A DNA stretch of 64,000 nt from Sphingomonas cremea. Its GTDB lineage: Bacteria; Pseudomonadota; Alphaproteobacteria; Sphingomonadales; Sphingomonadaceae. Positions within the stretch are counted from its first letter, which is position 1, and each line of letters opens with the position of its first letter. The DNA lies in the NCBI RefSeq assembly GCF_021502585.1, contig NZ_JAKFGM010000003.1:310001-374000 (forward strand). The letters are read 5' to 3'. The position numbers and the translations under genes are program-made. The notes beneath the pieces were generated by a model, which worked only from the letters and a program-made list of their open reading frames with translations, was not told the origin of the DNA and ran no database searches. Of this stretch, positions 1 through 64,000 are shown piece after piece.

Positions 1-341
1 TCCGGAATCCAGCGTCCGCTGTCCCACAACATCACGGTGCCGCCGCCATATTCGTCCTTGGGGATCACTCCTTCAAAGTCGCCATAGTCGAGGGGATGGT
101 CCTCAGTCCGAACGGCAAGCCGCTTGTCATCGGGATCGAGCGAGGGGCCCTTGGGCACGGCCCAGCTTTTCAGCACCCCATCGAGCTCAAGCCGGAAATC
201 CCAGTGCAACCGCGACGCTTCATGCTTCTGCACGACGAAACTGTCGCCCCTGCCCTTAAGCCGGCGCCCCTTGGGCTCCTTCGTCTTGGTGAAGTCACGC
301 TTGCGGTTGTAAGTTTCAATGGCGAGGCTGCCGCGCGCCAT
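1..341 (-). CDS. ligD: ATP-dependent DNA ligase LigD, N-terminal part (truncated by window edge)
   Basis: Only the first 113 codons are inside the window; the gene continues beyond base 1. They match the LigD 3'-phosphoesterase (PE) module, which trims 3' ends in bacterial non-homologous end joining. Visible family residues are H40, H46, D48 and R50 in the [15 protein letters not shown] stretch, H82 in [12 protein letters not shown], and the following [11 protein letters not shown] block. Whether the ligase and polymerase modules follow cannot be seen. The ATG at 341 lies one base past the ku stop codon, so the two genes are almost certainly one operon with ku first. An alternative is a stand-alone PE-domain protein, which is less likely next to ku. 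Confidence 0.85.
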
Positions 342-342
342 C

Positions 343-1227
343 TCAGGCTCGCTTGCGCGCCGGGGTAGCCTTTTTCGCCGGTGCCCTTCTTGCTGGCGGC
401 TTGCGCGGTGCTGCCTTGTTCGACCCTGCCGGTTTCTTATTGTCGCCGAGGCTCTTCTTTAGCGCGGCCATCAGGTCGATGACGTTGGAGCCCTTTGGCA
501 TGCGGTCTGGCTCGTCATCCTGGATGATCCGCTTGCCTTTCTTCCTCTGTTTTTCGGCGATGAGCTTCTTGAGCGCGTCGATGTATCGATTCTCAAATTC
601 TTTGGCGTCGAAGTCGCTGGCTTTTTTCTCGATAAGCGATTCGGCCAGTTCGAGCAGGTCTGCATCTGGCTTTGCGTCACCGATGTCGCGGAAATAGCTC
701 GACGCGCGATGGACTTCATCGGCGTAACGTAAGGTCTCCAGCACCATTCCGCGGCCGCAGGGTTTCAGGCTCACCACATATTCCTGCCCGCGCATCGCCA
801 GCTGCCCGACTCCGACTCTCTTGGTTTTCTTCAGTGCCTCGCGAAGGACGACGAATGCCTCCTCGGCCAGATCGTCGGCCGGGACGACATAGTAGGGCTT
901 GTCGTAATAGATCGGGTCGATGTCGCCGATATCTACGAACTGGGTCAGCTCCAGCGTCTTGCGGCTCTCCAGTTTGACCCGTTCAATCTCCTCTGGGTCG
1001 AGCAGCACATACTCGCCCTTCGAAACCTCAAAACCTTTGAGGATTTCATCGCGATCGACGGGGCCGATACCCGGAACGACCTTTTCGTAGCGGACGCGCT
1101 GGCCCGAGGGCTCATGTACCTGGTGGAAGGCGATCGATTTGCCGGCTTTTGTCGCTGGGAAGATTTCTACCGGGATTGATACCAGCGCCAGCTTGATCAC
1201 CCCGCGCCAAGTTGGACGCGCCGCCAT
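343..1227 (-). CDS. ku: Ku protein, non-homologous end-joining DNA-end binding
   Basis: This is a 294-residue bacterial Ku homodimer subunit. It encircles broken DNA ends and recruits LigD. The start of the family is clear in [20 protein letters not shown], so I chose the ATG at 1227 rather than the upstream in-frame ATG at 1260, which would add 11 non-conserved residues. The Ku core (roughly residues 1-230) contains [18 protein letters not shown] and YYVVPADD-type blocks. The last 40 residues are a Lys/Ala/Pro/Arg-rich tail, typical of Ku proteins that bind DNA non-specifically through the C-terminus. The gene is directly upstream of ligD, making a minimal two-gene NHEJ operon. Confidence 0.95.
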
Positions 1228-1337
1228 TTGGATTCTCCAAAGCTTGTTCGCCCGTTTCAATCGACAGATAGAAGAGTCGTTCCGTTGGCGTCGGAAGTGC
1301 GCCTGACTAAGATGCGGCTTGGGAGGAGTTGATCAGG

Positions 1338-1667
1338 ATGAACCCCGCGATCCAGGCTGCAATTATCGCTGCGTCGCAGCATGAAGCCATCGAGGAAAAA
1401 ATTGAAAATCGACTGAAGGCCGCCAATGCGCTGGGGCCCGCAACGGCGATCGCATTCACGCCCGTGGATGAATCGGATCAAAAACTGCTTGAAGCGGCTT
1501 TGGCCACGGGCAACGTCGTTCGGACTGCCAACGGCCAATTCTATCTGAACGAGCGTGCGGCCGCCGAACGGAAGGAAGGCCAGGGCTTCATGGCGCTCCT
1601 CATCGGGCTCATATTCCTGTCACTGGTCGCGTCGGGCGTGGCGCTTGCCATGGCCGGCATTCTCTAA
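1338..1667 (+). CDS. Small protein with one C-terminal membrane helix, unknown function
   Basis: This is a 109-residue protein that I do not recognise. The first 80 residues are soluble and helical-looking (MNPAIQAAIIAASQHEAIEE, then a short NGQFYLNERAAAERKE segment). Residues about 86-107 form one hydrophobic helix (FMALLIGLIFLSLVASGVAL), so it is likely tail-anchored in the inner membrane with the N-terminus in the cytoplasm. The ATG at 1338 is preceded by GGAGGAG at 1322-1328; a TTG at 1329 is in frame but sits right against that ribosome site. It is divergent from ku, with a 110-base gap. Nothing nearby indicates a role. Confidence 0.75.
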   Translation: MNPAIQAAIIAASQHEAIEEKIENRLKAANALGPATAIAFTPVDESDQKLLEAALATGNVVRTANGQFYLNERAAAERKEGQGFMALLIGLIFLSLVASGVALAMAGIL

Positions 1668-1719
1668 CCATTGACGCCGCGCCACAGCCGATGGCAAAGG
1701 CGCTCCGTCGTGCCTTCGG

Positions 1720-1793
1720 GCGGGTATAGCACAATGGTAGTGCAGCAGCCTTCCAAGCTGAATACACGGGTTCGATTCCCGTTACCCGCTCCA
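1720..1793 (+). tRNA. tRNA-Gly (anticodon TCC)
   Basis: The cloverleaf is readable by eye. A 7-base acceptor stem (GCGGGTA with TACCCGC), a D-arm with AATGGTAGT, the anticodon TCC at 1752-1754 in loop CTTCCAA, a T-arm with GGGTTCGATTCCC, discriminator T and an encoded CCA at 1791-1793 are all present. It reads GGA and GGG glycine codons. Confidence 0.97.
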
Positions 1794-1923
1794 CCTCTCA
1801 CCAGTCCGGGGAACTGAAGAGAAGTGTAGCGCCACGAGTGACAGCAAAGGGGCTACAATCCCTTTGCCCCCTCCCGTTGACAGCGGGAACATAGGCGGCC
1901 ATTGGCGCGCCTGCCGAACACCT

Positions 1924-2010
1924 GGAGAGGTGGCCGAGTGGTTAAAGGCAGCAGACTGTAAATCTGCCGGGCTTCGCCCTACGCTGGTTCGAATCCAGCC
2001 CTCTCCACCA
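1924..2010 (+). tRNA. tRNA-Tyr (anticodon GTA)
   Basis: This is a class II tRNA with a long variable arm. The acceptor stem is GGAGAGG paired with CCTCTCC, discriminator A, and CCA is encoded at 2008-2010. The anticodon GTA is at 1958-1960 within ACTGTAAAT; the variable arm is CCGGGCTTCGCCCTACG; the T-arm is CTGGTTCGAATCCAG. It follows tRNA-Gly at 130 bases, probably in one transcript. Confidence 0.97.
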
Positions 2011-2054
2011 CTTTCAGCCATTACCAGGCCGAGATCCCGCCTTCGTAGCGGTTC

Positions 2055-2630
2055 CTAGGTTTCAGGGCTTCTTGAAAGCGTGACGGCGATCCGACCACTT
2101 TGAATCGCCGATCCGGATTTAACGGTTTCGGGGGCAGGGCGTCCCGCCACGGTAAAGCGTGAGGGGGCGACCTTGTTCGCAACCAGCTCGGTCTGAACGC
2201 GCCGCGCGCGAATGCCGGCAAGATTGATATCCGCGTGCTGGTTACCTGAATCGACCGCGAATACGAAGATTTGAGCCGTCACGTCGCCGTTGGCCTTTAG
2301 AAGGGCCGCCAGGCGCGAGATCCTGGTTGCAGTATCAGGCGCCAGTTCGGCAGAGCCCTGGGCAAACGGTTCGCCAGCGAGCAGGAAAGTGGCCTGTCCC
2401 TTCTTGTTGAGCTCAAGCCAATCGACCATTGCGCGGCCGAGCGTTCCTCGCTCGGCGATCATCGTCGTGCCGTCCTTGAAGGCAATGATACTGTCGCCGG
2501 CGGACGTTGCCGAAACGGTTTCCTTGTCGCCTTTCGCCGCCGTGTAGCAACTGCGAAGGCCGAGAAACATGGCACCAGCGACAAGCACGAATATCACGAT
2601 CAGTAATGCCGGCCGCCGTTGACTGGTCAT
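2055..2630 (-). CDS. Inner-membrane-anchored protein with OmpA-like C-terminal fold
   Basis: This is a 191-residue protein. A short basic N-terminus (MTSQRRP) is followed by one hydrophobic segment (residues 7-25, ALLIVIFVLVAGAMFLGL), and the rest would be periplasmic. The second half resembles an OmpA/MotB-like domain: beta strand IFVFAVDSG, then the helix with NLAGIRARRVQTELVANKV and the following FTVAGRPAPE, as in peptidoglycan-binding OmpA domains. The usual TDxxG...N/R binding residues are poorly kept, so murein binding is uncertain. The ATG at 2630 was chosen because the upstream in-frame extension (to 2729) is not protein-like. It is divergent from the LuxR-type gene. Confidence 0.7.
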   Translation of the reverse strand: MTSQRRPALLIVIFVLVAGAMFLGLRSCYTAAKGDKETVSATSAGDSIIAFKDGTTMIAERGTLGRAMVDWLELNKKGQATFLLAGEPFAQGSAELAPDTATRISRLAALLKANGDVTAQIFVFAVDSGNQHADINLAGIRARRVQTELVANKVAPSRFTVAGRPAPETVKSGSAIQSGRIAVTLSRSPET

Positions 2631-2842
2631 GGTCAGTGATGCCCTTGCAAATCTTGAATGCGGAATACTCTGCGTCGCTGGTTTCGCAAAGCATTCCCGC
2701 GGGACGCCGATCCATTCTAGAGACAGCATCTCTCACGCGGCCTACTTGCGCCCCGGCCATAGCAGTCCAAACAGATAACCTTGACGAAAATTCAGTCATC
2801 TAGATTTGAGGATTTCTGCGCTTTCAAGTAGGGAAGCGCAGC

Positions 2843-2854
2843 TAAACGCGTTTA
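2843..2854. promoter_or_regulatory. 12-bp perfect palindrome before the LuxR-type gene
   Basis: TAAACGCGTTTA reads the same on both strands and sits 27 bases before the ATG at 2882, in the 251-base spacer between two divergent genes. A dyad there is a plausible binding site, perhaps for the adjacent HTH protein itself. A 12-bp palindrome can occur by chance, so this is only a suggestion. Nothing else stands out in 2631-2881. Confidence 0.3.
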
Positions 2855-2881
2855 CGCATCATTCCATGCTCGGAAGGAATT

Positions 2882-3466
2882 ATGCAAATCATGGTAACTG
2901 ACTCGCCTGATAAGGCAGCGACGGGCATCGACCCCATTTCGCCGGTTGCCCGCCTCAGCCCGGGCCAGATCGAAGTTTTGTTACTGGTCGACCTTCACCA
3001 TAGCAGCAAGGAAATTGCCGCAAGGCTCGGAATAAGCCCGCACACGGTGGACCAACGAATCCGCGGTGCTCTCGACAAGCTCGGAGTTGAGCGCCGCGGC
3101 GAGGCTGCGCGCATGGTCGCCGCTACAGTGTCGCCGGACGACCCGACATATCAGCGATTGATACATCAATCGCCGCACATCGACGCCGCCGTGCTTGCCC
3201 GACACTTAGGTGGGGCGGTTGGCAATCAGATTCGGCACGCTGACCGTGCAGGGGAGGCCAGTTCTCCCGATAACTTAACCGAGCAAAGTTCGGTTGGATT
3301 TGGTTCTTCCCTGCAACTGCCGTTCGCAACGAGGAGCCATCCCAGCAATGAGATGAGCGTCGGTCTCCGGCTGCTCTGGATTGTCCTGATTGCAATGGGC
3401 GCAACATTTTCGGCTGGCATGTACCTGGCCGGATTGGAAAGCCTCTCCAGGATGATCAGCGGCTAG
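2882..3466 (+). CDS. LuxR-type HTH protein with C-terminal membrane anchor
   Basis: This 194-residue protein starts with a GerE/LuxR DNA-binding domain at residues 24-82: LSPGQIEVLLLVDLHHSSKEIAARLGISPHTVDQRI is the four-helix signature. No receiver or autoinducer domain precedes it. A polar linker leads to one hydrophobic segment near the C-terminus (about 163-185, GLRLLWIVLIAMGATFSAGMYLAG). The order HTH-linker-TM suggests a membrane-tethered transcription factor, an inverted layout relative to usual LuxR regulators. GGAAGGA lies before the ATG at 2882. Two small genes follow on the same strand. The signal it senses cannot be told from sequence. Confidence 0.85.
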   Translation: MQIMVTDSPDKAATGIDPISPVARLSPGQIEVLLLVDLHHSSKEIAARLGISPHTVDQRIRGALDKLGVERRGEAARMVAATVSPDDPTYQRLIHQSPHIDAAVLARHLGGAVGNQIRHADRAGEASSPDNLTEQSSVGFGSSLQLPFATRSHPSNEMSVGLRLLWIVLIAMGATFSAGMYLAGLESLSRMISG

Positions 3467-3538
3467 GTCGCTCGATTCTTTATTTCATTGCTCACTATGG
3501 CCCTGCGCGGGGCAACCCGCGGCAAGGGGAGAAAAGTC

Positions 3539-3883
3539 ATGCGCAAACAGTTGATCGAATCCGCCGCTCTCGACGTCGCCCATCAGGTCCGCACGGTCGA
3601 GGATGCGATTGAAGGCGCGCTTGCCGAGATCGCGGAACTTCAGGGCCGGATGATCAGGGCGCGCGCCACTTTCGGCATTGCCACCGCAACCGGGCATGAA
3701 GCGTTCGAGCAGCTTGCCGAGACCACGCAAAGCCTGGTGAAGGCCCGCGGCGGGATGGCTCACTGCCACCTGACGCTGAAGGAAACGACGCAGCATGTTC
3801 CGGGCCTTCGCACGGTCGGCTTTGGCGACATGCAGGAATGCCCGCCACAGCATGGGCACGCCAATCTGCGCGTCGTTGCATAG
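3539..3883 (+). CDS. Small helical protein, unknown function
   Basis: This is a 114-residue protein starting MRKQLIESAALDVAHQVRTV. I chose the ATG at 3539 because GGGGAGAAAAG precedes it; an in-frame ATG at 3488 would add 17 unlikely residues. The sequence is predicted largely alpha-helical in its first 85 residues (EDAIEGALAEIAELQGRMI, HEAFEQLAETTQSLVKARGG), with no signal peptide or membrane segment. It follows the membrane-anchored LuxR-type gene by 72 bases on the same strand and may be its target or partner. I cannot assign a family. Confidence 0.7.
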   Translation: MRKQLIESAALDVAHQVRTVEDAIEGALAEIAELQGRMIRARATFGIATATGHEAFEQLAETTQSLVKARGGMAHCHLTLKETTQHVPGLRTVGFGDMQECPPQHGHANLRVVA

Positions 3884-3929
3884 CGCAAGGGATTGACCGG
3901 ACCGCGCAATGCGTGGTCCGGAGTCCACT

Positions 3930-4352
3930 ATGTTCGGACCATATATCTTTGGGCCACTGCTGCTGGCGGTATGCATTTATGCCTGGCTGCGAGGCGGGAC
4001 GGACGAACGCGCCGTCGCGACCACCTGCCTGGTTGGAACCCTCGCAACCATCCTCGTGATCTCTCCGCTGCGCCAGCGTTATGCCGGGGTTGAGGAAGGA
4101 TTGTTGCTGGTCGACCTTGCCGTGCTGGCCGGATTCATCACCGTCGCGCTGCGCTCCAGCCGATTTTGGCCGCTGTGGGTAGCAGGCCTGCAGCTGACGA
4201 CCTCGCTAGGCCATATCTTGAAAGGCATCGATCATGGTCTGATGCCACGAGCCTATGGAGCGGCGCTCCAATTCTGGAGCTACCCCATCCTCATCATCGT
4301 TGCTGTCGGCACTTACCGCAGCCACCGGCGGCTACAGCGCTCGTTGGCCTAG
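3930..4352 (+). CDS. Small polytopic membrane protein, unknown function
   Basis: This is a 140-residue hydrophobic protein with four or five predicted membrane helices, at about residues 5-22, 33-48, 59-80, 86-100 and 115-132. It ends in a basic cytoplasmic tail (YRSHRRLQRSLA). The ATG at 3930 has GGAG at 3920-3923; an ATG at 3909 would add seven residues. It ends 34 bases before the phoR start on the same strand, so it may be cotranscribed with the phosphate genes. That matters because this PhoR has no membrane segments of its own. No family motif is recognised. Confidence 0.75.
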   Translation: MFGPYIFGPLLLAVCIYAWLRGGTDERAVATTCLVGTLATILVISPLRQRYAGVEEGLLLVDLAVLAGFITVALRSSRFWPLWVAGLQLTTSLGHILKGIDHGLMPRAYGAALQFWSYPILIIVAVGTYRSHRRLQRSLA

Positions 4353-4386
4353 CGCGTGCGGCGGCGGCCGACTAAGGATCGGCGCC

Positions 4387-5391
4387 GTGTATCCGGACGC
4401 TCTCGCCCTCGCCGTCCTCGATGCGATCGAGGATCCAGCCCTGATCGTCGAACGGGGCGCGGTAACCGCCGCGAACCAGGCTGCCAGGCAACTGCTTGGT
4501 GGCCAAATGATCGGCCGCGACCTGCGCTTTGCAATACGCCATCCGCTGGCGCTCGATACGATCCTTGCCGCCCGCGACGCTGAAGTCGATCTGATTGGAA
4601 TAGGTGGGGCCGCGGATCGGCCATGGAGCCTCATCGTTCGGCGACTTGCACCTGACCTTGTACTGGCTCGCCTAGCCGACAGGTCTGCCTTGCGCGGCGC
4701 CGAACGGATGCGCACCGATTTCGTCGCCAACGCCAGTCATGAACTGCGCACTCCGCTAGCGACGATTATCGGCTATGCAGAAACGCTCGCCGAAGAAGGA
4801 CCGATCGACGAGACCATGCGGACCCGGTTCGGCTCGACGATCGAAGCGGAAGCGCGGCGCATGCTCCGCATCGTCGAGGATCTGATGAGCCTCTCACGCA
4901 TCGAGGCGGACCGGTTCCGCGCCCCGGACGATAATGTGGACATGGGCGAAGTCGCGCGCATTGCGATCGAAAATGCCGCACCTCTGTTGGAACGTCGCGA
5001 CTGCAAGATCGAAGCGCAAATTCAGCCTGGCATCCCACAAATTTCCGGCGACTTTGGACAACTGCTGCAGCTTGCCGACAATCTCATCGGCAATGCGATC
5101 CGTTACGGCTGCAACGACATTTCGCGGTCGGTCGAGGTAACGGTGCGGGCCGATGGGTCGCGGGTGCAGCTTGCCGTTGGCGATCAGGGCGACGGCATTG
5201 CCCCCGACCATTTGCCGCGCCTGACCGAGCGCTTCTATCGAATCGATCCGGCGCGCAGTCGTGAATCGGGCGGAACGGGACTTGGCCTTGCCATCGTGAA
5301 GCATATTGTCGAACGGCATCGAGGGACGCTCGACATAGATTCCGCCCCGGGCCGCGGCACGAAGGTAAGCGTCTCCCTGCCAATTGCCTGA
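4387..5391 (+). CDS. phoR: Phosphate regulon sensor histidine kinase PhoR (no transmembrane segment)
   Basis: This kinase (334 residues from the GTG at 4387, with AAGGA eight bases upstream) activates PhoB when phosphate is scarce. A PAS-like region (1-100) precedes the H-box with the phospho-acceptor H118 (NASHELRTPLATIIGYAE). The ATPase domain then follows: N-box NLIGNAIRYG, G1 DQGDGIAPDHL and G2 GGTGLGLAIVKHIVERH. No hydrophobic helix is present, even when the frame is extended upstream to 4255. PhoR proteins normally carry at least one membrane anchor, so this one looks soluble. It stands directly before the Pho box and pstS, and its regulator PhoB is at the other end of the locus. Identification rests on domain order and context. 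Confidence 0.9.
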   Translation: MYPDALALAVLDAIEDPALIVERGAVTAANQAARQLLGGQMIGRDLRFAIRHPLALDTILAARDAEVDLIGIGGAADRPWSLIVRRLAPDLVLARLADRSALRGAERMRTDFVANASHELRTPLATIIGYAETLAEEGPIDETMRTRFGSTIEAEARRMLRIVEDLMSLSRIEADRFRAPDDNVDMGEVARIAIENAAPLLERRDCKIEAQIQPGIPQISGDFGQLLQLADNLIGNAIRYGCNDISRSVEVTVRADGSRVQLAVGDQGDGIAPDHLPRLTERFYRIDPARSRESGGTGLGLAIVKHIVERHRGTLDIDSAPGRGTKVSVSLPIA

Positions 5392-5405
5392 CTTATTCCG
5401 ATCCA

Positions 5406-5434
5406 TTGTCATCAAACTGTAATGCCGGTGTCAC
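5406..5434 (+). promoter_or_regulatory. Pho box (PhoB operator) with three half-sites before pstS
   Basis: Three 7-base half-sites repeat every 11 bases: TTGTCAT (5406-5412), CTGTAAT (5417-5423) and GTGTCAC (5428-5434), separated by CAAA and GCCG. The PhoB consensus half-site is CTGTCAT with a 4-base spacer. The first two match at 6/7 and the third at 5/7. The array lies 71 bases before the pstS ATG, just past the phoR stop, and so should place pstSCAB-phoU-phoB under PhoB control. Confidence 0.85.
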
Positions 5435-5450
5435 AGGGACGCGACGACCC

Positions 5451-5466
5451 GGGCGCTAAGGCGCCC
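5451..5466 (+). other. Hairpin in the pstS leader
   Basis: GGGCGC (5451-5456), loop TAAG, GCGCCC (5461-5466) form a perfect 6-bp stem between the Pho box and the pstS ribosome site. No U-tract follows. It could end phoR readthrough, stabilise the pst transcript, or do nothing. The hairpin itself is certain; its role is not. Confidence 0.4.
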
Positions 5467-5504
5467 TAAGCGTCGGCCTGGCCGGCCCCATGGGGAGTTT
5501 GACG

Positions 5505-6539
5505 ATGAAGAAGATACTCATTGCGCTGCCGCTGGTCGCGCTGATCGGTGCTTGCGGCGGCAAAGAGTCCGCTGGTGGAGGGAGCGCCCAGCTCAAGGTC
5601 GTCGGTTCGTCGACCGTCTACCCGTTCACGACCGCTGTGGCCGAAGAATTTCAGCGCAGCCATCCGGGTATCAGCGTGATTGTCGAGTCGACCGGGACCG
5701 GTGCCGGCATCAAACTGTTCTGCGCCGGCGTCGGCGGGCAGACTCCTGACATGGTGGATGCGTCGCGTCCGATGAAGGCCAGCGAATATGCCGATTGCGC
5801 CACGGCCGGGGCCAAGCAGGTCATCGAAGTTCCCATCGGCATCGACGGGCTGACCCTGATCCAGGGGAAGGATCAGGCGCCGCTCAACCTGACCACCGCC
5901 CAAATTTACAAGGCGCTTGCGGCCAATCCGTTCGGCAAGCCGCAGACCGCGACGACCTGGAAGGACGTCGATCCTTCGCTGCCGGCGATCAAAATCCGTG
6001 TTCTTGGCCCGCCGCCTACCTCAGGGACCCGTGACAGCCTTGCCGAACTGATCCTTGAAAAGGGCTGCGACACCGATCCGGCAATGAAGGATCTGAAGAA
6101 GGCCGACGACAAAAAGCACAAGGAAACCTGCACGAAAATCCGTGAGGATGGCGCCTATGTCGAAGCAGGCGAAAACGACAATCTGCTTGTCCAGAAGGTG
6201 GCGGCGGACCCAGGTACGCTCGGCGTGCTCGGCTATAGCTTCCTCGAAGAAAACGCAGACCGTGTCTCACCGGTGTCGATAGGTGGCGTTGCCCCGACCG
6301 AGGCAACCATCAGCGACCTGAGCTATCCGGGCAGCCGCAAGCTCTACATTTACGTGAAGGGCGAGCACATTGCTGCCCGGCCCGCGATCAAGGGATTTAT
6401 CGAGGCCTACTCCAAGGCCTGGAGCAAGGGCGGGATGCTGGAGAAGCGCGGCCTGGTGCCGCTGAGCCCCGCCGATGCCGCCTCCGCGACGGAACAAGCG
6501 ACGGCGCTGAAGCCCCTCGACCCATCGAGCCTGAAATAA
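5505..6539 (+). CDS. pstS: Phosphate ABC transporter substrate-binding lipoprotein PstS
   Basis: This is a 344-residue periplasmic phosphate-binding protein. A lipoprotein signal MKKILIALPLVALIGAC places the modified cysteine at residue 17, so the mature protein is membrane-tethered rather than free. The phosphate-loop sequences VVGSSTVYPFTTAVAEEF, ESTGTGAGIKLFC and PPPTSGTRDS are typical of PstS, as is the closing GFIEAYSKAW region. The ATG at 5505 has GGGGAG at 5492-5497; an ATG at 5490 is in frame but adds MGSLT before the signal. It is the first gene of pstSCAB-phoU-phoB and the one directly behind the Pho box. Confidence 0.95.
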   Translation: MKKILIALPLVALIGACGGKESAGGGSAQLKVVGSSTVYPFTTAVAEEFQRSHPGISVIVESTGTGAGIKLFCAGVGGQTPDMVDASRPMKASEYADCATAGAKQVIEVPIGIDGLTLIQGKDQAPLNLTTAQIYKALAANPFGKPQTATTWKDVDPSLPAIKIRVLGPPPTSGTRDSLAELILEKGCDTDPAMKDLKKADDKKHKETCTKIREDGAYVEAGENDNLLVQKVAADPGTLGVLGYSFLEENADRVSPVSIGGVAPTEATISDLSYPGSRKLYIYVKGEHIAARPAIKGFIEAYSKAWSKGGMLEKRGLVPLSPADAASATEQATALKPLDPSSLK

Positions 6540-6558
6540 TCAAGGGGCGACGGGCGTC

Positions 6559-7941
6559 ATGACACTCGGCGTTGCGCTCGTCGCGGTCCTCGTGATCGCC
6601 GTTGCTGCCGGCCTATGCGCTCGCAATCGGGCGAAGAGGCTGCGCGGCGGCGGCGCGCGGCTCAATAGCCTGCCCAACTATCATGCGCTGTACGTGGGGC
6701 TGTGGGCGGCCCTGCCCGCGCTTCTGTTCCTTGCCGCCTGGGCTCCGGTCCAGTCAGGTCTGGTCGAGCAGGCGGTGCTTGCCTCGCCCGCCGGGCAGCA
6801 ATTGCCCGACTTCGAAATGGCACGCGAAACGATCCTTTCGGAAGCTCGGGACATTGCCACGGGCGCTATAGAGGCAGGGTTCAACCCGGAATCGACCGCT
6901 CTTGCGCCGATCTATTCGGAGGCGAGCGCGAAATTTGCGGCCATCGGGGGCGGAATTGCGATCCTGATCGCTCTGGCAGGCGGATTCCTTGCGCTCCGCC
7001 GCCTCGGCGTCGAATTTCGTGCTCGAAGCGGTGTCGAGCGCTGGATGCTTGGGTTGCTTCTCGGGGCCTCCCTAATTGCTATACTGACAACCCTTGGAAT
7101 CGTCCTGTCGCTGCTGTTCGAAAGCCTTCGATTCTTCAACCTGGTCAGTCCGACCGAATTCCTGTTCGGAACGACCTGGAGCCCGCAAACGGCAATCCGC
7201 GCCGACCAGGCCGGCTCCTCGGGAGCCTTCGGTTCGATCCCATTATTCTGGGGGACTGCGTTCATCGGAGCCATCATCGCGATGATCGTCGCCATCCCGC
7301 TTGGCCTGATGTGCGCAATATTCCTGACCCAATATGCGCCTCATGGACTGCGCGCCTGGCTGAAGCCGATTCTCGAAATTCTCGCCGGCGTGCCGACCGT
7401 GGTTTACGGCTATTTCGCTGCACTGACGGTCGCCCCGCTGGTTCGCGATTTCGGCATCGCGATCGGGATCAGCTCGGCCTCGAGCGAAAGCGCGCTCGCG
7501 GCGGGCCTCGTCATGGGCATCATGATCATTCCCTTTGTCAGCTCGATGGCCGACGACAGCATCGCCGCGGTGCCCCAGGCCATGCGCGATGGCAGCCTGG
7601 CGCTAGGTGCGACCAAGTCGGAAACGATCAAGAAGGTCCTGCTGCCGGCGGCCCTGCCCGGCGTGGTAGGCGGCGTGTTGCTGGCCGTCAGCCGGGCAAT
7701 TGGCGAAACGATGATCGTGGTGATGGCCGCCGGCCTCGCTGCAAACATGACGATCAATCCGTTCGAAAGCGTGACGACCGTCACCACCCAGATCGTCCAG
7801 CTCCTCACTGGCGACCAGGAATTCGACAGCGCCAAGACGCTGGCCGCCTTCGCGCTTGGCTTGTTGCTGTTTCTCATCACGCTGGTGCTCAACCTCATCG
7901 CGCTCAGCGTGGTCCGCAAATATCGGGAAGCTTATGAATAG
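6559..7941 (+). CDS. pstC: Phosphate ABC transporter permease PstC (long form)
   Basis: This is a 460-residue inner-membrane permease; enterobacterial PstC is about 320. The first 190 residues are an extension with two or three membrane helices around a periplasmic stretch (about 65-120), which is common in alphaproteobacterial PstC. The permease core follows, with LGLMCAIFLTQYA, the EAA-type loop AMRDGSLALGATKSETIKKVLLPAALPGV and a helix with AIGETMIVVMAAG. It follows pstS by 19 bases and overlaps pstA by eight bases, so translation of the two permease subunits is probably coupled. Confidence 0.95.
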   Translation: MTLGVALVAVLVIAVAAGLCARNRAKRLRGGGARLNSLPNYHALYVGLWAALPALLFLAAWAPVQSGLVEQAVLASPAGQQLPDFEMARETILSEARDIATGAIEAGFNPESTALAPIYSEASAKFAAIGGGIAILIALAGGFLALRRLGVEFRARSGVERWMLGLLLGASLIAILTTLGIVLSLLFESLRFFNLVSPTEFLFGTTWSPQTAIRADQAGSSGAFGSIPLFWGTAFIGAIIAMIVAIPLGLMCAIFLTQYAPHGLRAWLKPILEILAGVPTVVYGYFAALTVAPLVRDFGIAIGISSASSESALAAGLVMGIMIIPFVSSMADDSIAAVPQAMRDGSLALGATKSETIKKVLLPAALPGVVGGVLLAVSRAIGETMIVVMAAGLAANMTINPFESVTTVTTQIVQLLTGDQEFDSAKTLAAFALGLLLFLITLVLNLIALSVVRKYREAYE

Positions 7942-9178
7942 CTCGGCCGCCACTTCCCGCTGGACCGACACTGCCATGCGGAAGCGCGTGGCCCGCCGTT
8001 ACGCCGCAGAGCGGCGCTTCCGATTCCTTGGCCTTGTTGCCGTCGGTTTGTCGGTGGCGTTCTTGGCTTTCCTGCTAGCGACCATGGCATGGCGTGGCGC
8101 GGGGGGCTTTGTCCGCACGGAAGCCAAGCTAGCGATTGATTTCCCGCGTTCCGACCTGATGCTCGATGAAGCGACGCTACGCGGCCCACAGGCCGCGGAA
8201 ACGGTGGCTTCGGCAGGGCTGGACGGCATTCTCGAGCGGGCAGCGGTCCAGCAGTATGGCAAAGGCGCAGGCAACCTGTTCGGCGGCGCGAGCGCCCGGG
8301 CGCTCGGAGACCAACTGATGGAAGATCCTAGTCTTCTCAGCCGCAAGGCGGAGCTGTGGCTACCGGTCTCATCCAAGGCCGATGTCGCAGCCAAGGGCGA
8401 CGGCGATCCCGCAATGGAGGCGCTGATTGCCAAGGCCGATACGCGCAAGGCATTCAACGGCAATTTCCTGACCGCGTCGGACGCAACCGATGCTTCCGAA
8501 GTTGGTATCTGGGGAGCGCTTAAGGGAAGCTTCCTCACCATCCTGGTGACAATGGCGCTTGCCTTCCCGATCGGCGTTTTCTCGGCGCTTTACCTTGAGG
8601 AATTCGCCCCCCGGAACCGCTGGACCGATTTGATCGAAGTTTCGATCAATAATCTCGCCGCCGTTCCCTCGATCATTTTCGGTCTCTTGGGCCTGGCCGT
8701 CTTCCTCAACTTCATGCACCTGCCCCGATCCGCGCCCTTGGTCGGTGGCCTGACACTGGCACTAATGACCATGCCGGTAATCGTTATCGCCGGTCGCAAC
8801 GCGATTAAGTCAGTGCCGCCGTCAATTCGCGACGCGGCGCTCGGCGTCGGCGCGTCGAAGATGCAGGTGGTTTTCCACCACGTCCTGCCGCTGGCGCTAC
8901 CGGGCATCCTCACCGGCACGATCATCGGCATGGCCCGCGCGCTGGGCGAAACGGCGCCGCTATTGATGATCGGCATGCGCGCCTTCATCGCGACGCCGCC
9001 GCAGGGGATCAGCGAACCGGCGAGCGTCCTTCCGGTGCAAATCTTCCTCTGGTCGGACGAAGTCGACCGCGGCTTCGTCGAAAAGACCAGCGCGGCGATC
9101 ATCGTGCTGCTCATCTTCATGCTGCTGATGAACGGGCTGGCCATCTATCTCCGCAACAAATTCGAACGCCGTTGGTAG
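7934..9178 (+). CDS. pstA: Phosphate ABC transporter permease PstA with DUF3333-type N-terminus
   Basis: This is a 414-residue second permease subunit. I place the start at the ATG at 7934 ([20 protein letters not shown]), inside the end of pstC. The first 190 residues contain one membrane helix and a long periplasmic part resembling the DUF3333 extension of alphaproteobacterial PstA. The core has [16 protein letters not shown], the EAA-loop [28 protein letters not shown] and [12 protein letters not shown]. The extended N-termini of PstC and PstA probably pack together at the periplasmic face. It ends five bases before the chosen pstB start. Confidence 0.93.
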
Positions 9179-9183
9179 GCAGG

Positions 9184-10005
9184 ATGAATATGATCGACAC
9201 CATCGTACCCATACCCACCGACACTGCCGAACCGGTAGCCGACGAACGCGCCGCCAAGATGAGCGCCCGCAATGTCCACGTCTATTACGGCAACAAGGAA
9301 GCGCTGAAGGGCGTCGGGATCGATATCCATGACGACCGCGTCACGGCCTTCATCGGACCGTCGGGCTGCGGCAAATCCACCTTCCTGCGTTGCCTCAACC
9401 GAATGAATGACACGATCCCCGGCGCCAGGGTGACGGGAGAAATCGAGCTCGACGGGGAAGATATTTACGCCTCCAAGATGGATGTGGTTCAACTGCGCGC
9501 CCGGGTTGGCATGGTGTTCCAGAAGCCAAACCCCTTCCCCAAGTCCATCTACGAAAACGTGGCCTATGGTCCCCGCATCCACGGGCTCGCGTCCGGCAAG
9601 GCCGAGCTCGACAATATCGTCGAAAAATCGCTGAAGCGCGCTGGCCTTTGGGATGAGGCCAAGGATCGGCTTCAGGAAAGCGGAACCGCCTTGTCGGGCG
9701 GGCAGCAGCAACGGCTCTGCATCGCCCGTGCGATCGCGGTCGATCCTGAGGTGATCCTTATGGACGAGCCCTGCTCGGCACTGGATCCGATCGCCACCGC
9801 CAAGATCGAGGAGCTGATCCACGAGCTTCGCGGCCGCTACGCAATCGCCATCGTCACGCACAATATGCAGCAGGCTGCGCGTGTTTCGCAGCGAACCGCC
9901 TTTTTCCACCTTGGCGAGCTGATCGAATATGGCCGCACCAAGGACATCTTCACGAACCCGCGCGAACAGCGCACCCAGGACTATATTACCGGCCGCTACG
10001 GCTGA
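9184..10005 (+). CDS. pstB: Phosphate ABC transporter ATPase PstB
   Basis: This is a 273-residue cytoplasmic ATPase that drives the PstCA channel. The Walker A motif GPSGCGKST is at residues 58-66, then the Q-loop region [21 protein letters not shown] characteristic of PstB, the signature LSGGQQQRL, the Walker B VILMDEP and the H-loop in [10 protein letters not shown]. The start is either the ATG at 9184 or the one at 9190; both follow AGG-rich sequence, and the first 25 residues are not conserved. PstB also relays transport status to PhoR through PhoU, encoded next. Confidence 0.96.
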
Positions 10006-10018
10006 TCGGAGAGCAATC

Positions 10019-10720
10019 ATGGCGACCACCAGCAGCGGACATACGATCAAGGCATTCGACCAGGACCTCGACCGGTTGCGCGCACTCATCAGCGAGATGG
10101 GCGGACTGGCCGAGCACGCCATTCGCGAATCCATGCGCTGCCTCGTCCAGCGCGACCTGGACGGAGCGGCGAAGATCGTCGAGGACGACAAGAAGCTCGA
10201 CGCCCTGGAGATTGAAACTGAAAAGCGCGCAGTTCAGCTGATTGCGCTGCGCGCCCCGATGGCCGCCGACCTGCGCGACGTCGTCGCATCGATGAAGATT
10301 TCAAGCGTGGTCGAACGGATCGGCGACTATGCCAAGAATATCGCCAAGCGCGTCCCGCTGCTGGAAGAAGTGAGCAATATCGAGCCGCTTTCGCTGATGC
10401 CGGAAATGGCCAAGATCGCCACCCAGATGGTCCACGACGTGCTCAACGCCTTCGTCGAGCGGGATGCCGAGGCGGCGGTTCGGGTGATCGAGCGCGACAA
10501 GGCGGTCGACGATTTCTATAATTCGATCTTCCGGACGCTCCTCACCTATATGATGGAAAATCCGAATAACATCGGGCAGTCGACCCACCTGCTGTTCATC
10601 GCCAAGAACGTCGAACGTGTCGGCGACCATGCAACCAATATCGCAGAGATGGTCTATTATGCCGCGACAGGAGACTATTATGTCGACCGCCCGCGCGGCG
10701 CGGACCCGCTGAAGGCTTGA
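10019..10720 (+). CDS. phoU: Phosphate signalling protein PhoU
   Basis: This is a 233-residue all-helical protein made of two PhoU repeats, each with the E/DxxxD metal-binding pattern: DDKKLDALEIETEKRAVQLI and ERDKAVDDFYNSIFRTLLTYM. The last part has the family block LLFIAKNVERVGDHATNIAEMV. PhoU links the Pst transporter to PhoR and holds the regulon off when phosphate is plentiful. The ATG at 10019 is preceded by CGGAGAG. It lies between pstB (13 bases upstream) and phoB (four bases downstream). Confidence 0.95.
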   Translation: MATTSSGHTIKAFDQDLDRLRALISEMGGLAEHAIRESMRCLVQRDLDGAAKIVEDDKKLDALEIETEKRAVQLIALRAPMAADLRDVVASMKISSVVERIGDYAKNIAKRVPLLEEVSNIEPLSLMPEMAKIATQMVHDVLNAFVERDAEAAVRVIERDKAVDDFYNSIFRTLLTYMMENPNNIGQSTHLLFIAKNVERVGDHATNIAEMVYYAATGDYYVDRPRGADPLKA

Positions 10721-10724
10721 GGCG

Positions 10725-11414
10725 GTGATCCCCAAACGCCTGCTGCTGGTCGAGGATGACCGGGCACTCGCCGAGCTGGTCAGCTTCCATTTCGACCGGG
10801 CCGGATATGCGGTGACGCGCACGGGCGATGGCGAGGAGGCGCTGATCCTCGCCGATGAGGTGAAGCCAGACCTGGTCCTGCTCGACTGGATGATCGAAGG
10901 TATCAGCGGAATCGAGGTTTGCCGTCGCCTGCGCCGCCGCCACGCGACCGCCAATGTGCCGATCATCATCCTGACCGCTCGCGGCGAGGAAGACGACAAG
11001 ATCCGCGGGCTTGAGACCGGCGCCGATGACTATATGACGAAACCGTTCAGCCCAAAGGAGCTGGTCGCACGCGCCGGAGCAGTGCTTCGCCGGGTCCGGC
11101 CGGCACTGGCAGCCGAGGCGCTTTCTTATGCGGGACTGGAAATGGACCTGGTCTCTCACCGCGTCCGCCGCGACGGTCACGCGATCCAACTCGGGCCGAC
11201 TGAGTATCGCTTGCTCCGTCACTTCCTCGAAAATCCCGGCCGCGTCTTTTCGCGCCAGCAACTGCTTGAAACGGTGTGGCCGCACAGCGAGGAAATCGAG
11301 CTGAGGACCGTCGACGTCCACATTCGCCGCCTGCGCCTTGCATTGGGAGAGCCGGACTTGGTCCGCACGGTGCGGAGCGCCGGCTACGCGCTCGATGCCG
11401 AAGGGCTTGCCTGA
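10725..11414 (+). CDS. phoB: Phosphate regulon response regulator PhoB
   Basis: This is a 229-residue OmpR-type regulator. The receiver domain has the acidic pocket D11/D12, phospho-acceptor D54 in VLLDWMIEG and K106 in MTKPF. The winged-helix domain has the block ENPGRVFSRQQLLETVWP and the closing RTVDVHIRRLRLALGE, RTVRSAGYAL. PhoB binds the Pho box before pstS. It starts with GTG just after phoU, with GAGG spanning the phoU stop, which suggests coupling. Its kinase gene phoR is 5.3 kb upstream at the head of the locus. Confidence 0.95.
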   Translation: MIPKRLLLVEDDRALAELVSFHFDRAGYAVTRTGDGEEALILADEVKPDLVLLDWMIEGISGIEVCRRLRRRHATANVPIIILTARGEEDDKIRGLETGADDYMTKPFSPKELVARAGAVLRRVRPALAAEALSYAGLEMDLVSHRVRRDGHAIQLGPTEYRLLRHFLENPGRVFSRQQLLETVWPHSEEIELRTVDVHIRRLRLALGEPDLVRTVRSAGYALDAEGLA

Positions 11415-11443
11415 ACCATCTTGCCGACGCATGGGCTAGCCGC

Positions 11444-12184
11444 ATGGCACGCAAGAACAAGGGCAAGGGCGGCGGCAATCCCAATCGTCCCCGCTTCTGG
11501 GGCAAGCATGCGGTGGCGGCCGCGCTCGATAATCCCGACCGCAAGGTGCTGAAGGCCTGGTCTACGGCTGAAGCCGCGGCATTCATGAATTTCCCCAAGG
11601 ATTTGGTTGTGGTCAGGGCCGAAGCCCCCGATCTCGGCCGGATGGTGCCCCATGACGCGCCGCACCAGGGGGTAGTGATCGAGGTCGAGCCGCTGGAGGA
11701 TATCTGGCTTGCCGACCTGCTTGCTGAGGCGCCCGAGCGCGCGGTGCTGCTGGTGCTCGATCAGGTCACCGACCCGCATAATGTCGGCGCAATCCTCCGC
11801 TCGGCCGCGGCGTTCGGCGCGATCGGCATAGTGACCCAGGACCGTCATGCTCCGCCCGAAAGTGGCGCGCTGGCCAAGGCAGCCTCCGGGGCACTCGAAC
11901 GGGTGCCATGGGTCCGTGTGGTCAACCTCGCCCGGGCGCTTGAGGATATCGCCGAAGCCGGCTTTTGGCGCATCGGGCTTGCTGGTGAAGCCAAGTCGGA
12001 TTTGAAGGATGCCCTCGGCCCGCAACGGGTTGCCCTGGTGCTAGGTGCCGAAGGGCCGGGCATGCGCCAGAATACGCGGGAGCATTGCGACGCGCTGGCC
12101 CGGTTGCCGATTACCGACGAGGTCGAGAGCCTCAACGTTTCCAATGCGGCCGCGGTCGCCCTTTATGCTGCGAGTGTCGCCTGA
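11444..12184 (+). CDS. rlmB: 23S rRNA 2'-O-methyltransferase RlmB-type (TrmH/SpoU family)
   Basis: This is a 246-residue SPOUT methyltransferase. The short Lys/Gly-rich start (MARKNKGKGGGNPNRP) is followed by the substrate-recognition domain (FWGKHAVAAALDNPDR) and the knotted catalytic domain. Motif 1 is VLDQVTDPHNVGAILRSAAAFGA, motif 2 LVLGAEGPGM and motif 3 ITDEVESLNVSNAAAVALY. The family methylates a G in the 23S peptidyl-transferase region (G2251 in E. coli). A tRNA-directed relative (TrmH) cannot be fully excluded. It overlaps the glycosylase gene by one base (TGATG), so the two are probably translated together. Confidence 0.9.
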   Translation: MARKNKGKGGGNPNRPRFWGKHAVAAALDNPDRKVLKAWSTAEAAAFMNFPKDLVVVRAEAPDLGRMVPHDAPHQGVVIEVEPLEDIWLADLLAEAPERAVLLVLDQVTDPHNVGAILRSAAAFGAIGIVTQDRHAPPESGALAKAASGALERVPWVRVVNLARALEDIAEAGFWRIGLAGEAKSDLKDALGPQRVALVLGAEGPGMRQNTREHCDALARLPITDEVESLNVSNAAAVALYAASVA

Positions 12185-12801
12185 TGGTCCGAACTACCGA
12201 ATCCCTCCACGCCAGCCTCGACGCGCTCGCCGAGCGGGAGAAAGCCTTCGCCGCAGTGCTCGATGCCCATGGACGGCCAGAGCCGCGACAAAGCGAGCCG
12301 GGCGTTGAAACGCTCCTTAGGACTATCGTCGGCCAGCAGGTCAGCGTGCAGGCCGCGCGGTCGATGTGGAACAAGCTGACCGCCAAATATGGCCAGCCGG
12401 TCGATCTTGAGGCGGTATTGGCCGCGAGTGACGAAGAACTGCGCGAGGCCGGCTTATCGCGGCAAAAGGCGGGCTATGCGCGCAGCCTGGCGAGCCTCGT
12501 GTTGTCGGGCGAGCTCGACCTCGTCCACCTGCCGGAAGACGATGAGGAAGCAATCGCGCTTCTTACCAAGATCAAGGGCATCGGCCGCTGGTCGGCTGAA
12601 ATCTATCTGCTATTTGCGGAGGGCCGCGGCGACGTCTGGCCGGCTGGCGATCTCGCCGTGCAGATCGAGATCGGCAAGCTACTTGGGCTCGACGGAAAGC
12701 CGACCGAGAAGAAGCTACGCGAGCTTGCGGAAGCCTGGCGTCCACATCGCGGCGCAGCAGCCGTGCTCGCCTGGCACAGCTATAACGCCCCGCCGCTTTA
12801 G
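12184..12801 (+). CDS. DNA-3-methyladenine glycosylase II (AlkA-type, HhH-GPD)
   Basis: This is a 205-residue base-excision repair enzyme that removes alkylated purines. The HhH-GPD fold is seen as ETLLRTIVGQQVSVQAARSMW, the helix-hairpin-helix with LLTKIKGIGRWSAEIYLLF (about 127-146), and the catalytic aspartate D156 in WPAGDLAVQ. It is shorter than E. coli AlkA because the N-terminal TBP-like domain is absent, as in many bacterial homologues. The ATG at 12184 overlaps the rlmB stop. Its stop codon is interlocked with that of the convergent next gene (TTAG at 12798-12801). Confidence 0.9.
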   Translation: MVRTTESLHASLDALAEREKAFAAVLDAHGRPEPRQSEPGVETLLRTIVGQQVSVQAARSMWNKLTAKYGQPVDLEAVLAASDEELREAGLSRQKAGYARSLASLVLSGELDLVHLPEDDEEAIALLTKIKGIGRWSAEIYLLFAEGRGDVWPAGDLAVQIEIGKLLGLDGKPTEKKLRELAEAWRPHRGAAAVLAWHSYNAPPL

Positions 12802-14102
12802 CTAGCGCTCGTCAGCCCGCTGCTATGCGGCCGGGCGCTGAGGCCGCGGAAGATTCGTGGGCCAAGATCGAGCCGGAATGGCGCAAGCTTCTCATCGCCG
12901 TCGCCGCCACGGCCGACCAGGAAACTGGCCGAGGCCTGCCCTTCGCCGACGCCTGATCGGAATAAGATGTTGAACGCGACCAAGGGTACGAACAGCTTTC
13001 GGCCCTCGATCTCGAAGCTGTGCAGCTGATCGATCGGCAGGCGAACCGCGCTTTTCAGCGCGACCTTTGAAAGCGGGGCAATCGCGGCCATGCGGTCGCC
13101 GGTGGCCTGTGGCTGCTCGAAGAAAGCAGCAATCTCTCGATCTTGCCCTTCGTGCGCCGGTACCAGCTTTGCCTCCACCAGGACGTCCCTCGCTGGGGCC
13201 GAGCCGCTGTTGGTAAGGATGACATCGAACTGCAGCAGCACTTCCTGCTCAGTGATCACTGCCCGGTCGGGCTGGAACTGGACGTTGAGCTCCGGCTTGA
13301 GGCGGGTCGAAACGATGAGCCCTTCGCTTGCCGGCGCTGAACTCGGCCGGCGCGCCGACACGGGTGGAACCGAGTCCGGGCGCGGCGCAGGCTGCCCGCG
13401 AGGCGGGACCGGATCAGGCCGCGGAAGGGTTCTCGGCAATGGCGCCGGATCGACCTCTGTATCAGGGACCGGCCCGGCAAATGCCATTCGGGCGGGATCG
13501 CGGAGGCGCTGCTGGTAGCGGCGGCGGCTCCAGGTGATGAATGCGCCGCCGCCAATCAGCGCGATCAGCGCCGCAATCCATGGCCAGGATAGCAGCCCGT
13601 TATCGGCAGCGATTGAGGCGGCTGCGGGTAAGGTGCTTCCATCGTAGCTAGGCTGCGGCGCCGGATTGGTAGTCACATCCAGTGGAAGCGACCGAGTGAC
13701 GGTTTCGGTACTGGTAATATGATCCGCGGACGCCGGCGCATCCCTGGACGCCGTGGCAGCGAGCGATGAACTGGCAGTCGGGCGGCGAGCGATAGAGTCG
13801 GCGCTTGGCGCAGCCGATCCGGCAACGTCAGATGCGGAGGATACGCGCGACTCCGTCGGCGCGGTTGCGGCAGGTTCGGACTGCGTTGCGGCTGGGTGCT
13901 CGGCCGGGTGGGTGACTGTGCCTTGCAGGTTGAAATTCTGCAGTTGCGACGGGCCGACGACGTCGGTCGACGCCGGCGGCGCCGCGGTGACGTCGACTGG
14001 AGCGTCGCTGTTCTGGGCAACGGCGGGGGCGCCCATGGCAAGCAGAAGCGCGGCGGAAGTTCCGCCCAGAGCCTTCATCTTCATGCGGCGCAAAGCCGTC
14101 AT
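12798..14102 (-). CDS. Secreted or membrane protein with low-complexity region, unknown function
   Basis: This is a 434-residue protein I cannot assign. A signal peptide (about 1-30, ending GAPAVAQ) is followed by a 130-residue Ala/Ser/Thr/Pro-rich stretch and a membrane helix near 165-190 (LLSWPWIAALIALIGGGAFIT). After a Pro/Arg linker comes a compact C-terminal domain (about 265-430) whose beta pattern with ILTNSGSAPARDVLVEAKL recalls immunoglobulin-like/CARDB domains. The start is uncertain: GGGGGAG is almost against the ATG at 14102, and an in-frame TTG at 14093 is better spaced. It converges on the glycosylase gene and shares its stop bases. Confidence 0.75.
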   Translation of the reverse strand: MTALRRMKMKALGGTSAALLLAMGAPAVAQNSDAPVDVTAAPPASTDVVGPSQLQNFNLQGTVTHPAEHPAATQSEPAATAPTESRVSSASDVAGSAAPSADSIARRPTASSSLAATASRDAPASADHITSTETVTRSLPLDVTTNPAPQPSYDGSTLPAAASIAADNGLLSWPWIAALIALIGGGAFITWSRRRYQQRLRDPARMAFAGPVPDTEVDPAPLPRTLPRPDPVPPRGQPAPRPDSVPPVSARRPSSAPASEGLIVSTRLKPELNVQFQPDRAVITEQEVLLQFDVILTNSGSAPARDVLVEAKLVPAHEGQDREIAAFFEQPQATGDRMAAIAPLSKVALKSAVRLPIDQLHSFEIEGRKLFVPLVAFNILFRSGVGEGQASASFLVGRGGDGDEKLAPFRLDLGPRIFRGLSARPHSSGLTSAS

Positions 14103-14285
14103 TCTCCCCCACGCATTGGTTGCTGGAATTGCCCGTGCTCACCTGCCCTCTGGCGCGCACGCAAGGCTGCTATTGGCGCGCAAATCGCGGCAGCACAAGG
14201 CTTTACCCGCCCGGATTGCGTTGGCCGGTACCGATTTCGCGCTGGCTTCCGCTTTGGTCGTGACAGTCAAATCACGGGATGTGCG

Positions 14286-14810
14286 TCAGCCAGTCATTCG
14301 CAGATCGCGGCCATAGCGTTCGGCCTTTTCGGCGTAGTGCGCTGCCGAAAGGCTCAGCATGGCTACCTGGGCGTCGGTCAGGCTTCGTACCGCCCTTGCC
14401 GGAGATCCGACGATCAGGCTCCTCGGCTCGAACACCTTGCCCTCGGTTACCAGTGCGCCAGCTCCGACAATGCATTGCGCGCCGATTACCGCCCCATTGA
14501 GAATCCGCGCGCCCATTCCGATCAGCGCTTCATCGTGAATCGTGCAGCCATGGAGGGTCGCCTGATGCCCAACGGTGACCCTGTCACCAAGGGTGAGCGG
14601 CGCGCCGGGATCCGAATGCCCTACTGCCCCGTCCTGGAAATTGGTTTCCGTCCCAAGCAGGATGGGCGTGTTGTCGGCCCGGATGACGGCGCCGAACCAC
14701 ACGCTTGCGCGTGGGCCAAGTCGAACATCGCCGATCAAATCAGCAGACGGTGCGACCCATGCGCTCGGGTCAATTGAAGGCGAAGATTCATCAATTGCGT
14801 AGAGTGGCAT
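14286..14810 (-). CDS. Gamma-class carbonic anhydrase-like protein (YrdA/PaaY type)
   Basis: This is a 174-residue left-handed beta-helix (hexapeptide-repeat) protein. The three metal-binding histidines expected of the family are H65, H82 and H87 (VGHSD and TVGHQATLHGC). Turns such as LIGDVRLGPRASVWFGAVIRAD and ALIGMGARILNGAVIGAQ are hexapeptide repeats. It probably forms a trimer with zinc at the interfaces; many members of this subgroup have weak or no carbonic anhydrase activity, so the real substrate is open. The ATG at 14810 (MPLYAIDESSPSID) was preferred to the one at 14861, which adds residues outside the fold. Confidence 0.9.
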   Translation of the reverse strand: MPLYAIDESSPSIDPSAWVAPSADLIGDVRLGPRASVWFGAVIRADNTPILLGTETNFQDGAVGHSDPGAPLTLGDRVTVGHQATLHGCTIHDEALIGMGARILNGAVIGAQCIVGAGALVTEGKVFEPRSLIVGSPARAVRSLTDAQVAMLSLSAAHYAEKAERYGRDLRMTG

Positions 14811-14912
14811 GCTAGTCAGGCTAGTCCGATATGGTGCAATCGTCGATGAGCCTCTTCGCATTTCCGCCGATCACAGTTAGGTTGGAAGCGTTCGGACAAA
14901 CAGGGGCGGCCC

Positions 14913-15218
14913 ATGGTCGACAACAGTGACTCGCGCCGTGCGGACCGTGTGCCGCTTCGGGCCGATATCGATTTTCGCCGGCAGGGCGAGCATCGCTGGC
15001 GGGTCAATATTCTCGACTTCTCGCCCCAGGGCTGCCGGGTCGAAGTGCCCGTGCGTGTCGTACCAGGCGACACGATCTGGATTTCGCTGCCAGGCATTGA
15101 ATCGATTCAAGGCACGGTCTGCTGGGTCAAGGAGTGGGAGGCGGGAATCGAGTTCGCCAACCCGCTGTACCCATCGGTGTTCGAGATGGTTCGTGAACGC
15201 ATGCGGACCGCCGAATAG
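14913..15218 (+). CDS. PilZ-domain protein (putative c-di-GMP receptor)
   Basis: This is a 101-residue protein consisting almost entirely of one PilZ domain. The c-di-GMP-binding elements are visible: the arginine motif RRADR at residues 8-12 and the (D/N)xSxxG motif as DFSPQGCRVE. A beta-barrel ends with VCWVKEWEAGIEFANPL, typical of PilZ. With no effector domain attached it probably acts by binding a partner. It is followed on the same strand by glpK after 36 bases, but no functional link is evident. It is divergent from the carbonic anhydrase-like gene. Confidence 0.88.
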   Translation: MVDNSDSRRADRVPLRADIDFRRQGEHRWRVNILDFSPQGCRVEVPVRVVPGDTIWISLPGIESIQGTVCWVKEWEAGIEFANPLYPSVFEMVRERMRTAE

Positions 15219-15254
15219 GTTGAAAATTTCGACCGGCTCGGCTCAGTCTGGCGC

Positions 15255-16721
15255 GTGACCCAGTTTATTCTTGTACTCGACGAGGGCACGACCTCGACCC
15301 GGGCAATGCTGTTCACGCACGACGGTCGCCCGGCGGGATTGGCCGCGCGACCGGTGACGCAGCATTATCCAGCTCCCGGCGAGGTTGAGCACGATGCCGA
15401 CGAGATTTGGGCAGGTACGCTGGCGTGCGCTCAGGAAATGGTCGATGCCGCCGGCGGGGCCGGTAACATCGCTGCTATCGGCATCACCAATCAGCGGGAA
15501 ACCGTTGTCGCCTGGGATCGGATGACCGGCGAACCGATCGGAAATGCGCTTGTCTGGCAGGATCGGCGCACCGCCGATCGCTGCGCGGATTTACGCGCGG
15601 CCGGTCATGAGGAGGCAATCCAGTCGAAAACCGGCCTGCTTCTCGACCCATATTTCAGTGCGACAAAAATGGAATGGATGCTGGCCAACCGCCCTGCGGT
15701 GCGCGCGGCCGGCGACCGGCTGGCCTTCGGGACGGTCGAAAGCTGGCTCATCTGGAAGCTCACTGGAGGGGCGGTCCACGCGACCGATGCCAGCAACGCC
15801 AGCCGGACAATGCTGATGACCCTCGAAGGCGGCGATTGGGATGAGGAGCTATGCGATCTGTTTGGTATCGACCCGGCTTCGCTCCCAAGGATCGTGGATT
15901 GCGCCGGAGCGATCGGCCAGACCGATGCCGCGCTGTTCGGCCGGGCCATTCCGATTTGCGGCGCCGCCGGCGACCAGCAGGCCGCCACCATCGGCCAGGG
16001 TTGCCTGAAACCGGGCCACACCAAGGCCACCTTTGGCACCGGCGCGTTCGTCCTCACCAATAGCGGTGAGCGCCCAATGCGTTCGTCGAATCGAATGCTG
16101 GCAACGGTGCTGTGCCAGATCGGCGGTCGGCGGAGCTATGCGCTGGAGGGAAGCATTTTCGTTGCCGGAAGCCTGATGCAGTGGCTCCGCGATTCGGTTG
16201 GATTGCTGGTCAGCGCGGCAGAGAGCGAAGATCTCGCCCGGTCGGTCGCCGACAACGGCGGGGTTTACATGGTTCCTGCCCTTTCAGGCCTCGGCGCTCC
16301 CCATTGGCAGGCTGAGGCGCGCGGACTGATCCGAGGCATCAGCTTTGCCACAACCCGGGCTCACATCGTCCGCGCTGCGTTGGAAGCGCAGGCTCACCAG
16401 ATCCACGATCTGATGACGGCCTTCGAGGCCGACGGGGTGCGCTGGGAGCGCCTTCGGATCGATGGTGGAATGGTCGCCAACGATTGGCTCGCCCAGGACC
16501 TTGCCGATATGCTCGACATCCCCGTCGAACGGCCGGCATCGATCGAAACGACAGCGCTGGGCGCCGCCATGCTTGCTTCGGTCGGGGCGGGCATTCACCC
16601 CGACCTGGAAACCGCAGCGGCTGCGATGGACAGCAGCGTCACTCTCTTTTCCGCAAAGTTGGAGAGCAAAGAGCGAAGCCGGCGGCTCGCCGGCTGGCGG
16701 CATGCGCTTAGTCTGGTCTGA
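15255..16721 (+). CDS. glpK: Glycerol kinase
   Basis: This is a 488-residue FGGY-family kinase converting glycerol to glycerol-3-phosphate with ATP. The first ATP loop is LDEGTTSTRAMLF, followed by ITNQRETVVAWD, VWQDRRTADRC and the catalytic-region DASNASRTMLMTL. The second half has FGTGAFVLTNSG and the conserved end-domain RIDGGMVANDWLAQDLADML. Translation probably starts at the GTG at 15255 (MTQFILVLDEGTT); no clear ribosome site precedes it. There is no glpF or glpD alongside, and the aquaporin 1.8 kb away has a water-type filter. Confidence 0.95.
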   Translation: MTQFILVLDEGTTSTRAMLFTHDGRPAGLAARPVTQHYPAPGEVEHDADEIWAGTLACAQEMVDAAGGAGNIAAIGITNQRETVVAWDRMTGEPIGNALVWQDRRTADRCADLRAAGHEEAIQSKTGLLLDPYFSATKMEWMLANRPAVRAAGDRLAFGTVESWLIWKLTGGAVHATDASNASRTMLMTLEGGDWDEELCDLFGIDPASLPRIVDCAGAIGQTDAALFGRAIPICGAAGDQQAATIGQGCLKPGHTKATFGTGAFVLTNSGERPMRSSNRMLATVLCQIGGRRSYALEGSIFVAGSLMQWLRDSVGLLVSAAESEDLARSVADNGGVYMVPALSGLGAPHWQAEARGLIRGISFATTRAHIVRAALEAQAHQIHDLMTAFEADGVRWERLRIDGGMVANDWLAQDLADMLDIPVERPASIETTALGAAMLASVGAGIHPDLETAAAAMDSSVTLFSAKLESKERSRRLAGWRHALSLV

Positions 16722-16822
16722 CAGCGCAGCCTGGAAAAGTCGACGGGGCGGGTTTTCACCGATACCAACTTTAGCGCGGCCGAAGGATGTCCCCGATAAC
16801 GGGGTGAACAGAGGTACGGGCA

Positions 16823-18508
16823 ATGGCTGCGCGGTGGATGGCCGGATTTGCTAGCATCGCGGAACTGCCCCGATCCGCGATCCCGCGTGAAATCGGCGCG
16901 GGCATTAGCGTGGCAGCTGTCGCCATCCCGATCGGGCTGGCATATGCCAAGCTAACCGGCGTGCCGACCGAAATCGGCCTTTACGCCAGCATCGTCCCTA
17001 CCGCGGCCTATGCGCTGTTCGGTCCTTCATCGCGCTACCTGATTGTCGGGCCGGATACGGCGACCTGCCTTCTGCTGGGAACGGCCGTCACCCAGCTTGG
17101 CGTAATCGCCCTCGATGCGCGCGCTCCCGTCGTCGCGGGGCTTAGCTTGCTGGTTGGAATTGCATGCCTGGCCGCGGCCATGCTTCGGCTTGGCTTTATC
17201 GCCAACCTGATCTCACGACCTGTACTTGTCGGCTATCTTGCGGGCGTCTCGCTGACCTTGCTGGTGACTCAGCTTCCCAGCGTTTCGCGCGTCGATATTC
17301 ATTCACCGGGACTCTTTCGGCCCTTCATTGAGCTGGGCTGGCGCGCCGCCGAAATTCACTGGCCAACGTTAAGCCTAGCGGCTGCGCTCCTCATATTGCT
17401 TCGACTGCTCAAGCGATACGTTCCCCGAATTCCCGGTCCAGCCGTGGCGATCGTGCTTGCGATCCTGCTGTCAGAGGTCCTCGATCTACCTTCCGCCGGT
17501 TTTGCAACGATCGGCGCGATACCGTCGGGCCTGCCTTCCCCACGCCTTCCCAGCTTTGCAGGCGACCCCGCACAATTGGCGCTTTCGGTAGCCGGGCTGT
17601 TGGTGGTCAGTTTTTCCAGCGGCATCCTGACCGCCCGGGCGTTCGGGCAGAAGATCGACGCCGACAGCAACCCCAACCGCGAATTGGCGGGCTTCGGGGC
17701 CGCAGATGTCGCCGCCGGGCTGTTCCAGGGATTTGCGGTAACCGGCGCGGATTCGCGGACCGCGGTAGCCATGGCTTCGGGTGGCCGTTCGGCGCTGGTC
17801 GGCCTTGTCGCAGCCGCGACGGTTGCGCTGGTAGTGACGCTGCTGACGGGCCCGCTTGCCGCTTTGCCCGAGGCAGCGCTCGGCGCAATCCTTGTTTCGG
17901 CAGCGGTCGACCTGTTCGACGGCAAGGCATTTCGCCGGCTTGCCAAGATCGATCGGCATGAGCTCGCTTTTGCACTTGTCGCGACAGTAGGCGTGATCTG
18001 GATTGGCGTCCTCCAGGGTGTCTTCATCGCGGTCGCGATGACGCTGGTTCACCTGCTCCGCCTGGCCACCCGCCCGCTCGACTCCGTCATGGGCCTTGAT
18101 CCGGAGCGCGGTGACCTGGTCACCTTAAGTCGTAATCCCTCGGCAGAGGTGCCCGATCGCATTGTCGTCTATCTGTTCGAAGCCTCGCTCATATTCCTGA
18201 ACGCGCACTATTTCCTTGAACGCGCCATCCAAGTGCTGAGGTCGCGCCCTGACGCGAAGTGGCTGGTGCTCGACACATCGGCGATGATGAATGCAGATAC
18301 TGGCGCAGTCGACGCGATGGAGGACCTGAAGCATCGGCTGGATGCCGAGGGCGTCGGCCTCCTGCTCGGCGGCGGGCATGGCCATTTTCGCGAGATACTC
18401 GAACGCTCGGGCCTAGCCGAATTGATCGGCCGTGACCGCATTTTCGATACTCCCGCCCAAGCCTTGGCGGCCGCCGAGGCAATGCGCGATCAGCTGCGAT
18501 CGAACTAG
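16823..18508 (+). CDS. SulP-family anion transporter with STAS domain
   Basis: This is a 561-residue secondary transporter of the SLC26/SulP family. The membrane part (residues 20-430) has the hallmark [46 protein letters not shown] and the segment [22 protein letters not shown] cytoplasmic STAS domain follows (about 450-560, with [20 protein letters not shown]). Substrates in the family include sulfate, bicarbonate and dicarboxylates; nothing here decides between them. GAGG at 16811-16814 supports the ATG at 16823. Its TAG stop overlaps the TAG stop of the convergent aquaporin gene (CTAG at 18505-18508). Confidence 0.93.
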
Positions 18509-19242
18509 CCTGCTTTCCCGTCTCCAATAACGTCTGGCCGCGACGAGGTTTCGGCAAACAGCAGCCGATAACCGGCTCCACCCACCAGGCCGCCCAGGGC
18601 AGGCGCCAGCCAGAACAGCCACAGCTGCTGGAGCGCTAGCCCGCCGACCACCAACGCCGGACCTGTGCTTCGCGCGGGGTTCACCGAAGTATTGGTCACC
18701 GGGATGCTGATCAGGTGGATAAGCGTCAGCGCCAGACCGATTGCGATCGGCGCAAATCCCTTGGGCGCCCGATCGTCAGTGGATCCCAGAATGACCATCA
18801 GGAAGCCGGCCGTCAGTACCAGTTCGATGGCCAGCCCCGCGCCCATCGAATAGCCGCCCGGCGATCCCTCGCCAAAACCATTCGCTGCAAGTCCCGAGAC
18901 CGCCAGGTCGAAGGTCGGACTTCCGCTGGCAATGAACAGCAGGAAATAGGCCGCGACGACCGCTCCGATGACCTGTGCGATGATGTAGGGAACGATGTCG
19001 CCGACCGGGAAGCGGCCGCCTGACCAGAGACCGATCGTGACCGCCGGATTGAGGTGACAGCCGGAAATATGTCCGATCGAATAGGCCATCGTTAGCACGG
19101 TTAACCCGAACGCAAGGGCGACTCCGACCAGGCCGATCCCGACGTCCGGAAAGGCCGCGGCCAGAACCGCGCTGCCGCAACCGCCAAACACCAGCCAGAA
19201 CGTCCCAAGCCCCTCAGCCGCCATCCGCTTGCCCATGCCCAT
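18505..19242 (-). CDS. aqpZ: Aquaporin Z-type water channel
   Basis: This is a 245-residue six-helix channel. Both NPA motifs are present: [11 protein letters not shown] and [13 protein letters not shown]. The segment [20 protein letters not shown] is nearly that of E. coli AqpZ and supplies the His, Thr and Arg of the narrow selectivity filter, while [10 protein letters not shown] supplies the Phe-side helix. This predicts a water rather than glycerol channel, despite glpK nearby. The ATG at 19242 is chosen because GGGAGG lies 5-6 bases before it; the ATG at 19263 would precede that site. Its stop overlaps that of the SulP gene. Confidence 0.94.
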
Positions 19243-19378
19243 CGACGCCTCCCTGTCTTTCAAGCAATCCTGTGGAAGGAACGGTCTATGCCAGCAGCTT
19301 TACGTCCGACTATCAGGACAAACCCGCACGTATCCAATGGCGAGCAAATTTTTGCGGCTTGGCATGACAGACTTCCGC

Positions 19379-19996
19379 CTAATCCACGGTCTCTCCGGAC
19401 AATGGCGTGGCCAACATTGAAGAACGGGACCCAAACTCATCCAGCCAATTACTGAGTTGGGGGCGCGTCGTGCGAAAGTCCGGCAGCTCCCGAAACTCCA
19501 GCCAGCTCAGCGCAGTTGCAACTGCGATGTGACCAACATGGATGGGGCCATGCATATCAAGTTCGCGCTCCAGCCAGTCATACCCTGCGACAAGCTTTTC
19601 GACGTATCCGTCGCGGAGCGGCATATATCGAAGGGCCTCTGGTCGGCGGACGGTTTCCCAACGCACTGCCATACCTGCTTCGCACAGTCCTTGTGACACT
19701 GCCGGTAGCTTCAACGCCTGCCAGCGCGCTTCTCCGGCCGCGGGAATGAGCCTTTCGCCATCGTGCAATGTGTCGAGGTAGGCGCAAATCACGTCTGAAT
19801 CGAAAATTGCGGCGTTATCTGGCCGAACGAGCACTGGAACTTTTCCTAACGGATTCTCGGCGAACACGAGGTCGTTACGATGCGTCGGACTGGTCTCCTG
19901 ATGCACCACCTCAATTTGATCCACCAACCCGGCTTCATGTGCGAATACCAGTGCTTTACGCGCATAAGGGGAATGCGTTTGATAGAGTAGTTTCAT
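19379..19996 (-). CDS. Glutathione S-transferase family protein
   Basis: This is a 205-residue protein. The N-terminal thioredoxin-like domain (1-80) has SPYARKALVFAHEAGL in the active-site region, the cis-Pro strand LGKVPVLV and the glutathione-binding DSDVICAYLDTL. The helical C-terminal domain follows, ending in TTRPQLSNWLDEFGSR. The catalytic position carries Ser/Tyr-type residues (S9, Y11) rather than Cys. It starts eight bases after the peptidase stop, so the two form one operon. The context suggests a glutathione-dependent step or detoxification within the adjacent catabolic block; the substrate is unknown. Confidence 0.88.
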   Translation of the reverse strand: MKLLYQTHSPYARKALVFAHEAGLVDQIEVVHQETSPTHRNDLVFAENPLGKVPVLVRPDNAAIFDSDVICAYLDTLHDGERLIPAAGEARWQALKLPAVSQGLCEAGMAVRWETVRRPEALRYMPLRDGYVEKLVAGYDWLERELDMHGPIHVGHIAVATALSWLEFRELPDFRTTRPQLSNWLDEFGSRSSMLATPLSGETVD

Positions 19997-20004
19997 TTCG
20001 AAGT

Positions 20005-21411
20005 TCACTCCCTGTTGTGGAGGAGGCAAGCCACTGCGGCGACGATCCTCTCCGCGGTTGGCAGGTGGAGAAATTCGTTGGGCCCATGCGCATTGGATTG
20101 CGGGCCAAGGACACCGGTCGCCACGAACTGCGCTGCGGGGAAGCGCTCACCTAGCATGGAAAGAAACGGTATTCCGCCCCCGCCGCCCATTAATGCAGAA
20201 GGCCTTCCGAAGGCTCGTTCGGAGGCCTCGTCCAAGGCGGTCTGGAGCCAATCGGCAAGCGCCGGCGCATGCCAACCCGGTGATACGAAATCGACGCGGA
20301 ATTGGACTTTGGCATTGTACGGAGGATTTTCTTCCAGCAACGCCTTCAACGTCGCGGCCGCACTCCGAGGATCCAGGGTCGGCGGAAGCCTGAGGCTGAG
20401 CTTCAAAGAGATATCGGGATGCATGACTGCCGCGGCCTGGGAGACCTCCGGCAGGCCGTCCATCCCGGTGATTGCCAGCTGCGGTCGCCAGGAACGGTTT
20501 AGCGAAAGCTCAACCGGATCGCTATTCACCGGTTGAAGTCCGTCATGAAGCGGCAACTGACTGAAAATTGCGGTTCCCAGAATGTCTCCAGACTGTTTTG
20601 CCTGGGTTCGCCGGTCGGCCGGAATTTGGACTTGGAAATCCGGCACAACCACTTCGCCGCTGTCTGGATCTTCAACGCGTGAGAGTAAGCCACGAGCAAT
20701 GCGAAATGGGGACGGCACCAGACCCGATGCCTCCCCCGAATGCATGCCTTCGGATAATACTCTTATTGTCAGCGTCCCAGCGACTTGGCCGCGCAACGAG
20801 GTCGTTACCCAAAGCTGGTCGTAGTTGCCGCAGCTCGCATCGAGAGCGATGATGAGTCCGGGTTCGCCGATGCGTTCCGCGAGCGCTTCGAAATAGAATG
20901 GGAGATCGAAGCTTCCGGATTCCTCGCAAGCTTCGATCAGAATGCGGCAAGGCGGATGTGCCAGTCCCTGTTCCCGCAAGGCGAGCAGCCCGGCGATTGC
21001 ACCAAACAATGAATAACCGTCGTCAGCACCACCGCGCCCATAAAGGCGATCGCCCTCGATGACCGGGGTCCAGGCACCTCGCCCGTTCACCCAGCCATCC
21101 ATCGGGGGCTGTTTGTCCAGGTGGCCATAAATCAAAACTGGCGAACGCCCGTCGCCTGGAACATCAATGAAAATTACCGGCGTTCGCCTCGGAATCCGAA
21201 GAACGTCGACGACCGCGCCAGGCGTTCCGCAAAGGCTGCGGCGTGCCCAGCCAGCCATTAGTTCGACCGCCCGATCGATGTGACCTGTCCCCTCCCAGTC
21301 GCAGTCGAATGCCGGAGATTCGCAGGGAATCTCTATGTAGCTTAGCAAGGAGGGCATTACCTCCGTTACCCAGATCTGTTCGATAAAGGCTTGCAGCCGG
21401 TCAAAATCCAT
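20005..21411 (-). CDS. M20-family metallopeptidase/amidohydrolase
   Basis: This is a 468-residue zinc-dependent dipeptidase or N-acyl hydrolase. The metal and catalytic residues of clan MH are visible: H97 and D99 in IYGHLDKQP, the bridging acid in RGGADDGYS (130-131), the Glu pair in EACEESGS (163-164) and a C-terminal His in NAHGPNEF. A dimerisation domain (about 200-340) contains SEGMHSGEASG. The ATG at 21411 (MDFDRLQAFIEQ) was preferred to 21453. The gene is transcribed away from the Lrp gene across a region carrying a GCGGAA-type inverted repeat, so Lrp-type control is likely. Members differ in substrate (dipeptides, N-succinyl or N-carbamoyl amino acids), which cannot be decided here. 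Confidence 0.9.
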   Translation of the reverse strand: MDFDRLQAFIEQIWVTEVMPSLLSYIEIPCESPAFDCDWEGTGHIDRAVELMAGWARRSLCGTPGAVVDVLRIPRRTPVIFIDVPGDGRSPVLIYGHLDKQPPMDGWVNGRGAWTPVIEGDRLYGRGGADDGYSLFGAIAGLLALREQGLAHPPCRILIEACEESGSFDLPFYFEALAERIGEPGLIIALDASCGNYDQLWVTTSLRGQVAGTLTIRVLSEGMHSGEASGLVPSPFRIARGLLSRVEDPDSGEVVVPDFQVQIPADRRTQAKQSGDILGTAIFSQLPLHDGLQPVNSDPVELSLNRSWRPQLAITGMDGLPEVSQAAAVMHPDISLKLSLRLPPTLDPRSAAATLKALLEENPPYNAKVQFRVDFVSPGWHAPALADWLQTALDEASERAFGRPSALMGGGGGIPFLSMLGERFPAAQFVATGVLGPQSNAHGPNEFLHLPTAERIVAAVACLLHNRE

Positions 21412-21487
21412 ACAACGTTTCCTGTGCCAATATGGCGCGTTGTAACGGCGCAAGTGGGCGGTTAGGCCGCGAGATAGATCGCCATCG

Positions 21488-21502
21488 CGCGGAATTTCCG
21501 CG
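21488..21502. promoter_or_regulatory. Inverted repeat, putative Lrp-family operator (site 1)
   Basis: CGCGGAA-T-TTCCGCG is a perfect 15-base dyad in the 119-base spacer between the divergent peptidase and Lrp-type genes. A half-site, ATTTCCGTG, follows at 21524-21532 over the Lrp start codon. The same core recurs at 22010-22022 before the lyase gene. Size and symmetry fit Lrp/AsnC operators, and autoregulation by the neighbouring regulator is the simplest reading. Confidence 0.65.
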
Positions 21503-21530
21503 ATAATATTGATAAAAATGAGAGATTTCC

Positions 21531-22001
21531 GTGGAACTCGATAATTTCGACCGGCAGCTGCTCAATCTTGTTCAAGAGGATGCCGACCAAACCTCGGAAC
21601 GATTGGCAGAGCAGATACACCTATCTCCATCCGCTATTCAGCGGCGGCTAAAAAGGCTGCGCAAAGAAGGCGTCATCGCGCGCGAGTGCGCGGTTCTGGA
21701 GCCAAAGAAGATCGGTCGACCGACCTTCTTCATTGTCTCGCTCCAGGTCGAGCGCGAAAGGCCAGAACTTCTGGCGGAACTCCGTCGATGGTTGTCGCGG
21801 GAGCCGCACATACAACAGGCATTTTATGTGACGGGTGAAGCAGACTTTGTTTTGGTAGTGACCGTGCCCGACACAGATGCCTACGACGAGTTGATGTCAC
21901 GATTGGTTCGCGAGAATTCCAACCTGAAGCGATTCACCACCAGTGTGGCCCTGGGCGTAGTGAAGCGCGGGCTGACAATTCCAGTGCCCTTGGAGGATTG
22001 A
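21531..22001 (+). CDS. Lrp/AsnC-family transcriptional regulator
   Basis: This is a 156-residue regulator. The N-terminal winged helix (residues 1-60) reads DNFDRQLLNLVQEDADQTSERLAEQIHLSPSAIQRRLKRLRKEGVI, the standard Lrp HTH. The C-terminal RAM ligand domain (70-150) has YVTGEADFVLVVTVPDTDAYDEL. Such proteins sense amino acids or related compounds and often control adjacent catabolic genes. The start is the GTG at 21531, with GAGAG before it. It is divergent from the peptidase-GST pair and upstream of the PLP-lyase and cyclase genes. The ligand is presumably the substrate of that block. Confidence 0.93.
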   Translation: MELDNFDRQLLNLVQEDADQTSERLAEQIHLSPSAIQRRLKRLRKEGVIARECAVLEPKKIGRPTFFIVSLQVERERPELLAELRRWLSREPHIQQAFYVTGEADFVLVVTVPDTDAYDELMSRLVRENSNLKRFTTSVALGVVKRGLTIPVPLED

Positions 22002-22009
22002 TGTGCCGC

Positions 22010-22022
22010 GCGGAAATTCCGC
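22010..22022. promoter_or_regulatory. Inverted repeat, putative Lrp-family operator (site 2)
   Basis: GCGGAA-A-TTCCGC is a perfect 13-base dyad starting nine bases after the Lrp stop and 85 bases before the lyase ATG. It has the same half-sites as the dyad at 21488-21502, differing only in the central base and one outer pair. Its position suggests a second promoter for the lyase-cyclase genes under the same regulator. Confidence 0.65.
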
Positions 22023-22107
22023 TTAATTTCGGCTATTTCAGTGAATCCCCGCGCATCCGATCCGGATTTCGCAGCACGAGAGTGCCAATCTGCTCCACGA
22101 TAGCGCA

Positions 22108-23076
22108 ATGAACAAATCACCCGAGCCACAGTTTCCGCCAACCCCACTCCTCGACCTACCCGAGGTCGCCCGGATCGCTAAGGTCGCGAGGGTCTTTGTA
22201 AAAGACGAAGGCCAGCGTCCTTTGGGAAATTTCAAGGTTCTCGGTGGAATGCTTGCGGGAATCCGCGCCCTAGATCGCGCAAATGTCCACAACCCACGGC
22301 TGATTTGTGCGAGTGACGGCAATCATGGGCTTGCGGTCGCAGCGGCAGCCAAACATTGTGGCGCCATCTCGCGCATCTACCTTCCAACAGGCGCCTCGAT
22401 CGAGCGTGCGGCTCGAATTAGGTCAGAAGGCGGCGAGATCGCATGGATCACGGGAACGTACGACGATGCGGTGAACGCTGCCGCTGCTGCCGCTGAACAA
22501 GGCGAGGGAATTCTCGTTCCCGACACCACCAGCAAGGCGTCAGATCCAATCGTCGACGACGTTATGTTGGGTTACGGGCGGATTTGTCATGAGCTACTGA
22601 GCCAACTGCCAGAGGCCCCCACACATGTTTTCGTGCAGGCCGGGGTGGGTGGGTTGGCCGCCGCCCTGGCCATAGGCCTGCGCGACTACATGGCAGAACC
22701 CGCCCACATTATCGTCGTCGAGCCGGAAGCTGCCGCGTGCGTCAGCGAGGGTCTCACTGCCGGGCGGCCAGTGCAAATTGAAGGTGATCTTGAGACATGT
22801 GCGGAAATGTTATCCTGTGGGCTCGCATCGGCACCAGCACTAGAGATCTTGATCAAATGCGAAAGTCGATCGCTCCTTGTGAATGAATTGGCACTTGAAC
22901 GATCGGTACGAACACTGAAAGAGTGCGAAGGCCCCTTGACCACGCCCTCTGGCGCCGCCGGACTGGCAGGACTCCTTCATGCAGCGGGCAATAAAGACCT
23001 TCGCAACCGATTGGACCTTGGAAGCAATAGCAAGGTCTTGCTCATCGCCACGGAAAGAAATCTCTCGAGTCCATAA
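22108..23076 (+). CDS. PLP-dependent lyase related to diaminopropionate ammonia-lyase
   Basis: This is a 322-residue fold-type II PLP enzyme. The Schiff-base lysine is K43 in LGNFKVLGGMLAG. The phosphate/substrate loop is SDGNHGLAVAAAAKHCG (69-85), the form seen in diaminopropionate ammonia-lyases and threonine deaminase-like enzymes. A glycine-rich loop appears as QAGVGGLAAALA, and EPEAAACVSEGL and TTPSGAAGLAGL complete the site. At 322 residues it is about 80 shorter than typical DpaL/YgeX proteins, so it may be a distinct subfamily. Expected chemistry is alpha,beta-elimination releasing ammonia from an amino acid. It lies behind operator site 2 and is followed by the cyclase gene after 96 bases. 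Confidence 0.82.
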   Translation: MNKSPEPQFPPTPLLDLPEVARIAKVARVFVKDEGQRPLGNFKVLGGMLAGIRALDRANVHNPRLICASDGNHGLAVAAAAKHCGAISRIYLPTGASIERAARIRSEGGEIAWITGTYDDAVNAAAAAAEQGEGILVPDTTSKASDPIVDDVMLGYGRICHELLSQLPEAPTHVFVQAGVGGLAAALAIGLRDYMAEPAHIIVVEPEAAACVSEGLTAGRPVQIEGDLETCAEMLSCGLASAPALEILIKCESRSLLVNELALERSVRTLKECEGPLTTPSGAAGLAGLLHAAGNKDLRNRLDLGSNSKVLLIATERNLSSP

Positions 23077-23172
23077 TTTCGCAAGATTGAGCGGCGGGCC
23101 AATTTTGGGACAATGTATCGGCAACGATCACCGGGCCCGTTTGACTTCGGGTTCGCTGCCAAGGAGTGCCAA

Positions 23173-24081
23173 ATGGTGAACGACAAAAGGGTCTGTTTCG
23201 ATTTCGAGATCGAATTCCTGAATGGTGGCGGAATCCAGGGACAGGGGTTCAGGCTGGATATCGAGGGCGAAACCATCGCCGATGATACGTTGGCTGCCTA
23301 TATTGTTGCCGACTTGCGCTTGTTGATGGTGGGCGAGGTCCGCATCCTCAACAAGAAGTTCATCACGGAACGCCATAAGCGAACATCAACGCCCGGTGCC
23401 CACTTGGCTGGTGATGACCCGCGCCGGCTCATCGACCTTAGCCACGTGATCGAAGACGGCATGATCACCTACAAGGGGCTACCCGCACCAATCATCTGCG
23501 ATCATCTTTCCCGCGCCAGGTCTCGCGAAATTTATGCGGAAGGAACCGAGTTCCAGATCGACAGGATCGAAATGGTCGGCAACACCGGCACCTATCTGGA
23601 CACGCCGTTCCATCGCTATGCCGACGGCCAGGATCTTTCGGAAATGGCACTCGATCGCATGGCGGATTGCCCGGGCGCGGTCGTTCGAGTGGAAGGGTCG
23701 CGTCAACGAGAGGTCGACCAAATGGCATTCGCGGCCGTCGACGTCTCGGGGAAGGCGGTATTGGTCCACACGGGTTGGGATCGCCACTGGCGAACCGATC
23801 AATATTTCGAGGGCCATCCGCACCTTACCGAGGCCGCCGCAGTCCATCTTCGGGATCGGGGGGCAATCTTGGTCGGGATCGACTCGTTCAACATTGACGA
23901 CACGTCGGGCAATACTCGCCCAGTTCACTCAATATTGCTGGGAGCGGGGATTCCGATTGTCGAGCATATGACCAACCTGGGTGCTCTCCCCGCGGATGGA
24001 TTTCGCTTCTTTGCGGTCCCGCCGAAGGTACGGAAAATGGGAACGTTCCCCGTACGGGCTCACGCACTGCTGCCAGGATGA
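23173..24081 (+). CDS. Cyclase-family metal hydrolase (kynurenine formamidase-like) with extra N-terminal domain
   Basis: This is a 302-residue protein in two parts. Residues 84-302 match the cyclase/kynurenine formamidase family: RRLIDLSHVIEDGMITYKGLP, then the metal-site motif in the variant GNTGTYLDTPFHRYADG (136-152), then VLVHTGWDRHW and GIDSFNIDD. Residues 1-75 form an additional small domain (CFDFEIEFLNGGGIQGQGFRLDI, AAYIVADLRLLMVGEVRIL) that I do not recognise and that most family members lack. AAGGAG at 23161-23166 supports the ATG at 23173. The canonical HxGTHxDxPxH is altered to N and Y at the first and third positions, a known subfamily variation. It probably hydrolyses an amide or ring in the same pathway as the lyase. 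Confidence 0.85.
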   Translation: MVNDKRVCFDFEIEFLNGGGIQGQGFRLDIEGETIADDTLAAYIVADLRLLMVGEVRILNKKFITERHKRTSTPGAHLAGDDPRRLIDLSHVIEDGMITYKGLPAPIICDHLSRARSREIYAEGTEFQIDRIEMVGNTGTYLDTPFHRYADGQDLSEMALDRMADCPGAVVRVEGSRQREVDQMAFAAVDVSGKAVLVHTGWDRHWRTDQYFEGHPHLTEAAAVHLRDRGAILVGIDSFNIDDTSGNTRPVHSILLGAGIPIVEHMTNLGALPADGFRFFAVPPKVRKMGTFPVRAHALLPG

Positions 24082-24085
24082 CCCA

Positions 24086-24119
24086 CGGGGTCGCCGCCGG
24101 CAGCGGGCGGCAAACCCCG
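24086..24119. terminator. Hairpin between convergent cyclase and rhodanese genes
   Basis: An inner 6-bp stem GCCGCC (24093-24098) / GGCGGC (24106-24111) is nested in an outer stem CGGGG (24086-24090) / CCCCG (24115-24119). It fills the 39-base gap between two converging genes, the usual place for a bidirectional terminator. There is no T-run on either side, so intrinsic termination is not certain. Confidence 0.45.
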
Positions 24120-24120
24120 G

Positions 24121-24525
24121 TCAGGCATATTGCTCCTCCGATACGAGCTCGAAGCCTTCGTCCACCCAACCGGTGATGCCCCCGGCCATAATCTTCACCG
24201 GCCTGCCGAGTTGCGCCAATCTCAACGCGCCGCGCGCCGCACCATTGCAATGGGGACCAGCGCAATAGGTAACGAACAGGGTGTTCTCCGGCCACGCCGC
24301 AATCTTGCTGCCAATGATTTTGCCATGCGGAAGATTGATCGCCCCTGGCACGTGACCTTTCGCGAACAGCGCCGGCGATCGCACGTCGAGTAATACGAAA
24401 TCGGCATTGCTCCCGAGACTTGAATGTACGTCCCAGCAGTCGGTCTCAAATGCGAACTCTGCGGCAAAATGCGCGACGGCATCTGCGGCGGGCGCTGCGG
24501 GTGATTGAGTTACGGCGGTCGCCAT
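24121..24525 (-). CDS. Rhodanese-like domain protein
   Basis: This is a 134-residue single-domain rhodanese. The fold signature is VLLDVRSPALFAKGHVPGAINLPHG, and the active loop begins with C88 in TYCAGPHCNGAARGALRLAQLG, followed by IMAGGITGWVDEGF. The loop CAGPHCNG differs from thiosulfate sulfurtransferases (CRKGVT) and is the type often paired with FtrA-like regulators. The ATG at 24525 has GGAG six bases upstream, better placed than the ATG at 24537. It is divergent from the FtrA-type gene across a 68-base promoter region. Sulfur transfer or arsenate/cyanide detoxification are possible roles. Confidence 0.88.
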   Translation of the reverse strand: MATAVTQSPAAPAADAVAHFAAEFAFETDCWDVHSSLGSNADFVLLDVRSPALFAKGHVPGAINLPHGKIIGSKIAAWPENTLFVTYCAGPHCNGAARGALRLAQLGRPVKIMAGGITGWVDEGFELVSEEQYA

Positions 24526-24593
24526 GTCGGTCTCCATTTCTTGATATGTGCATGGATTCTTTCAACTGGACGTTCGCGGCACAAGTGGCGTAA

Positions 24594-25631
24594 ATGACCA
24601 ACAAGCGAGAAATCATGCCAAAATCCGGGAATCAAAGATCGGATCATGCAAACCGCAAGGTGGTCGTCATTGCTTATGATGGCCTGACGCTGTTTGAATT
24701 CGGGATAGCAACCGAGGTATTCGGCCTGAATCGCCCCGAGGTTGAGGACTGGTACCGATATTGCGTCGTGGCCGCCGAACCTGGGCTCCTCACAGCAACG
24801 GGCGGCGTGAAATTGGCTGTCGACGGTGGATTGGAACTCCTGTCCGATGTGGGAACCATCATCGTCCCTGGCTGGCGTGGCGCCGAAGCTGTTGTACCAA
24901 AATCCCTGGTGACGGCCTTATGTGCAGCCCATGCCGCTGGAGCCCGGCTAGTTTCGATCTGCTCCGGCGTTTTCGTCCTGGCCGCGACGGGCCTGCTTGA
25001 TGGCCGAAGGGCAACGACCCACTGGCGGTACACGGACGCCTTGGCTCGCCAATACCCCGAAATCAATATTGAGCCGGATGTACTCTATGTTGACGAAGGG
25101 GACGTGCTGACCTCCGCGGGAAGCGCGGCAGGGATCGATCTTTGCCTGCACATTGTACGTAACGACCATGGCCCTGAAGTGGCGAACCTGATCGCCAGGC
25201 GCCTGATCGTCCCCGCCCATCGCTCCGGTGGACAAGCCCAATATATCGAAATGCCCGTCCCTCCCGAGCACGAAGCGGGCCGGATCGGCTTGGTGCTGGA
25301 TCAAATGCGAAGCGCCCTGTCCGAGAGCCATTCGGTAGCCAGGCTGTCGAAATTGGCGGGCATGAGCAACCGCACGTTCCTCCGGCGATTTGAAGCCGCA
25401 ACGGGCATGACGCCTTCACGCTGGCTCATCCAGGAGCGCGTTCGGCGGGCACGGGAATTGCTCGAGGTTACGCGACTGCCAGTGGAAACCATTGCGGTGG
25501 ATTGTGGATTTGGCACGACTGCGACGATGCGCCATCACTTCCGCCGCTGTCTTTCAACAAGGCCGATCGATTATCGGTCGCAATTCTCCCGATCCGAACC
25601 AAGCGGTACAGCGATGACGAGACGTGGCTAG
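24594..25631 (+). CDS. ftrA: GlxA/FtrA-family AraC-type transcriptional regulator
   Basis: This is a 345-residue regulator with an N-terminal DJ-1/PfpI-like domain (about 21-200: VVVIAYDGLTLFEFGIATEVFG, then the nucleophile-elbow region SICSGVFVLAATGLLDGRRATTHW). A C-terminal AraC double HTH follows (about 235-335: ARLSKLAGMSNRTFLRRFEAATGMTPSRWL and VETIAVDCGFGTTATMRHHFRR). The DJ-1 domain probably binds a small amine or amide without catalysis. The start could be the ATG at 24594 or the one at 24615; neither has a strong ribosome site. It is divergent from the rhodanese gene, a pairing seen in other proteobacteria. It ends four bases from the tRNA-Leu 3' end. Confidence 0.9.
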   Translation: MTNKREIMPKSGNQRSDHANRKVVVIAYDGLTLFEFGIATEVFGLNRPEVEDWYRYCVVAAEPGLLTATGGVKLAVDGGLELLSDVGTIIVPGWRGAEAVVPKSLVTALCAAHAAGARLVSICSGVFVLAATGLLDGRRATTHWRYTDALARQYPEINIEPDVLYVDEGDVLTSAGSAAGIDLCLHIVRNDHGPEVANLIARRLIVPAHRSGGQAQYIEMPVPPEHEAGRIGLVLDQMRSALSESHSVARLSKLAGMSNRTFLRRFEAATGMTPSRWLIQERVRRARELLEVTRLPVETIAVDCGFGTTATMRHHFRRCLSTRPIDYRSQFSRSEPSGTAMTRRG

Positions 25632-25634
25632 CTA

Positions 25635-25721
25635 TGGTGCCCAGGAGAGGACTCGAACCTCCACGCCCTTGCGAGCGCCAGCACCTGAAGCTGGTGCGTC
25701 TACCAATTCCGCCACCTGGGC
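25635..25721 (-). tRNA. tRNA-Leu (anticodon CAG)
   Basis: This is a class II tRNA on the minus strand. The acceptor GCCCAGG pairs with CCTGGGC, discriminator A, with encoded CCA complementary to 25635-25637. The D-arm has GCGGAATTGGTAGACGC, the anticodon CAG is complementary to 25685-25687, the variable arm is TGGCGCTCGCAAGGGCG, and the T-arm is GAGGTTCGAGTCCTC. It closely matches E. coli CUG-reading tRNA-Leu. Its 3' end abuts the ftrA-type gene. Confidence 0.96.
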
Positions 25722-25787
25722 ACAGGAGCATCACATTTCAGGTAGGCGGCGGCGCTTAGAGGGCAGCGGCTGATTCTGTCAACAGCG

Positions 25788-26006
25788 TCATGCCGGGTTA
25801 TCATCGGGGACATATTCCAGCAGGTCGCCGGGCTGGCAGTCGAGCTGCTGGCAAATGGCTTCCAACGTGGTGAAACGCACGCCCTTCACCTTGCCAGACT
25901 TCAACAGGGACAGGTTCGCCTCCGTTATTCCGATGGCTTCGGCCAGATCCTTTGATCGCGCCTTGCGCAAGGCCAGCATGACGTCGAGCCGTACGACGAT
26001 CGCCAT
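25788..26006 (-). CDS. Small Cro/CI-type (YozG-like) HTH regulator
   Basis: This is a 72-residue protein that is one HTH domain: VRLDVMLALRKARSKDLAEAIGITEANLSLLKSGKVKGVRFTTLEAICQQLDCQPGDLLEY. This form is nearly always coupled to a DUF2975 membrane protein, and here its ATG shares one base with that gene's stop (TGATG). It probably represses its own operon through the perfect inverted repeat at 26513-26531. Confidence 0.92.
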   Translation of the reverse strand: MAIVVRLDVMLALRKARSKDLAEAIGITEANLSLLKSGKVKGVRFTTLEAICQQLDCQPGDLLEYVPDDNPA

Positions 26007-26503
26007 CAGACGATCTCCTCCAGCTCGACCTCAATGGCACGGGCCTGTTCCAGCATGCGGGCCAGGAGAAACAGGAAAAGTGCCCCCGCCAACATCAACA
26101 GGTCGCGTAGCTCGAATACCAGCGCAGTGCTTCCTCCACCCGATGAGATCGTCTCGGTAACGGCAATCACCGGCGGAGCAATCACGTCGATGAAGGTTGC
26201 CAAGAATAACCAGAAGGCGAATCCCCTGAACGCTTGAGTCACGCGCGGCCCAAATAGTGGGCCGTCGGCCACGGCGCTCAGCATCTGAGTGAGCCGCCAC
26301 AGAGCGATGATGAACAGTGCCAGCGTAACATCGACTATCGCGCGACCCAGCCAGCCCGGGCCCGCCGAATGCGCTTCGACGCGCAGCGGTCCTAGCTCGG
26401 GCCCGAACCGCCCCAACAGATAGATGGCCACGATCAACCCGATCGCGATCGTGACCGCGAGACGTAAGCGACGCGCCGAGCGGGCGATGGCGAAATTGTT
26501 CAT
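26006..26503 (-). CDS. DUF2975 family membrane protein
   Basis: This is a 165-residue protein with four predicted membrane helices (about 15-33, 58-78, 95-118 and 135-152) and a short basic N-terminus. The pattern and the overlapping downstream YozG-like HTH gene identify the DUF2975/HTH pair common in bacteria. By analogy with other membrane-protein/HTH pairs it may sequester or control the regulator, but its function is not known. GAGGT precedes the ATG at 26503. Transcription starts in the spacer shared with the aspartyl protease gene. Confidence 0.85.
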   Translation of the reverse strand: MNNFAIARSARRLRLAVTIAIGLIVAIYLLGRFGPELGPLRVEAHSAGPGWLGRAIVDVTLALFIIALWRLTQMLSAVADGPLFGPRVTQAFRGFAFWLFLATFIDVIAPPVIAVTETISSGGGSTALVFELRDLLMLAGALFLFLLARMLEQARAIEVELEEIV

Positions 26504-26512
26504 ATTGACCTC

Positions 26513-26531
26513 ATTATCGTTTTGCGATAAT
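26513..26531. promoter_or_regulatory. Perfect 7-5-7 inverted repeat, putative operator
   Basis: ATTATCG-TTTTG-CGATAAT lies in the 67-base spacer between the divergent DUF2975-HTH operon and the protease gene, ten bases from the DUF2975 start codon. A 19-base dyad with perfect 7-base arms in such an AT-rich promoter is a strong candidate for the binding site of the small HTH protein. Confidence 0.65.
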
Positions 26532-26570
26532 TTATTTCACATATACAGCATTCACTTAAAGGCAAACAAG

Positions 26571-27764
26571 ATGAAAATCCATAAGCGAATCGGTTTCGGC
26601 ATATTGTTGTTGGCAGCAGCGATGGGGCTGACGGCACAGGCCGCCTTCCCTCAAATTGCGACCCCCACGGTTACGGCGGTGGCCGACCGTTCCGCGGTGA
26701 TCTCGTTCGAGCTTTATCGCGGCAACCGGATGTTCCTGAAGGGGCGCATCAATGGCGTCGAGACCGCGATGGTCCTCGACAGCGGCGCAGGCGTGACCAC
26801 GCTTGACCGCGACTTTGCCCGCAAGATCGGATTGAAGGGCGGTCAGAAGATCGAAGCCCAGGGGACCGGCGGGACGCAGGAAGCCGAGCTATTCCAGAAT
26901 GTCACCATCGAAGCGGGCAACCTCAAGCTGTCCGAGGCAACCGTCGTCGCAATCGATCTAAGCCAGGTCGCAAAAGGGATCGGCCGTCCGATGCCGGTTA
27001 TCCTCGGCCGCGAGCTATTCATGAACAGCGTCATCGGAATTGACTATGATCGGAACGAGATGACGCTATCTCCTGCAAACGGATTCCTGGCCCCGGCCGG
27101 CGCGACCGAGGTCAAGCTGAAGCGGGAAGGCACGCTTCACTTCATCCCGATATCAATTGCCGGCCTGCCTCCTGTCGATGCTGCGTTCGATCTTGGCAAC
27201 GGCGGTGCGATCAGCGTCTCCAAGGAATATCATGAAGCGCACCCCCTGTTCGCTTCGCTTCCCTTCGCCATCAGCATGAGCGGCGGCGTTGGCGGCGTGC
27301 ACGAGATGAAGCGGATCACCTTGCCCAAGGTCGACATGGCCGGATTCTCTTTCGCCAGCGTTCCGGCCGACCTCGGCGCGCTTCCTGACGGCCCGTATGA
27401 GGACCGGGCCAATGTCGGGATCCAGATGTTCCGGCAGTTCAAGGTCACGCTCGACCTTGGTCACGACCGGCTGTGGCTTCAGCGCAATGCAAAGCCCGCG
27501 GATTTCTCGCGCGACCGCAGCGGCTTGTTCACCCTGCTGGAAGACGACCATTTCAACGTGATGCACGTGTCGCCTGGAAGCCCGGCTGACCGTGCCAACC
27601 TGAAGAAGGGCGACCGGCTGGTGGGGGTCGGCGGAGTGCGTGTCGGTCCGGGCTTCTTCGACGGGCCGCAGGGCAATTGGTCGAGGTCCGCGCCGGGCAC
27701 CAATGTCCAGCTGACCAAGTCCGATGGAGTGACCGTCACCCTAACCCTCGCCGACTATTTCTAA
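26571..27764 (+). CDS. Exported retropepsin-like aspartyl protease with PDZ domain
   Basis: This is a 397-residue protein with a signal peptide (1-25, ending AQA). A retropepsin-like domain follows, with the catalytic motif VLDSGAGVTTLD (D70) and the flap region. A second half-domain has the corresponding motif degenerated to FDLGNGGAISVS (D207). A C-terminal PDZ domain follows (about 320-385: HVSPGSPADRANLKKGDRLVGVGGV). Two-lobed aspartyl proteases with PDZ occur across sphingomonads and act in the periplasm. Loss of the second DTG/DSG motif means activity may depend on dimerisation or be absent. The ATG at 26571 has AAAGG eight bases before it. Confidence 0.85.
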   Translation: MKIHKRIGFGILLLAAAMGLTAQAAFPQIATPTVTAVADRSAVISFELYRGNRMFLKGRINGVETAMVLDSGAGVTTLDRDFARKIGLKGGQKIEAQGTGGTQEAELFQNVTIEAGNLKLSEATVVAIDLSQVAKGIGRPMPVILGRELFMNSVIGIDYDRNEMTLSPANGFLAPAGATEVKLKREGTLHFIPISIAGLPPVDAAFDLGNGGAISVSKEYHEAHPLFASLPFAISMSGGVGGVHEMKRITLPKVDMAGFSFASVPADLGALPDGPYEDRANVGIQMFRQFKVTLDLGHDRLWLQRNAKPADFSRDRSGLFTLLEDDHFNVMHVSPGSPADRANLKKGDRLVGVGGVRVGPGFFDGPQGNWSRSAPGTNVQLTKSDGVTVTLTLADYF

Positions 27765-27863
27765 TCGGTCATCGCGAACGGCCCGCGCCCCTCTTGCCAG
27801 CGGGGGCCGCTTGGCCCAAGTGCTGCGCCGATTCCACAGCGCATGTGGCCAAGGACTGATTCC

Positions 27864-28805
27864 ATGAGGAACCCCGGCACCCCGCCCCTAGTCACCATTT
27901 TCGGCGGCGGCGGCTTCATTGGCCGCTATGTTTGCGAAGCGTTGATGAAGAGCGGCGCGCGCCTCCGCGTTGCTGAACGCAACCCGCGCCGCGCCTGGTA
28001 TCTCCAGCCGCTCGGCCAGGTCGGGCAAGTGTCGGCCATCGCCGCCGATCTTGGCCGGCCGGAAACAATCTCCAGGGCCGTCGCGGGCGCCGATGCGGTC
28101 ATCAACCTCGTCGGCATCTTCAAGGGCAACCTTGATCGGATCCATGACCGTGGTGCAGCTGAGCTTGCGGCTGCAGCGAAAGCAGCGGGCGCCAAGGCTT
28201 TCGTCCAGGTCAGTGCCATTGGCGCGGACGTGAATTCGCCGTCCGACTATGGCCGTACCAAGGGCAAAGGCGAACAATCGGTCCGTGCCGCTTTTCCGAA
28301 GGCGACAATCATCCGCCCGAGCGTGGTTTTCGGGCCCGAGGACAATTTCACCAATCGTTTCGCCGCGATGGCAGGCTTGCCGCTTGTGCCGGTGATTGCG
28401 CCCACGACCCGCTTCCAGCCGCTCTATGTCCGCGACCTGGCCGGTGCGATTGCGGCGGCTGCGCTCGATCCCAAAACCCATGGTGGAAAGACCTATGAGC
28501 TGGCTGGACCCGAAGTCATCTCGATGCGCGAGCTAATCGCCAACATCGCTGAGTTGGCCGGCCATCATCCCGACTTAGTCGACGTGCCCGACTTCATTGC
28601 CGCGGGCATGGCGACGCTTGGCTTCCTGCCCGGCGCGCCACTGACCCGCGACCAGTGGCTGATGCTGCAGCGGGACAATGTCGCCGGCGGTGAGCTGCCG
28701 GGGTTCAAGGCATTCGGGATATCCCCAACCCCGCTCGACGCGGTCGCCCCGGAATGGCTCGGTCGTTATCACAAGGGCGGCCGTTTCGCCGCCCGAGCCG
28801 CATAA
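27864..28805 (+). CDS. NDUFA9-like NAD(P)-binding protein (SDR/complex I assembly type)
   Basis: This is a 313-residue atypical short-chain dehydrogenase. The N-terminal Rossmann motif is TIFGGGGFIGRYVCEALMKSGARLRVAERNP (GGGGFIG at 14-20), followed by ADAVINLVGIF, FVQVSAIGADVNSPSDYGRTKGKGE with a conserved Tyr and Lys, and IIRPSVVFGPEDNFTNRF. This is the pattern of mitochondrial complex I subunit NDUFA9 and its alphaproteobacterial relatives. AAGGA at 27851-27855 fixes the ATG at 27864. It is 12 bases upstream of uppP. A role in respiratory complex I stability or quinone metabolism is suggested by family only. Confidence 0.88.
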   Translation: MRNPGTPPLVTIFGGGGFIGRYVCEALMKSGARLRVAERNPRRAWYLQPLGQVGQVSAIAADLGRPETISRAVAGADAVINLVGIFKGNLDRIHDRGAAELAAAAKAAGAKAFVQVSAIGADVNSPSDYGRTKGKGEQSVRAAFPKATIIRPSVVFGPEDNFTNRFAAMAGLPLVPVIAPTTRFQPLYVRDLAGAIAAAALDPKTHGGKTYELAGPEVISMRELIANIAELAGHHPDLVDVPDFIAAGMATLGFLPGAPLTRDQWLMLQRDNVAGGELPGFKAFGISPTPLDAVAPEWLGRYHKGGRFAARAA

Positions 28806-28817
28806 CGAGCACCGGTA

Positions 28818-29618
28818 GTGCCCATTCTCCTGCTGGTCATCATCCTCGGCATTGTCGAGGGCATCACCGAATATCTGCCGGTTTCCTCGACCGGCCACCT
28901 AATTCTCGCAACCGAGTTGCTTGGCTTCGACGCCGACAAATGGGCGCTGTTCAATATCGCCATCCAGCCGGGTGCGATCCTTGCCATTCTCGTTCTCTAT
29001 TGGCGGACCTTCCGCGATGTCCTAATCGGTCTGTGGCATCGCGAACCGTCCGCCTTTGCCTTCGTCCGCAACTTGCTGGTCGCCTTCATTCCGGCGGTGG
29101 TGATCGGCCTCGCGATCGGCGACTATATCGAGCTTCTGCTCGGTAATGCGGTGGTCGTTGCGGTTTCGCTGATCCTCGGCGGCGTGGCGATCCTGTTCAT
29201 CGAATGGTGGGCCAAGCCGACCGACAGCGGCGGCGTCGCCAACGTAACCCTCCGCCACTCGATCGGTATCGGCCTGGTCCAGTGCCTCGCGATGATCCCG
29301 GGGGTCAGCCGTTCGGGCGCGACCATCCTTGGCGCAATGGCGATGGGGGTCGACCGCAAGACTGCGGCCGAGTTCAGCTTCTTCCTGGCAGTTCCCACCC
29401 TGACCGGCGCGACCGCGCTGCAGCTTTACAAGCACGGGGGCACGATGGAGTCGGGCATGGGCGGCTGGATCCTGATCGGCAGCCTGGTCTCGTTCGTGGT
29501 CGCGGTCGTGGTGGTGAAGGCCTTCGTTTCAATCATCCAGCGCTACGGCTTCGCCCCCTTCGCCTGGTACCGTATCATCGCCGGCGCGGTGGCGCTGATC
29601 TGGCTTGCGATGTGCTAA
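28818..29618 (+). CDS. uppP: Undecaprenyl-diphosphatase UppP (BacA)
   Basis: This is a 266-residue polytopic membrane enzyme that dephosphorylates undecaprenyl diphosphate to recycle the lipid carrier for peptidoglycan and O-antigen. Both catalytic blocks are present: EGITEYLPVSSTGHLIL near the start and MIPGVSRSGATILGAM in the middle. Eight membrane helices are apparent. The gene starts with GTG at 28818, twelve bases after the preceding gene. Overexpression in the family gives bacitracin tolerance. Confidence 0.97.
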   Translation: MPILLLVIILGIVEGITEYLPVSSTGHLILATELLGFDADKWALFNIAIQPGAILAILVLYWRTFRDVLIGLWHREPSAFAFVRNLLVAFIPAVVIGLAIGDYIELLLGNAVVVAVSLILGGVAILFIEWWAKPTDSGGVANVTLRHSIGIGLVQCLAMIPGVSRSGATILGAMAMGVDRKTAAEFSFFLAVPTLTGATALQLYKHGGTMESGMGGWILIGSLVSFVVAVVVVKAFVSIIQRYGFAPFAWYRIIAGAVALIWLAMC

Positions 29619-29649
29619 GGTCGGGCTAGTTGCCAAGCGGGGGGATTTG

Positions 29650-30219
29650 ATGAGAGCTGCAATTATCGCTGTATCGCTGGCGGCGCTGCTAGCCGGGCAG
29701 GCAAAATCTGCGGAGCCCGAGGCTCCAACTACCTCGCTTCGGGCTCCCGATCCTGCCGCCGTCGACGCAGCAGTGCTGATGCTTGAGGCACAGGATTTCG
29801 AGGCCCAGATATTGAGCACCACCGACGTGATGATCGAAGGCATGGTCGCGGTGCAAATCGAGCAGCTCCAGAAGAGTTCCGACGAGCCCATCCCGGACGA
29901 CTTCCTGACCTCTTTCCGCCAGACAATGCGCGAACATGCGACCGGAACGATGAAGGCGAAGATGCCGTCCATCAAACGGCAGGCGGCCGAAATCTATGCA
30001 CGGGAATTTACCGTAGCCGAATTGCAAAGGATGGCTGAAATTGCGGGCGATCCCGTCATGGTGAAGTCCCGCGCTAAAGGGCAGGCGTTATCCTCGCAGC
30101 TGATGCTGGTGGGGATGAATGCGATGCGCGAATCCCAGGAGGAGCTGAAACAGAAGCTCGAACAGATGGTGCGGGACTATGCCAAGAAGGCCGGACTCAC
30201 TATCGACGACAATAGCTGA
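29650..30219 (+). CDS. Secreted DUF2059-domain protein
   Basis: This is a 189-residue exported protein. The signal peptide is MRAAIIAVSLAALLAGQAKSA. Residues 50-180 are helical and contain the DUF2059 hallmark FTVAELQRMAEIAGDPVMVKSRAKGQ. The ATG at 29650 is preceded by GGGG at 29641-29644; an ATG at 29605 lies inside uppP. It is the first of two small secreted proteins between uppP and the FzlA-like gene. The function of the domain is unknown. Confidence 0.85.
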   Translation: MRAAIIAVSLAALLAGQAKSAEPEAPTTSLRAPDPAAVDAAVLMLEAQDFEAQILSTTDVMIEGMVAVQIEQLQKSSDEPIPDDFLTSFRQTMREHATGTMKAKMPSIKRQAAEIYAREFTVAELQRMAEIAGDPVMVKSRAKGQALSSQLMLVGMNAMRESQEELKQKLEQMVRDYAKKAGLTIDDNS

Positions 30220-30309
30220 CGCGCCGCCATTGGCCGGGCGCGTACAATCCAAGATATTGACCCCAAAGCAAAATTGGCCATCCTAGCACCGACTCGCAGG
30301 AGATTGATC

Positions 30310-30732
30310 ATGCGTGCCTATTGGATCGCCCTGCCCCTGATTATTGCCGCAACGCCGGCGGTGGCCGCTCCCGCGGTGCCGCAGCTTCCGCCCGAGCTCA
30401 GCGATCCGGCGATGGCTGACAAGCTCGGCCGAATGGCGGGCGTGTTGACCAAATCCCTGATGGACCTGCCTGTCGGCGAGCTGGAGGCAGCGGTGCAGGG
30501 CCGGCCGGCGACAGCGGCGGACAAGGCCAAGCGGGTTCGCGATAGCATCGGCGGCCCCGAGGCCGAGCAACGCGTCCAGGCCGAAGTCGCGCAATCGGGC
30601 CGGCAAATGCAGGCGATGAGCAAGGCACTGGTTGCGTCGCTACCGGCAATCATGGCCGCGCTCGACCAGGCAGAGAAGCAGCTCGAAAGGGCGACGGCCA
30701 ACCTTCCCGACCCGACTTACCCCAAACGATAA
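30310..30732 (+). CDS. Small secreted protein, unknown function
   Basis: This is a 140-residue protein with signal peptide MRAYWIALPLIIAATPAVAA. The mature part is helical and charged (ELSDPAMADKLGRMAGVLTKSLMDLPVGELEAAVQGR, then QVQAEVAQSGRQMQAMSKAL) and ends in PDPTYPKR. AGGAGA at 30298-30303 marks the ATG at 30310. It has no recognisable domain. It resembles its upstream neighbour in size, export and helical content, so the two may be periplasmic paralogues of different age. Confidence 0.75.
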   Translation: MRAYWIALPLIIAATPAVAAPAVPQLPPELSDPAMADKLGRMAGVLTKSLMDLPVGELEAAVQGRPATAADKAKRVRDSIGGPEAEQRVQAEVAQSGRQMQAMSKALVASLPAIMAALDQAEKQLERATANLPDPTYPKR

Positions 30733-30789
30733 ATTTTTGTGGGATGCGCGGTGGACTGAATCGCCGCCCTCGCTAAAGCTGACCCATCC

Positions 30790-31461
30790 ATGTGGCAGTT
30801 GTTTCAATTCCCCCTATGTCCTTTTTCCCGCAAGGTCCGGCTCGTCCTGGGCGAGAAAGGGATTGCGCATGAGCTGGTGCGCGAAAATCCTTGGGAGCGG
30901 CGCGACGAGTTCATTGACCTCAATCCCGCCGGCGAAACCCCGGTGCTCGTCGATTCGACTGCCGGCATCACGCTGATCGGCAGCCAGCCGATCGTCGAAT
31001 ATTTCGAAGAGACAGTCGACAAAATGCCGATGATCCACGGCAATGCGGTCGCCCGGGCCGAAATCCGCCGCCTCACCGCATGGTTCGATGAGAAATTGTT
31101 CCGCGAAGTGGTCGAGCCCTTGATGCACGAGCGGATGAGGAAGCGGTTGGTCAGCCGCGAGAGCCCAGACACCCGCGTGCTGCGTGAGGCGATGCGGATC
31201 GCCAACGGCCACCTCGACTATCTCGACTATCTCCTCGACCACCGCCGCTGGATCGCTGGCGCGGGCCTGAGCCTGGCCGACTTCACCGCAGCAGCGCATC
31301 TGAGCGTGATCGACTATCTCGGCGCGCTCGATTGGCGCGGGCACAAGCAGACCAAGGATTGGTATGCCGTCATGAAGTCGCGGCCTGCGTTCCGCCCGCT
31401 GCTGGGCGAACGGATGGAAGTGATCGTGCCCCCCGCGCACTACGATAAAGTCGACTTCTGA
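30790..31461 (+). CDS. fzlA: GST-fold protein similar to the FtsZ-binding division factor FzlA
   Basis: This is a 223-residue glutathione S-transferase-like protein. The thioredoxin half (1-80) has PLCPFSRKVRLVLGEKG, NPAGETPVLV and IVEYFEET. The helical half contains WIAGAGLSLADFTAAAHLSVIDYLG. The C-terminal tail MEVIVPPAHYDKVDF is the feature of alphaproteobacterial FzlA, whose C-terminus is needed for regulating FtsZ curvature and constriction. I base the name on recall of that tail and of the N-terminal FPLCPFSRKVRL block, so an ordinary GST remains possible. It stands alone downstream of two secreted proteins. Confidence 0.75.
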   Translation: MWQLFQFPLCPFSRKVRLVLGEKGIAHELVRENPWERRDEFIDLNPAGETPVLVDSTAGITLIGSQPIVEYFEETVDKMPMIHGNAVARAEIRRLTAWFDEKLFREVVEPLMHERMRKRLVSRESPDTRVLREAMRIANGHLDYLDYLLDHRRWIAGAGLSLADFTAAAHLSVIDYLGALDWRGHKQTKDWYAVMKSRPAFRPLLGERMEVIVPPAHYDKVDF

Positions 31462-31469
31462 CACTCCTT

Positions 31470-31496
31470 AAGTTCACTAAAGTCACAAAAGTCACG
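31470..31496. repeat. Three tandem 9-bp units after the FzlA-like gene
   Basis: AAGTTCACT, AAAGTCACA and AAAGTCACG follow each other without gaps, nine bases past the FzlA-like stop. They open a 262-base spacer (31462-31723) that otherwise holds only the MarR promoter. A short reading frame runs on the other strand through it (31492-31683), but it shows no family and I regard it as non-coding. The spacer may belong to a dispersed repeat family. Confidence 0.5.
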
Positions 31497-31687
31497 GGAT
31501 GAGGCGCCATTTTGCCGGTTTCCCGTCCCTCAAAACCCAGTTCATCCCAACGATGCGAAACAGCCGCGCCAGCCATCCCACACGAAAACATTTGTAGGAC
31601 AGGAAAATCGATCTTGCGCCGGCCTCGCTTTGCGCAGGCCGATCCCTGTTGGCGAAGTCTTGGCGCTCACAGGGCCGACGCACGGTG

Positions 31688-31716
31688 TTGACAGAGCGCG
31701 CAGTGCATTTTATATA
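31688..31716 (+). promoter_or_regulatory. Sigma-70-type promoter of the MarR gene (leaderless)
   Basis: The -35 box TTGACA (31688-31693) is a perfect consensus, the spacer is 17 bases, and the -10 box is TATATA (31711-31716). The expected start point is 31723-31724, on or next to the A of the marR ATG at 31724. The transcript would therefore have essentially no 5' untranslated region, and no ribosome site precedes the ATG. Confidence 0.75.
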
Positions 31717-31725
31717 ACATGTTAT
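31714..31725. promoter_or_regulatory. MarR-type operator overlapping -10 box and start codon
   Basis: ATAACATGTTAT is a perfect 12-base palindrome. It overlaps the last three bases of the -10 box and the first two of the ATG. The AT-rich dyad with a central CATG suits a MarR dimer, and occupancy would block both RNA polymerase and the message start, giving tight autorepression. Confidence 0.7.
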
Positions 31726-32209
31726 GCAACACCCTACGGATATCGTTGCCCAGCTCGGCTATCTGACTCTCGGAACGCGCCTGAAGCGGCTTGCCGAGCA
31801 ATTGCAGGCAGGGGTCGCCGAGACGCTGTCGGACTGCGGCCACGAGGTTCAGCCGGGACAATTGCCTGTCCTGATAGCCATTTCCGAAACCGACGGACCC
31901 ACCGTGGCCGACTTGGTCAATGCGGTGGGCCTTACCCAACCGGGGATATCGCGGACACTGGCGACGCTGAAGCAAGCAGGGCTCGTCAGCATCCGGCCGG
32001 ACAAAAAAGATGCGCGGACGCGGCGCGCTTACCTCACGGCAAAATCCACCGCATTGATGGACAGGCTGCGTAACGAGGTCTTCGGAAAGGTCGCCGCCGC
32101 CGCCGCCGAGCTTTGCGATGGCCTGGATATTCTCGATGCTCTCGCCGTCATGGAAAGGCGAAATCGCGAGCAACCTTTCATCCAACGCATTCGAAAGGCA
32201 CGATCGTGA
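31724..32209 (+). CDS. MarR-family transcriptional regulator
   Basis: This is a 161-residue winged-helix repressor. The MarR fold is clear in LPVLIAISETDGPTVADLVNAVGLTQPGISRTLATLKQAGLVSIRPDKKDARTRRAYLTAKS (about 45-110), including the wing with DKKDART, flanked by dimerisation helices. It starts at the ATG at 31724, inside its own putative operator. Its stop overlaps the GTG of the acetyltransferase gene (GTGA), so the two are cotranslated. It probably controls that pair; the emrAB-type efflux genes run in the opposite direction downstream and show no copy of its operator. Confidence 0.93.
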   Translation: MQHPTDIVAQLGYLTLGTRLKRLAEQLQAGVAETLSDCGHEVQPGQLPVLIAISETDGPTVADLVNAVGLTQPGISRTLATLKQAGLVSIRPDKKDARTRRAYLTAKSTALMDRLRNEVFGKVAAAAAELCDGLDILDALAVMERRNREQPFIQRIRKARS

Positions 32210-32880
32210 ACCCTCTTGACCGCCCGATCTGGTCGGCGCTTGCGACACGGCAAGCCCAATTTGCGCGGGGCGCCCTGCCGGCGCTGGCGTTTCGCACGGA
32301 CGTCGAGCCATTTGCCGCGGCAGCATCGGACGACCCTGAGAGCCTGGAGGCGCTCAGCGAATTATTCGTGCCCGAAGACAAGCTGCTGCTAATCCAGCGC
32401 GATCCCTCACCGCCCCTTCCCGGACTCAATCTCGTTTCCGAGGCAATCGGGGTACAAATGGTATCGGAACAGGCGGTGGAGCAGCGCCGACCACCCGACG
32501 TGATTCCCCTAGATGATGGGGACGCGGTCGAAATGCGTGCCCTTGCCGAGCTGACCAAGCCAGGACCTTTTCGGCCATCCACACACAAATTGGGCCAGTT
32601 TTGGGGGATAAGGCATGAAGGGCGCCTGGTTGCGATGGCCGGAGAGCGGCTTAAAATTCCGGGCATGAGCGAAGTCAGCGGGGTCTGCACCCACCCCCAC
32701 TGGCGCGGCCATGGCTACGCCCGACTACTTTCGGCATTTGTGACGTCCCAGATCCAGTCCCGAGGCGAAACGCCATTTCTGCATGCCTATGCCGACAATG
32801 ACGCCGCCATCAGGCTCTATGAGCGGCTGGGCTATACGATGCGGTGCGAGGTCGCCGTCCAGTCCTTCGGACGCCTGTAG
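32206..32880 (+). CDS. GNAT-family N-acetyltransferase
   Basis: This is a 224-residue protein whose last 100 residues carry the GNAT fold: FWGIRHEGRLVAMAGERLKIPG, then motif A VSGVCTHPHWRGHGYARLLSAFVTS (acetyl-CoA pyrophosphate loop) and motif B HAYADNDAAIRLYERLGYTMR, as in FR47-like acetyltransferases. The first 100 residues are specific to this branch. It starts at the GTG at 32206 within the MarR stop. The pairing with a MarR regulator suggests modification of a toxic small molecule, but the acceptor is unknown. Confidence 0.88.
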   Translation: MNPLDRPIWSALATRQAQFARGALPALAFRTDVEPFAAAASDDPESLEALSELFVPEDKLLLIQRDPSPPLPGLNLVSEAIGVQMVSEQAVEQRRPPDVIPLDDGDAVEMRALAELTKPGPFRPSTHKLGQFWGIRHEGRLVAMAGERLKIPGMSEVSGVCTHPHWRGHGYARLLSAFVTSQIQSRGETPFLHAYADNDAAIRLYERLGYTMRCEVAVQSFGRL

Positions 32881-32921
32881 GCCCAAATGGCCAGCTTGAG
32901 CGACTGCGTAGGAGTGATCGC

Positions 32922-34097
32922 TTACCGATCCGTTTCGACGCGTGCGACGACCGACATGCCGGGCCTAAGCTTGCCGGCGAGGGGTTGGCCGGGATCGATC
33001 TGAATGCGCGCCGCAATGCGCTGCGCAACCTTAACGAAATTACCCGTCGCATTATCTGGGCGCAGGACTGCAAATTCGGAGCCGGCTGCGGGAGCCAGGC
33101 TTTCGAGATGGCCGTTCAGCCGTGCGCCGCCTAGCGCATCAACCGTAAAATATGCCGCCTGGCCGACCCGCATCTTCCTCGTCTGGGCTTCCTTGAAATT
33201 TGCCGTCACCCAATAATTCTTCGGCACCAAATACATCAGCTGGGTGCCGGCCGTGACATATTGGCCCTGACGGACTCCGACCTCGCTCAGCTGCCCGGCC
33301 TTTGGCGCCCGGATTACGGTGTGATCGAGATCGACTTCGGCAAGGCGGACCTGAGCCTTTGCAGCCTCGACATTGGCGCTAAGGCCGGTCCGGCCGACGA
33401 TGACGGTCCGCACATCCTGCCTGCCGATTTCCCGGGCTGCGCGCGCCTCCCTTAGCTGAGCCTCGGCAGCCCGCAGGGCAGCGACCTGCCGATCGAGATC
33501 GGCCTGCGAGACCCAGCCGTGGGCAATGAGCGAATTGATCCGGCGCGTATCCGCCTGGACCTTGAGAAGTTGCGCTTGGGCATTGGCGATCCCGGCTTCC
33601 TGGGAAAGCTCACTGGCTTGCTTCGACCTCTGCGCCTGTGCCGAATTATCGAGACTTGCAACCTGAGTAAGGACGTTGGCCCGCGCCTGGGCCACCTTTG
33701 CATTGTAGATGCTGTCCTCGATGCGAACGAGGACCTGTCCCGCTTTCACGTTTTCGAAGTCCTTGACCAGGACCTGCGCAACATATCCTGGCACTTGGGG
33801 GCTAATCACGGTGGTCTGACCGCGTACATAGGCGTTGTCGGTCTGCTCGTAGCGCCCGCCAAACGGCGGCAATTGCCATGCGTAGAGAATAGTGACGATT
33901 GCGGCTGCGATGAGCAGTACGATCGCCGCGCTGGTGGGAAATGATCGCGCAGGCGGGTTCCAGCGTGCCGGCTCGGCGACCGCATCCGACTGCGATACCG
34001 GCTCTGATGGGATAGTGGTCGGCGAAGTAGCTTTCCGTTCGGCTTGAGCCGCCTCGCTGCTCAACGTTGAAGCATTTGGATTGTCAGCCGATGTCAT
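32922..34097 (-). CDS. HlyD/EmrA-family efflux adaptor
   Basis: This is a 391-residue membrane fusion protein of an EmrAB-type drug efflux system. A cytoplasmic N-terminus and one membrane helix (about 56-73) are followed by the barrel-sandwich half QTDNAYVRGQTTVISPQVPGYVAQVLVKDFENVKAGQVLVRIED, a coiled-coil hairpin (about 145-255) and the second lipoyl half TVIRAPKAGQLSEVGVRQGQYVTAGT. The end GKLRPGMSVVARVET is typical of EmrA. The ATG at 34097 lies inside the transporter gene's end (14-base overlap). It should bridge the inner-membrane pump to an outer-membrane channel encoded elsewhere. Confidence 0.92.
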   Translation of the reverse strand: MTSADNPNASTLSSEAAQAERKATSPTTIPSEPVSQSDAVAEPARWNPPARSFPTSAAIVLLIAAAIVTILYAWQLPPFGGRYEQTDNAYVRGQTTVISPQVPGYVAQVLVKDFENVKAGQVLVRIEDSIYNAKVAQARANVLTQVASLDNSAQAQRSKQASELSQEAGIANAQAQLLKVQADTRRINSLIAHGWVSQADLDRQVAALRAAEAQLREARAAREIGRQDVRTVIVGRTGLSANVEAAKAQVRLAEVDLDHTVIRAPKAGQLSEVGVRQGQYVTAGTQLMYLVPKNYWVTANFKEAQTRKMRVGQAAYFTVDALGGARLNGHLESLAPAAGSEFAVLRPDNATGNFVKVAQRIAARIQIDPGQPLAGKLRPGMSVVARVETDR

Positions 34098-35775
34098 GGT
34101 GCTGGCTGTCCTTCCTCGGCGCCCCCGCTGCCATGGCCGCCACCCTTTGCGCAAGCAGTATGATCGGCGAAATCTCGCCCCGCTGACGCATGCGAAGCTC
34201 GATCGACACTCCCCACAGGAACAGCAGGCAGGCGAGGATACCAATGACAAAGAATATGTCGTTGAAGGCCAGGATGTTTGCCTCCCGCGCGACGTCGCGG
34301 CCGAGAAGCGCCGCCCCTTCCGACGACCGCAATACCGGGTCGGCAACCACACCGCCGACCTGGCGCGCGCTTCCGGACAAGCGACCCGCAACCGTCGGAT
34401 TGGTCAGCAAAACCTGTTCGACGAGGTTATGGGAATGGATTTTCTCGCGTACCGTTTGAAGCGTCCCGAAAATGGCCGAACCGGCCAGACCGCCCAGATT
34501 CTGTGTAGCGCTAAACAATACGATCCAGCTGATGAAGTTTTGCGGCCCGGCCAGGAGCGTTCGGGAAACGCCAATCACCATTGCGGGGCCGATGAATAGT
34601 AGGGCGCCGAAACCGATCAGGGCCTGGCTCAGGTAAAGGTTGGCGGGCCTGGTCAGGTTGGTTGCCCCCGCATCCATGAAGGCGCCGACCGCAATCAGCA
34701 GGCACGCCACCTGGATCCCGCGGGCCGGCGACTGGGGCTGGAATGTTACGATCGCGGTAAGGAGGCCGGCGATCGAAGCAAGCGTGACGATGACATAGAG
34801 CGTCCGGAACTGGTCGACCCCCATTCCCAGTACCGAAAGCAGGCCGATCGATCCGAAGGTCTGCTCGGAAAGCAGGATACGCATGAAAATCGCAATGAGG
34901 GCGATGCGGATTATGATCCACTGGCTGAGCCACCGCGTCGTCAGCAAGGGGCGTTCACGCCGATGCTCGACCGCGATCCCCGCGCAGATCAACAGTATCG
35001 CGCCGATCAGCGCCCATCCAATCCATGGCTGTGAGGTCCACCATAAGGTGCGCCCCAGGGAAAGCGCCGCGCACAATAGGCCGATGCCCGGGAACATCAG
35101 GCCAATGGTGATAAAATCGGCCCGCTCGAACACTTTCTCTCGCTGGCTGGGTGGAAGCGGGAGCGCCAGCACCGCAGCCAACGTCAACAGCGCGAGTCCC
35201 AGTTCAAAGAAATAGGCCATCCGCCAATCGCCCCATTCCAGCAGTTCAGGGGCAATCATGCGTGCGATCGGTGTTGCCAGTTGCGGTACGCTGATGCCGA
35301 TCAGGATCGCATAGATGCGCTTAGGCGCGGGCATTGCCTGGAACATCGCCAAGATGCCGAGAGTGATGAGGCCCGCGGCCGCAATTCCACTTGCCGCCCG
35401 GATGAGGATCGCAGACCAAAAGTCGTGCACGAATAAGTGCGTGACGACGGTCAAGATGTAGAAGGTCAGCATCAATTTGATGAACAAGCCCAGCCCGAAT
35501 TGCTGTCGGAATTTCACCAGCAGCAGGTTCGAGCAGACGTTGGTGGTCACATAGGCGGCGGGAATCCAGGCCGCTTCAACTGAAGTGAGGCCGAGCGTCC
35601 CCTGAAAGAAGGCCAGGTTGGCGGTAACCAGCGAATTGCCGAGCCCTCCAGTGAGCGCGGCGAGAACGCCGATCGCGCCATAGGCCCACATCCGGTAGTT
35701 CGGGTGATCGGGATTGAACGGAGAGCCCGGGATGATCGGACGCTCGTGGGGCTTGAACTGATAGGACTCGGCCAT
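34084..35775 (-). CDS. DHA2-family (EmrB-type) MFS drug transporter
   Basis: This is a 563-residue proton-driven transporter with 14 predicted membrane helices. The stretches AAWIPAAYVTTNVCSNLLLVKF, RAASGIAAAGLITLG and the motif-C-like region between helices 4 and 6 fit DHA2. It is followed, with overlap, by the EmrA-type adaptor, so the pair forms a two-component efflux pump completed by an outer-membrane factor. Transporter first, adaptor second is the reverse of E. coli emrAB. The 112-base upstream spacer shows no MarR-type palindrome. Confidence 0.92.
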   Translation of the reverse strand: MAESYQFKPHERPIIPGSPFNPDHPNYRMWAYGAIGVLAALTGGLGNSLVTANLAFFQGTLGLTSVEAAWIPAAYVTTNVCSNLLLVKFRQQFGLGLFIKLMLTFYILTVVTHLFVHDFWSAILIRAASGIAAAGLITLGILAMFQAMPAPKRIYAILIGISVPQLATPIARMIAPELLEWGDWRMAYFFELGLALLTLAAVLALPLPPSQREKVFERADFITIGLMFPGIGLLCAALSLGRTLWWTSQPWIGWALIGAILLICAGIAVEHRRERPLLTTRWLSQWIIIRIALIAIFMRILLSEQTFGSIGLLSVLGMGVDQFRTLYVIVTLASIAGLLTAIVTFQPQSPARGIQVACLLIAVGAFMDAGATNLTRPANLYLSQALIGFGALLFIGPAMVIGVSRTLLAGPQNFISWIVLFSATQNLGGLAGSAIFGTLQTVREKIHSHNLVEQVLLTNPTVAGRLSGSARQVGGVVADPVLRSSEGAALLGRDVAREANILAFNDIFFVIGILACLLFLWGVSIELRMRQRGEISPIILLAQRVAAMAAGAPRKDSQHHDIG

Positions 35776-35887
35776 GATGCAGCCCGTGCTCCGAAGGCAA
35801 ATTCATCACAAGAAAACTGGCCCGATACATTTTCGCACCTTCGCCAGTCCTCAGCAATCCGCTCCGGCCCATAAGCGGGCGCAAAGC

Positions 35888-36610
35888 CTAGACAGACCGC
35901 TTAGCAGCCACGAGGTAGTTCAAGCTCATATCCTCGCTCAAATGCAGTCCGCGCGTGGGCGAGATGGCGATGCCTTCGAAGTCGATGCACTCCAGCCCCG
36001 CATGAGCGAGCAGGCCGCGCATCGTGTCGGGGTCAATGAACTTGTCGAAATCGTGGGTTCCCTTGGGGATCTGGCCGAAGCCTTCCGCCAATGTGATCGT
36101 CAGCAGCTTCGACCAGGCCGTCTTGTTGGGGGTCGACAGGATCATGAGCCCGCCCGGCGCCAGGCGAGCGGCGAGGTCCTTCACGAATACCTGCGGATCG
36201 GCGACATGTTCGATCACTTCCATTGACGTGACCAGGTCGAACTGGCCGTCGAGCGCTTCGACGCCGACCGCGCGATAATCGATGGCCAGCCCCTGCCCCG
36301 CGGCATGAGCCTTGGCGACCTCGATCAGTTCCGGCGCGGCATCGACGGCCGTAACCGTTGCGCCGAGCCTTGCCAGCGGTTCCGCCAGCAACCCTGCCCC
36401 GCAGCCGACGTCGAGCGCGCTCTTAGCCTCCAGCGGCCGAAGTCCCTGCTCGTCGAGCCCGAAATGCTGGTCCAGCATGTCGCGGATGTAGCAGAGCCGC
36501 ACCGGGTTCAGCTTGTGCAACATCGCCGAGGCGCCGTTTGGGTCCCACCAGTCGGCCGCCATCCCGCCAAAATGCTCGGCCTCGCGATCCACGATGCTTG
36601 TCTTGCTCAT
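35888..36610 (-). CDS. ubiG: Ubiquinone biosynthesis O-methyltransferase UbiG
   Basis: This is a 240-residue SAM-dependent methyltransferase performing both O-methylations in ubiquinone synthesis. The characteristic start is EAEHFGGMAADWWDPNGASAMLHKLNPVRL, followed by the SAM motif LDVGCGAGLLAEPLARLGATVTAVDAA, the post-II region FDLVTSMEVIEHVADPQ and LSTPNKTAWSKLLTI. It is divergent from lysC with a 58-base gap. Coq7 of the same pathway is encoded at 53149-53685. Confidence 0.96.
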   Translation of the reverse strand: MSKTSIVDREAEHFGGMAADWWDPNGASAMLHKLNPVRLCYIRDMLDQHFGLDEQGLRPLEAKSALDVGCGAGLLAEPLARLGATVTAVDAAPELIEVAKAHAAGQGLAIDYRAVGVEALDGQFDLVTSMEVIEHVADPQVFVKDLAARLAPGGLMILSTPNKTAWSKLLTITLAEGFGQIPKGTHDFDKFIDPDTMRGLLAHAGLECIDFEGIAISPTRGLHLSEDMSLNYLVAAKRSV

Positions 36611-36668
36611 GCGGCGACCCTAACAGGACGCCGCCGCTGGGGCCACGAGGAAAGAAATCCGCCGGAAA

Positions 36669-37907
36669 ATGCCGCGCATCGTCATGAAATTCGGCGGAAC
36701 CTCTATGGCCGGGATCGAGCGCATTCGCTCGGTCGCGGCGCGAGTCAAGCGCGAGGCGGAAGCGGGCAATGAGGTGTTGGTGGTCGTCTCCGCCATGGCC
36801 GGCGAGACCGACCGGCTGGTCCAGCTGTGCAAGGAAGCCTCAGCGCTGGCCGATCCCAAGGAATATGACGTGGTCGTCGCCAGCGGCGAGCAGGTGACTT
36901 CCGGCCTGCTCGCCATGACCCTGCAGAACATGGGGGTGAAGGCGCGCAGCTTCATGGGCTGGCAGCTGGTCCGCGCATCCGGCGTTCACGGCAACGCCCG
37001 GGTCGAAAAGATCGAAGGCGCGCTGCTCGACGAGGCGCTGAAAGAGGGCATGGTCGCAGTCATCCCGGGTTTCCAGGGCGTCAGCGACGATGGCCGGGTG
37101 GCGACCCTTGGCCGCGGCGGATCGGACACGTCGGCCGTGGCGATCGCGGCGGGGATCAAGGCCGACCGCTGCGACATCTACACCGACGTCGACGGGGTCT
37201 ATACTACCGACCCGCGCATCGTACCGAGGGCGCGCAAGCTGACCAAAATCACTTTCGAGGAGATGCTCGAATTGGCAGGCGTGGGGGCCAAGGTGCTCCA
37301 GGTCCGCTCGGTCGGGCTTGCCATGCGCGAGAATTTGCCGCTGCGGGTGTTGACCGCGTTCGACGATTTGCCGGGGACCGAGATCGTCCCCGAACTTGGG
37401 GAAGACGACATGGAGCGTAACGCCATCGCCGGCATCGCCGCCGACCGCAACGAGGCGCGCATCACATTGACCCGGATTCCCGACCAGCCGGGAACGGTCG
37501 CTGCAGTAATGGGCCCGCTGGCCGAGGCGGGAATCCAGGTCGACATGATCGTCCATGCCGCGACCGCCGGCGAGGGGTCGAGCGACCTGACATTCACCGT
37601 GCCGCGCGCCAGCCTGTCGCAGGCAGTTAGCGCGCTCGAGAAGAGCCGCGCCACGATCGGCGGCGGCGAGCTTCATACGGACGATGCCGTCGCCAAAGTC
37701 TCGATCGTCGGGGTCGGCATCCGCTCCAATCCTGAGCTGGCCGCCAAGATGTTCGCCACGCTAGCCGAGCGCGGCATCAACCTGCTCGCGGTCAGCGCGA
37801 GCGAGATCAAGGTCAGCGTGCTGGTCGCCGAGGATGAGATGGAGCTTGCCGTGCGCGTGCTTCACACCGCCTTCGGCCTGGACGCGCCACAGGGAGAAGC
37901 GGCATGA
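36669..37907 (+). CDS. lysC: Aspartate kinase
   Basis: This is a 412-residue kinase that catalyses the first step of lysine, threonine and methionine synthesis. The ATP site has IVMKFGGTSMAGIERI, then GRGGSDTSAVAIAAGIKADRCDIYTDVDGVYTTDPRIVP. Two C-terminal ACT domains (about 265-400) include RITLTRIPDQPGTVAAVMGPLAEAGIQVDMI and VSIVGVGIRSNPELAAKMF, predicting feedback control by lysine or threonine. The stop overlaps the next gene's ATG (ATGA). Confidence 0.97.
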   Translation: MPRIVMKFGGTSMAGIERIRSVAARVKREAEAGNEVLVVVSAMAGETDRLVQLCKEASALADPKEYDVVVASGEQVTSGLLAMTLQNMGVKARSFMGWQLVRASGVHGNARVEKIEGALLDEALKEGMVAVIPGFQGVSDDGRVATLGRGGSDTSAVAIAAGIKADRCDIYTDVDGVYTTDPRIVPRARKLTKITFEEMLELAGVGAKVLQVRSVGLAMRENLPLRVLTAFDDLPGTEIVPELGEDDMERNAIAGIAADRNEARITLTRIPDQPGTVAAVMGPLAEAGIQVDMIVHAATAGEGSSDLTFTVPRASLSQAVSALEKSRATIGGGELHTDDAVAKVSIVGVGIRSNPELAAKMFATLAERGINLLAVSASEIKVSVLVAEDEMELAVRVLHTAFGLDAPQGEAA

Positions 37908-38959
37908 GCGGCGAGGGAATGATCGCGGAACCGCGCGCGGTCCACGGCGATGCCGGAATGGTTCGCTTGAAGGAGCTGATGGCGCGCGGGACCGACTTCC
38001 TCGGCACCGAGTGGGCGATCCTGGGCGGGGCAATGAGCTGGATCAGCGAGCGTCACCTCGTTTCCGCCATCTCCAACGCCGGCGGATTCGGAGTGATCGC
38101 CTGCGGCGCCATGCCACCCGAGTTGCTCGACAAGGAAATCGAGGCGACCAAGACACTCACCGACAAGCCGTTCGGGGTGAACCTCATCACCATGCACCCC
38201 CAGCTCAACGAGCTGATCGACGTTTGCTCCAAGCATGAAGTGACTCATGTCGTCCTCGCCGGCGGCCTGCCGCCCGGCGGGGCGATCGAGCGGATCAAGA
38301 GCCATGGAGCAAAACTGATCGTCTTCACCCCAGCGCTGGCGCTGGCCAAGAAGCTGATGCGGTCGGGCGCCGACGCTCTGGTGATCGAGGGGATGGAGGC
38401 CGGCGGCCATATCGGGCCGGTGTCGACCAGCGTGCTGGCTCAGGAGATATTGCCGCACGTCGCCGACGAAATCCCGGTATTCGTCGCCGGCGGGATCGGC
38501 CGGGGGGAGGCGATCGCCGCCTACCTGGAAATGGGCGCGGTCGGCGTCCAACTCGGTACCCGTTTCGTCTGCGCGCACGAATGCATCGCCCATCCAAATT
38601 TCAAAAAGGCATTCCTCCGCGCCTCGGCCAGGGACGCCATTCCTTCCGTCCAGATCGACCCGCGCCTGCCGGTCATTCCGGTTCGCGCGCTCAAGAACCG
38701 CGAGATGGAGAATTTCGCGGCCAAGCAGCGCGAAGTTGCCCAGAAGCTCGACGAAGGCGCGATCGAAATGGCCGAGGCCCAGCTCCAGATCGAGCATTAT
38801 TGGGCGGGCGCGCTGCGCCGGGCGGTAATCGACGGCGACGTTGAGAGCGGCTCGGTCATGGCCGGCCAGTCGGTCGGAATGGTCAAGCGCGAGGAGCCCG
38901 TCGCCGAAATTATTGTGGAACTGGTGGAGGAGGCGGCGGCCGCCCTGGGTTCACGCTAG
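37904..38959 (+). CDS. Nitronate monooxygenase / 2-nitropropane dioxygenase family flavoprotein
   Basis: This is a 351-residue TIM-barrel flavoprotein. FMN-binding and active-site blocks are AILGGAMSWISERHLVSAISNAGGFGVIACGAMPPELL, THVVLAGGLPPGGAI, DALVIEGMEAGGHIGPVST (with the family His) and VFVAGGIGRGEAIAAYLEMGAVGVQLGTRFVC. It could oxidise nitronates or act as an enoyl-ACP reductase-like FabK; the sequence does not decide. It is translationally coupled to lysC by a four-base overlap, an association common in this lineage but unexplained. Its stop interlocks with that of the hemerythrin-like gene (CTAG). Confidence 0.88.
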   Translation: MSGEGMIAEPRAVHGDAGMVRLKELMARGTDFLGTEWAILGGAMSWISERHLVSAISNAGGFGVIACGAMPPELLDKEIEATKTLTDKPFGVNLITMHPQLNELIDVCSKHEVTHVVLAGGLPPGGAIERIKSHGAKLIVFTPALALAKKLMRSGADALVIEGMEAGGHIGPVSTSVLAQEILPHVADEIPVFVAGGIGRGEAIAAYLEMGAVGVQLGTRFVCAHECIAHPNFKKAFLRASARDAIPSVQIDPRLPVIPVRALKNREMENFAAKQREVAQKLDEGAIEMAEAQLQIEHYWAGALRRAVIDGDVESGSVMAGQSVGMVKREEPVAEIIVELVEEAAAALGSR

Positions 38960-39378
38960 GGTGCGGCGGCCTCGATCAGCGGGTAGAGAAAGCGGTTCTC
39001 GCGCTCGATCCGGACCGCCAGCGCCAGCACTAGCTGACGAGCCGCGGCGGCGAATTCGACGAAGCTCCCGGCAATGACGGCAGACGACGGCCACCGCCTG
39101 AGGAATGCTTCAAGCTCGTTTGCAAGCCCACCCATCTCGGCGGCGTAAGTTAGGGCCAGCCGAGCCACTTCGCGATCGCCCGTCGCCACCAATTCCGGGT
39201 AAAGTTGTACGTCTTCCTGGGCGAAGTGAACGCGGAACAGGCCGGCGAGCTTGGAAAACTGGATGGCGATCGGCAGCGCGTCTTCTTCGCCGCGATAATC
39301 GTCGATCAGGTCGATGAGCCGATCGGCCATTGCCATCGCGTCGTCATGCTGGTTTCTGAGGTCGGTTAATTTGAACAT
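38956..39378 (-). CDS. Hemerythrin-like (HHE) domain protein
   Basis: This is a 140-residue four-helix protein. Iron-ligand candidates are H11 in LRNQHDDAM, H51 and E55 in FRVHFAQEDVQLYPEL, and later acidic and His-poor helices; the pattern is incomplete compared with classical hemerythrins, so metal binding may be mononuclear or weak. The ATG at 39378 (MFKLTDLRNQHD) was preferred to 39411, which adds a Trp/Cys-rich stretch. It may sense oxygen or nitric oxide or repair iron-sulfur clusters. It converges on the NMO-like gene with shared stop bases. Confidence 0.82.
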   Translation of the reverse strand: MFKLTDLRNQHDDAMAMADRLIDLIDDYRGEEDALPIAIQFSKLAGLFRVHFAQEDVQLYPELVATGDREVARLALTYAAEMGGLANELEAFLRRWPSSAVIAGSFVEFAAAARQLVLALAVRIERENRFLYPLIEAAAP

Positions 39379-39486
39379 CCCGCAAAGCTGGCACCAAACC
39401 TCCTGCCACATCCTTGTCGGTCGATCCGAAACGGATACATTCGACAGTGCTTGGATTGCCGCCGCTTTCCCTGCTAGCGCTTGTCC

Positions 39487-41754
39487 ATGCCATTGACCGC
39501 AGTCGCCTCAGCACGTGAGATTCTTACCGGCCTGCACGATGTCATGGCGAAGCGTGGTTCGGCCCAGGCAAAGCTCGATCGAGTAGTCGATCTCATCGCC
39601 GAGGCGATGAAGAGCGAGGTCTGCTCAATCTACCTGCTTCGCGACAACGCGCTCGAGCTTTCGGCTACGCATGGCCTGCGCAAGGAAGCGGTGCATGTGA
39701 CGCGGCTGGCGCTGGGCGAGGGCCTGGTCGGCACGATTGCCGAGGAAGGGCGCATCCTCAACCTCGACGAAGCGGCCAATCATCCCGCTTTCGCCTATCG
39801 GCCGGAAACCGGCGAAGAGAGTTTCCACAGCTTCGCGGGCGTGCCGATCATCCGCCGGGAGCAAGTGATCGGGGTGCTGGCGGTGCAGCACGCCGAACCG
39901 CGCCGCTACGACGACGTTGAGATTGAGGCACTTCAGACCGTGGCCATGGTGCTGTCGGAGATGATCGCAAGCGCCCGGCTGGTTGATGGCGTGCGCGGGG
40001 CGCGCCGCGATGCCGGCATGCAGCGCATGCTCGGCCTGAAGCTCGTTGCCGGAATGGCCAAGGGAGTCGCCGTCTTTCACCAGCCGCGGGTGGTGGTCGA
40101 ACATACGGTCGCCGAGGACATCGAGGCCGAGCGGACCCGGGTCTACGCCGCCTTCCGGCGCATGCGCGAGCAGATCGACAATATGACCCGGGAGGCCGAG
40201 TTCGGCACTGCCGGCGAGCACAATGAGATCCTCGAGACCTACAAGATGTTCGCCTATGACGAAGGCTGGTCGCGGCGGATCAACGAAGCCATCGACAGCG
40301 GCCTGACCGCGGAAGCCGCCATCGAGCGGGTCCAGCAGCGCACCCGTGCGCGGATGCGGGAGATCGACGACCCCATCCTCAAGGAGCGGATGCACGACCT
40401 GGAGGACCTGTCCAACCGGCTTATGCGTATCGTCTCCGGACGCATGGGAACGGCGGCCCAGACCGGCCTGACCAAGGACGCCATCCTGATCGCCAAGAAC
40501 CTCGGGCCGGCGGAATTGCTTGAATATGATCGCCGGCGGTTGAAGGGCGTGGTCCTCGAGGAAGGCTCGCTCACCGCCCACGTAACCATCGTAGCCCGGG
40601 CCATGGGCGTGCCCGTGGTCGGCCGCACCGCCGACATTCGCCATGTCGCGAACGAAGGCGATACCATCCTTCTGGACGGCGACACCGGAACGGTCGTGGT
40701 CCGCCCCAACCGGCCGCTTACCAGCGCCTTTGATTCCAGAATGGCGATGAGCCAGAAGCGGCGGGCCGAATATGCGACGATCCGCGGGCTTCCAGCCGAA
40801 ACCAAGGACGGCGAACGGGTTACGTTGATGGTCAATGCCGGCCTGGCCGAAGACGCGGCGATGCTGGAGATGGCCGGGGCCGACGGTATTGGCCTGTTCC
40901 GCACGGAGTTCCAGTTCCTTATCGCCGCCACCCTGCCCGGTCGCGAAAGCCAGCTAAGGCTGTACAGGAATGTGCTGGACGCGGCCGGAGACAAGCCGGT
41001 CGTATTTCGAACGGTCGATATCGGCGGCGACAAGGCCCTGCCCTACCTTTCCGAAGAGCAAAAGGACGAGAGCGAAAATCCGGCCATGGGCTGGCGCGCT
41101 TTACGTCTCAGCCTGCAGCGAAAGGCGCTGATGAAGGCGCAGGCACGGGCCCTCATCGAGGCATCGGCTGGCAAGACGTTGCGGGTCATGTTCCCGATGG
41201 TCAGCGAACCGTGGGAATATGAAGAGGCCCGGGCGCTGTTCGAAGAACAGATCGCATGGACCAAAAGCGCGAAGCGGGCCGTCCCCAAGCGCGTCGAATT
41301 TGGAGCCATGCTTGAGGTGCCGAGCCTTGCGGAAATGCTCGATATCCTGCTGCCGCGGGTCGATTTCCTGTCGATTGGAACCAACGACCTGACCCAATTC
41401 CTGTTCGCGGCCGATCGTGCCGATCCGCGCCTGGCCGATCGCTATGACTGGCTGAGCCCGGCAATCCTGAGATTCCTGCGCCGGGTGGCGAACGAGGCGA
41501 GGGCGGCGGGTGTTCCCGTTCGAGTCTGCGGCGAAATGGCCGGCCGGCCGCTTGAGGCGATGGCGCTAATCGGCATCGGCATCGACAGCTTTTCGATCAC
41601 TCCGGCGGCCGTTGGCCCGGTCAAGGCAATGGTGCGCTCGATCGACGCCGCTGCGGTAAGATCAAGGGTCGAAGCCCTGCTCGCCAAGCCTCCGGCAAAC
41701 ATGCGCAAGGCGCTCGGCGACTGGGCCAGGCGCCATGGCGTGGCGATTGGCTGA
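39487..41754 (+). CDS. ptsP: PEP-protein phosphotransferase of the nitrogen PTS (EI-Ntr)
   Basis: This is a 755-residue enzyme I paralogue. The N-terminal GAF domain (about 1-165, VCSIYLLRDNALELSATHGLRKEAV) can bind glutamine or another nitrogen signal. The enzyme I part follows: the phospho-accepting H365 in GSLTAHVTIVARAMGVPVVG and the PEP-binding barrel with FRTVDIGGDKALPY, MFPMVSEPWEYEEA, FLSIGTNDLTQFLFAADR and VCGEMAG. It passes phosphate from PEP to NPr. The ATG at 39487 is used; a TTG two codons upstream is possible. Confidence 0.96.
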   Translation: MPLTAVASAREILTGLHDVMAKRGSAQAKLDRVVDLIAEAMKSEVCSIYLLRDNALELSATHGLRKEAVHVTRLALGEGLVGTIAEEGRILNLDEAANHPAFAYRPETGEESFHSFAGVPIIRREQVIGVLAVQHAEPRRYDDVEIEALQTVAMVLSEMIASARLVDGVRGARRDAGMQRMLGLKLVAGMAKGVAVFHQPRVVVEHTVAEDIEAERTRVYAAFRRMREQIDNMTREAEFGTAGEHNEILETYKMFAYDEGWSRRINEAIDSGLTAEAAIERVQQRTRARMREIDDPILKERMHDLEDLSNRLMRIVSGRMGTAAQTGLTKDAILIAKNLGPAELLEYDRRRLKGVVLEEGSLTAHVTIVARAMGVPVVGRTADIRHVANEGDTILLDGDTGTVVVRPNRPLTSAFDSRMAMSQKRRAEYATIRGLPAETKDGERVTLMVNAGLAEDAAMLEMAGADGIGLFRTEFQFLIAATLPGRESQLRLYRNVLDAAGDKPVVFRTVDIGGDKALPYLSEEQKDESENPAMGWRALRLSLQRKALMKAQARALIEASAGKTLRVMFPMVSEPWEYEEARALFEEQIAWTKSAKRAVPKRVEFGAMLEVPSLAEMLDILLPRVDFLSIGTNDLTQFLFAADRADPRLADRYDWLSPAILRFLRRVANEARAAGVPVRVCGEMAGRPLEAMALIGIGIDSFSITPAAVGPVKAMVRSIDAAAVRSRVEALLAKPPANMRKALGDWARRHGVAIG

Positions 41755-41840
41755 CCGGACCTTCAAGCGGCGGTTGACAGCAGCCCACCGGCTCTCGACA
41801 ACGGATGAAATATCAAGCGGATGGGATGCGAGGGCAACTT

Positions 41841-42755
41841 ATGGACGAGACTGAACCCGAGGACGTTGTAACGGTCGGACAGCGCCTCAGGGAAGCTCGC
41901 GAGGCCAAGGGGCTTTCGGTCGAGGATATTGCCGCCCAGACCCGGATTCCGACCCGGCACCTGACCAGCCTTGAGGAGTCGGATTGGGACAAGTTGCCCG
42001 CTGCGACTTATTCAATCGGTTTCGCCAAAAACTATGCCGCCGCCATCGGCCTGGATCGCACCGAAATCGGGGATCAGCTTCGCGCGGAAATGGGCGGCAC
42101 CAGGCTCCCGACTGCCTTTCCTGAAGTCTATGAGACGGTGGACCCCGCGCGCACAATGCCCAAGGGACTTGTGATCGGCGCGCTCGCGCTGCTGGTGGTA
42201 GTGGTTCTTGCGCTTAGCTGGCTTAGCAATCGTTCGATGAAGGCTGACGAGCCGGTTGCGCAACCAGTCGAAACCGCTCCCCCTCCGGCTAGCGTCGCAG
42301 CTCCAGCCGCTAGCACGTCCGCCGTTCCGGCGGGCGCGGTCGTTATCACAGCGGTCGAGCCCGTGTGGGTTGCGATCAAGGACGGCGGCACCAGCCTGAA
42401 GCAGGGCGAGATGGCTGCCGGCGAAAGCTTCGAGATACCGGCCACCGCTTCCGCCCCGGTGATCACGACCGGAAAGCCCGAGGCGATCCGAATTTCGGTC
42501 GGTACCGTGCAAGCGCCGTCGATCGGCCCAGCCGGCAAGCGCGTATCCAATATCAGCCTGAAAGCTGCGGACTTGATGCGGGCACCGGCGACTGGCTCTG
42601 CGCCTCCCACGGCGGCGGCGCCGCCGGCAGTCGAGAGCCGGCCGTCGAATCGCCCCGCCGCCCGCCAATCCATCCCGCCGGCGCCGCCAGCCGTTACCGA
42701 CGCCGCGGCTCAGTCCGCCGAAACCAACACCAGCGACGTGGCAGCCGGTCAGTGA
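41841..42755 (+). CDS. rodZ: RodZ-like HTH membrane protein with DUF4115 domain
   Basis: This is a 304-residue bitopic protein. A cytoplasmic HTH (about 8-75: VTVGQRLREAREAKGLSVEDIAAQTRIPTRHLTSLEESDWDKLPAATYSIGFAKNYA) is followed by one membrane helix (about 111-132) and a periplasmic DUF4115 domain with VEPVWVAIKDGG and GESFEIPAT. A Pro/Ala-rich tail follows. RodZ links MreB filaments to the cell-wall elongation machinery and shapes rods. GAGGG before the ATG at 41841 decides the start over in-frame ATGs at 41805 and 41826. It is followed by cpoB after 66 bases. Confidence 0.88.
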   Translation: MDETEPEDVVTVGQRLREAREAKGLSVEDIAAQTRIPTRHLTSLEESDWDKLPAATYSIGFAKNYAAAIGLDRTEIGDQLRAEMGGTRLPTAFPEVYETVDPARTMPKGLVIGALALLVVVVLALSWLSNRSMKADEPVAQPVETAPPPASVAAPAASTSAVPAGAVVITAVEPVWVAIKDGGTSLKQGEMAAGESFEIPATASAPVITTGKPEAIRISVGTVQAPSIGPAGKRVSNISLKAADLMRAPATGSAPPTAAAPPAVESRPSNRPAARQSIPPAPPAVTDAAAQSAETNTSDVAAGQ

Positions 42756-42821
42756 TTAAGCCGTGCGACAGCCATGCGCGATCATTCTCAACCAGCACCG
42801 CTCTGTAATTCGAGGATTAAT

Positions 42822-43706
42822 ATGCGTTTCCGTGCCGCTCTTCCCTTCTTCGCCCTTACCGCATTGACCCTTTCGCCAGCTTCCGCACAGAAGCGCCAGC
42901 CGACCCCTGAGCAACGGATCGACCGCCTCGAGAAACAAGTTCGCCAGGTCCAAAAGCAGGTATTCCCGAAGGGGCAGCCCGCTGACACGGCGGGGTTTAG
43001 CGACGATCCGGCAGCGACCCAGGATTCGGTCAACAGCCTCAACAGCCGGCTCGACGCGGTCGAGCGGCAGCTTGCCGACATCGTTCGCCAGGCGGAAGAA
43101 AACGGCAATCGCGTAGGGGTGCTGGAAACCGAACTGGCCAGGCTTCGCGCCGACCAGGACCGCCGGCTGCGCGCTCTTGAAAACTCTCCGGCCGCTCAAG
43201 AGGCCGATGCCGGGGCACCGGATGAGCAAGCCGAGGCACCGCCGCCAGCGCCACGGCCGAAGATCGAGGGCAAGTCCGAATCCAAGCCTGTTGCAGCTTC
43301 GACCGGAGACGCGGACGCCGATGCCGAAGCGGCCTACGACCAGGGATATCAGCTATGGACGGCGGGCAAATATGACGCGGCAATTACCTCGCTTCGGACG
43401 ATGGCAAAGAAATATCCGGATAGCCGCCGGGTAAGCTGGGCCAACAACCTTGCCGGGAGGGCATTGCTCGACAAGGGCCAGCCACGTGCGGCCGCCGAGG
43501 CGCTGCTCGCCAATTATCGCAGCAATCCCAAGGGCGAACGGGCGCAAGACAGCCTGTTCTATCTGGGTCAGGCCTTGGTAAAGCTCGGCCAGCCGGGACA
43601 GGCCTGCAAGGCCTATGCGGAACTTGAGGACGTCTACGCCGGTCAGTTGCGGGCGCCGCTCAAGGCTGCCTTGCCGGGTGCCAAGGCCGAGGCGAAGTGC
43701 AGCTAA
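42822..43706 (+). CDS. cpoB: CpoB/YbgF-type periplasmic coiled-coil and TPR protein
   Basis: This is a 294-residue exported protein. A signal peptide (1-21, ending PASAQ) leads to a trimerising coiled coil (about 28-120: EQRIDRLEKQVRQVQKQVF, SRLDAVERQLADIVRQAEENG). After an acidic/Pro linker come TPR repeats (about 175-290: AAYDQGYQLWTAGKYDAAITSLRTMAKKYPDSRR). CpoB coordinates outer-membrane constriction by Tol-Pal with peptidoglycan synthesis. The tol-pal genes are not in the window; here it sits between rodZ and tilS. GAGGA at 42812-42816 supports the ATG at 42822. Confidence 0.9.
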   Translation: MRFRAALPFFALTALTLSPASAQKRQPTPEQRIDRLEKQVRQVQKQVFPKGQPADTAGFSDDPAATQDSVNSLNSRLDAVERQLADIVRQAEENGNRVGVLETELARLRADQDRRLRALENSPAAQEADAGAPDEQAEAPPPAPRPKIEGKSESKPVAASTGDADADAEAAYDQGYQLWTAGKYDAAITSLRTMAKKYPDSRRVSWANNLAGRALLDKGQPRAAAEALLANYRSNPKGERAQDSLFYLGQALVKLGQPGQACKAYAELEDVYAGQLRAPLKAALPGAKAEAKCS

Positions 43707-43710
43707 CGCG

Positions 43711-44664
43711 ATGAACCTGGCAGCCGAGGCCGTCGAGCGCTTCGCTGCCGACCTAGATGTGCTCGTGCCAGCGGGGACCGCTATTGGGGTCGCCGTTTCC
43801 GGCGGGCCGGACAGCCTGGCGCTGCTACTACTGACTGCCGAGGCGCGGCCGGGAGAAGTCGAGGCGGCAACAGTCGATCACGGCCTTCGCCCCGAAAGCG
43901 CCGCCGAGGCGGCGATGGTTGCCGAATTGTGCGAAAAGCTTGGGGTCCCGCACCGCACGATCGTCGCCGACTGGAGCAAACCGCCCACATCCAATGTCCA
44001 GGCCGAGGGGCGAGCCCTGCGCTATCGCCTGCTCAACGAATGGGCGATCGAGCGAGACTTGGCGGCCGTCGCGACCGCGCATCATGCCGATGACCAAGCC
44101 GAAACGCTGCTGATGCGCCTCGCTCGCGGCGCCGGGGTCGGCGGTCTCGGCGGCACCAAGGTCCGACGGGCGCTTTCGGAACAAGTCATGCTCATGCGGC
44201 CCCTGCTCGGCTGGCGTAAGTCGGCGCTTGTCGCGTTGGTCGAGAACGCTGGGATCGTGGCGGTCGACGATCCGACGAATCGCGATCCCAAGCATGACCG
44301 GTCGCGGATCCGCAAATGGCTTGCATCGTCCGACTGGGCCGATCCCGAACGGATTGCGGCAAGCGCATCGGCGCTCCGAGATGCCGATGAAGCGATCGAT
44401 TGGGCGCTCGCGCCGTTGCTTTCCTCCCGCATTCGCCGGAATTCCGATGCACTGGTGATCGAGCCTTTCGACTTACCGCGTGAACTGAAGCGGCGACTGC
44501 TGCTTGCAGCCTTTGCCGAGCTTGGGGCACCTGTCCCTCGCGGGCCCGACTTGATCAGGGCGCTGGATGCGATCGAGGAGGGTGCGGCGGTCACGCTTTC
44601 AGGGCTCAAACTCGAAGGCGGGACGCATTGGCGCCTCACCCTGGCGCCTCCGCGCCGCGCTTAG
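43711..44664 (+). CDS. tilS: tRNA(Ile)-lysidine synthase TilS
   Basis: This is a 317-residue enzyme that modifies C34 of tRNA-Ile(CAU) to lysidine so that it reads AUA. The PP-loop ATP site is VAVSGGPDSLALLLL, followed by TVDHGLRPES, TAHHADDQAETLLMRLARGAGVGGLGG and WRKSALVALVENAGIVAVDDPTN. The C-terminal part is short, as in alphaproteobacterial TilS. It begins four bases after cpoB, so the two are cotranscribed. Confidence 0.94.
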   Translation: MNLAAEAVERFAADLDVLVPAGTAIGVAVSGGPDSLALLLLTAEARPGEVEAATVDHGLRPESAAEAAMVAELCEKLGVPHRTIVADWSKPPTSNVQAEGRALRYRLLNEWAIERDLAAVATAHHADDQAETLLMRLARGAGVGGLGGTKVRRALSEQVMLMRPLLGWRKSALVALVENAGIVAVDDPTNRDPKHDRSRIRKWLASSDWADPERIAASASALRDADEAIDWALAPLLSSRIRRNSDALVIEPFDLPRELKRRLLLAAFAELGAPVPRGPDLIRALDAIEEGAAVTLSGLKLEGGTHWRLTLAPPRRA

Positions 44665-44675
44665 GCGCCATTCCA

Positions 44676-44703
44676 TTGTTATTAAGGTGAAAGGGCCTAT
44701 CTT
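44676..44703 (+). promoter_or_regulatory. Candidate promoter of ftsH
   Basis: TTGTTA (44676-44681), a 16-base spacer and TATCTT (44698-44703) match sigma-70 boxes at 4/6 each, in the 66-base spacer between tilS and ftsH. It is a weak match. A heat-shock-type promoter would be expected for ftsH but is not obvious. Confidence 0.35.
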
Positions 44704-44730
44704 AGCGGCCCCATTGAAGGACGGAATTAA

Positions 44731-46686
44731 GTGGACGAGAAGCGGAACGAGAAGAAGCCCGGCAACCCCTGGACCAAGTCGCTTCTCATCTGGGTCGCGG
44801 TATTGTTCGGACTGGTTTTGTTTGTCCGCGCCTTCGACAGCGGCAGCGCCGCCCAAGGTGAGCCGCTGGCTTATTCGCAATTCATCCAGCAGGTCGACGA
44901 AGGCAATGTCCAGTCGGTGATCATTGCCACTTCGTCGATCGGAAACGTCACGATCAGCGGCAAGATGGAGGACGGCAAGCCGTTCCGGACCATCGCACCG
45001 CCGAACACCAATGTCGCCGACCGCCTGGTCGGCAAGGGCGTCGGGGTCGCGGTCAAGGCCGAAGAGCAGTCCAGCGTGTGGCTGATCCTGCTTTATCAGT
45101 CGCTACCGTTCCTGCTGATCCTCGGCATCAGCTTCTTTGTAATGCGCCAGATGCAGAAGAATGCCGGTGGCGGCGCAATGGGCTTTGGCAAGAGCCGCGC
45201 CCGAATGCTGACGGAAAAGCAGGGCCGCGTAACATTTGCCGATGTCGCCGGCATCGACGAGGCGCGCGAGGAGCTTGAGGAGATCGTCGAATATCTCAAG
45301 GACCCTGGCAAGTTCGCGCGGCTTGGCGGCAAGATCCCCAAGGGCGCACTGCTGGTCGGCTCTCCGGGCACGGGTAAGACGTTGCTCGCGCGGGCCATCG
45401 CCGGTGAGGCGGGCGTCCCATTCTTCACCATTTCGGGTTCGGACTTCGTCGAGATGTTCGTCGGTGTCGGCGCGAGCCGCGTGCGCGACATGTTCGAACA
45501 GGCAAAGAAGTCGGCCCCCTGCATCCTGTTCATCGATGAAATCGACGCGGTCGGGCGCCATCGCGGCGCCGGCCTCGGCAACGGCAATGACGAGCGCGAG
45601 CAGACGCTGAACCAGCTGCTGGTCGAGATGGACGGCTTCGAGGCCAATGAGGGCATCATCATCATCGCCGCGACCAACCGGCCCGACGTACTCGATCCGG
45701 CGCTGCTGCGCCCGGGCCGCTTCGACCGGCAAGTGATCGTGCCGCGCCCCGACATCGACGGCCGCGAGCAGATTTTGGCCGTCCACATGAAGAAGGTCCC
45801 GCTAGCGCCCGACGTCGATGCCCGAGTCATCGCACGGGGCACCCCCGGCTTCTCCGGCGCCGACCTTGCCAACCTCGTCAACGAGGCCGCCCTGCTGGCC
45901 GCCCGCAAGGGTAAGCGGCTGGTCGCGATGGGCGAGTTCGAGGAAGCCAAGGACAAGGTCATGATGGGTACCGAGCGCCGCTCGATGGTCATGACCGAGG
46001 ATGAGAAGAAAATGACCGCCTATCATGAGGCCGGACATGCGATCGTTGCCCTTCACGAGGCGGCTTCCGACCCGATCCACAAGGCGACCATCATCCCGCG
46101 CGGCCGCGCGCTGGGCATGGTCATGCGCCTGCCGGAACGCGACAATTACAGCTATCACCGCGACAAGATGTACGCGAACCTGGCTGTTTCGATGGGCGGC
46201 CGCGTCGCCGAAGAAGTGATCTTCGGCTACGACAAGGTCAGTTCAGGCGCCTCGTCGGACATCAGCTATGCGACCAACCTCGCCCGCGACATGGTCACCC
46301 GATGGGGCATGTCCGACGCGCTTGGCCCGCTCCAATATGCGGAAGCCGACGAGGAAGTGTTCCTTGGCTACTCGGTCAATCGCCAGAAGAATATGTCGAA
46401 CGAGACCGCCCAGGCGATCGACAAGGAAATCCGCCGCATCGTCGAGGCGGGCTACGACAGAGCCAAGCATCTGCTCGAAGAGCATCGCGACGAGCTTGAG
46501 ACGCTGGCCCAGGCGCTGCTCGAATATGAAACGCTGAGCGGCGACGAGATCAAGACGCTGCTTGCTGGCGGCAAGATCGATCGTGGCTCGGCTTCGAAGC
46601 CGTCGCTGCCGGCGGCCGGATCGTCGATCCCGAAGGCAAAGCGGCCAAAGCCTGGCATCGGCGGCGCGGCCCCTGCCGGGGTCTAG
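44731..46686 (+). CDS. ftsH: ATP-dependent zinc metalloprotease FtsH
   Basis: This is a 651-residue membrane AAA+ protease. Two N-terminal membrane helices flank a periplasmic domain (about 12-125). The AAA domain has Walker A GSPGTGKT (210-217), Walker [12 protein letters not shown] and the second region of homology [21 protein letters not shown]. The protease domain has the zinc site HEAGH (432-436) and a later Asp/Glu. It degrades misassembled membrane proteins and short-lived regulators such as LpxC or sigma-32 in other bacteria. It starts with GTG at 44731 behind GAAGGACGG. Its stop is interlocked with the convergent DUF3667 gene (CTAG at 46683-46686). Confidence 0.97.
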
Positions 46687-47723
46687 TCGTAGGTACCGAC
46701 CCCGACCAGCACAGCTGAAAAGAGGCTGACGACGATGATCGCGAAGATGGTCAGCATGCTCGTGCGCCACAATGCGCCCCACCTGCCCAAGGCATAGGCC
46801 CCCTTCAGCTGCCGATACATGTGAAATGGCGGGATCAGCCAAAGAAGGCTGGACATCGTCGACATTCCCGCGACGCCGAACAGGAGCCCTGCGACCACCA
46901 GCAGGCTCATGAAGCATAGTGAGTAGGTCACGAAGACGGTGTGGTCGTACAGGCGGAAGCGGCGGCTGAACGGGAACAGCAGCCATACGAATGGCACCGA
47001 CAAGGGAATGATGAGCCAGCTGAATTTATAGGCGTTGGTCTTGAGCTTGTAGGCCACCAGCTCCGGATTCTTGGCAAATTGGCCGGCACCCTCACCAATC
47101 CAGCCTGGCAGTCCCTCAAGCCGGACGCCCGCATTTTCGATGTTTCCAGTCCTGACGCCTTCGATGGCATTAATCTCGTCTTTGAGGTCGCCGATTTGCT
47201 CGTTGAGCTTGCTAACGGGCCGTCCGGCCTTGGCCGCTGCATCCCGCTCGGCCTCAAGCTTGGTCAGCTTGGCCTGACTTTCCCGCAACCCCTGTTGCAG
47301 GCCCGCCTTTGCTTGCTGTGGAAATTCACCCAGCCTTCCCAGCAGGCTGGCCGCCGCATACATCAAGAAAATGCTGAACAGGAACAGCGCGATGGGGGAA
47401 ACGAACCTTGCCCGCTCCCCCTCTATATATCGGCGGGTCAGTTCGCCTGGCCGCCACGCCAGAAGCGGCAGGGTCCGCCACGTCTTGCCTTCGAAATGCA
47501 GGACTCCGTGAAGCAGGTCATGGAAGAAGGCCGTTAGCGTACGGTGGATGTGCGAATGCTGACCACAGGCATGGCAGAATTCGCCCGCCAGCGGGGCGCC
47601 GCAATTGAGGCAGTTGCGCTCATGCGTGTGTCCGTCTGCGCCAACTTCGCCCGCCTTTGGCTCGAAGGCGCGTCCTGCCATTGCCCCCGTAACGACATCG
47701 CCGATCGCTTCGAATTCGCCCAT
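46683..47723 (-). CDS. DUF3667 membrane protein with zinc ribbon
   Basis: This is a 346-residue protein. Near the N-terminus four cysteines (C38, C41, C50, C53 in [19 protein letters not shown]) form a zinc ribbon. The DUF3667 segment [53 protein letters not shown] follows. A charged coiled-coil region (about 135-180) and three or four more membrane helices complete it. The function of the family is unknown. GGGGGAAGC precedes the ATG at 47723. It is divergent from nadD and convergent with ftsH. Confidence 0.88.
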
Positions 47724-47794
47724 CTGCTTCCCCCTTGAGCCATAATAAGCCGCGGCGGTGGCGCGGGTCGAGGGGGGATGCTAGCCAATTGGCA

Positions 47795-48415
47795 ATGGCG
47801 CGACGCATCGGTCTTCTCGGCGGCAGCTTCAACCCGGCGCACCGCGCCCACCGCCGGATGAGCCTGGCGGCCATGGATGCGCTAGGGCTGGACGAAGTGT
47901 GGTGGCTGGTATCGCCAGGAAATCCGCTGAAGGATAAAGCCCGGGACATGGCCCCCTACGCGGCGCGCCTGGCCTCGGCGCGCCTCCAGGCTCGGCGGAG
48001 CCGGATCAAGGTCAGCGATTTCGAGTTGAAGGCCGGAACGCGCTATACAGTCGACACGCTCGCTGCCCTTACGGCGCGCTGGCCGCGGGCTCGCTTCATC
48101 TGGTTGATGGGCGAGGATACTGTGCCCCAATTCCACCAGTGGAAAGATTGGCGGGGCCTGGCTCGGATGGTCCCGATTGCCGTTCTGTCGCGTCCCGGCT
48201 ATGATGACGATGCCCGCGCGGCGCGCGCGATGGGCTGGCTGCGGCGTTTCGTCCGCCCCGCAGACCAGGCAATAAATTGGACGGAATGGAGTGCACCGGC
48301 GATTATTTTCCTTCGCCTGCCACCCGACCGTACTTCCGCCACAGGTTTGCGCGCATCCAACCCAGACTGGCACCGCCGCTTCACGATGAAGCCGAGGCGG
48401 GCCACTCGCCCCTAA
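47795..48415 (+). CDS. nadD: Nicotinate-nucleotide adenylyltransferase
   Basis: This is a 206-residue enzyme that adenylates nicotinate mononucleotide in NAD synthesis. The nucleotidyltransferase signature is MARRIGLLGGSFNPAHRAHRRMSLAAMDALGLDEVWWLVSPGNPLK; the family's usual PPHxGH reads PAHRAH here, keeping the first His. Next are DTLAALTARWPRARFIWLMGEDTVPQFHQWKDW. The usual C-terminal ISSTxIR motif is reduced to TSATGLRASN. It heads the operon nadD-rsfS-hydrolase-rlmH-envC-ctpA-dsbB-coq7. Confidence 0.92.
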   Translation: MARRIGLLGGSFNPAHRAHRRMSLAAMDALGLDEVWWLVSPGNPLKDKARDMAPYAARLASARLQARRSRIKVSDFELKAGTRYTVDTLAALTARWPRARFIWLMGEDTVPQFHQWKDWRGLARMVPIAVLSRPGYDDDARAARAMGWLRRFVRPADQAINWTEWSAPAIIFLRLPPDRTSATGLRASNPDWHRRFTMKPRRATRP

Positions 48416-48426
48416 GAGGAGTCACT

Positions 48427-48828
48427 TTGGCCGATCCTGCACATGCGCCCACCGCCGCTTCGATCAAACCGGTCGACGTCGAGGCGCTGCACAGCCTTGT
48501 CATGCAATCACTGGACGACGACCAGGCGGTCGAAGTCGTGACCATTCCGCTCGCCGGCAAATCGTCGATCGCCGACCATATGGTGATCGCTTCCGGCCGC
48601 TCGTCGCGGCAGGTGGCATCGATGGCAAACAAGCTGGCCGACAAGATCAAGAAGGAATTCGGCCGAATCGTTCGAATCGAGGGTTTGCCGGTGGCCGACT
48701 GGGTGCTGATCGACGCCGATGACGTTATCGTGCATCTTTTCCGCCCGGAGGTACGAAGTTTTTACAATTTGGAGCGAATGTGGGCTTTCGGCGATGACGC
48801 CGGTGTAAGTGCTGCCTCAAGCGGATGA
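48427..48828 (+). CDS. rsfS: Ribosomal silencing factor RsfS (TTG start)
   Basis: This is a 133-residue protein that binds ribosomal protein uL14 and blocks subunit joining in stationary phase or starvation. The core is LHSLVMQSLDDDQAVEVVTIPLAGKSSIADHMVIASGRSSRQVASMANKLADKIK, then GLPVADWVLIDADDVIVHLFRPEVRSFYNLERMW. The best start is the TTG at 48427, six bases behind AGAGGAG; upstream ATGs lie deep inside nadD and no in-frame ATG precedes the core. The stop overlaps the next gene (ATGA). Confidence 0.93.
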   Translation: MADPAHAPTAASIKPVDVEALHSLVMQSLDDDQAVEVVTIPLAGKSSIADHMVIASGRSSRQVASMANKLADKIKKEFGRIVRIEGLPVADWVLIDADDVIVHLFRPEVRSFYNLERMWAFGDDAGVSAASSG

Positions 48829-49676
48829 GCCTTATGCGACTTACGGCATTTTTCCTGTGGCTTCTGGCCTTTGCCGCTCAACCGGCGGCGGCGGCTGCGT
48901 CGCCGAACCTCTGGAGCCTTGAGCAGCAGCTGTCGTCGCTTGTCGCCGGAAAGACTGCCGACGTCGGAATCGCAGCGCTCGACCTCAGCAGCGGAGAGAC
49001 CATCAGCATCAATGGCGATCGGGCTTTTCCGATGGCCAGCACCATGAAGGTCGCGGTTGCCGCCGCCTATCTGCAGCAGGTCGATTACGGGCGGCGCTCG
49101 CTCGACACCCTGATCGCCGGCCAGCCCGCCCAACAACTGATCGAGCGGATGCTGATCCACAGCGACAATGCGGCGACAGACATTTTGATTCGAAACCTGG
49201 GCGGCCCCCAGGCGATCCAGGGATGGGTAAGCTGGCATGGATTCAGCAACATGCGTGTGGACCGCACGATCGCCCAGCTACTGCAATCGCCGCGCGACCT
49301 GTGGGATTCAAGGGATTCGGCCACGCCGATGGCAATGGTCGAGCTATTGCGCCGGATCGACAGCGGCAACGTACTGAAGCCCGGCTCAAAGGCTTATTTG
49401 CTAAGCACCATGAGCCGCTGCGTGACCGGCAAGAACCGGATGCGCGGTTTGTTGCCCGCCGGAACGCGGGTCGAGCACAAGACCGGAACTTTGTCAGGCC
49501 TCACCAGCGACGTGGGCTTCATTACCCTACCCGACGGTCGACGGATTGCCGTGGCGCTGTTCGCGCGTGGCGGATCCGACCGGCCGAACACCATCGCCCA
49601 GGCGGCGCGGGCGATTTATGATGGGTTCGTCGCGGAGTTGCGGGCGCCGTTTAGCGGCGTGCTTCGCGCCCAATAG
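48825..49676 (+). CDS. Beta-lactamase-fold serine hydrolase lacking the general-base Glu
   Basis: This is a 283-residue exported protein (signal peptide about 1-26). It has the class A transpeptidase motifs S72-T-M-K75, S113-D-N115 and K219-T-G, with the fold complete to the C-terminal helix. The omega-loop region (about 145-168, DRTIAQLLQSPRDLWDSRDS) has no ExxLN, so the deacylating Glu166 of class A beta-lactamases is missing. It is therefore probably a slow-deacylating penicillin-binding or peptidoglycan hydrolase-like protein rather than a resistance enzyme. It lies between rsfS and rlmH, joined to rsfS by a four-base overlap. Confidence 0.85.
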   Translation: MSLMRLTAFFLWLLAFAAQPAAAAASPNLWSLEQQLSSLVAGKTADVGIAALDLSSGETISINGDRAFPMASTMKVAVAAAYLQQVDYGRRSLDTLIAGQPAQQLIERMLIHSDNAATDILIRNLGGPQAIQGWVSWHGFSNMRVDRTIAQLLQSPRDLWDSRDSATPMAMVELLRRIDSGNVLKPGSKAYLLSTMSRCVTGKNRMRGLLPAGTRVEHKTGTLSGLTSDVGFITLPDGRRIAVALFARGGSDRPNTIAQAARAIYDGFVAELRAPFSGVLRAQ

Positions 49677-49682
49677 CGCTGG

Positions 49683-50105
49683 ATGCTGCTGCATATCATC
49701 GCGCGAGGAAAAATCGGCCGATCTCCCGAAGGTGAACTGACCAGCCGCTACCTGAAGCGCATTTCCTGGCCCACGAAAGTCACCGAGCTTCCCGACCGGG
49801 GCGGACAGCTTCCGGAATCAGCAGCCAATGCCATTACCGTGGTGCTCGACGAACGCGGCAAGGCGCTGTCTTCAATGGAGTTCGCTAAGAAGCTGGCAGG
49901 ATGGCGCGATACCGGACGGCGCGAAGTGCGTTTCCTGATCGGCGCCGCCGACGGGCACGATGAAGCATCGAAGCGCGAAGCGGACCTTCTCCTCTCGTTC
50001 GGCCCCGCGACCTGGCCGCATATGCTCGCCCGGGCGATGCTGGCTGAACAATTGTTTCGCGCGACTAGCATCCTTGCCAATCATCCCTACCATCGGGAGG
50101 GATGA
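49683..50105 (+). CDS. rlmH: 23S rRNA pseudouridine-1915 N3-methyltransferase RlmH
   Basis: This is a 140-residue SPOUT-fold methyltransferase that modifies helix 69 of 23S rRNA. The hallmark C-terminal region is FLIGAADGHDEASKREADLLLSFGPATWPHMLARAMLAEQLFRATSILANHPYHREG, including the SAM knot and the closing PYHR. The usual IGGxxG loop reads IGAADG here. It starts seven bases after the hydrolase gene and overlaps the EnvC-like gene by four bases (ATGA). Confidence 0.94.
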   Translation: MLLHIIARGKIGRSPEGELTSRYLKRISWPTKVTELPDRGGQLPESAANAITVVLDERGKALSSMEFAKKLAGWRDTGRREVRFLIGAADGHDEASKREADLLLSFGPATWPHMLARAMLAEQLFRATSILANHPYHREG

Positions 50106-51292
50106 TGCGCCCATTCGCCACCCTGGCCTTGCTCGCCGCGCCAATCCTGCTTGCCGCCGCCAGTGCACCGGTTCCGCCCGCAGGAGCGTCAGCGGACGCG
50201 GCCCTTGCCAATGCCCGCAGCGAGGCGGCAGCGGCCGCAAACAAGCTGAAGTCCCTCGAAGCCGCGGCGGCCAAGGCAGGCGATGAAGCCGCCAGGCTCG
50301 GTGCGGAGCAGGCCGCAGCGGCCGCTGCCATCGACGAGGCCGAGGCCAAGATCAGTGAATCCGACGCCAGCCTGCGCCTCGCCCAATCACAGGTAGCATT
50401 GGCGGAACGTCGATTGGCCAGCCGACGCGCTCCGCTGGCCGCACTGCTCGCCGGGCTCGCGACAATGGGGCGTCAGCCGCCGCTGCTCGTACTTGCCGAC
50501 CATGGCTCGGTCGACGAGATGGTGCGGGTCAAGGCATTGCTCGACACGACCATGCCCGTGATCGAGAGGCGGAGCGCAGCGCTCAAGACCGAGTTGGCCG
50601 AGCGGCGACGACTGGCGTCCGATGCCGATGCAGCACGGGCCGAACTCGCCCGGAGCCGGGACTTGCTAATGCTTCGGAAGCAACAATTTGCCGAGCTGGA
50701 GGGCAAGACTGCGAAGCGCGCCGCGAGTCTGGCCGGCGAAGCATTCGGAGTCGGCGACCGGGTGCTGGCCAGCGGCGAAGCCCTGGAAGCGGCTGGAAGC
50801 GAGGCAGCGGCACGGCAAGCGGCTCGTTCCACCGCAGCCGCAGTCGCGATGCTGGACTTCGCGCCAGCCCGGCCGATGCGTGGCGACTCGGCACTTCCAC
50901 CAAGCGATTTTGCGTACAGCTTGCCCGCTTCCGGTGCCGTGATCGATGGCCTGGGATCGGTCGATCGGGCCGGGATCGTCTCCCGCGGCCTGCGCCTCGA
51001 TACCGGCCGGGGCGCCGAAATCACCGTCCCTGCAGATGGAAAGGTCGTGTTCGCAGCGCCTTTCCGCGGCCAGGACGGCATCGTGATCATCGACCATGGC
51101 AGGGGATGGACCAGCCTGCTGTTGGGTGTGGCAAGCGACCGGCCGCGAGGGACCCGGGTCCGGCGCGGAGAGATTCTTGGCCGCGCACTGGGCCCGATCG
51201 GAGTTGAATTGCGACGGGACGGAGTGCCAATTTCGCCCGCCTTCATCGCAGCTTCATCTGTTCCACTGTCAAATGGCGGCAACAGCCGCTAA
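50102..51292 (+). CDS. envC: EnvC-like murein hydrolase activator (degenerate LytM)
   Basis: This is a 396-residue exported protein. After a signal peptide (1-22) there are two long Ala-rich coiled coils (about 30-105 and 140-215). The C-terminal M23/LytM domain (about 285-390) has DTGRGAEITVPADGKVVFAAPFRGQDGIVIIDHGRGWTSLLLG and VELRRDGVPISP. The zinc ligands HxxxD and HxH of active LytM enzymes are missing (the last is VEL instead of HFEI), so it should activate amidases rather than cut peptidoglycan, as EnvC does at the septum. It is cotranscribed with rlmH and ctpA. Confidence 0.9.
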   Translation: MMRPFATLALLAAPILLAAASAPVPPAGASADAALANARSEAAAAANKLKSLEAAAAKAGDEAARLGAEQAAAAAAIDEAEAKISESDASLRLAQSQVALAERRLASRRAPLAALLAGLATMGRQPPLLVLADHGSVDEMVRVKALLDTTMPVIERRSAALKTELAERRRLASDADAARAELARSRDLLMLRKQQFAELEGKTAKRAASLAGEAFGVGDRVLASGEALEAAGSEAAARQAARSTAAAVAMLDFAPARPMRGDSALPPSDFAYSLPASGAVIDGLGSVDRAGIVSRGLRLDTGRGAEITVPADGKVVFAAPFRGQDGIVIIDHGRGWTSLLLGVASDRPRGTRVRRGEILGRALGPIGVELRRDGVPISPAFIAASSVPLSNGGNSR

Positions 51293-51326
51293 ATTGCGAC
51301 GCAACGGACCGACAGGAATTTATCTG

Positions 51327-52661
51327 ATGCAACGCCTAGCAAAGCTTCTCCCTCCACTCGCCCTCGTCGGCGCACTGGCAATGATTCCAGTGGCGACCAC
51401 GGCGATGGCTGCCGCCGAAACCGACACGCAGAAGGAGCTGGAGACTTTTTTCAGCGTATTTGAACGGGTTCGCGCCAATTATGTCGACAAGGTCGACGAC
51501 CATACGCTGATCAAAGGTGCCATCGACGGCATGCTCGCCGCGCTCGATCCGCATTCAAGCTATGCCGAGGCGGCCGACTTTACCCAGCTCAAGACCACCA
51601 CCGATGGAAATTACGGCGGTCTCGGCCTGACCGTTTCGACCGAGGATGGCGCGGTAAAGGTCATTGCCCCGACCGAGGACACGCCGGCCGATCGCGCCGG
51701 GATCAAGGCTGGCGACTACATCACCCACATCGATGGCGAATTCCTCTACGGCTTCACCCTGGACGAAGCGGTCGAAAAGATGCGCGGCAAGCCCGGCACG
51801 ACGATCAAGCTGACCATCGTCCGCCCGGGCCGCGACAAGCCCTTCGACGTTTCGATCACCCGCGAGCGGATCGAGCTCAAGCCGGTCAAATGGGAAGTGA
51901 AGGACAATGTCGGTGTCATCAACATCAACGGCTTCTCGGCGCAGACTGGGGCACTGACTCGCGAGGCGCTGGTCGGGATCGACAAGGCGACCGGCGGCAG
52001 GGCGCTTGGTTACATCGTCGACCTTCGCTCAAACCCCGGCGGCCTGCTCGACCAGGCGATCGAAGTCAGCGACGCCTTCCTGGAGCAGGGCGAAATCGTA
52101 TCCGAACGCGGCCGCGAGGCCAGCGATATCGAGCGTTTCTATGCCAAGCCCGGTGACCTTGCGAAAGGCAAACCGGTGATCGTGCTGGTCGACGCTGGAT
52201 CGGCTTCCGCGGCCGAGATTGTCGCCGGCGCACTGCAGGATCATCGTCGCGCAATCGTCATGGGCGAGCGCAGTTTCGGCAAGGGTTCGGTTCAAAGCGT
52301 GATCCAGACCGGGCCGCAGTCGGCGCTGCGGCTCACCACCGCCCGCTATTATACGCCGTCGGGCAGGTCGGTGCAGGCTGGCGGGATCGATCCGGATCTT
52401 GCGGTGCCGCAACTCAGCGACGAGGATTACAAGTCGCGGCCCAAACTGCGTGAAGCGGACCTTCGCCGCCACCTGGTCAGCCAGGCGAAGATCAAGGACG
52501 AGGTGCTGGAAGACGACAGCACCCCGGATCCGCGTTTCACCGCCACCGCCGCGGAGCTCGAGAAGAAGGGCGTTAAGGACTATCAGCTCGACTATGCGCT
52601 GAAGACGCTCAAGCGGCTGGGACCGCCGCCAGTGCAGCTGGCCAAGACGGCCTCGCGCTAA
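51327..52661 (+). CDS. ctpA: Carboxy-terminal processing peptidase CtpA (S41)
   Basis: This is a 444-residue periplasmic serine protease. The signal peptide MQRLAKLLPPLALVGALAMI...AMAA precedes an N-terminal helix pair, a PDZ domain (about 85-170: PADRAGIKAGDYITHIDGE) and the S41 core with YIVDLRSNPGGLLDQAI. The Ser/Lys dyad is S294 in GSASAAEIVAG and K319 in GERSFGKGSVQ, 25 residues apart as in Tsp. In other bacteria CtpA controls peptidoglycan hydrolases, which fits its place after the EnvC-like gene. AGGA precedes the ATG at 51327. Its stop shares a base with the dsbB ATG (TAATG). Confidence 0.95.
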   Translation: MQRLAKLLPPLALVGALAMIPVATTAMAAAETDTQKELETFFSVFERVRANYVDKVDDHTLIKGAIDGMLAALDPHSSYAEAADFTQLKTTTDGNYGGLGLTVSTEDGAVKVIAPTEDTPADRAGIKAGDYITHIDGEFLYGFTLDEAVEKMRGKPGTTIKLTIVRPGRDKPFDVSITRERIELKPVKWEVKDNVGVININGFSAQTGALTREALVGIDKATGGRALGYIVDLRSNPGGLLDQAIEVSDAFLEQGEIVSERGREASDIERFYAKPGDLAKGKPVIVLVDAGSASAAEIVAGALQDHRRAIVMGERSFGKGSVQSVIQTGPQSALRLTTARYYTPSGRSVQAGGIDPDLAVPQLSDEDYKSRPKLREADLRRHLVSQAKIKDEVLEDDSTPDPRFTATAAELEKKGVKDYQLDYALKTLKRLGPPPVQLAKTASR

Positions 52662-53149
52662 TGCTTGCTCCGCCGGAGCCGACGGGCGCGGCGCGCCTCA
52701 AACGGGCGCGCCTGTTGGCGCTGCTCGTTCCGGCCGCGCTGCTGGGCGGAGCCTTGGGCTCGCAATATATCGGCGGGCTCTACCCGTGCGAGATGTGCTA
52801 TTGGCAACGCTGGCCGCACGGTGCCGCAATCCTCCTCGCCCTGGCGGCGATCCTCTCACCGGTTAATGCCCCCCGCACGCGCCCGCTCGTGCTGCTGGCC
52901 GCTCTGGCGATTGCGATTTCAGGCGCGATTGGCGTCTTTCACGCCGGGGTCGAGCTTGGTTATTGGGAAGGCATCACCCGTTGCACCGCGACCGGAGCGA
53001 CCAGCCTGGAAGACATATTGAAGGTTCCGCTAGTTCGCTGCGACCAGGTGCAATGGTCGTTGTTTGGCGTTTCGATGGCCGGCTGGAACGCGATCTTTTC
53101 GCTCGGCGGCGCGGCGCTCATCGCAATTCTCGCGGGGCGCAGGAAATGA
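52661..53149 (+). CDS. dsbB: Disulfide bond formation protein DsbB
   Basis: This is a 162-residue protein with four membrane helices that re-oxidises DsbA using quinone. The first redox pair is C43/C46 in YPCEMCYWQRW, with the quinone-site Arg following. The second pair is C108 and C127 (ITRCTATG and LVRCDQVQWSLFGVSMAGWN). The coupling with coq7 downstream (ubiquinone synthesis) is apt because DsbB passes electrons to ubiquinone. It starts within the ctpA stop codon. Confidence 0.95.
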   Translation: MLAPPEPTGAARLKRARLLALLVPAALLGGALGSQYIGGLYPCEMCYWQRWPHGAAILLALAAILSPVNAPRTRPLVLLAALAIAISGAIGVFHAGVELGYWEGITRCTATGATSLEDILKVPLVRCDQVQWSLFGVSMAGWNAIFSLGGAALIAILAGRRK

Positions 53150-53685
53150 TGAGTGGCTGGCGCCCCGGCGACAGGCGACCCGACCGGGAGTCGATGCTTC
53201 GGGTCAACCAGGCCGGCGAATATGGTGCGACGCGAATTTATGCCGGCCAGCTGGCGGTATTAGGCCGGAGCTCTCCCGCCGCTCATCAGATCGCCAGGAT
53301 GGCCGCCCAGGAACAGCGTCACCTTGACCGGTTCGACCAGTTGATGGCCGAGCGGCGAGTCCGACCGACGGCCTTGCAGCCGTTGTGGAAAGTGGCAGGC
53401 TTTGCACTCGGCGCGGCCACGGCGCTGATCAGCGAAAAAGCGGCGATGGCTTGCACCGACGCGGTCGAAACCGAAATCGACCGCCACTATTCGGAGCAGC
53501 TCGTCGAATTGGGCGACGACGATCATGAACTCGCAGCCGACATCGCGGAATTCCAGGCCGAAGAAATCGAACATCGCGAAACCGCGCGGGCCCATGGCGC
53601 CCAGGAAGCCATCGCCTATCCACTGCTGACCGCCGCAATTCGCGCGGGTTGCAGGGTAGCAATCGAATTGTCGAAACGCATATGA
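53149..53685 (+). CDS. coq7: Demethoxyubiquinone hydroxylase Coq7
   Basis: This is a 178-residue di-iron monooxygenase for the last hydroxylation in ubiquinone synthesis. The di-iron ligands are in VNQAGEYGATRIYAGQ, AAQEQRHLDRFDQLMAERRVRP, AVETEIDRHYSEQL and FQAEEIEHRETA, each supplying Glu or ExxH. Two ATG codons in a row (53146 and 53149) are possible starts; AGGA at 53141-53144 suits the second. It overlaps the end of dsbB and closes the operon that begins with nadD. Confidence 0.95.
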   Translation: MSGWRPGDRRPDRESMLRVNQAGEYGATRIYAGQLAVLGRSSPAAHQIARMAAQEQRHLDRFDQLMAERRVRPTALQPLWKVAGFALGAATALISEKAAMACTDAVETEIDRHYSEQLVELGDDDHELAADIAEFQAEEIEHRETARAHGAQEAIAYPLLTAAIRAGCRVAIELSKRI

Positions 53686-53740
53686 CTGGAACCGGGACGG
53701 CGAGTCGACCGCTTTGCCCTTACGAAGGACACATGTGATC

Positions 53741-54151
53741 ATGTCGAAATTGCCGTATCTGACCCTTTCTGCCGTGACTCTGGCCGCAATGCTGCCCGCC
53801 TTGGTGGCGCCCGCGCCCGCATTCGCCCAGAACGGCAAGATAAGCGAGATTATCGTTTACGGTACCGACCCCTGCCCGCGTTCGACCGACGACGAGGTCG
53901 TCGTCTGCGCCCGCAAGCCGGAAGCCGAGCGTTATCGCATTCCCGAACGCTATCGCCAGACCGGCTCCCGCCAGTCGCGCGAGTCCTGGGCGAACCGCGC
54001 GATCGCCTTCGAAACCTATGGCCGTACCGGCATCAATAGCTGTTCACCGGTCGGTCCGGGCGGCTTCACCGGTTGCACGCAGCAGCTGATCAACCAGGCG
54101 GTCAAGGAGCGCAAGGAACAAGCCGCGGGCGCGGCTCCCCCGGAAGAATAA
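53741..54151 (+). CDS. Small secreted Cys-containing protein, sphingomonad type
   Basis: This is a 136-residue exported protein with a signal peptide (1-30, ending PAFAQ). The mature part opens with ISEIIVYGTDPCPRSTDDEVVVCARKPEAERYRIPERYR and ends with NSCSPVGPGGFTGCTQQLINQAVKER. The four cysteines suggest two disulfides. I recognise the general type from sphingomonad genomes but no function is known. The start may be the ATG at 53741 or the GTG at 53735, which has GAAGGA five bases upstream. It converges on the DUF885 gene with a two-base gap. Confidence 0.78.
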   Translation: MSKLPYLTLSAVTLAAMLPALVAPAPAFAQNGKISEIIVYGTDPCPRSTDDEVVVCARKPEAERYRIPERYRQTGSRQSRESWANRAIAFETYGRTGINSCSPVGPGGFTGCTQQLINQAVKERKEQAAGAAPPEE

Positions 54152-54153
54152 GC

Positions 54154-55911
54154 CTAGGCTCGAGTTTCTTCCGCAGCGATCCAGGCATTGATTTGCGCCT
54201 CCAGCGCGTCGAGGGGCACCGCGCCCTGCCCTAGTACCGCATCATGAAAGCGCCGGAGATCGAACTTGGGCCCAAGCTCCCTTTCGGCTTTTGCCCTGAG
54301 CTCGCGGATCTTGAGCTCGCCCAGCTTATAGGCCAGCGCCTGCCCTGGATTGGAAATATAGCGGTTCACCTCCGCATCGATATTGGCGTCGGTTAGGGTC
54401 GTATTGTCCTTCATGAACGCCACAGCCTGCTCCTTGGTCCAACCCTTGGAGTGGATGCCCGTATCGACCACCAGGCGAGAGGCGCGCCACATCTCATAAC
54501 CGAGGCGGCCCATGTCCCGTTGCGGCGTGTCGTAAATCCCCATCTCAATCCCGAGCCGCTCCGAATAGAGACCCCATCCCTCGACGAAAGCGGTGAAGAA
54601 GGCAGTGTTCCGGCGCCAGTCGGGCATATCAAGCTCCTGCTGGAGCGCGATCTGCATGTGGTGACCGGGCACGGCCTCGTGGACCGTCAGTGCCGGGATT
54701 TCCCAGAACGGCCGCTGGTCGAGCTTGGTCGTGTTGACCAGGTAGAAGCCGGCAATGCCCGCGTCCGGACTGCCCGGCTGGTATCGTGCGGTGGTATCGC
54801 CCGGCGCGGTCGCCAGTGCCATCGGCCGAATGCCATAGGGCAATCGAGGCAGGCGGCCGAACAGGCTGGGCATCTTCCCGTCGATGGTCTTGGCCATCAG
54901 CGCGGTGACCTGGAGCAGTTCGTCAGGAGACTTGGCGAACCATTTGGGGTTGGTTCGCATGTCCGCGATCATCGCCTCGCGGCTGGCGAAGCCGGCCTTT
55001 TTGGCAACCTCGACCATCTCGGCGCGTATCCGCGCGACCTCTCTCAAGCCAAGCTGATGGATTTCATCCGGGGTCAGGTTGGTGGTGGTCTGCTGGCGAA
55101 CCTGGAAGGCATAATATTCGCGTCCCTGGGGCATCGCCGAAACGCCGACGCTCTGCCGGCATTTGGCCTTGAGGTCACGGTCGTAAAGATCGGCAAAGGC
55201 CTGATAGGCGGGGTTGATCTTCGCGGTGATCAGGGCTTTTGCCCGGGCCTGAAACGCGGCCCACTCGGTCGCGGGGACATTCTCCGGCTTCTGGACGGCA
55301 AACGGCGTGTAGAAACGCGATTGGGTGGGGTCGGCGGAGATATTCCCGGTGATCGTTCCCGCGAAATTGGTCATGGTAACGCACGGTTGCACATAGCCTT
55401 CGCGCGCCGCCTTGACGCTGATCTCGCCATAGGAGCGCATCCGGTCGGGCACCAGTTCGAGCCGGGCGAGGTAATTGTCATAATCGCCAGCGGATCGGAA
55501 CGGGATGCCATCAGCCATTCCCGCGAGGTAATCGTGATAGCTGCCGAGCGTCGAATAGAGCAGCTGCCGCTCGCCATAGCGATTGGCTTCGATTGCATCT
55601 TCCAGCTGGCGCTTGAGTACGGCCCGGTTGGCCTGGTCGGCAGGGGGTAGCGAGGCAGCTGAAATGGCGTCGAGCTGCTTGAGGAAGGCGGCCGCCTGCG
55701 CGGCCTGGCGATCCATTTCAACCAGGCTCAGCGGGCCGATTTGCCGGTCGTAATCCTTCACGCCCACCTGGGTGGCGAACAGTGGTGAATCGCGCAGTGT
55801 CGCCGCCCAATAATCGTCCTGCAGCTTCTGGAAATCCTCGACCGGCCCGGCCAGCGCCGGAGCAGCGAAGGCGAGCATGGTGGCGGCGAGCAGCGTGGTG
55901 CGGATGCGCAT
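54154..55911 (-). CDS. DUF885-family metallopeptidase-like protein
   Basis: This is a 585-residue exported protein (signal MRIRTTLLAATMLAFAAPALA). The zinc-binding signature HEAVPGHHMQIALQQEL is followed downstream by AFVEGWGLYSERLGIEMG, the Glu-containing motif of the family. Helical packing with PYGIRPM and NTTKLDQRPFWEIPALTVHEA also fits. Members are predicted periplasmic zinc peptidases of unproved specificity. AGGGGAGGG precedes the ATG at 55911. The reading frame stays open far upstream over msrA, but that part is not protein-like. Confidence 0.9.
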   Translation of the reverse strand: MRIRTTLLAATMLAFAAPALAGPVEDFQKLQDDYWAATLRDSPLFATQVGVKDYDRQIGPLSLVEMDRQAAQAAAFLKQLDAISAASLPPADQANRAVLKRQLEDAIEANRYGERQLLYSTLGSYHDYLAGMADGIPFRSAGDYDNYLARLELVPDRMRSYGEISVKAAREGYVQPCVTMTNFAGTITGNISADPTQSRFYTPFAVQKPENVPATEWAAFQARAKALITAKINPAYQAFADLYDRDLKAKCRQSVGVSAMPQGREYYAFQVRQQTTTNLTPDEIHQLGLREVARIRAEMVEVAKKAGFASREAMIADMRTNPKWFAKSPDELLQVTALMAKTIDGKMPSLFGRLPRLPYGIRPMALATAPGDTTARYQPGSPDAGIAGFYLVNTTKLDQRPFWEIPALTVHEAVPGHHMQIALQQELDMPDWRRNTAFFTAFVEGWGLYSERLGIEMGIYDTPQRDMGRLGYEMWRASRLVVDTGIHSKGWTKEQAVAFMKDNTTLTDANIDAEVNRYISNPGQALAYKLGELKIRELRAKAERELGPKFDLRRFHDAVLGQGAVPLDALEAQINAWIAAEETRA

Positions 55912-56043
55912 GGAAAATCCCTCCCCTTTTGGGAAACAGTTTAGGGAGCGATGGCGAGGCCGCAACCTGGCTTTCGACAAAGTTCGGAAGCTTCCTGTAA
56001 CCGCCACGGCGTACCAAGCGTATACTCCACCAGGAGAATTGAC

Positions 56044-56718
56044 ATGAGTCGAACGATCAAGATCAGCCTCGCTGCTGCGGCGGCCGTTGCGGCGGTCGCG
56101 CTTCCGGCGGCGGTGTCCACGCGCAATGCGGCAGACAGCGGTGCCAAATTGCCACCTGCAGCGGTAGTCGAGCGCCCGGCGGGGACGCGCGAAGTGGCGG
56201 TCTTGGCCGGCGGCTGCTTCTGGGGCATCGAGGGCGTGTACGAGCATGTGAAAGGCGTGATAGACGTACGCACCGGCTACGCGGGCGGCTCGGCTCGAAC
56301 GGCCAGCTATGACGCGGTATCTTCCGGCACGACCGGAAAGGCCGAAGCGGTACGGATCGTCTTCGATCCACAGCAAGTGGGTTATGCCGAGCTGCTCCGG
56401 ATCTACTTCTCCGTCGCCCACGACCCGACCGAGGTAAACCGCCAGGGTCCCGACGTCGGAACCCAGTACCGCTCGGCAATCTTCCCCCAGACGCCCGCAC
56501 AGGCGCGCGTTGCGCGGGCCTATATCGCCCAGCTGGGCAAAGCCGGCGTGTTCAAGCGGCCGATCGCCACCAAGATTGAGACAGGAGCCTTCGCCGAGGC
56601 CGAACCCTATCATCAGGATTTCATGCGGCGTAACCCGGCCTACCCTTACATCGTAATCAACGACCGGCCCAAGCTGGCTGCCCTGAAGCGCCAGTTTCCA
56701 GCCCAGTGGAAAAGTTGA
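56044..56718 (+). CDS. msrA: Exported peptide methionine-(S)-S-oxide reductase MsrA
   Basis: This is a 224-residue repair enzyme reducing Met-S-sulfoxide. The catalytic cysteine is C58 in VLAGGCFWGIEGVYEHVKGVIDVRTGYAGG. The family blocks AVRIVFDPQQVGYAELLRIYF, HDPTEVNRQGPDVGTQYRSAIF and AEPYHQDFMRRNP follow. A signal-like hydrophobic N-terminus (IKISLAAAAAVAAVALPAAV) places it in the periplasm, unlike the usual cytoplasmic form. AGGAG precedes the ATG at 56044. It is divergent from the DUF885 gene. Confidence 0.94.
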   Translation: MSRTIKISLAAAAAVAAVALPAAVSTRNAADSGAKLPPAAVVERPAGTREVAVLAGGCFWGIEGVYEHVKGVIDVRTGYAGGSARTASYDAVSSGTTGKAEAVRIVFDPQQVGYAELLRIYFSVAHDPTEVNRQGPDVGTQYRSAIFPQTPAQARVARAYIAQLGKAGVFKRPIATKIETGAFAEAEPYHQDFMRRNPAYPYIVINDRPKLAALKRQFPAQWKS

Positions 56719-56724
56719 CGAATG

Positions 56725-56753
56725 AAGGCCGGCGAGATTTGCCGCCCGGCCTT
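56725..56753. terminator. Hairpin between convergent msrA and TonB-receptor genes
   Basis: AAGGCCGG (56725-56732) and CCGGCCTT (56746-56753) form a perfect 8-bp stem with a 13-base loop, filling the 39-base gap between the two converging stops. TT and AA at the base give only a minimal U-tract on either strand. It is a probable bidirectional terminator. Confidence 0.6.
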
Positions 56754-56757
56754 ACGA

Positions 56758-58914
56758 CTAGATTTTGAAGCGCAGCGTCGCGCGCGCGGTGCGTGGGGCG
56801 CCGGGGTTCAAATTATTATCGGTGTGGACGAGGCCGATATAATGTTTGTCGAGAAGATTCTCGACATTGAGTTGCAGCGCAACCTGATCGGTGATCCCGA
56901 TGTAGCCTGCGGCGTCGAGCCTGGTGAAGCCTGGCACCACCACGGCATTGCTGATCGAAGCGAACATCTTCGACTGGTGATAGATGCCGAGGCCCAGGCC
57001 AAGCCGGTCATTGACCTCATAGCGGCCCCAGAGCGAGGCAGTGAAATGCGGCACGCTGGCGACATCGCGGCCTTCGGCGGCTGCGGCAGTGGTCTTCGTG
57101 ATCTCGGCCTTCTGTAGCGCTGCAGCGGCGGCGATCGACAGCCTGTCGGTGAGCTTGCCGACCGCACTCGCCTCGATCCCCTTCGATCGCTCCTCGCCTG
57201 TCAGCACTGTCTGCTGGGTGACCGGATCGGTCGCACGAGTGTTGGTGCGGTCCAGGATATAGGCCGTGAGCGTAACGTCGAGACCGGGCAGCGCCGCCCA
57301 CTTCAGTCCGACCTCCCGATTTACGAACTTTTCGGGCGCCAGCGCTGCGGTCGTTGCGGTCAGGCTGGAAAATTGATCGCCCGATTGCGGCAGGAAGCTC
57401 TTCGACCAGCTGCCGTAGATCGACAGCGTCTCGACTGGCTTCAGCACCACGCCAAGACGTGGCGACCATTTGGAATCCTTGCGGCTGAGCCGATCGTCAT
57501 TGATCCGGTTGTGAAAATCGAGCTTGAACCAGTCGCGGCGAAGGCCGGCGATCAGTTCGACATGGTCGCCCAGCTTGGCCTGGTCCTGGATATAGACGCC
57601 CCACGAACGGGCGTCGGTATCGGCGGCGGTCGCCGGCTGCGACGGATCGTCGCGGAAGGTGATTGGCGGCAGGCTATCGCTGTTGGCCAGCGATACGATC
57701 AGCCGCCGGCGGCTATTCTCGGTCTGGGCCAACGGGCTGTCATCGAAAAAGCCCTGCTGGCGGTCGGCGAAAGTATCCTGGCTGGCAAAATCGACACCGG
57801 CGAGAAGCGTATGATCGACAGGGCCAGTCGAGGCTTCGGCCACCAGGTCATTCTGGATCAGCACGGCATTGCGATTGGTCTTCGACTGATAGGCTTCCAT
57901 GCGGAACAGGTCGCCGTTGACAACTGGAGTTGCGGCCATCGCGTTGCGGTAGAATTTGTCATAGTCGCCGACGCGCGCCTTACCGGTCCATTGAAGCCGG
58001 TCGGAGAAGCGATGCTTAATGGCCAGGTCGAACACATGGGCATCGAACTTCAGGCGGTTGACGTCGGGATCGCCGAAAAATTGGTCCTGCGCGCCCCTCA
58101 GCGGATGGGCGGGATCGTCGACGGTCGCCGGGCCACGGCCGCGAATGTCCGATGGAATGCCGCGGTCGACGACCCGGCGGTCATGCGAATATTCATAGGA
58201 TAGGTCGACCCGCGTGATGTCATTTTCCCAGCCAAGGGTTGGATTGAGACCGATCCGATGCCCGTCGACATGATCGCGGAAGCTATTGAAATTCTCATAG
58301 GCGCCGTTGAATCGGCCCGACAGGCCGTGGCCGATGGGCATGTTGAGGTCTGCCTCGATACCCCAGGCGCCATGGCTATCGACCGCAAGCGAACCGGCCG
58401 CGAAGGTGGAATTGAGCGCCTTCTTGGTTACCCGATTGATGATCCCGCCGCCACCGCCGCGGCCGAAGATCATGGCATTAGGACCTTTTAGCACCTCGAC
58501 CCGGTCGAGATTGTAGAGCCCGCGATAATATTGAACGTCGTCGCGGATGCCGTCGACGAAGAAGTCGGCGGTGGTGTTCTGGCCGCGCAGCAGGACCTGG
58601 TCGCGATGCCCTTCGCCCGATGCTGCGGTCGCGCCAGGAACAGTGCGTAGTACGTCCGCAATCGAGACCATCCCCTGATCCGCGATCTGCTGGGAAGTGA
58701 TGACGCTGATCGCCTGCGGAATGTCCTGGAGCGGCGTGTCGGTCTTGGTCGCGGTGCTTGTATCCTTGGCATCATAACCGCCGCGATCGCCAATCACGAC
58801 GATCGGGTCGCCGAGCTCCGCAAACTCGACCGCATCGCTTACCACATCCGCGGCCAGTGCCGGCGCGGCAAGTGCAGTAGTGGCAAGCAAAGCGGCTACG
58901 CAGACGCGAAACAT
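56758..58914 (-). CDS. TonB-dependent siderophore receptor
   Basis: This is a 718-residue outer-membrane receptor. After the signal peptide (MFRVCVAALLATTALAAPALA) comes a TonB-box-like DPIVVIG, the plug domain (about 50-170: PLQDIPQAISVITSQQIADQGMVSIADVLRTVPG, VLLRGQNTTADFFVDGIRDDVQYYRGLYNLDRVEVLKGPNAMIFGRGGGGGIINRV) and a 22-strand barrel ending in RTARATLRFKI. The plug is of the catecholate-siderophore (Fiu/FhuE-like) class. A Fur-like site lies 44 bases before the ATG at 58914. No siderophore synthesis or TonB genes are nearby. Confidence 0.93.
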   Translation of the reverse strand: MFRVCVAALLATTALAAPALAADVVSDAVEFAELGDPIVVIGDRGGYDAKDTSTATKTDTPLQDIPQAISVITSQQIADQGMVSIADVLRTVPGATAASGEGHRDQVLLRGQNTTADFFVDGIRDDVQYYRGLYNLDRVEVLKGPNAMIFGRGGGGGIINRVTKKALNSTFAAGSLAVDSHGAWGIEADLNMPIGHGLSGRFNGAYENFNSFRDHVDGHRIGLNPTLGWENDITRVDLSYEYSHDRRVVDRGIPSDIRGRGPATVDDPAHPLRGAQDQFFGDPDVNRLKFDAHVFDLAIKHRFSDRLQWTGKARVGDYDKFYRNAMAATPVVNGDLFRMEAYQSKTNRNAVLIQNDLVAEASTGPVDHTLLAGVDFASQDTFADRQQGFFDDSPLAQTENSRRRLIVSLANSDSLPPITFRDDPSQPATAADTDARSWGVYIQDQAKLGDHVELIAGLRRDWFKLDFHNRINDDRLSRKDSKWSPRLGVVLKPVETLSIYGSWSKSFLPQSGDQFSSLTATTAALAPEKFVNREVGLKWAALPGLDVTLTAYILDRTNTRATDPVTQQTVLTGEERSKGIEASAVGKLTDRLSIAAAAALQKAEITKTTAAAAEGRDVASVPHFTASLWGRYEVNDRLGLGLGIYHQSKMFASISNAVVVPGFTRLDAAGYIGITDQVALQLNVENLLDKHYIGLVHTDNNLNPGAPRTARATLRFKI

Positions 58915-58957
58915 CGATGGATTCCCCTAGAACCGGATGGTCTGAGGGGCGACTAGC

Positions 58958-58976
58958 GTTACTGATAGTCATTCGC
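58958..58976 (-). promoter_or_regulatory. Fur-box-like site before the siderophore receptor gene
   Basis: Read on the minus strand the 19 bases are GCGAATGACTATCAGTAAC, matching 13 of 19 positions of the classical Fur box GATAATGATAATCATTATC. It lies in the 87-base spacer between the receptor and the P450 gene. A perfect dyad ATTCGC-N4-GCGAAT (58971-58986) overlaps one edge. Iron-dependent repression of the receptor is the likely role; an alphaproteobacterial Irr- or RirA-type site is an alternative. Confidence 0.5.
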
Positions 58977-59001
58977 AATAGCGAATCTTTCCCGAAATGA
59001 T

Positions 59002-60351
59002 TTAATCCTTGCGACGTTCCAGGTTCAACGGCAGGCCGCCAGCAGGACGCAGGGTCACCATCCCTGCTGCCCTCGCCGGATGACCCGAATCGATGAAGCG
59101 CCACTCGCTCAGCCAATGCGCGAGAATGGTCAGCGCTTCGATGGTTGCGAACTGCGCGCCGACGCATATCCGGCCGCCCCCGCCAAAGGGCAGATATTGG
59201 AATCGATGGCGACCACCTTTGTCAGCGAAGCGGTCGATTTCAAAGCGGTCGGGATCGTCCCAATATTTCGAATGACGGTGCAGCAACCAGGGCCAGATCG
59301 ACACAATGTCCCCGGGAGCCACTTCTGCGTCACCGATCCGGTCGACGGCCAGCGCCTGCCGATCGAAGCGCGGTACCGGCGGATAGAGGCGAAGCGATTC
59401 CATCAGGAACAGCCGAAGCCTCGGCAAGCGATCGGTTAGCCGCTCGGCTTCCTCGCCGGCCTCCGTCGCCGCCTTTGCTTCGGCGGCAAGCTCCTCCTGC
59501 AGCTCCGGTTGTGCGGAGAGAAGGTATAGAGTCCAGCTGAGCGCGTTGGCCGTCGTCTCGTGACCGGCGAGATAGAAGGTCGCCGCGTTGTCGACCGCCA
59601 GCGCCCGCGCCTCATCGTCAGGAAAGCGCTGGCGAAGCGCATCGATCATGCCGGTAAGGAAATCGCCCGCCACGCGCCCGTGCCAGCGATCGTCGACCAC
59701 TTCGGCGAGCGTTCGCCTGAGAAAGACCTGCCCGCGCTTGCCGGCGCGCCCCTTCGGGGTAATCGGGAATTGCGGCAGGCGGAGCAGTGCCAGCATCCGC
59801 GCCTCGGAGAAACCCTCGATTGCCGCCGCGATATGCCGCATCGATTCTTCCGATATCAGCCGCGGATCTCCTCCGAACAGCGCCAGGGCGATGATCGTCA
59901 TCGTGGTCCGGGTCGATTCGGCGGCCATGTCTCGCCGCTCGCCGTGTTTCCAACCGCTCATTGCCGACCGTGCCGCCTCGACGAATTTGCCGCGCTGTGC
60001 ATCGACCGCCGCCGGCGAGAAGCTTGCCGCGACAATCCGCCGCTGGTCGCGCCACAGGTCGCCGTCCGACGTCAGCAGGCCGCGGCCAATGATCGGATTG
60101 AGCAGGTCTTTGACGATGTCGGGCTTCACATAGGCGGCAGGATTATCCAGCAGCACGTGCTGAACCATGTCCGGATCAAGCAGGATGTGAACGGTAAAGC
60201 CGAGGATGTTGCGCTTCAGATAGTTGGTTTCGAAGGCGAATTGCGACCAACCATAAACCGAGGTGCGTGCCCTCTCGCCGAAGAAACCGCGCCAGGTCGC
60301 AACCGGACGTGGCTGGCGCGGAGGATAAGGCGGGATGAACGGGCGGGTCAC
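59002..60351 (-). CDS. Cytochrome P450
   Basis: This is a 449-residue haem monooxygenase. The I-helix oxygen-binding motif is FYLAGHETTANALSW, the K-helix ExxR is in FLMESLRLYPPVPRFDRQA, and the haem Cys loop is YLPFGGGGRICVGAQFATIEA. No membrane anchor is present, so it is soluble. The pattern is closer to bacterial CYP102/CYP4-like forms than to camphor P450s. It starts with GTG at 60351 inside the smc stop (GTGA), so its translation depends on smc. No redox partner gene is adjacent, and the substrate is unknown. Confidence 0.94.
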   Translation of the reverse strand: MTRPFIPPYPPRQPRPVATWRGFFGERARTSVYGWSQFAFETNYLKRNILGFTVHILLDPDMVQHVLLDNPAAYVKPDIVKDLLNPIIGRGLLTSDGDLWRDQRRIVAASFSPAAVDAQRGKFVEAARSAMSGWKHGERRDMAAESTRTTMTIIALALFGGDPRLISEESMRHIAAAIEGFSEARMLALLRLPQFPITPKGRAGKRGQVFLRRTLAEVVDDRWHGRVAGDFLTGMIDALRQRFPDDEARALAVDNAATFYLAGHETTANALSWTLYLLSAQPELQEELAAEAKAATEAGEEAERLTDRLPRLRLFLMESLRLYPPVPRFDRQALAVDRIGDAEVAPGDIVSIWPWLLHRHSKYWDDPDRFEIDRFADKGGRHRFQYLPFGGGGRICVGAQFATIEALTILAHWLSEWRFIDSGHPARAAGMVTLRPAGGLPLNLERRKD

Positions 60352-63300
60352 TCCGCCGCTAATAGCTCCTCTGCCCCACCGAGGTCGACCGAAACCAGGC
60401 GACTGACGCCGCGCTCGATCATCGTCACGCCGTAAAGGCGATGCATCCGGGCCATGGTCACCGCATTGTGAGTGACGATCAGGTAGCGGGTATCGGTCTC
60501 CCCGCTCATGCGATCCAGGAGATCACAGAAACGGTCGACATTGGCGTCATCCAGCGGTGCGTCTACCTCATCCAGCACGCAAATCGGCGCAGGATTGGTC
60601 AGGAACAGCGCAAAGATGAGAGCAACCGCGGTCAGTGCCTGTTCGCCGCCCGAAAGCAAGGTCAGCGCAGAAAGCCGCTTGCCCGGCGGTTGGGCCATGA
60701 TTTCGAGTCCGGCCTCGAGAGGGTCATCGCTCTCGACCAGTTCCAGATGCGCCTGGCCGCCATCGAACAAGGTGGTGAACAGGCTGCGAAAATGGCCGTC
60801 GACCTTTTGGAACGCATCGAGCAGCCGAACCCGCCCCTCACGGTTGAGGCTGCCGATTGAGCCGCGCAGGCGGAGGATCGCCTGGGCCAACTCCTCCTTC
60901 TCGGCAACATTGGACTCGCGGCTGCTATCGAGCTCGGACAACTCCTGCTCGGCAACCAGATTGACGGGCCCGATCCGCTCGCGTTCGGCGGTCAGCCGGT
61001 CGAGCACTTCCTTCTCGACCTCCGGATCGCCGAGATTGTCCGCGTCGAAGCCCAGCCGTTCGGGTAGCAACGGCGGCGGGCACTCGAACCGCTCTCCGCA
61101 AACCCGCGCATATTCCATTCGGCGCCCGATCTGGGCTTCGGCGCGAGCCGCCGCTCCTGCACGAGCCTCGCGCGCCGCTGCAAAAGCCTCACCTGCTTCG
61201 GCCAGTGCCTGCCCGGCGATAGCGACCGCTTCCTGCGCGTCGCGTTCGGCCGCGGCCGTCTTCGAAATTTCCGCTTCGCTCTCGCCAGCTGCTCTTTCAA
61301 GCCGTTCGATGTCGGCAGCATGGCGTTCGGGCTCGTCAGCCAACTCCTCCTGCTCTTCCTCCATCGCCATTGCTCGAGCGGCCGTCTCGGCAAGCCGCTG
61401 GTCGGCCTGCAATCCCCGGGTGCGCCATTCTCCTGACTCGCGCCCTGCCGCAGCATGACGCTCGCGGTCAGCGGCGGATTCGCGCGCCCGGGTAGCCGAC
61501 CGGGCCCGGCAATCAGCTACCGCCTCGCCCGCAGCGGATGCCGCGGCCCGCGCTTGCTCAACCTCGGCCTGGAGCGCATCCGGATCCGGCAGCGCGGCAA
61601 GGCCCCGTCGCGCTACTTCGACCGATTCCTGCGCAGCTTCGGCCAGCGGAGCGACGTCGGATCGACGCTCCTCCAGCCCACCGCGCTGCGCATCCAGTCG
61701 CTCCAGCGCCGCTGCAGCCGAATCTCCAGAGCGGATTGCGTCGCGACTGGCCCGCTCGGCGTTGGCGGCCGCCGCTCGCGCAACCTCGCCTTCACGCCTG
61801 TGCGCTTCAACGGCAGCCGAAGCGCTATCTCGAACCGCCTCAGCGTCGGCGACAGCCTGTTCCAGTCCAGGCAGCTGCCGGTCGATTTCGGCCAGCCGGT
61901 TTGCGCGGAGCAATCGCTCTGCGGCCGCGGCGCCGCTGCCGACGCTTACGAACCCGTCCCATCGTCGCAAAATGCCGTCACGGGTCACCAGCCGCTGTCC
62001 AACTGCAAGCTGCTGGCCGCCGTCTTCATCGGCAACGCCGACCTGAGCGAGCCTCCGATGCAGCGCTGACGGTGCCTCGACATGATCGAGCAACCGATCG
62101 AGCTCGGGAGCTAGGGGTGGATCGCCCGCTTCCGCCTTGCTCCCCTGCCAGCGCCGGGGCCCATCGGTCCCAAGGGTCGCATCGATATCCTCGCCCAGCG
62201 CAGCCGCCAGCGCGCGCTCATAGCCGGGTGAGGCCTTGAGCTCGGCCAATGCTGCACCGCCGCCATGGTCGAGCGCCCGAGCCAAAGCATCACGCTCCGC
62301 CTTTGCCGCGCTCAGGGCAGCGCGGGCAGCGGCCAGCTTGCTTTCGGCGACGTCCCGGCTGGTGGCGGCTTCGGCCCGTTGCTGTTCCGCCAGGGCCAGC
62401 GCCGCCTCGGCACCTGCCAATTGGGCGGCAGCTTCCTCGGCCGCCTTGCTGGCCTCTTCGATGGTCTGTCGTTCCGAGGCGCCGTCGCCGATCGCCGCAA
62501 GCTGTTGCGCCAACCTCTCGCTTTCCACTGCAACCCGGCCCGCCTGCGCATGGGCAACTTCAAGTGCCGCCTCAGCGACCCGCCGTTCGGCGCGCATCGC
62601 GGCCTCGCGGGCAAGCACCCCAGCAAGCGCCGCCTCGGCCTCTCGCGAGACGGCCTCCGCCTGCGTCAGCTCCGCGGCGATTCGGGCGGCGATGGCTTCG
62701 CCGTCTGCAAGCCGCTCCTCGATCGCGCGACGTTCCTGGTCGAGCGTTTCTACAGCCCGGGCCGCGTCGGCCTTAAGCGCAACTTCGCGGGCCGTTTCGG
62801 CCGATAGCGCCTTGGACTGCCGCTCAAGCTCCGCCAGCCGCCGGACCACCGTGTCGCGCTTGGCGCGCGCCGTCGCAAGCTCATGCGCCAGGGTCCGGCC
62901 TGCGTCGCGAGCAGCGACGGCGGCATCACGCCGTTCGGCAAGTACAGCGGCAACTTGTTCCTGCATCGCCTGCGCGACCTGTACCGACTGCTGGAGCCTT
63001 GCGACCTCCACTTCTGCGGCCCTGGCTTCCTCAGCCGCCTCGGCGGCGGCACGGTCAGCCTCCGCCCAGCGGGCGTAGACCAGCTTGCCTTCCGCCAACC
63101 GGATGCGGTCGGTCAGCGCTCGATAGCGTTCGGCCGCCCGTGCCTGGCGCCGGAGGGCAGAAGCACGGACTTCTTGCTCGGTGAGCAGTTCGTCGAGGCG
63201 CTGAAGATTCGCCTCGGTCGCGCGAAGCTTCTGCTCCGCATCCTTGCGTCGTGCGTGAAGGCCGGAGATGCCCGCCGCTTCCTCGAGCATCATCCGGCGC

Positions 63301-63764
63301 TCGACCGGCTTGGCGGCGATCACCGCGCCGATCCGACCCTGGCTGACCAATGCCGGGGAATGCGCGCCAGTCGCCGCGTCCGCAAACAACAGCGATACGT
63401 CCTTCTGCCGAACGTCGCGGCCGTCGATCCGGTAGGCGGACCCCGCGCCACGCTCAATCCGCCGAGTGACCTCGCTTTCGCCTTCGGCCTCTTCGTCGTC
63501 AGCGGTGCGTTCGATCAGCAACGAAACCTCGGCGAAGTCTCGTGCCGGGCGAGTCGCCGTGCCGGCGAAGATGATGTCCTCCATCCCGCCGCCACGGAGC
63601 GACTTGGGCGAACCTTCGCCCATCACCCAGCGGATCGCTTCGAGCAGGTTCGACTTGCCGCAGCCGTTGGGGCCGACGACCCCCGTCAGCCCCGGCTCGA
63701 TCCTCAGCTCGGCAGGCTCGACGAAGCTCTTGAAGCCGCTGAGTTTCAGCCGGCGAAAGCGCAA
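60348..63764 (-). CDS. smc: Chromosome segregation protein SMC
   Basis: This is a 1138-residue condensin ATPase. The N-terminal head has MRFRRLKLSGFKSFVEPAELRI and Walker A GPNGCGKSNLLEAIRWVMGE (31-50). Long Ala/Glu/Arg-rich coiled coils (about 165-480 and 640-950) flank the hinge. The C-terminal head has the signature LTLLSGGEQALTAVALIFALF and Walker B PICVLDEVDAPLDDANVDRF. It organises and segregates the chromosome with ScpAB. A DsbA-family gene precedes it and a cytochrome P450 is coupled to its 3' end. Confidence 0.96.
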   Translation of the reverse strand: MRFRRLKLSGFKSFVEPAELRIEPGLTGVVGPNGCGKSNLLEAIRWVMGEGSPKSLRGGGMEDIIFAGTATRPARDFAEVSLLIERTADDEEAEGESEVTRRIERGAGSAYRIDGRDVRQKDVSLLFADAATGAHSPALVSQGRIGAVIAAKPVERRMMLEEAAGISGLHARRKDAEQKLRATEANLQRLDELLTEQEVRASALRRQARAAERYRALTDRIRLAEGKLVYARWAEADRAAAEAAEEARAAEVEVARLQQSVQVAQAMQEQVAAVLAERRDAAVAARDAGRTLAHELATARAKRDTVVRRLAELERQSKALSAETAREVALKADAARAVETLDQERRAIEERLADGEAIAARIAAELTQAEAVSREAEAALAGVLAREAAMRAERRVAEAALEVAHAQAGRVAVESERLAQQLAAIGDGASERQTIEEASKAAEEAAAQLAGAEAALALAEQQRAEAATSRDVAESKLAAARAALSAAKAERDALARALDHGGGAALAELKASPGYERALAAALGEDIDATLGTDGPRRWQGSKAEAGDPPLAPELDRLLDHVEAPSALHRRLAQVGVADEDGGQQLAVGQRLVTRDGILRRWDGFVSVGSGAAAAERLLRANRLAEIDRQLPGLEQAVADAEAVRDSASAAVEAHRREGEVARAAAANAERASRDAIRSGDSAAAALERLDAQRGGLEERRSDVAPLAEAAQESVEVARRGLAALPDPDALQAEVEQARAAASAAGEAVADCRARSATRARESAADRERHAAAGRESGEWRTRGLQADQRLAETAARAMAMEEEQEELADEPERHAADIERLERAAGESEAEISKTAAAERDAQEAVAIAGQALAEAGEAFAAAREARAGAAARAEAQIGRRMEYARVCGERFECPPPLLPERLGFDADNLGDPEVEKEVLDRLTAERERIGPVNLVAEQELSELDSSRESNVAEKEELAQAILRLRGSIGSLNREGRVRLLDAFQKVDGHFRSLFTTLFDGGQAHLELVESDDPLEAGLEIMAQPPGKRLSALTLLSGGEQALTAVALIFALFLTNPAPICVLDEVDAPLDDANVDRFCDLLDRMSGETDTRYLIVTHNAVTMARMHRLYGVTMIERGVSRLVSVDLGGAEELLAAE

Positions 63765-63794
63765 CCTGTCGAACCCCCTTCCCCTTGATCCATT

Positions 63795-64000
63795 TTAGCT
63801 TGCGAGCGCTTCCTTCAGCTTGGGCTCGAGCGCCTCCCATGTGGCGGTCTGATCGAGCAGCGATCCGTTGAGCAGGAAGGAGGGAGTGCCGGGAATGCTG
63901 TAGGTGGTCGCAGCGTCGGAATTCATCTGGACCAGCTGGTTCACCTCTGCCTCATTTGCCAGGCACTGATCGGCCTTGGCCCGCGGCACTCCGCGCATGG
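63795..64000 (-). CDS. DsbA-family thioredoxin-fold protein, C-terminal part (cut by window edge)
   Basis: Only the last 67 complete codons are visible; the gene begins beyond base 64000. The segment QCLANEAEVNQLVQMNSDAATTYSIPGTPSFLLNGSLLDQTATWEALEPKLKEAL contains the cis-proline strand (IPGTPSFLLNG) of DsbA-like thiol oxidoreductases. The CxxC active site would be in the missing part. It ends 30 bases before the smc ATG on the same strand, the usual order in alphaproteobacteria. Confidence 0.85.
   Translation of the reverse strand, partial: MRGVPRAKADQCLANEAEVNQLVQMNSDAATTYSIPGTPSFLLNGSLLDQTATWEALEPKLKEALAS

Follow-up and report, generated by a model that had tools for sequence, protein, structure and literature searches.

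The locus described here lies in a stretch of 64,000 nucleotides of a Sphingomonas cremea contig (NZ_JAKFGM010000003.1, positions 310,001 to 374,000), which we will refer to as the window. It comprises a leftward M20-GST operon, a divergent rightward regulator gene (lrp), and the genes of a PLP-dependent enzyme ("lyase") and a putative cyclase (Table 1). The spacer between the M20 gene and lrp has 119 bp, and that between lrp and the lyase gene 106 bp; for the M20 gene, the ATG at 21411 is the probable start as judged from the sequence (the ORF list gives TTG at 21453). The regulator is a member of the Lrp/AsnC family, with an N-terminal AsnC-type winged helix-turn-helix (PF13404, 51.1 bits, cut-off 27) and a C-terminal AsnC ligand domain (PF01037, 54.6 bits, cut-off 25); against the E. 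coli Lrp equivalog model NF008370 it reaches 67.8 bits, below the cut-off of 233. Its relatives show identities of 75-80%, and its recognition helix reads SPSAIQRRL, with Gln at residue 37. The lyase belongs to the PALP family and is nearest to diaminopropionate ammonia-lyase, but its 247.5 bits against NF006058 fall below the cut-off of 276. Adjoining the cyclase gene, positions 24121-25631 hold a rhodanese-like gene divergent from an FtrA-type AraC regulator (24594-25631; 496 bits, over the FtrA cut-off of 425).

Table 1. Genes and palindromic features around lrp, in window coordinates.
Feature	Position	Strand	Remarks
GST-like protein	19379..20029	-	Pfam GST_N_2 3e-18; distal gene of the left operon
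M20-family peptidase	20005..21411	-	Pfam Peptidase_M20 2e-17
Upstream dyad GCGG-TTAGG-CCGC	21458..21470	none	Centre 21464; 8/8 specified bases; newly found
Site 1, CGCGGAA-T-TTCCGCG = CGCGGAATTTCCGCG	21488..21502	none	Centre 21495; 7-1-7 symmetry
Possible weak third member, GAGAGATTTCCGT	21520..21532	none	Centre 21526, next 31-bp step; over lrp RBS and GTG
Lrp/AsnC regulator, 156 aa, GTG start	21531..22001	+	Pfam AsnC_trans_reg 1e-14, HTH_AsnC-type 1e-13
Site 2, GCGGAA-A-TTCCGC = GCGGAAATTCCGC	22010..22022	none	Centre 22016; 6-1-6 symmetry
PLP-dependent enzyme ("lyase")	22108..23076	+	Pfam PALP 4e-58
Putative cyclase/arylformamidase-like hydrolase	23113..24081	+	Pfam Cyclase 2e-22

Two perfect palindromes flank lrp (sites 1 and 2), exactly as a preliminary description had reported them, and the half-site ATTTCCGTG that it had placed over the lrp start is present at 21524-21532. 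The centre of site 1 lies exactly 31 bp from that of the newly found upstream dyad, the two members of this phased pair starting at 21458 and 21489, and site 1 itself sits between weak -35/-10-like hexamers of lrp (21479-21507), promoter-like pairs in this region numbering 2 against a shuffle average of 0.6. The possible third member, GAGAGATTTCCGT, which contains the half-site, matches only 5 of the 8 specified bases, a score also found by chance beside two unrelated copies of the motif. Site 2 is located 8 bp past the lrp stop and some 86 bp ahead of the lyase start, and a phased partner for it was not found in the window, the position at +31 scoring 3/8. The duplicated operator of the preliminary description holds insofar as dyads precede both arms, but it is not a simple duplication, as a 31-bp pair lies upstream of lrp and site 2 stands alone. 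The upstream arrangement is that of a putative Lrp/AsnC operator array, i.e., dyads that face the same side of the helix at intervals of two or three turns, and in sequence the candidate dyads fit the 13-17-bp Lrp dyads with an AT-rich centre.

Related Lrp genes were compared in 45 loci, comprising those with an Lrp identity of at least 53% and five more distant ones (L072, L097, L099, L102, L117), with other loci left out; since many of them hold a flank of 1.5 kb, neighbours were read to the flank end only. Lags and recognition helices were counted in 41 of the loci, the near-duplicates L113, L114, L115 and L102 being removed. A motif-agnostic test of dyad lags gave a z of 5.2 for lag 31 and equally 5.2 for lag 18, and a motif-based test was adopted because the former is too noisy. 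The motif, the lag and the 65-bp limit used below were picked after viewing the sequences, so the motif-based lag figures are descriptive: two sites with at least 7/8 specified bases occur at a lag of 31 bp upstream of lrp in 16 of the 41 loci (shuffle mean 0.14, maximum 2 in 300; random segments of the same loci, taken as control, mean 0.33, maximum 3 in 300 draws), such a pair being absent in 25. Downstream of lrp the same lag is found in 4/41 (shuffle mean 0.35, maximum 3). Other upstream lags are 23 bp, in five loci, and 62 bp, in four.

By clade, lag 31 is found in 11 of 20 loci of a mostly VOC-linked clade, with sites at about -78, -47 and -16, and in 5 of the 21 outside it; four of the latter 21 have GCSG-N5-CSGC sites upstream of lrp at a lag of 23 bp. 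In G1228 (L150), the closest relative, a single 7/8 dyad lies at -43 and lacks a 31-bp partner upstream, and two related palindromes in Chelatococcus (L074) lie about 30, not 31, bp apart, the best scoring 6/8. By the criteria of the half-site classification, a site was found in none of L064, L068, L071, L072, L074, L097 and L112. Likewise, among 11 spacers from less closely related Lrp genes (eight next to a lyase gene, two others and one unannotated), none contains an 8/8 dyad, the best reaching 5 to 7 of 8. Other half-sites were noticed by eye in these distant spacers; in the divergent spacers of L089, L091, L093, L108, L109 and L110, associated with a diaminopropionate-type lyase (L091 is unannotated, its lyase match being 36%), they seem to be shared and of the TTGC(G) and GCAAAAAT-like kind, and a distinct operator code is possible for this group.

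Downstream of lrp, a GCGG-N5-CCGC dyad with at least 7/8 specified bases lies within 65 bp of the stop codon in all ten loci with a lyase gene after lrp vs. 7 of 35 others, a count that takes in all 45 loci. Shuffles of those ten spacers gave a mean of 2.6 and a maximum of 9; once near-duplicates were removed, the dyad was present in 7/7 (shuffle mean 1.8, with seven reached in 1 of 5000). Four g69 genomes carry it 7 bp past the lrp stop (8 in the window), as GCGGAAAATCCGC in L111, L114 and L115 and as GCGGGAAATCCGC in L113. Comparison thus supports part of the preliminary description, as such dyads come back beside the Lrp genes of this lineage with their positions and phase conserved.

Concerning the neighbouring genes, the complete arrangement of GST-M20 divergent from Lrp-lyase is present in G418, G220 and G1228 (Lrp 79%). 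S. gei has GST divergent from Lrp-lyase, G1015 has Lrp-lyase followed by M20-GST, and on a Chelatococcus plasmid Lrp is divergent from GST and from a PLP enzyme of 28% identity. The two-arm unit proposed earlier is therefore kept in several relatives as far as GST/M20 on the left and Lrp-lyase on the right are concerned, but not for the cyclase, found in 0 of the 41 Lrp loci whose sequence extends 3 kb or more past lrp (this set coincides only in part with the 41 loci of the lag counts). Among 397 genomes drawn from the family, an Lrp match (E at most 1e-26) was found in 23 and a lyase match (at most 1e-50) in 6, both including the window's genome, and thus the locus is sporadic. In a sister group (L121-L137), a glyoxalase/VOC-like gene is divergent from a close Lrp relative, many of these loci having dyads at about -78 and -47; a PLP-like gene lies between the Lrp and VOC genes in some of them.

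The half-sites of the 41 loci of the lag counts were further compared with the recognition helix. Among 22 loci with Gln37 (SAIQRR or SAVQRR), 11 have GCGG-type half-sites, 5 GCCG-type and 6 are ties, while the 18 with Leu or Ser at this position include 1 GCGG-type, 15 GCCG-type and 2 ties; His is present in one locus, a tie. Six exceptions (L035, L119, L120, L149 and L151, with Gln and GCCG-type sites, and L137, with Leu and GCGG-type sites) and eight ties are therefore included in the 40 loci for which residue 37 and half-site base -4 were compared (Fisher 0.0006, uncorrected for kinship), and much of this association is one deep split. A nested reversal is found within it: L123 and L129 (Gln) have GCGGCTTTTCCGC at -78, and L127 and L128 (Leu) have GCGGCATTCCGGC and GCCGCATTCCGGC, their dyads being half or fully GCCG-type. 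The two pairs of proteins differ at eight positions, of which only 37 is in the recognition helix (placed by alignment); the shift in L123 and L129 is incomplete, since their -47 site keeps a CGGC right half. These sequences lend some appeal to a one-residue switch, whose chances we put at somewhat below even, in which residue 37 would set base -4 (Gln for GCGG...CCGC, Leu or Ser for GCCG...CGGC) and sister operons would be insulated from each other; the L123/L129 lineage would then have gone back to Gln, with the -78 dyad shifting too. Close relatives that differ by Gln or Leu, with the base changed to match, would make a small, testable case of how new DNA specificity arises in Lrp proteins. 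Specificity covariation as such is an older idea, since PMC4177876 mentions co-variation of amino acids in archaeal relatives.

From all these observations, we consider it likely that the palindromes are operators of the Lrp/AsnC autoregulator encoded between them, phased at 31 bp on the upstream side and controlling both the GST-M20 and the PLP-lyase arms. The two matching palindromes beside lrp are very probably its own binding sites, and the evenly spaced set to which they belong would be expected to switch the adjoining genes for the breakdown of peptides and amino acids. This reading is built on sequence, phase, conservation and linkage, from which we infer Lrp binding, the oligomeric state, the sign of regulation and the effector. 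The least probable of the alternatives, to which we give very little weight, is that the GC-rich palindromes have no function and reflect chance or common descent. Pairs of identical palindromes no more than 1 kb apart, with 1 occurrence in the whole window against a shuffle mean of 0.15, appear at least once in 7 of 60 shuffled windows, and by itself the pair is moderately rare window-wide, no more. What makes it convincing is that its two members occupy the two spacers of a single gene, together with the comparative data: a palindrome with 6-nt arms (gap 0-3) common to both spacers was obtained in 0 of 20,000 dinucleotide-shuffled spacer pairs, and the counts of phase, position and conservation given above also speak against chance. 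The phased pattern (GCSG-N5-CSGC twice at 31 bp, at most one mismatch) has a single window match, with 0 mismatches, and this count alone is not significant because 47 of 100 shuffles match at that tolerance.

Copies elsewhere also bear on the chance explanation. Exact copies of GCGGAANTTCCGC number three in the window and four in the 2.55-Mb genome, with 2 for the reversed control. The third one, GCGGAAGTTCCGC at 14053-14065, falls within the 5' part, among the first codons, of a hypothetical minus-strand gene (12798-14102), and the fourth (C1:1114683) within codons about 7-10 of an M13 peptidase gene. These two extra copies in coding DNA exceed the roughly 0.3 calculated from base composition, a point in favour of palindromes without function; we take both as coincidences of signal-peptide-like codons. 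The copy at 14053-14065 had been overlooked in the preliminary description, whose claim of no other copy in the regulatory spacers stands, since that copy is in coding sequence. Nor is the motif scattered over the genome without relation to lrp: besides the two exact coding copies, there are 12 non-exact copies (GCGGANNNTCCGC), of which the 6 examined all fall inside putative coding frames, open for 100 aa or more, and a 31-bp partner above 5/8 was found beside none of these two exact and six looser copies. The looser motif was also searched in seven relatives; among the matches listed, exact copies in G886 and G893, lying in ribosomal-protein-like (rplT by reading) and integrase-like frames, were taken as chance.

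Site 2 could also be read as an intrinsic terminator of lrp, its likeness to site 1 being a coincidence, which appears improbable to us, although less so than the other alternatives. In the window it is terminator-like, as a terminator scan lists 22010-22022 with 5 pairs, a loop of 3 and the tail TTAATTTCGG, and its want of a 31-bp partner would agree with such a role; on the other side, the same scan returns 1.2 such sites per shuffle, the same dyad is also present upstream of lrp, and the GC stem with a T run is not what relatives appear to keep, as L111 and L113-L115 retain the dyad but have TTGGCGC or CTGGTGC after it in place of a T run. Very improbable, in turn, is that the dyads serve another regulator, e.g., the FtrA-like AraC protein, the Lrp gene being a bystander. 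Such a second regulator gene does lie 2.6 kb downstream, and the link between Lrp and the dyads is a sequence-based one; but the phased dyads occur beside lrp despite varied neighbours (GST, M20, lyase, VOC), a weak FtrA match (28-29%; L035, L095) is found in only 2 of the 41 loci that extend 3 kb or more downstream, and the half-site class tracks the Lrp recognition helix.

If the palindromes are operators of the Lrp regulator, dimers of an Lrp oligomer would bind 13-bp dyads of the form GCGG-N5-CCGC, the centre of which is often AT-rich. Two such dyads in the shared promoter, 31 bp or about three helical turns apart, would be occupied on the same side of the helix, and a weak third step, centred at 21526 where lrp starts, may belong with them. 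The array would overlie the promoter of lrp as well as the shared one for leftward transcription. Its most likely outcome would be self-repression of lrp, as suggested by the position of site 1 between the promoter-like hexamers, plus ligand-dependent control of the M20-GST operon. Site 2 would control the rightward lyase gene, a role to which its distance from the lyase start is suited. By analogy with BarR, as far as described in the available part of PMC10201364, the shared region may be wrapped by an octamer that represses lrp and switches the neighbouring gene in response to a small molecule; the effector would be amino-acid or dipeptide-like. We infer only from the enzyme types that a GST, a dipeptidase-like M20 protein and a beta-eliminating lyase would fit a cysteine-conjugate or a diaminopropionate-containing dipeptide, and the function of the locus is presumably catabolic. 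The significance of the locus would lie in the operator code and phase that it predicts for a lineage of Lrp/AsnC regulators of which no description was found, and in the predicted joint work of GST, M20 peptidase and PLP lyase.

In the available portions of open-licence papers, on Lrp and diaminopropionate lyase, Lrp spacing and alphaproteobacterial Lrp regulons as well as on motif/recognition-helix covariation, Sphingomonas palindromic sites and M20/GST/AsnC, a description of this locus was not found. Comparable gene arrangements are present in Paraburkholderia, Burkholderia and Bosea (L089, L093, L108, L109), where Lrp is divergent from an annotated diaminopropionate ammonia-lyase together with M20 or an amidohydrolase; unlike in the window, the best GCGG-N5-CCGC match in their spacers is 5-6 of 8, and GST is lacking in the annotated stretches. 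In Pseudomonas aeruginosa, PA2577 is an Lrp/AsnC protein acting on a divergent neighbour, which differs in that its target is a transporter and that ChIP-seq gave no specific motif, a pseudopalindrome only, according to the part of PMC8707732 at hand, where a periodicity of 30-31 bp is also mentioned. Archaeal members of the Lrp family, including Ss-LrpB, have 13-17-bp dyads with an AT-rich centre two or three helical turns apart (PMC2995911, in part); the regulators and targets are others, and the comparison covers dyad size, AT-rich centre and spacing. For BarR, an Lrp-type regulator of Sulfolobales, the accessible part of PMC10201364 describes a local lrp gene transcribed away from that of an amino-acid enzyme, with several 15-bp semipalindromes in the shared region and an octamer by which the intergenic DNA is apparently wrapped; in an E. 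coli reporter system, Ah-BarR acts as a repressor of its own gene and as an activator of the neighbour. In contrast to the window, BarR is archaeal, its sites are AT-rich and TTG...CAA-like, two turns apart in the Sa and St homologues, its partner is an aminotransferase, and a site behind the regulator gene was not seen in that part of the source. On the other hand, the local Lrp gene, the divergent enzyme gene and the several dyads in the shared region are common to both. The locus would represent an ordinary kind of system, well supported in its sequence features and with a clear cis-architecture, that is, a new example of a known form of bacterial gene control.
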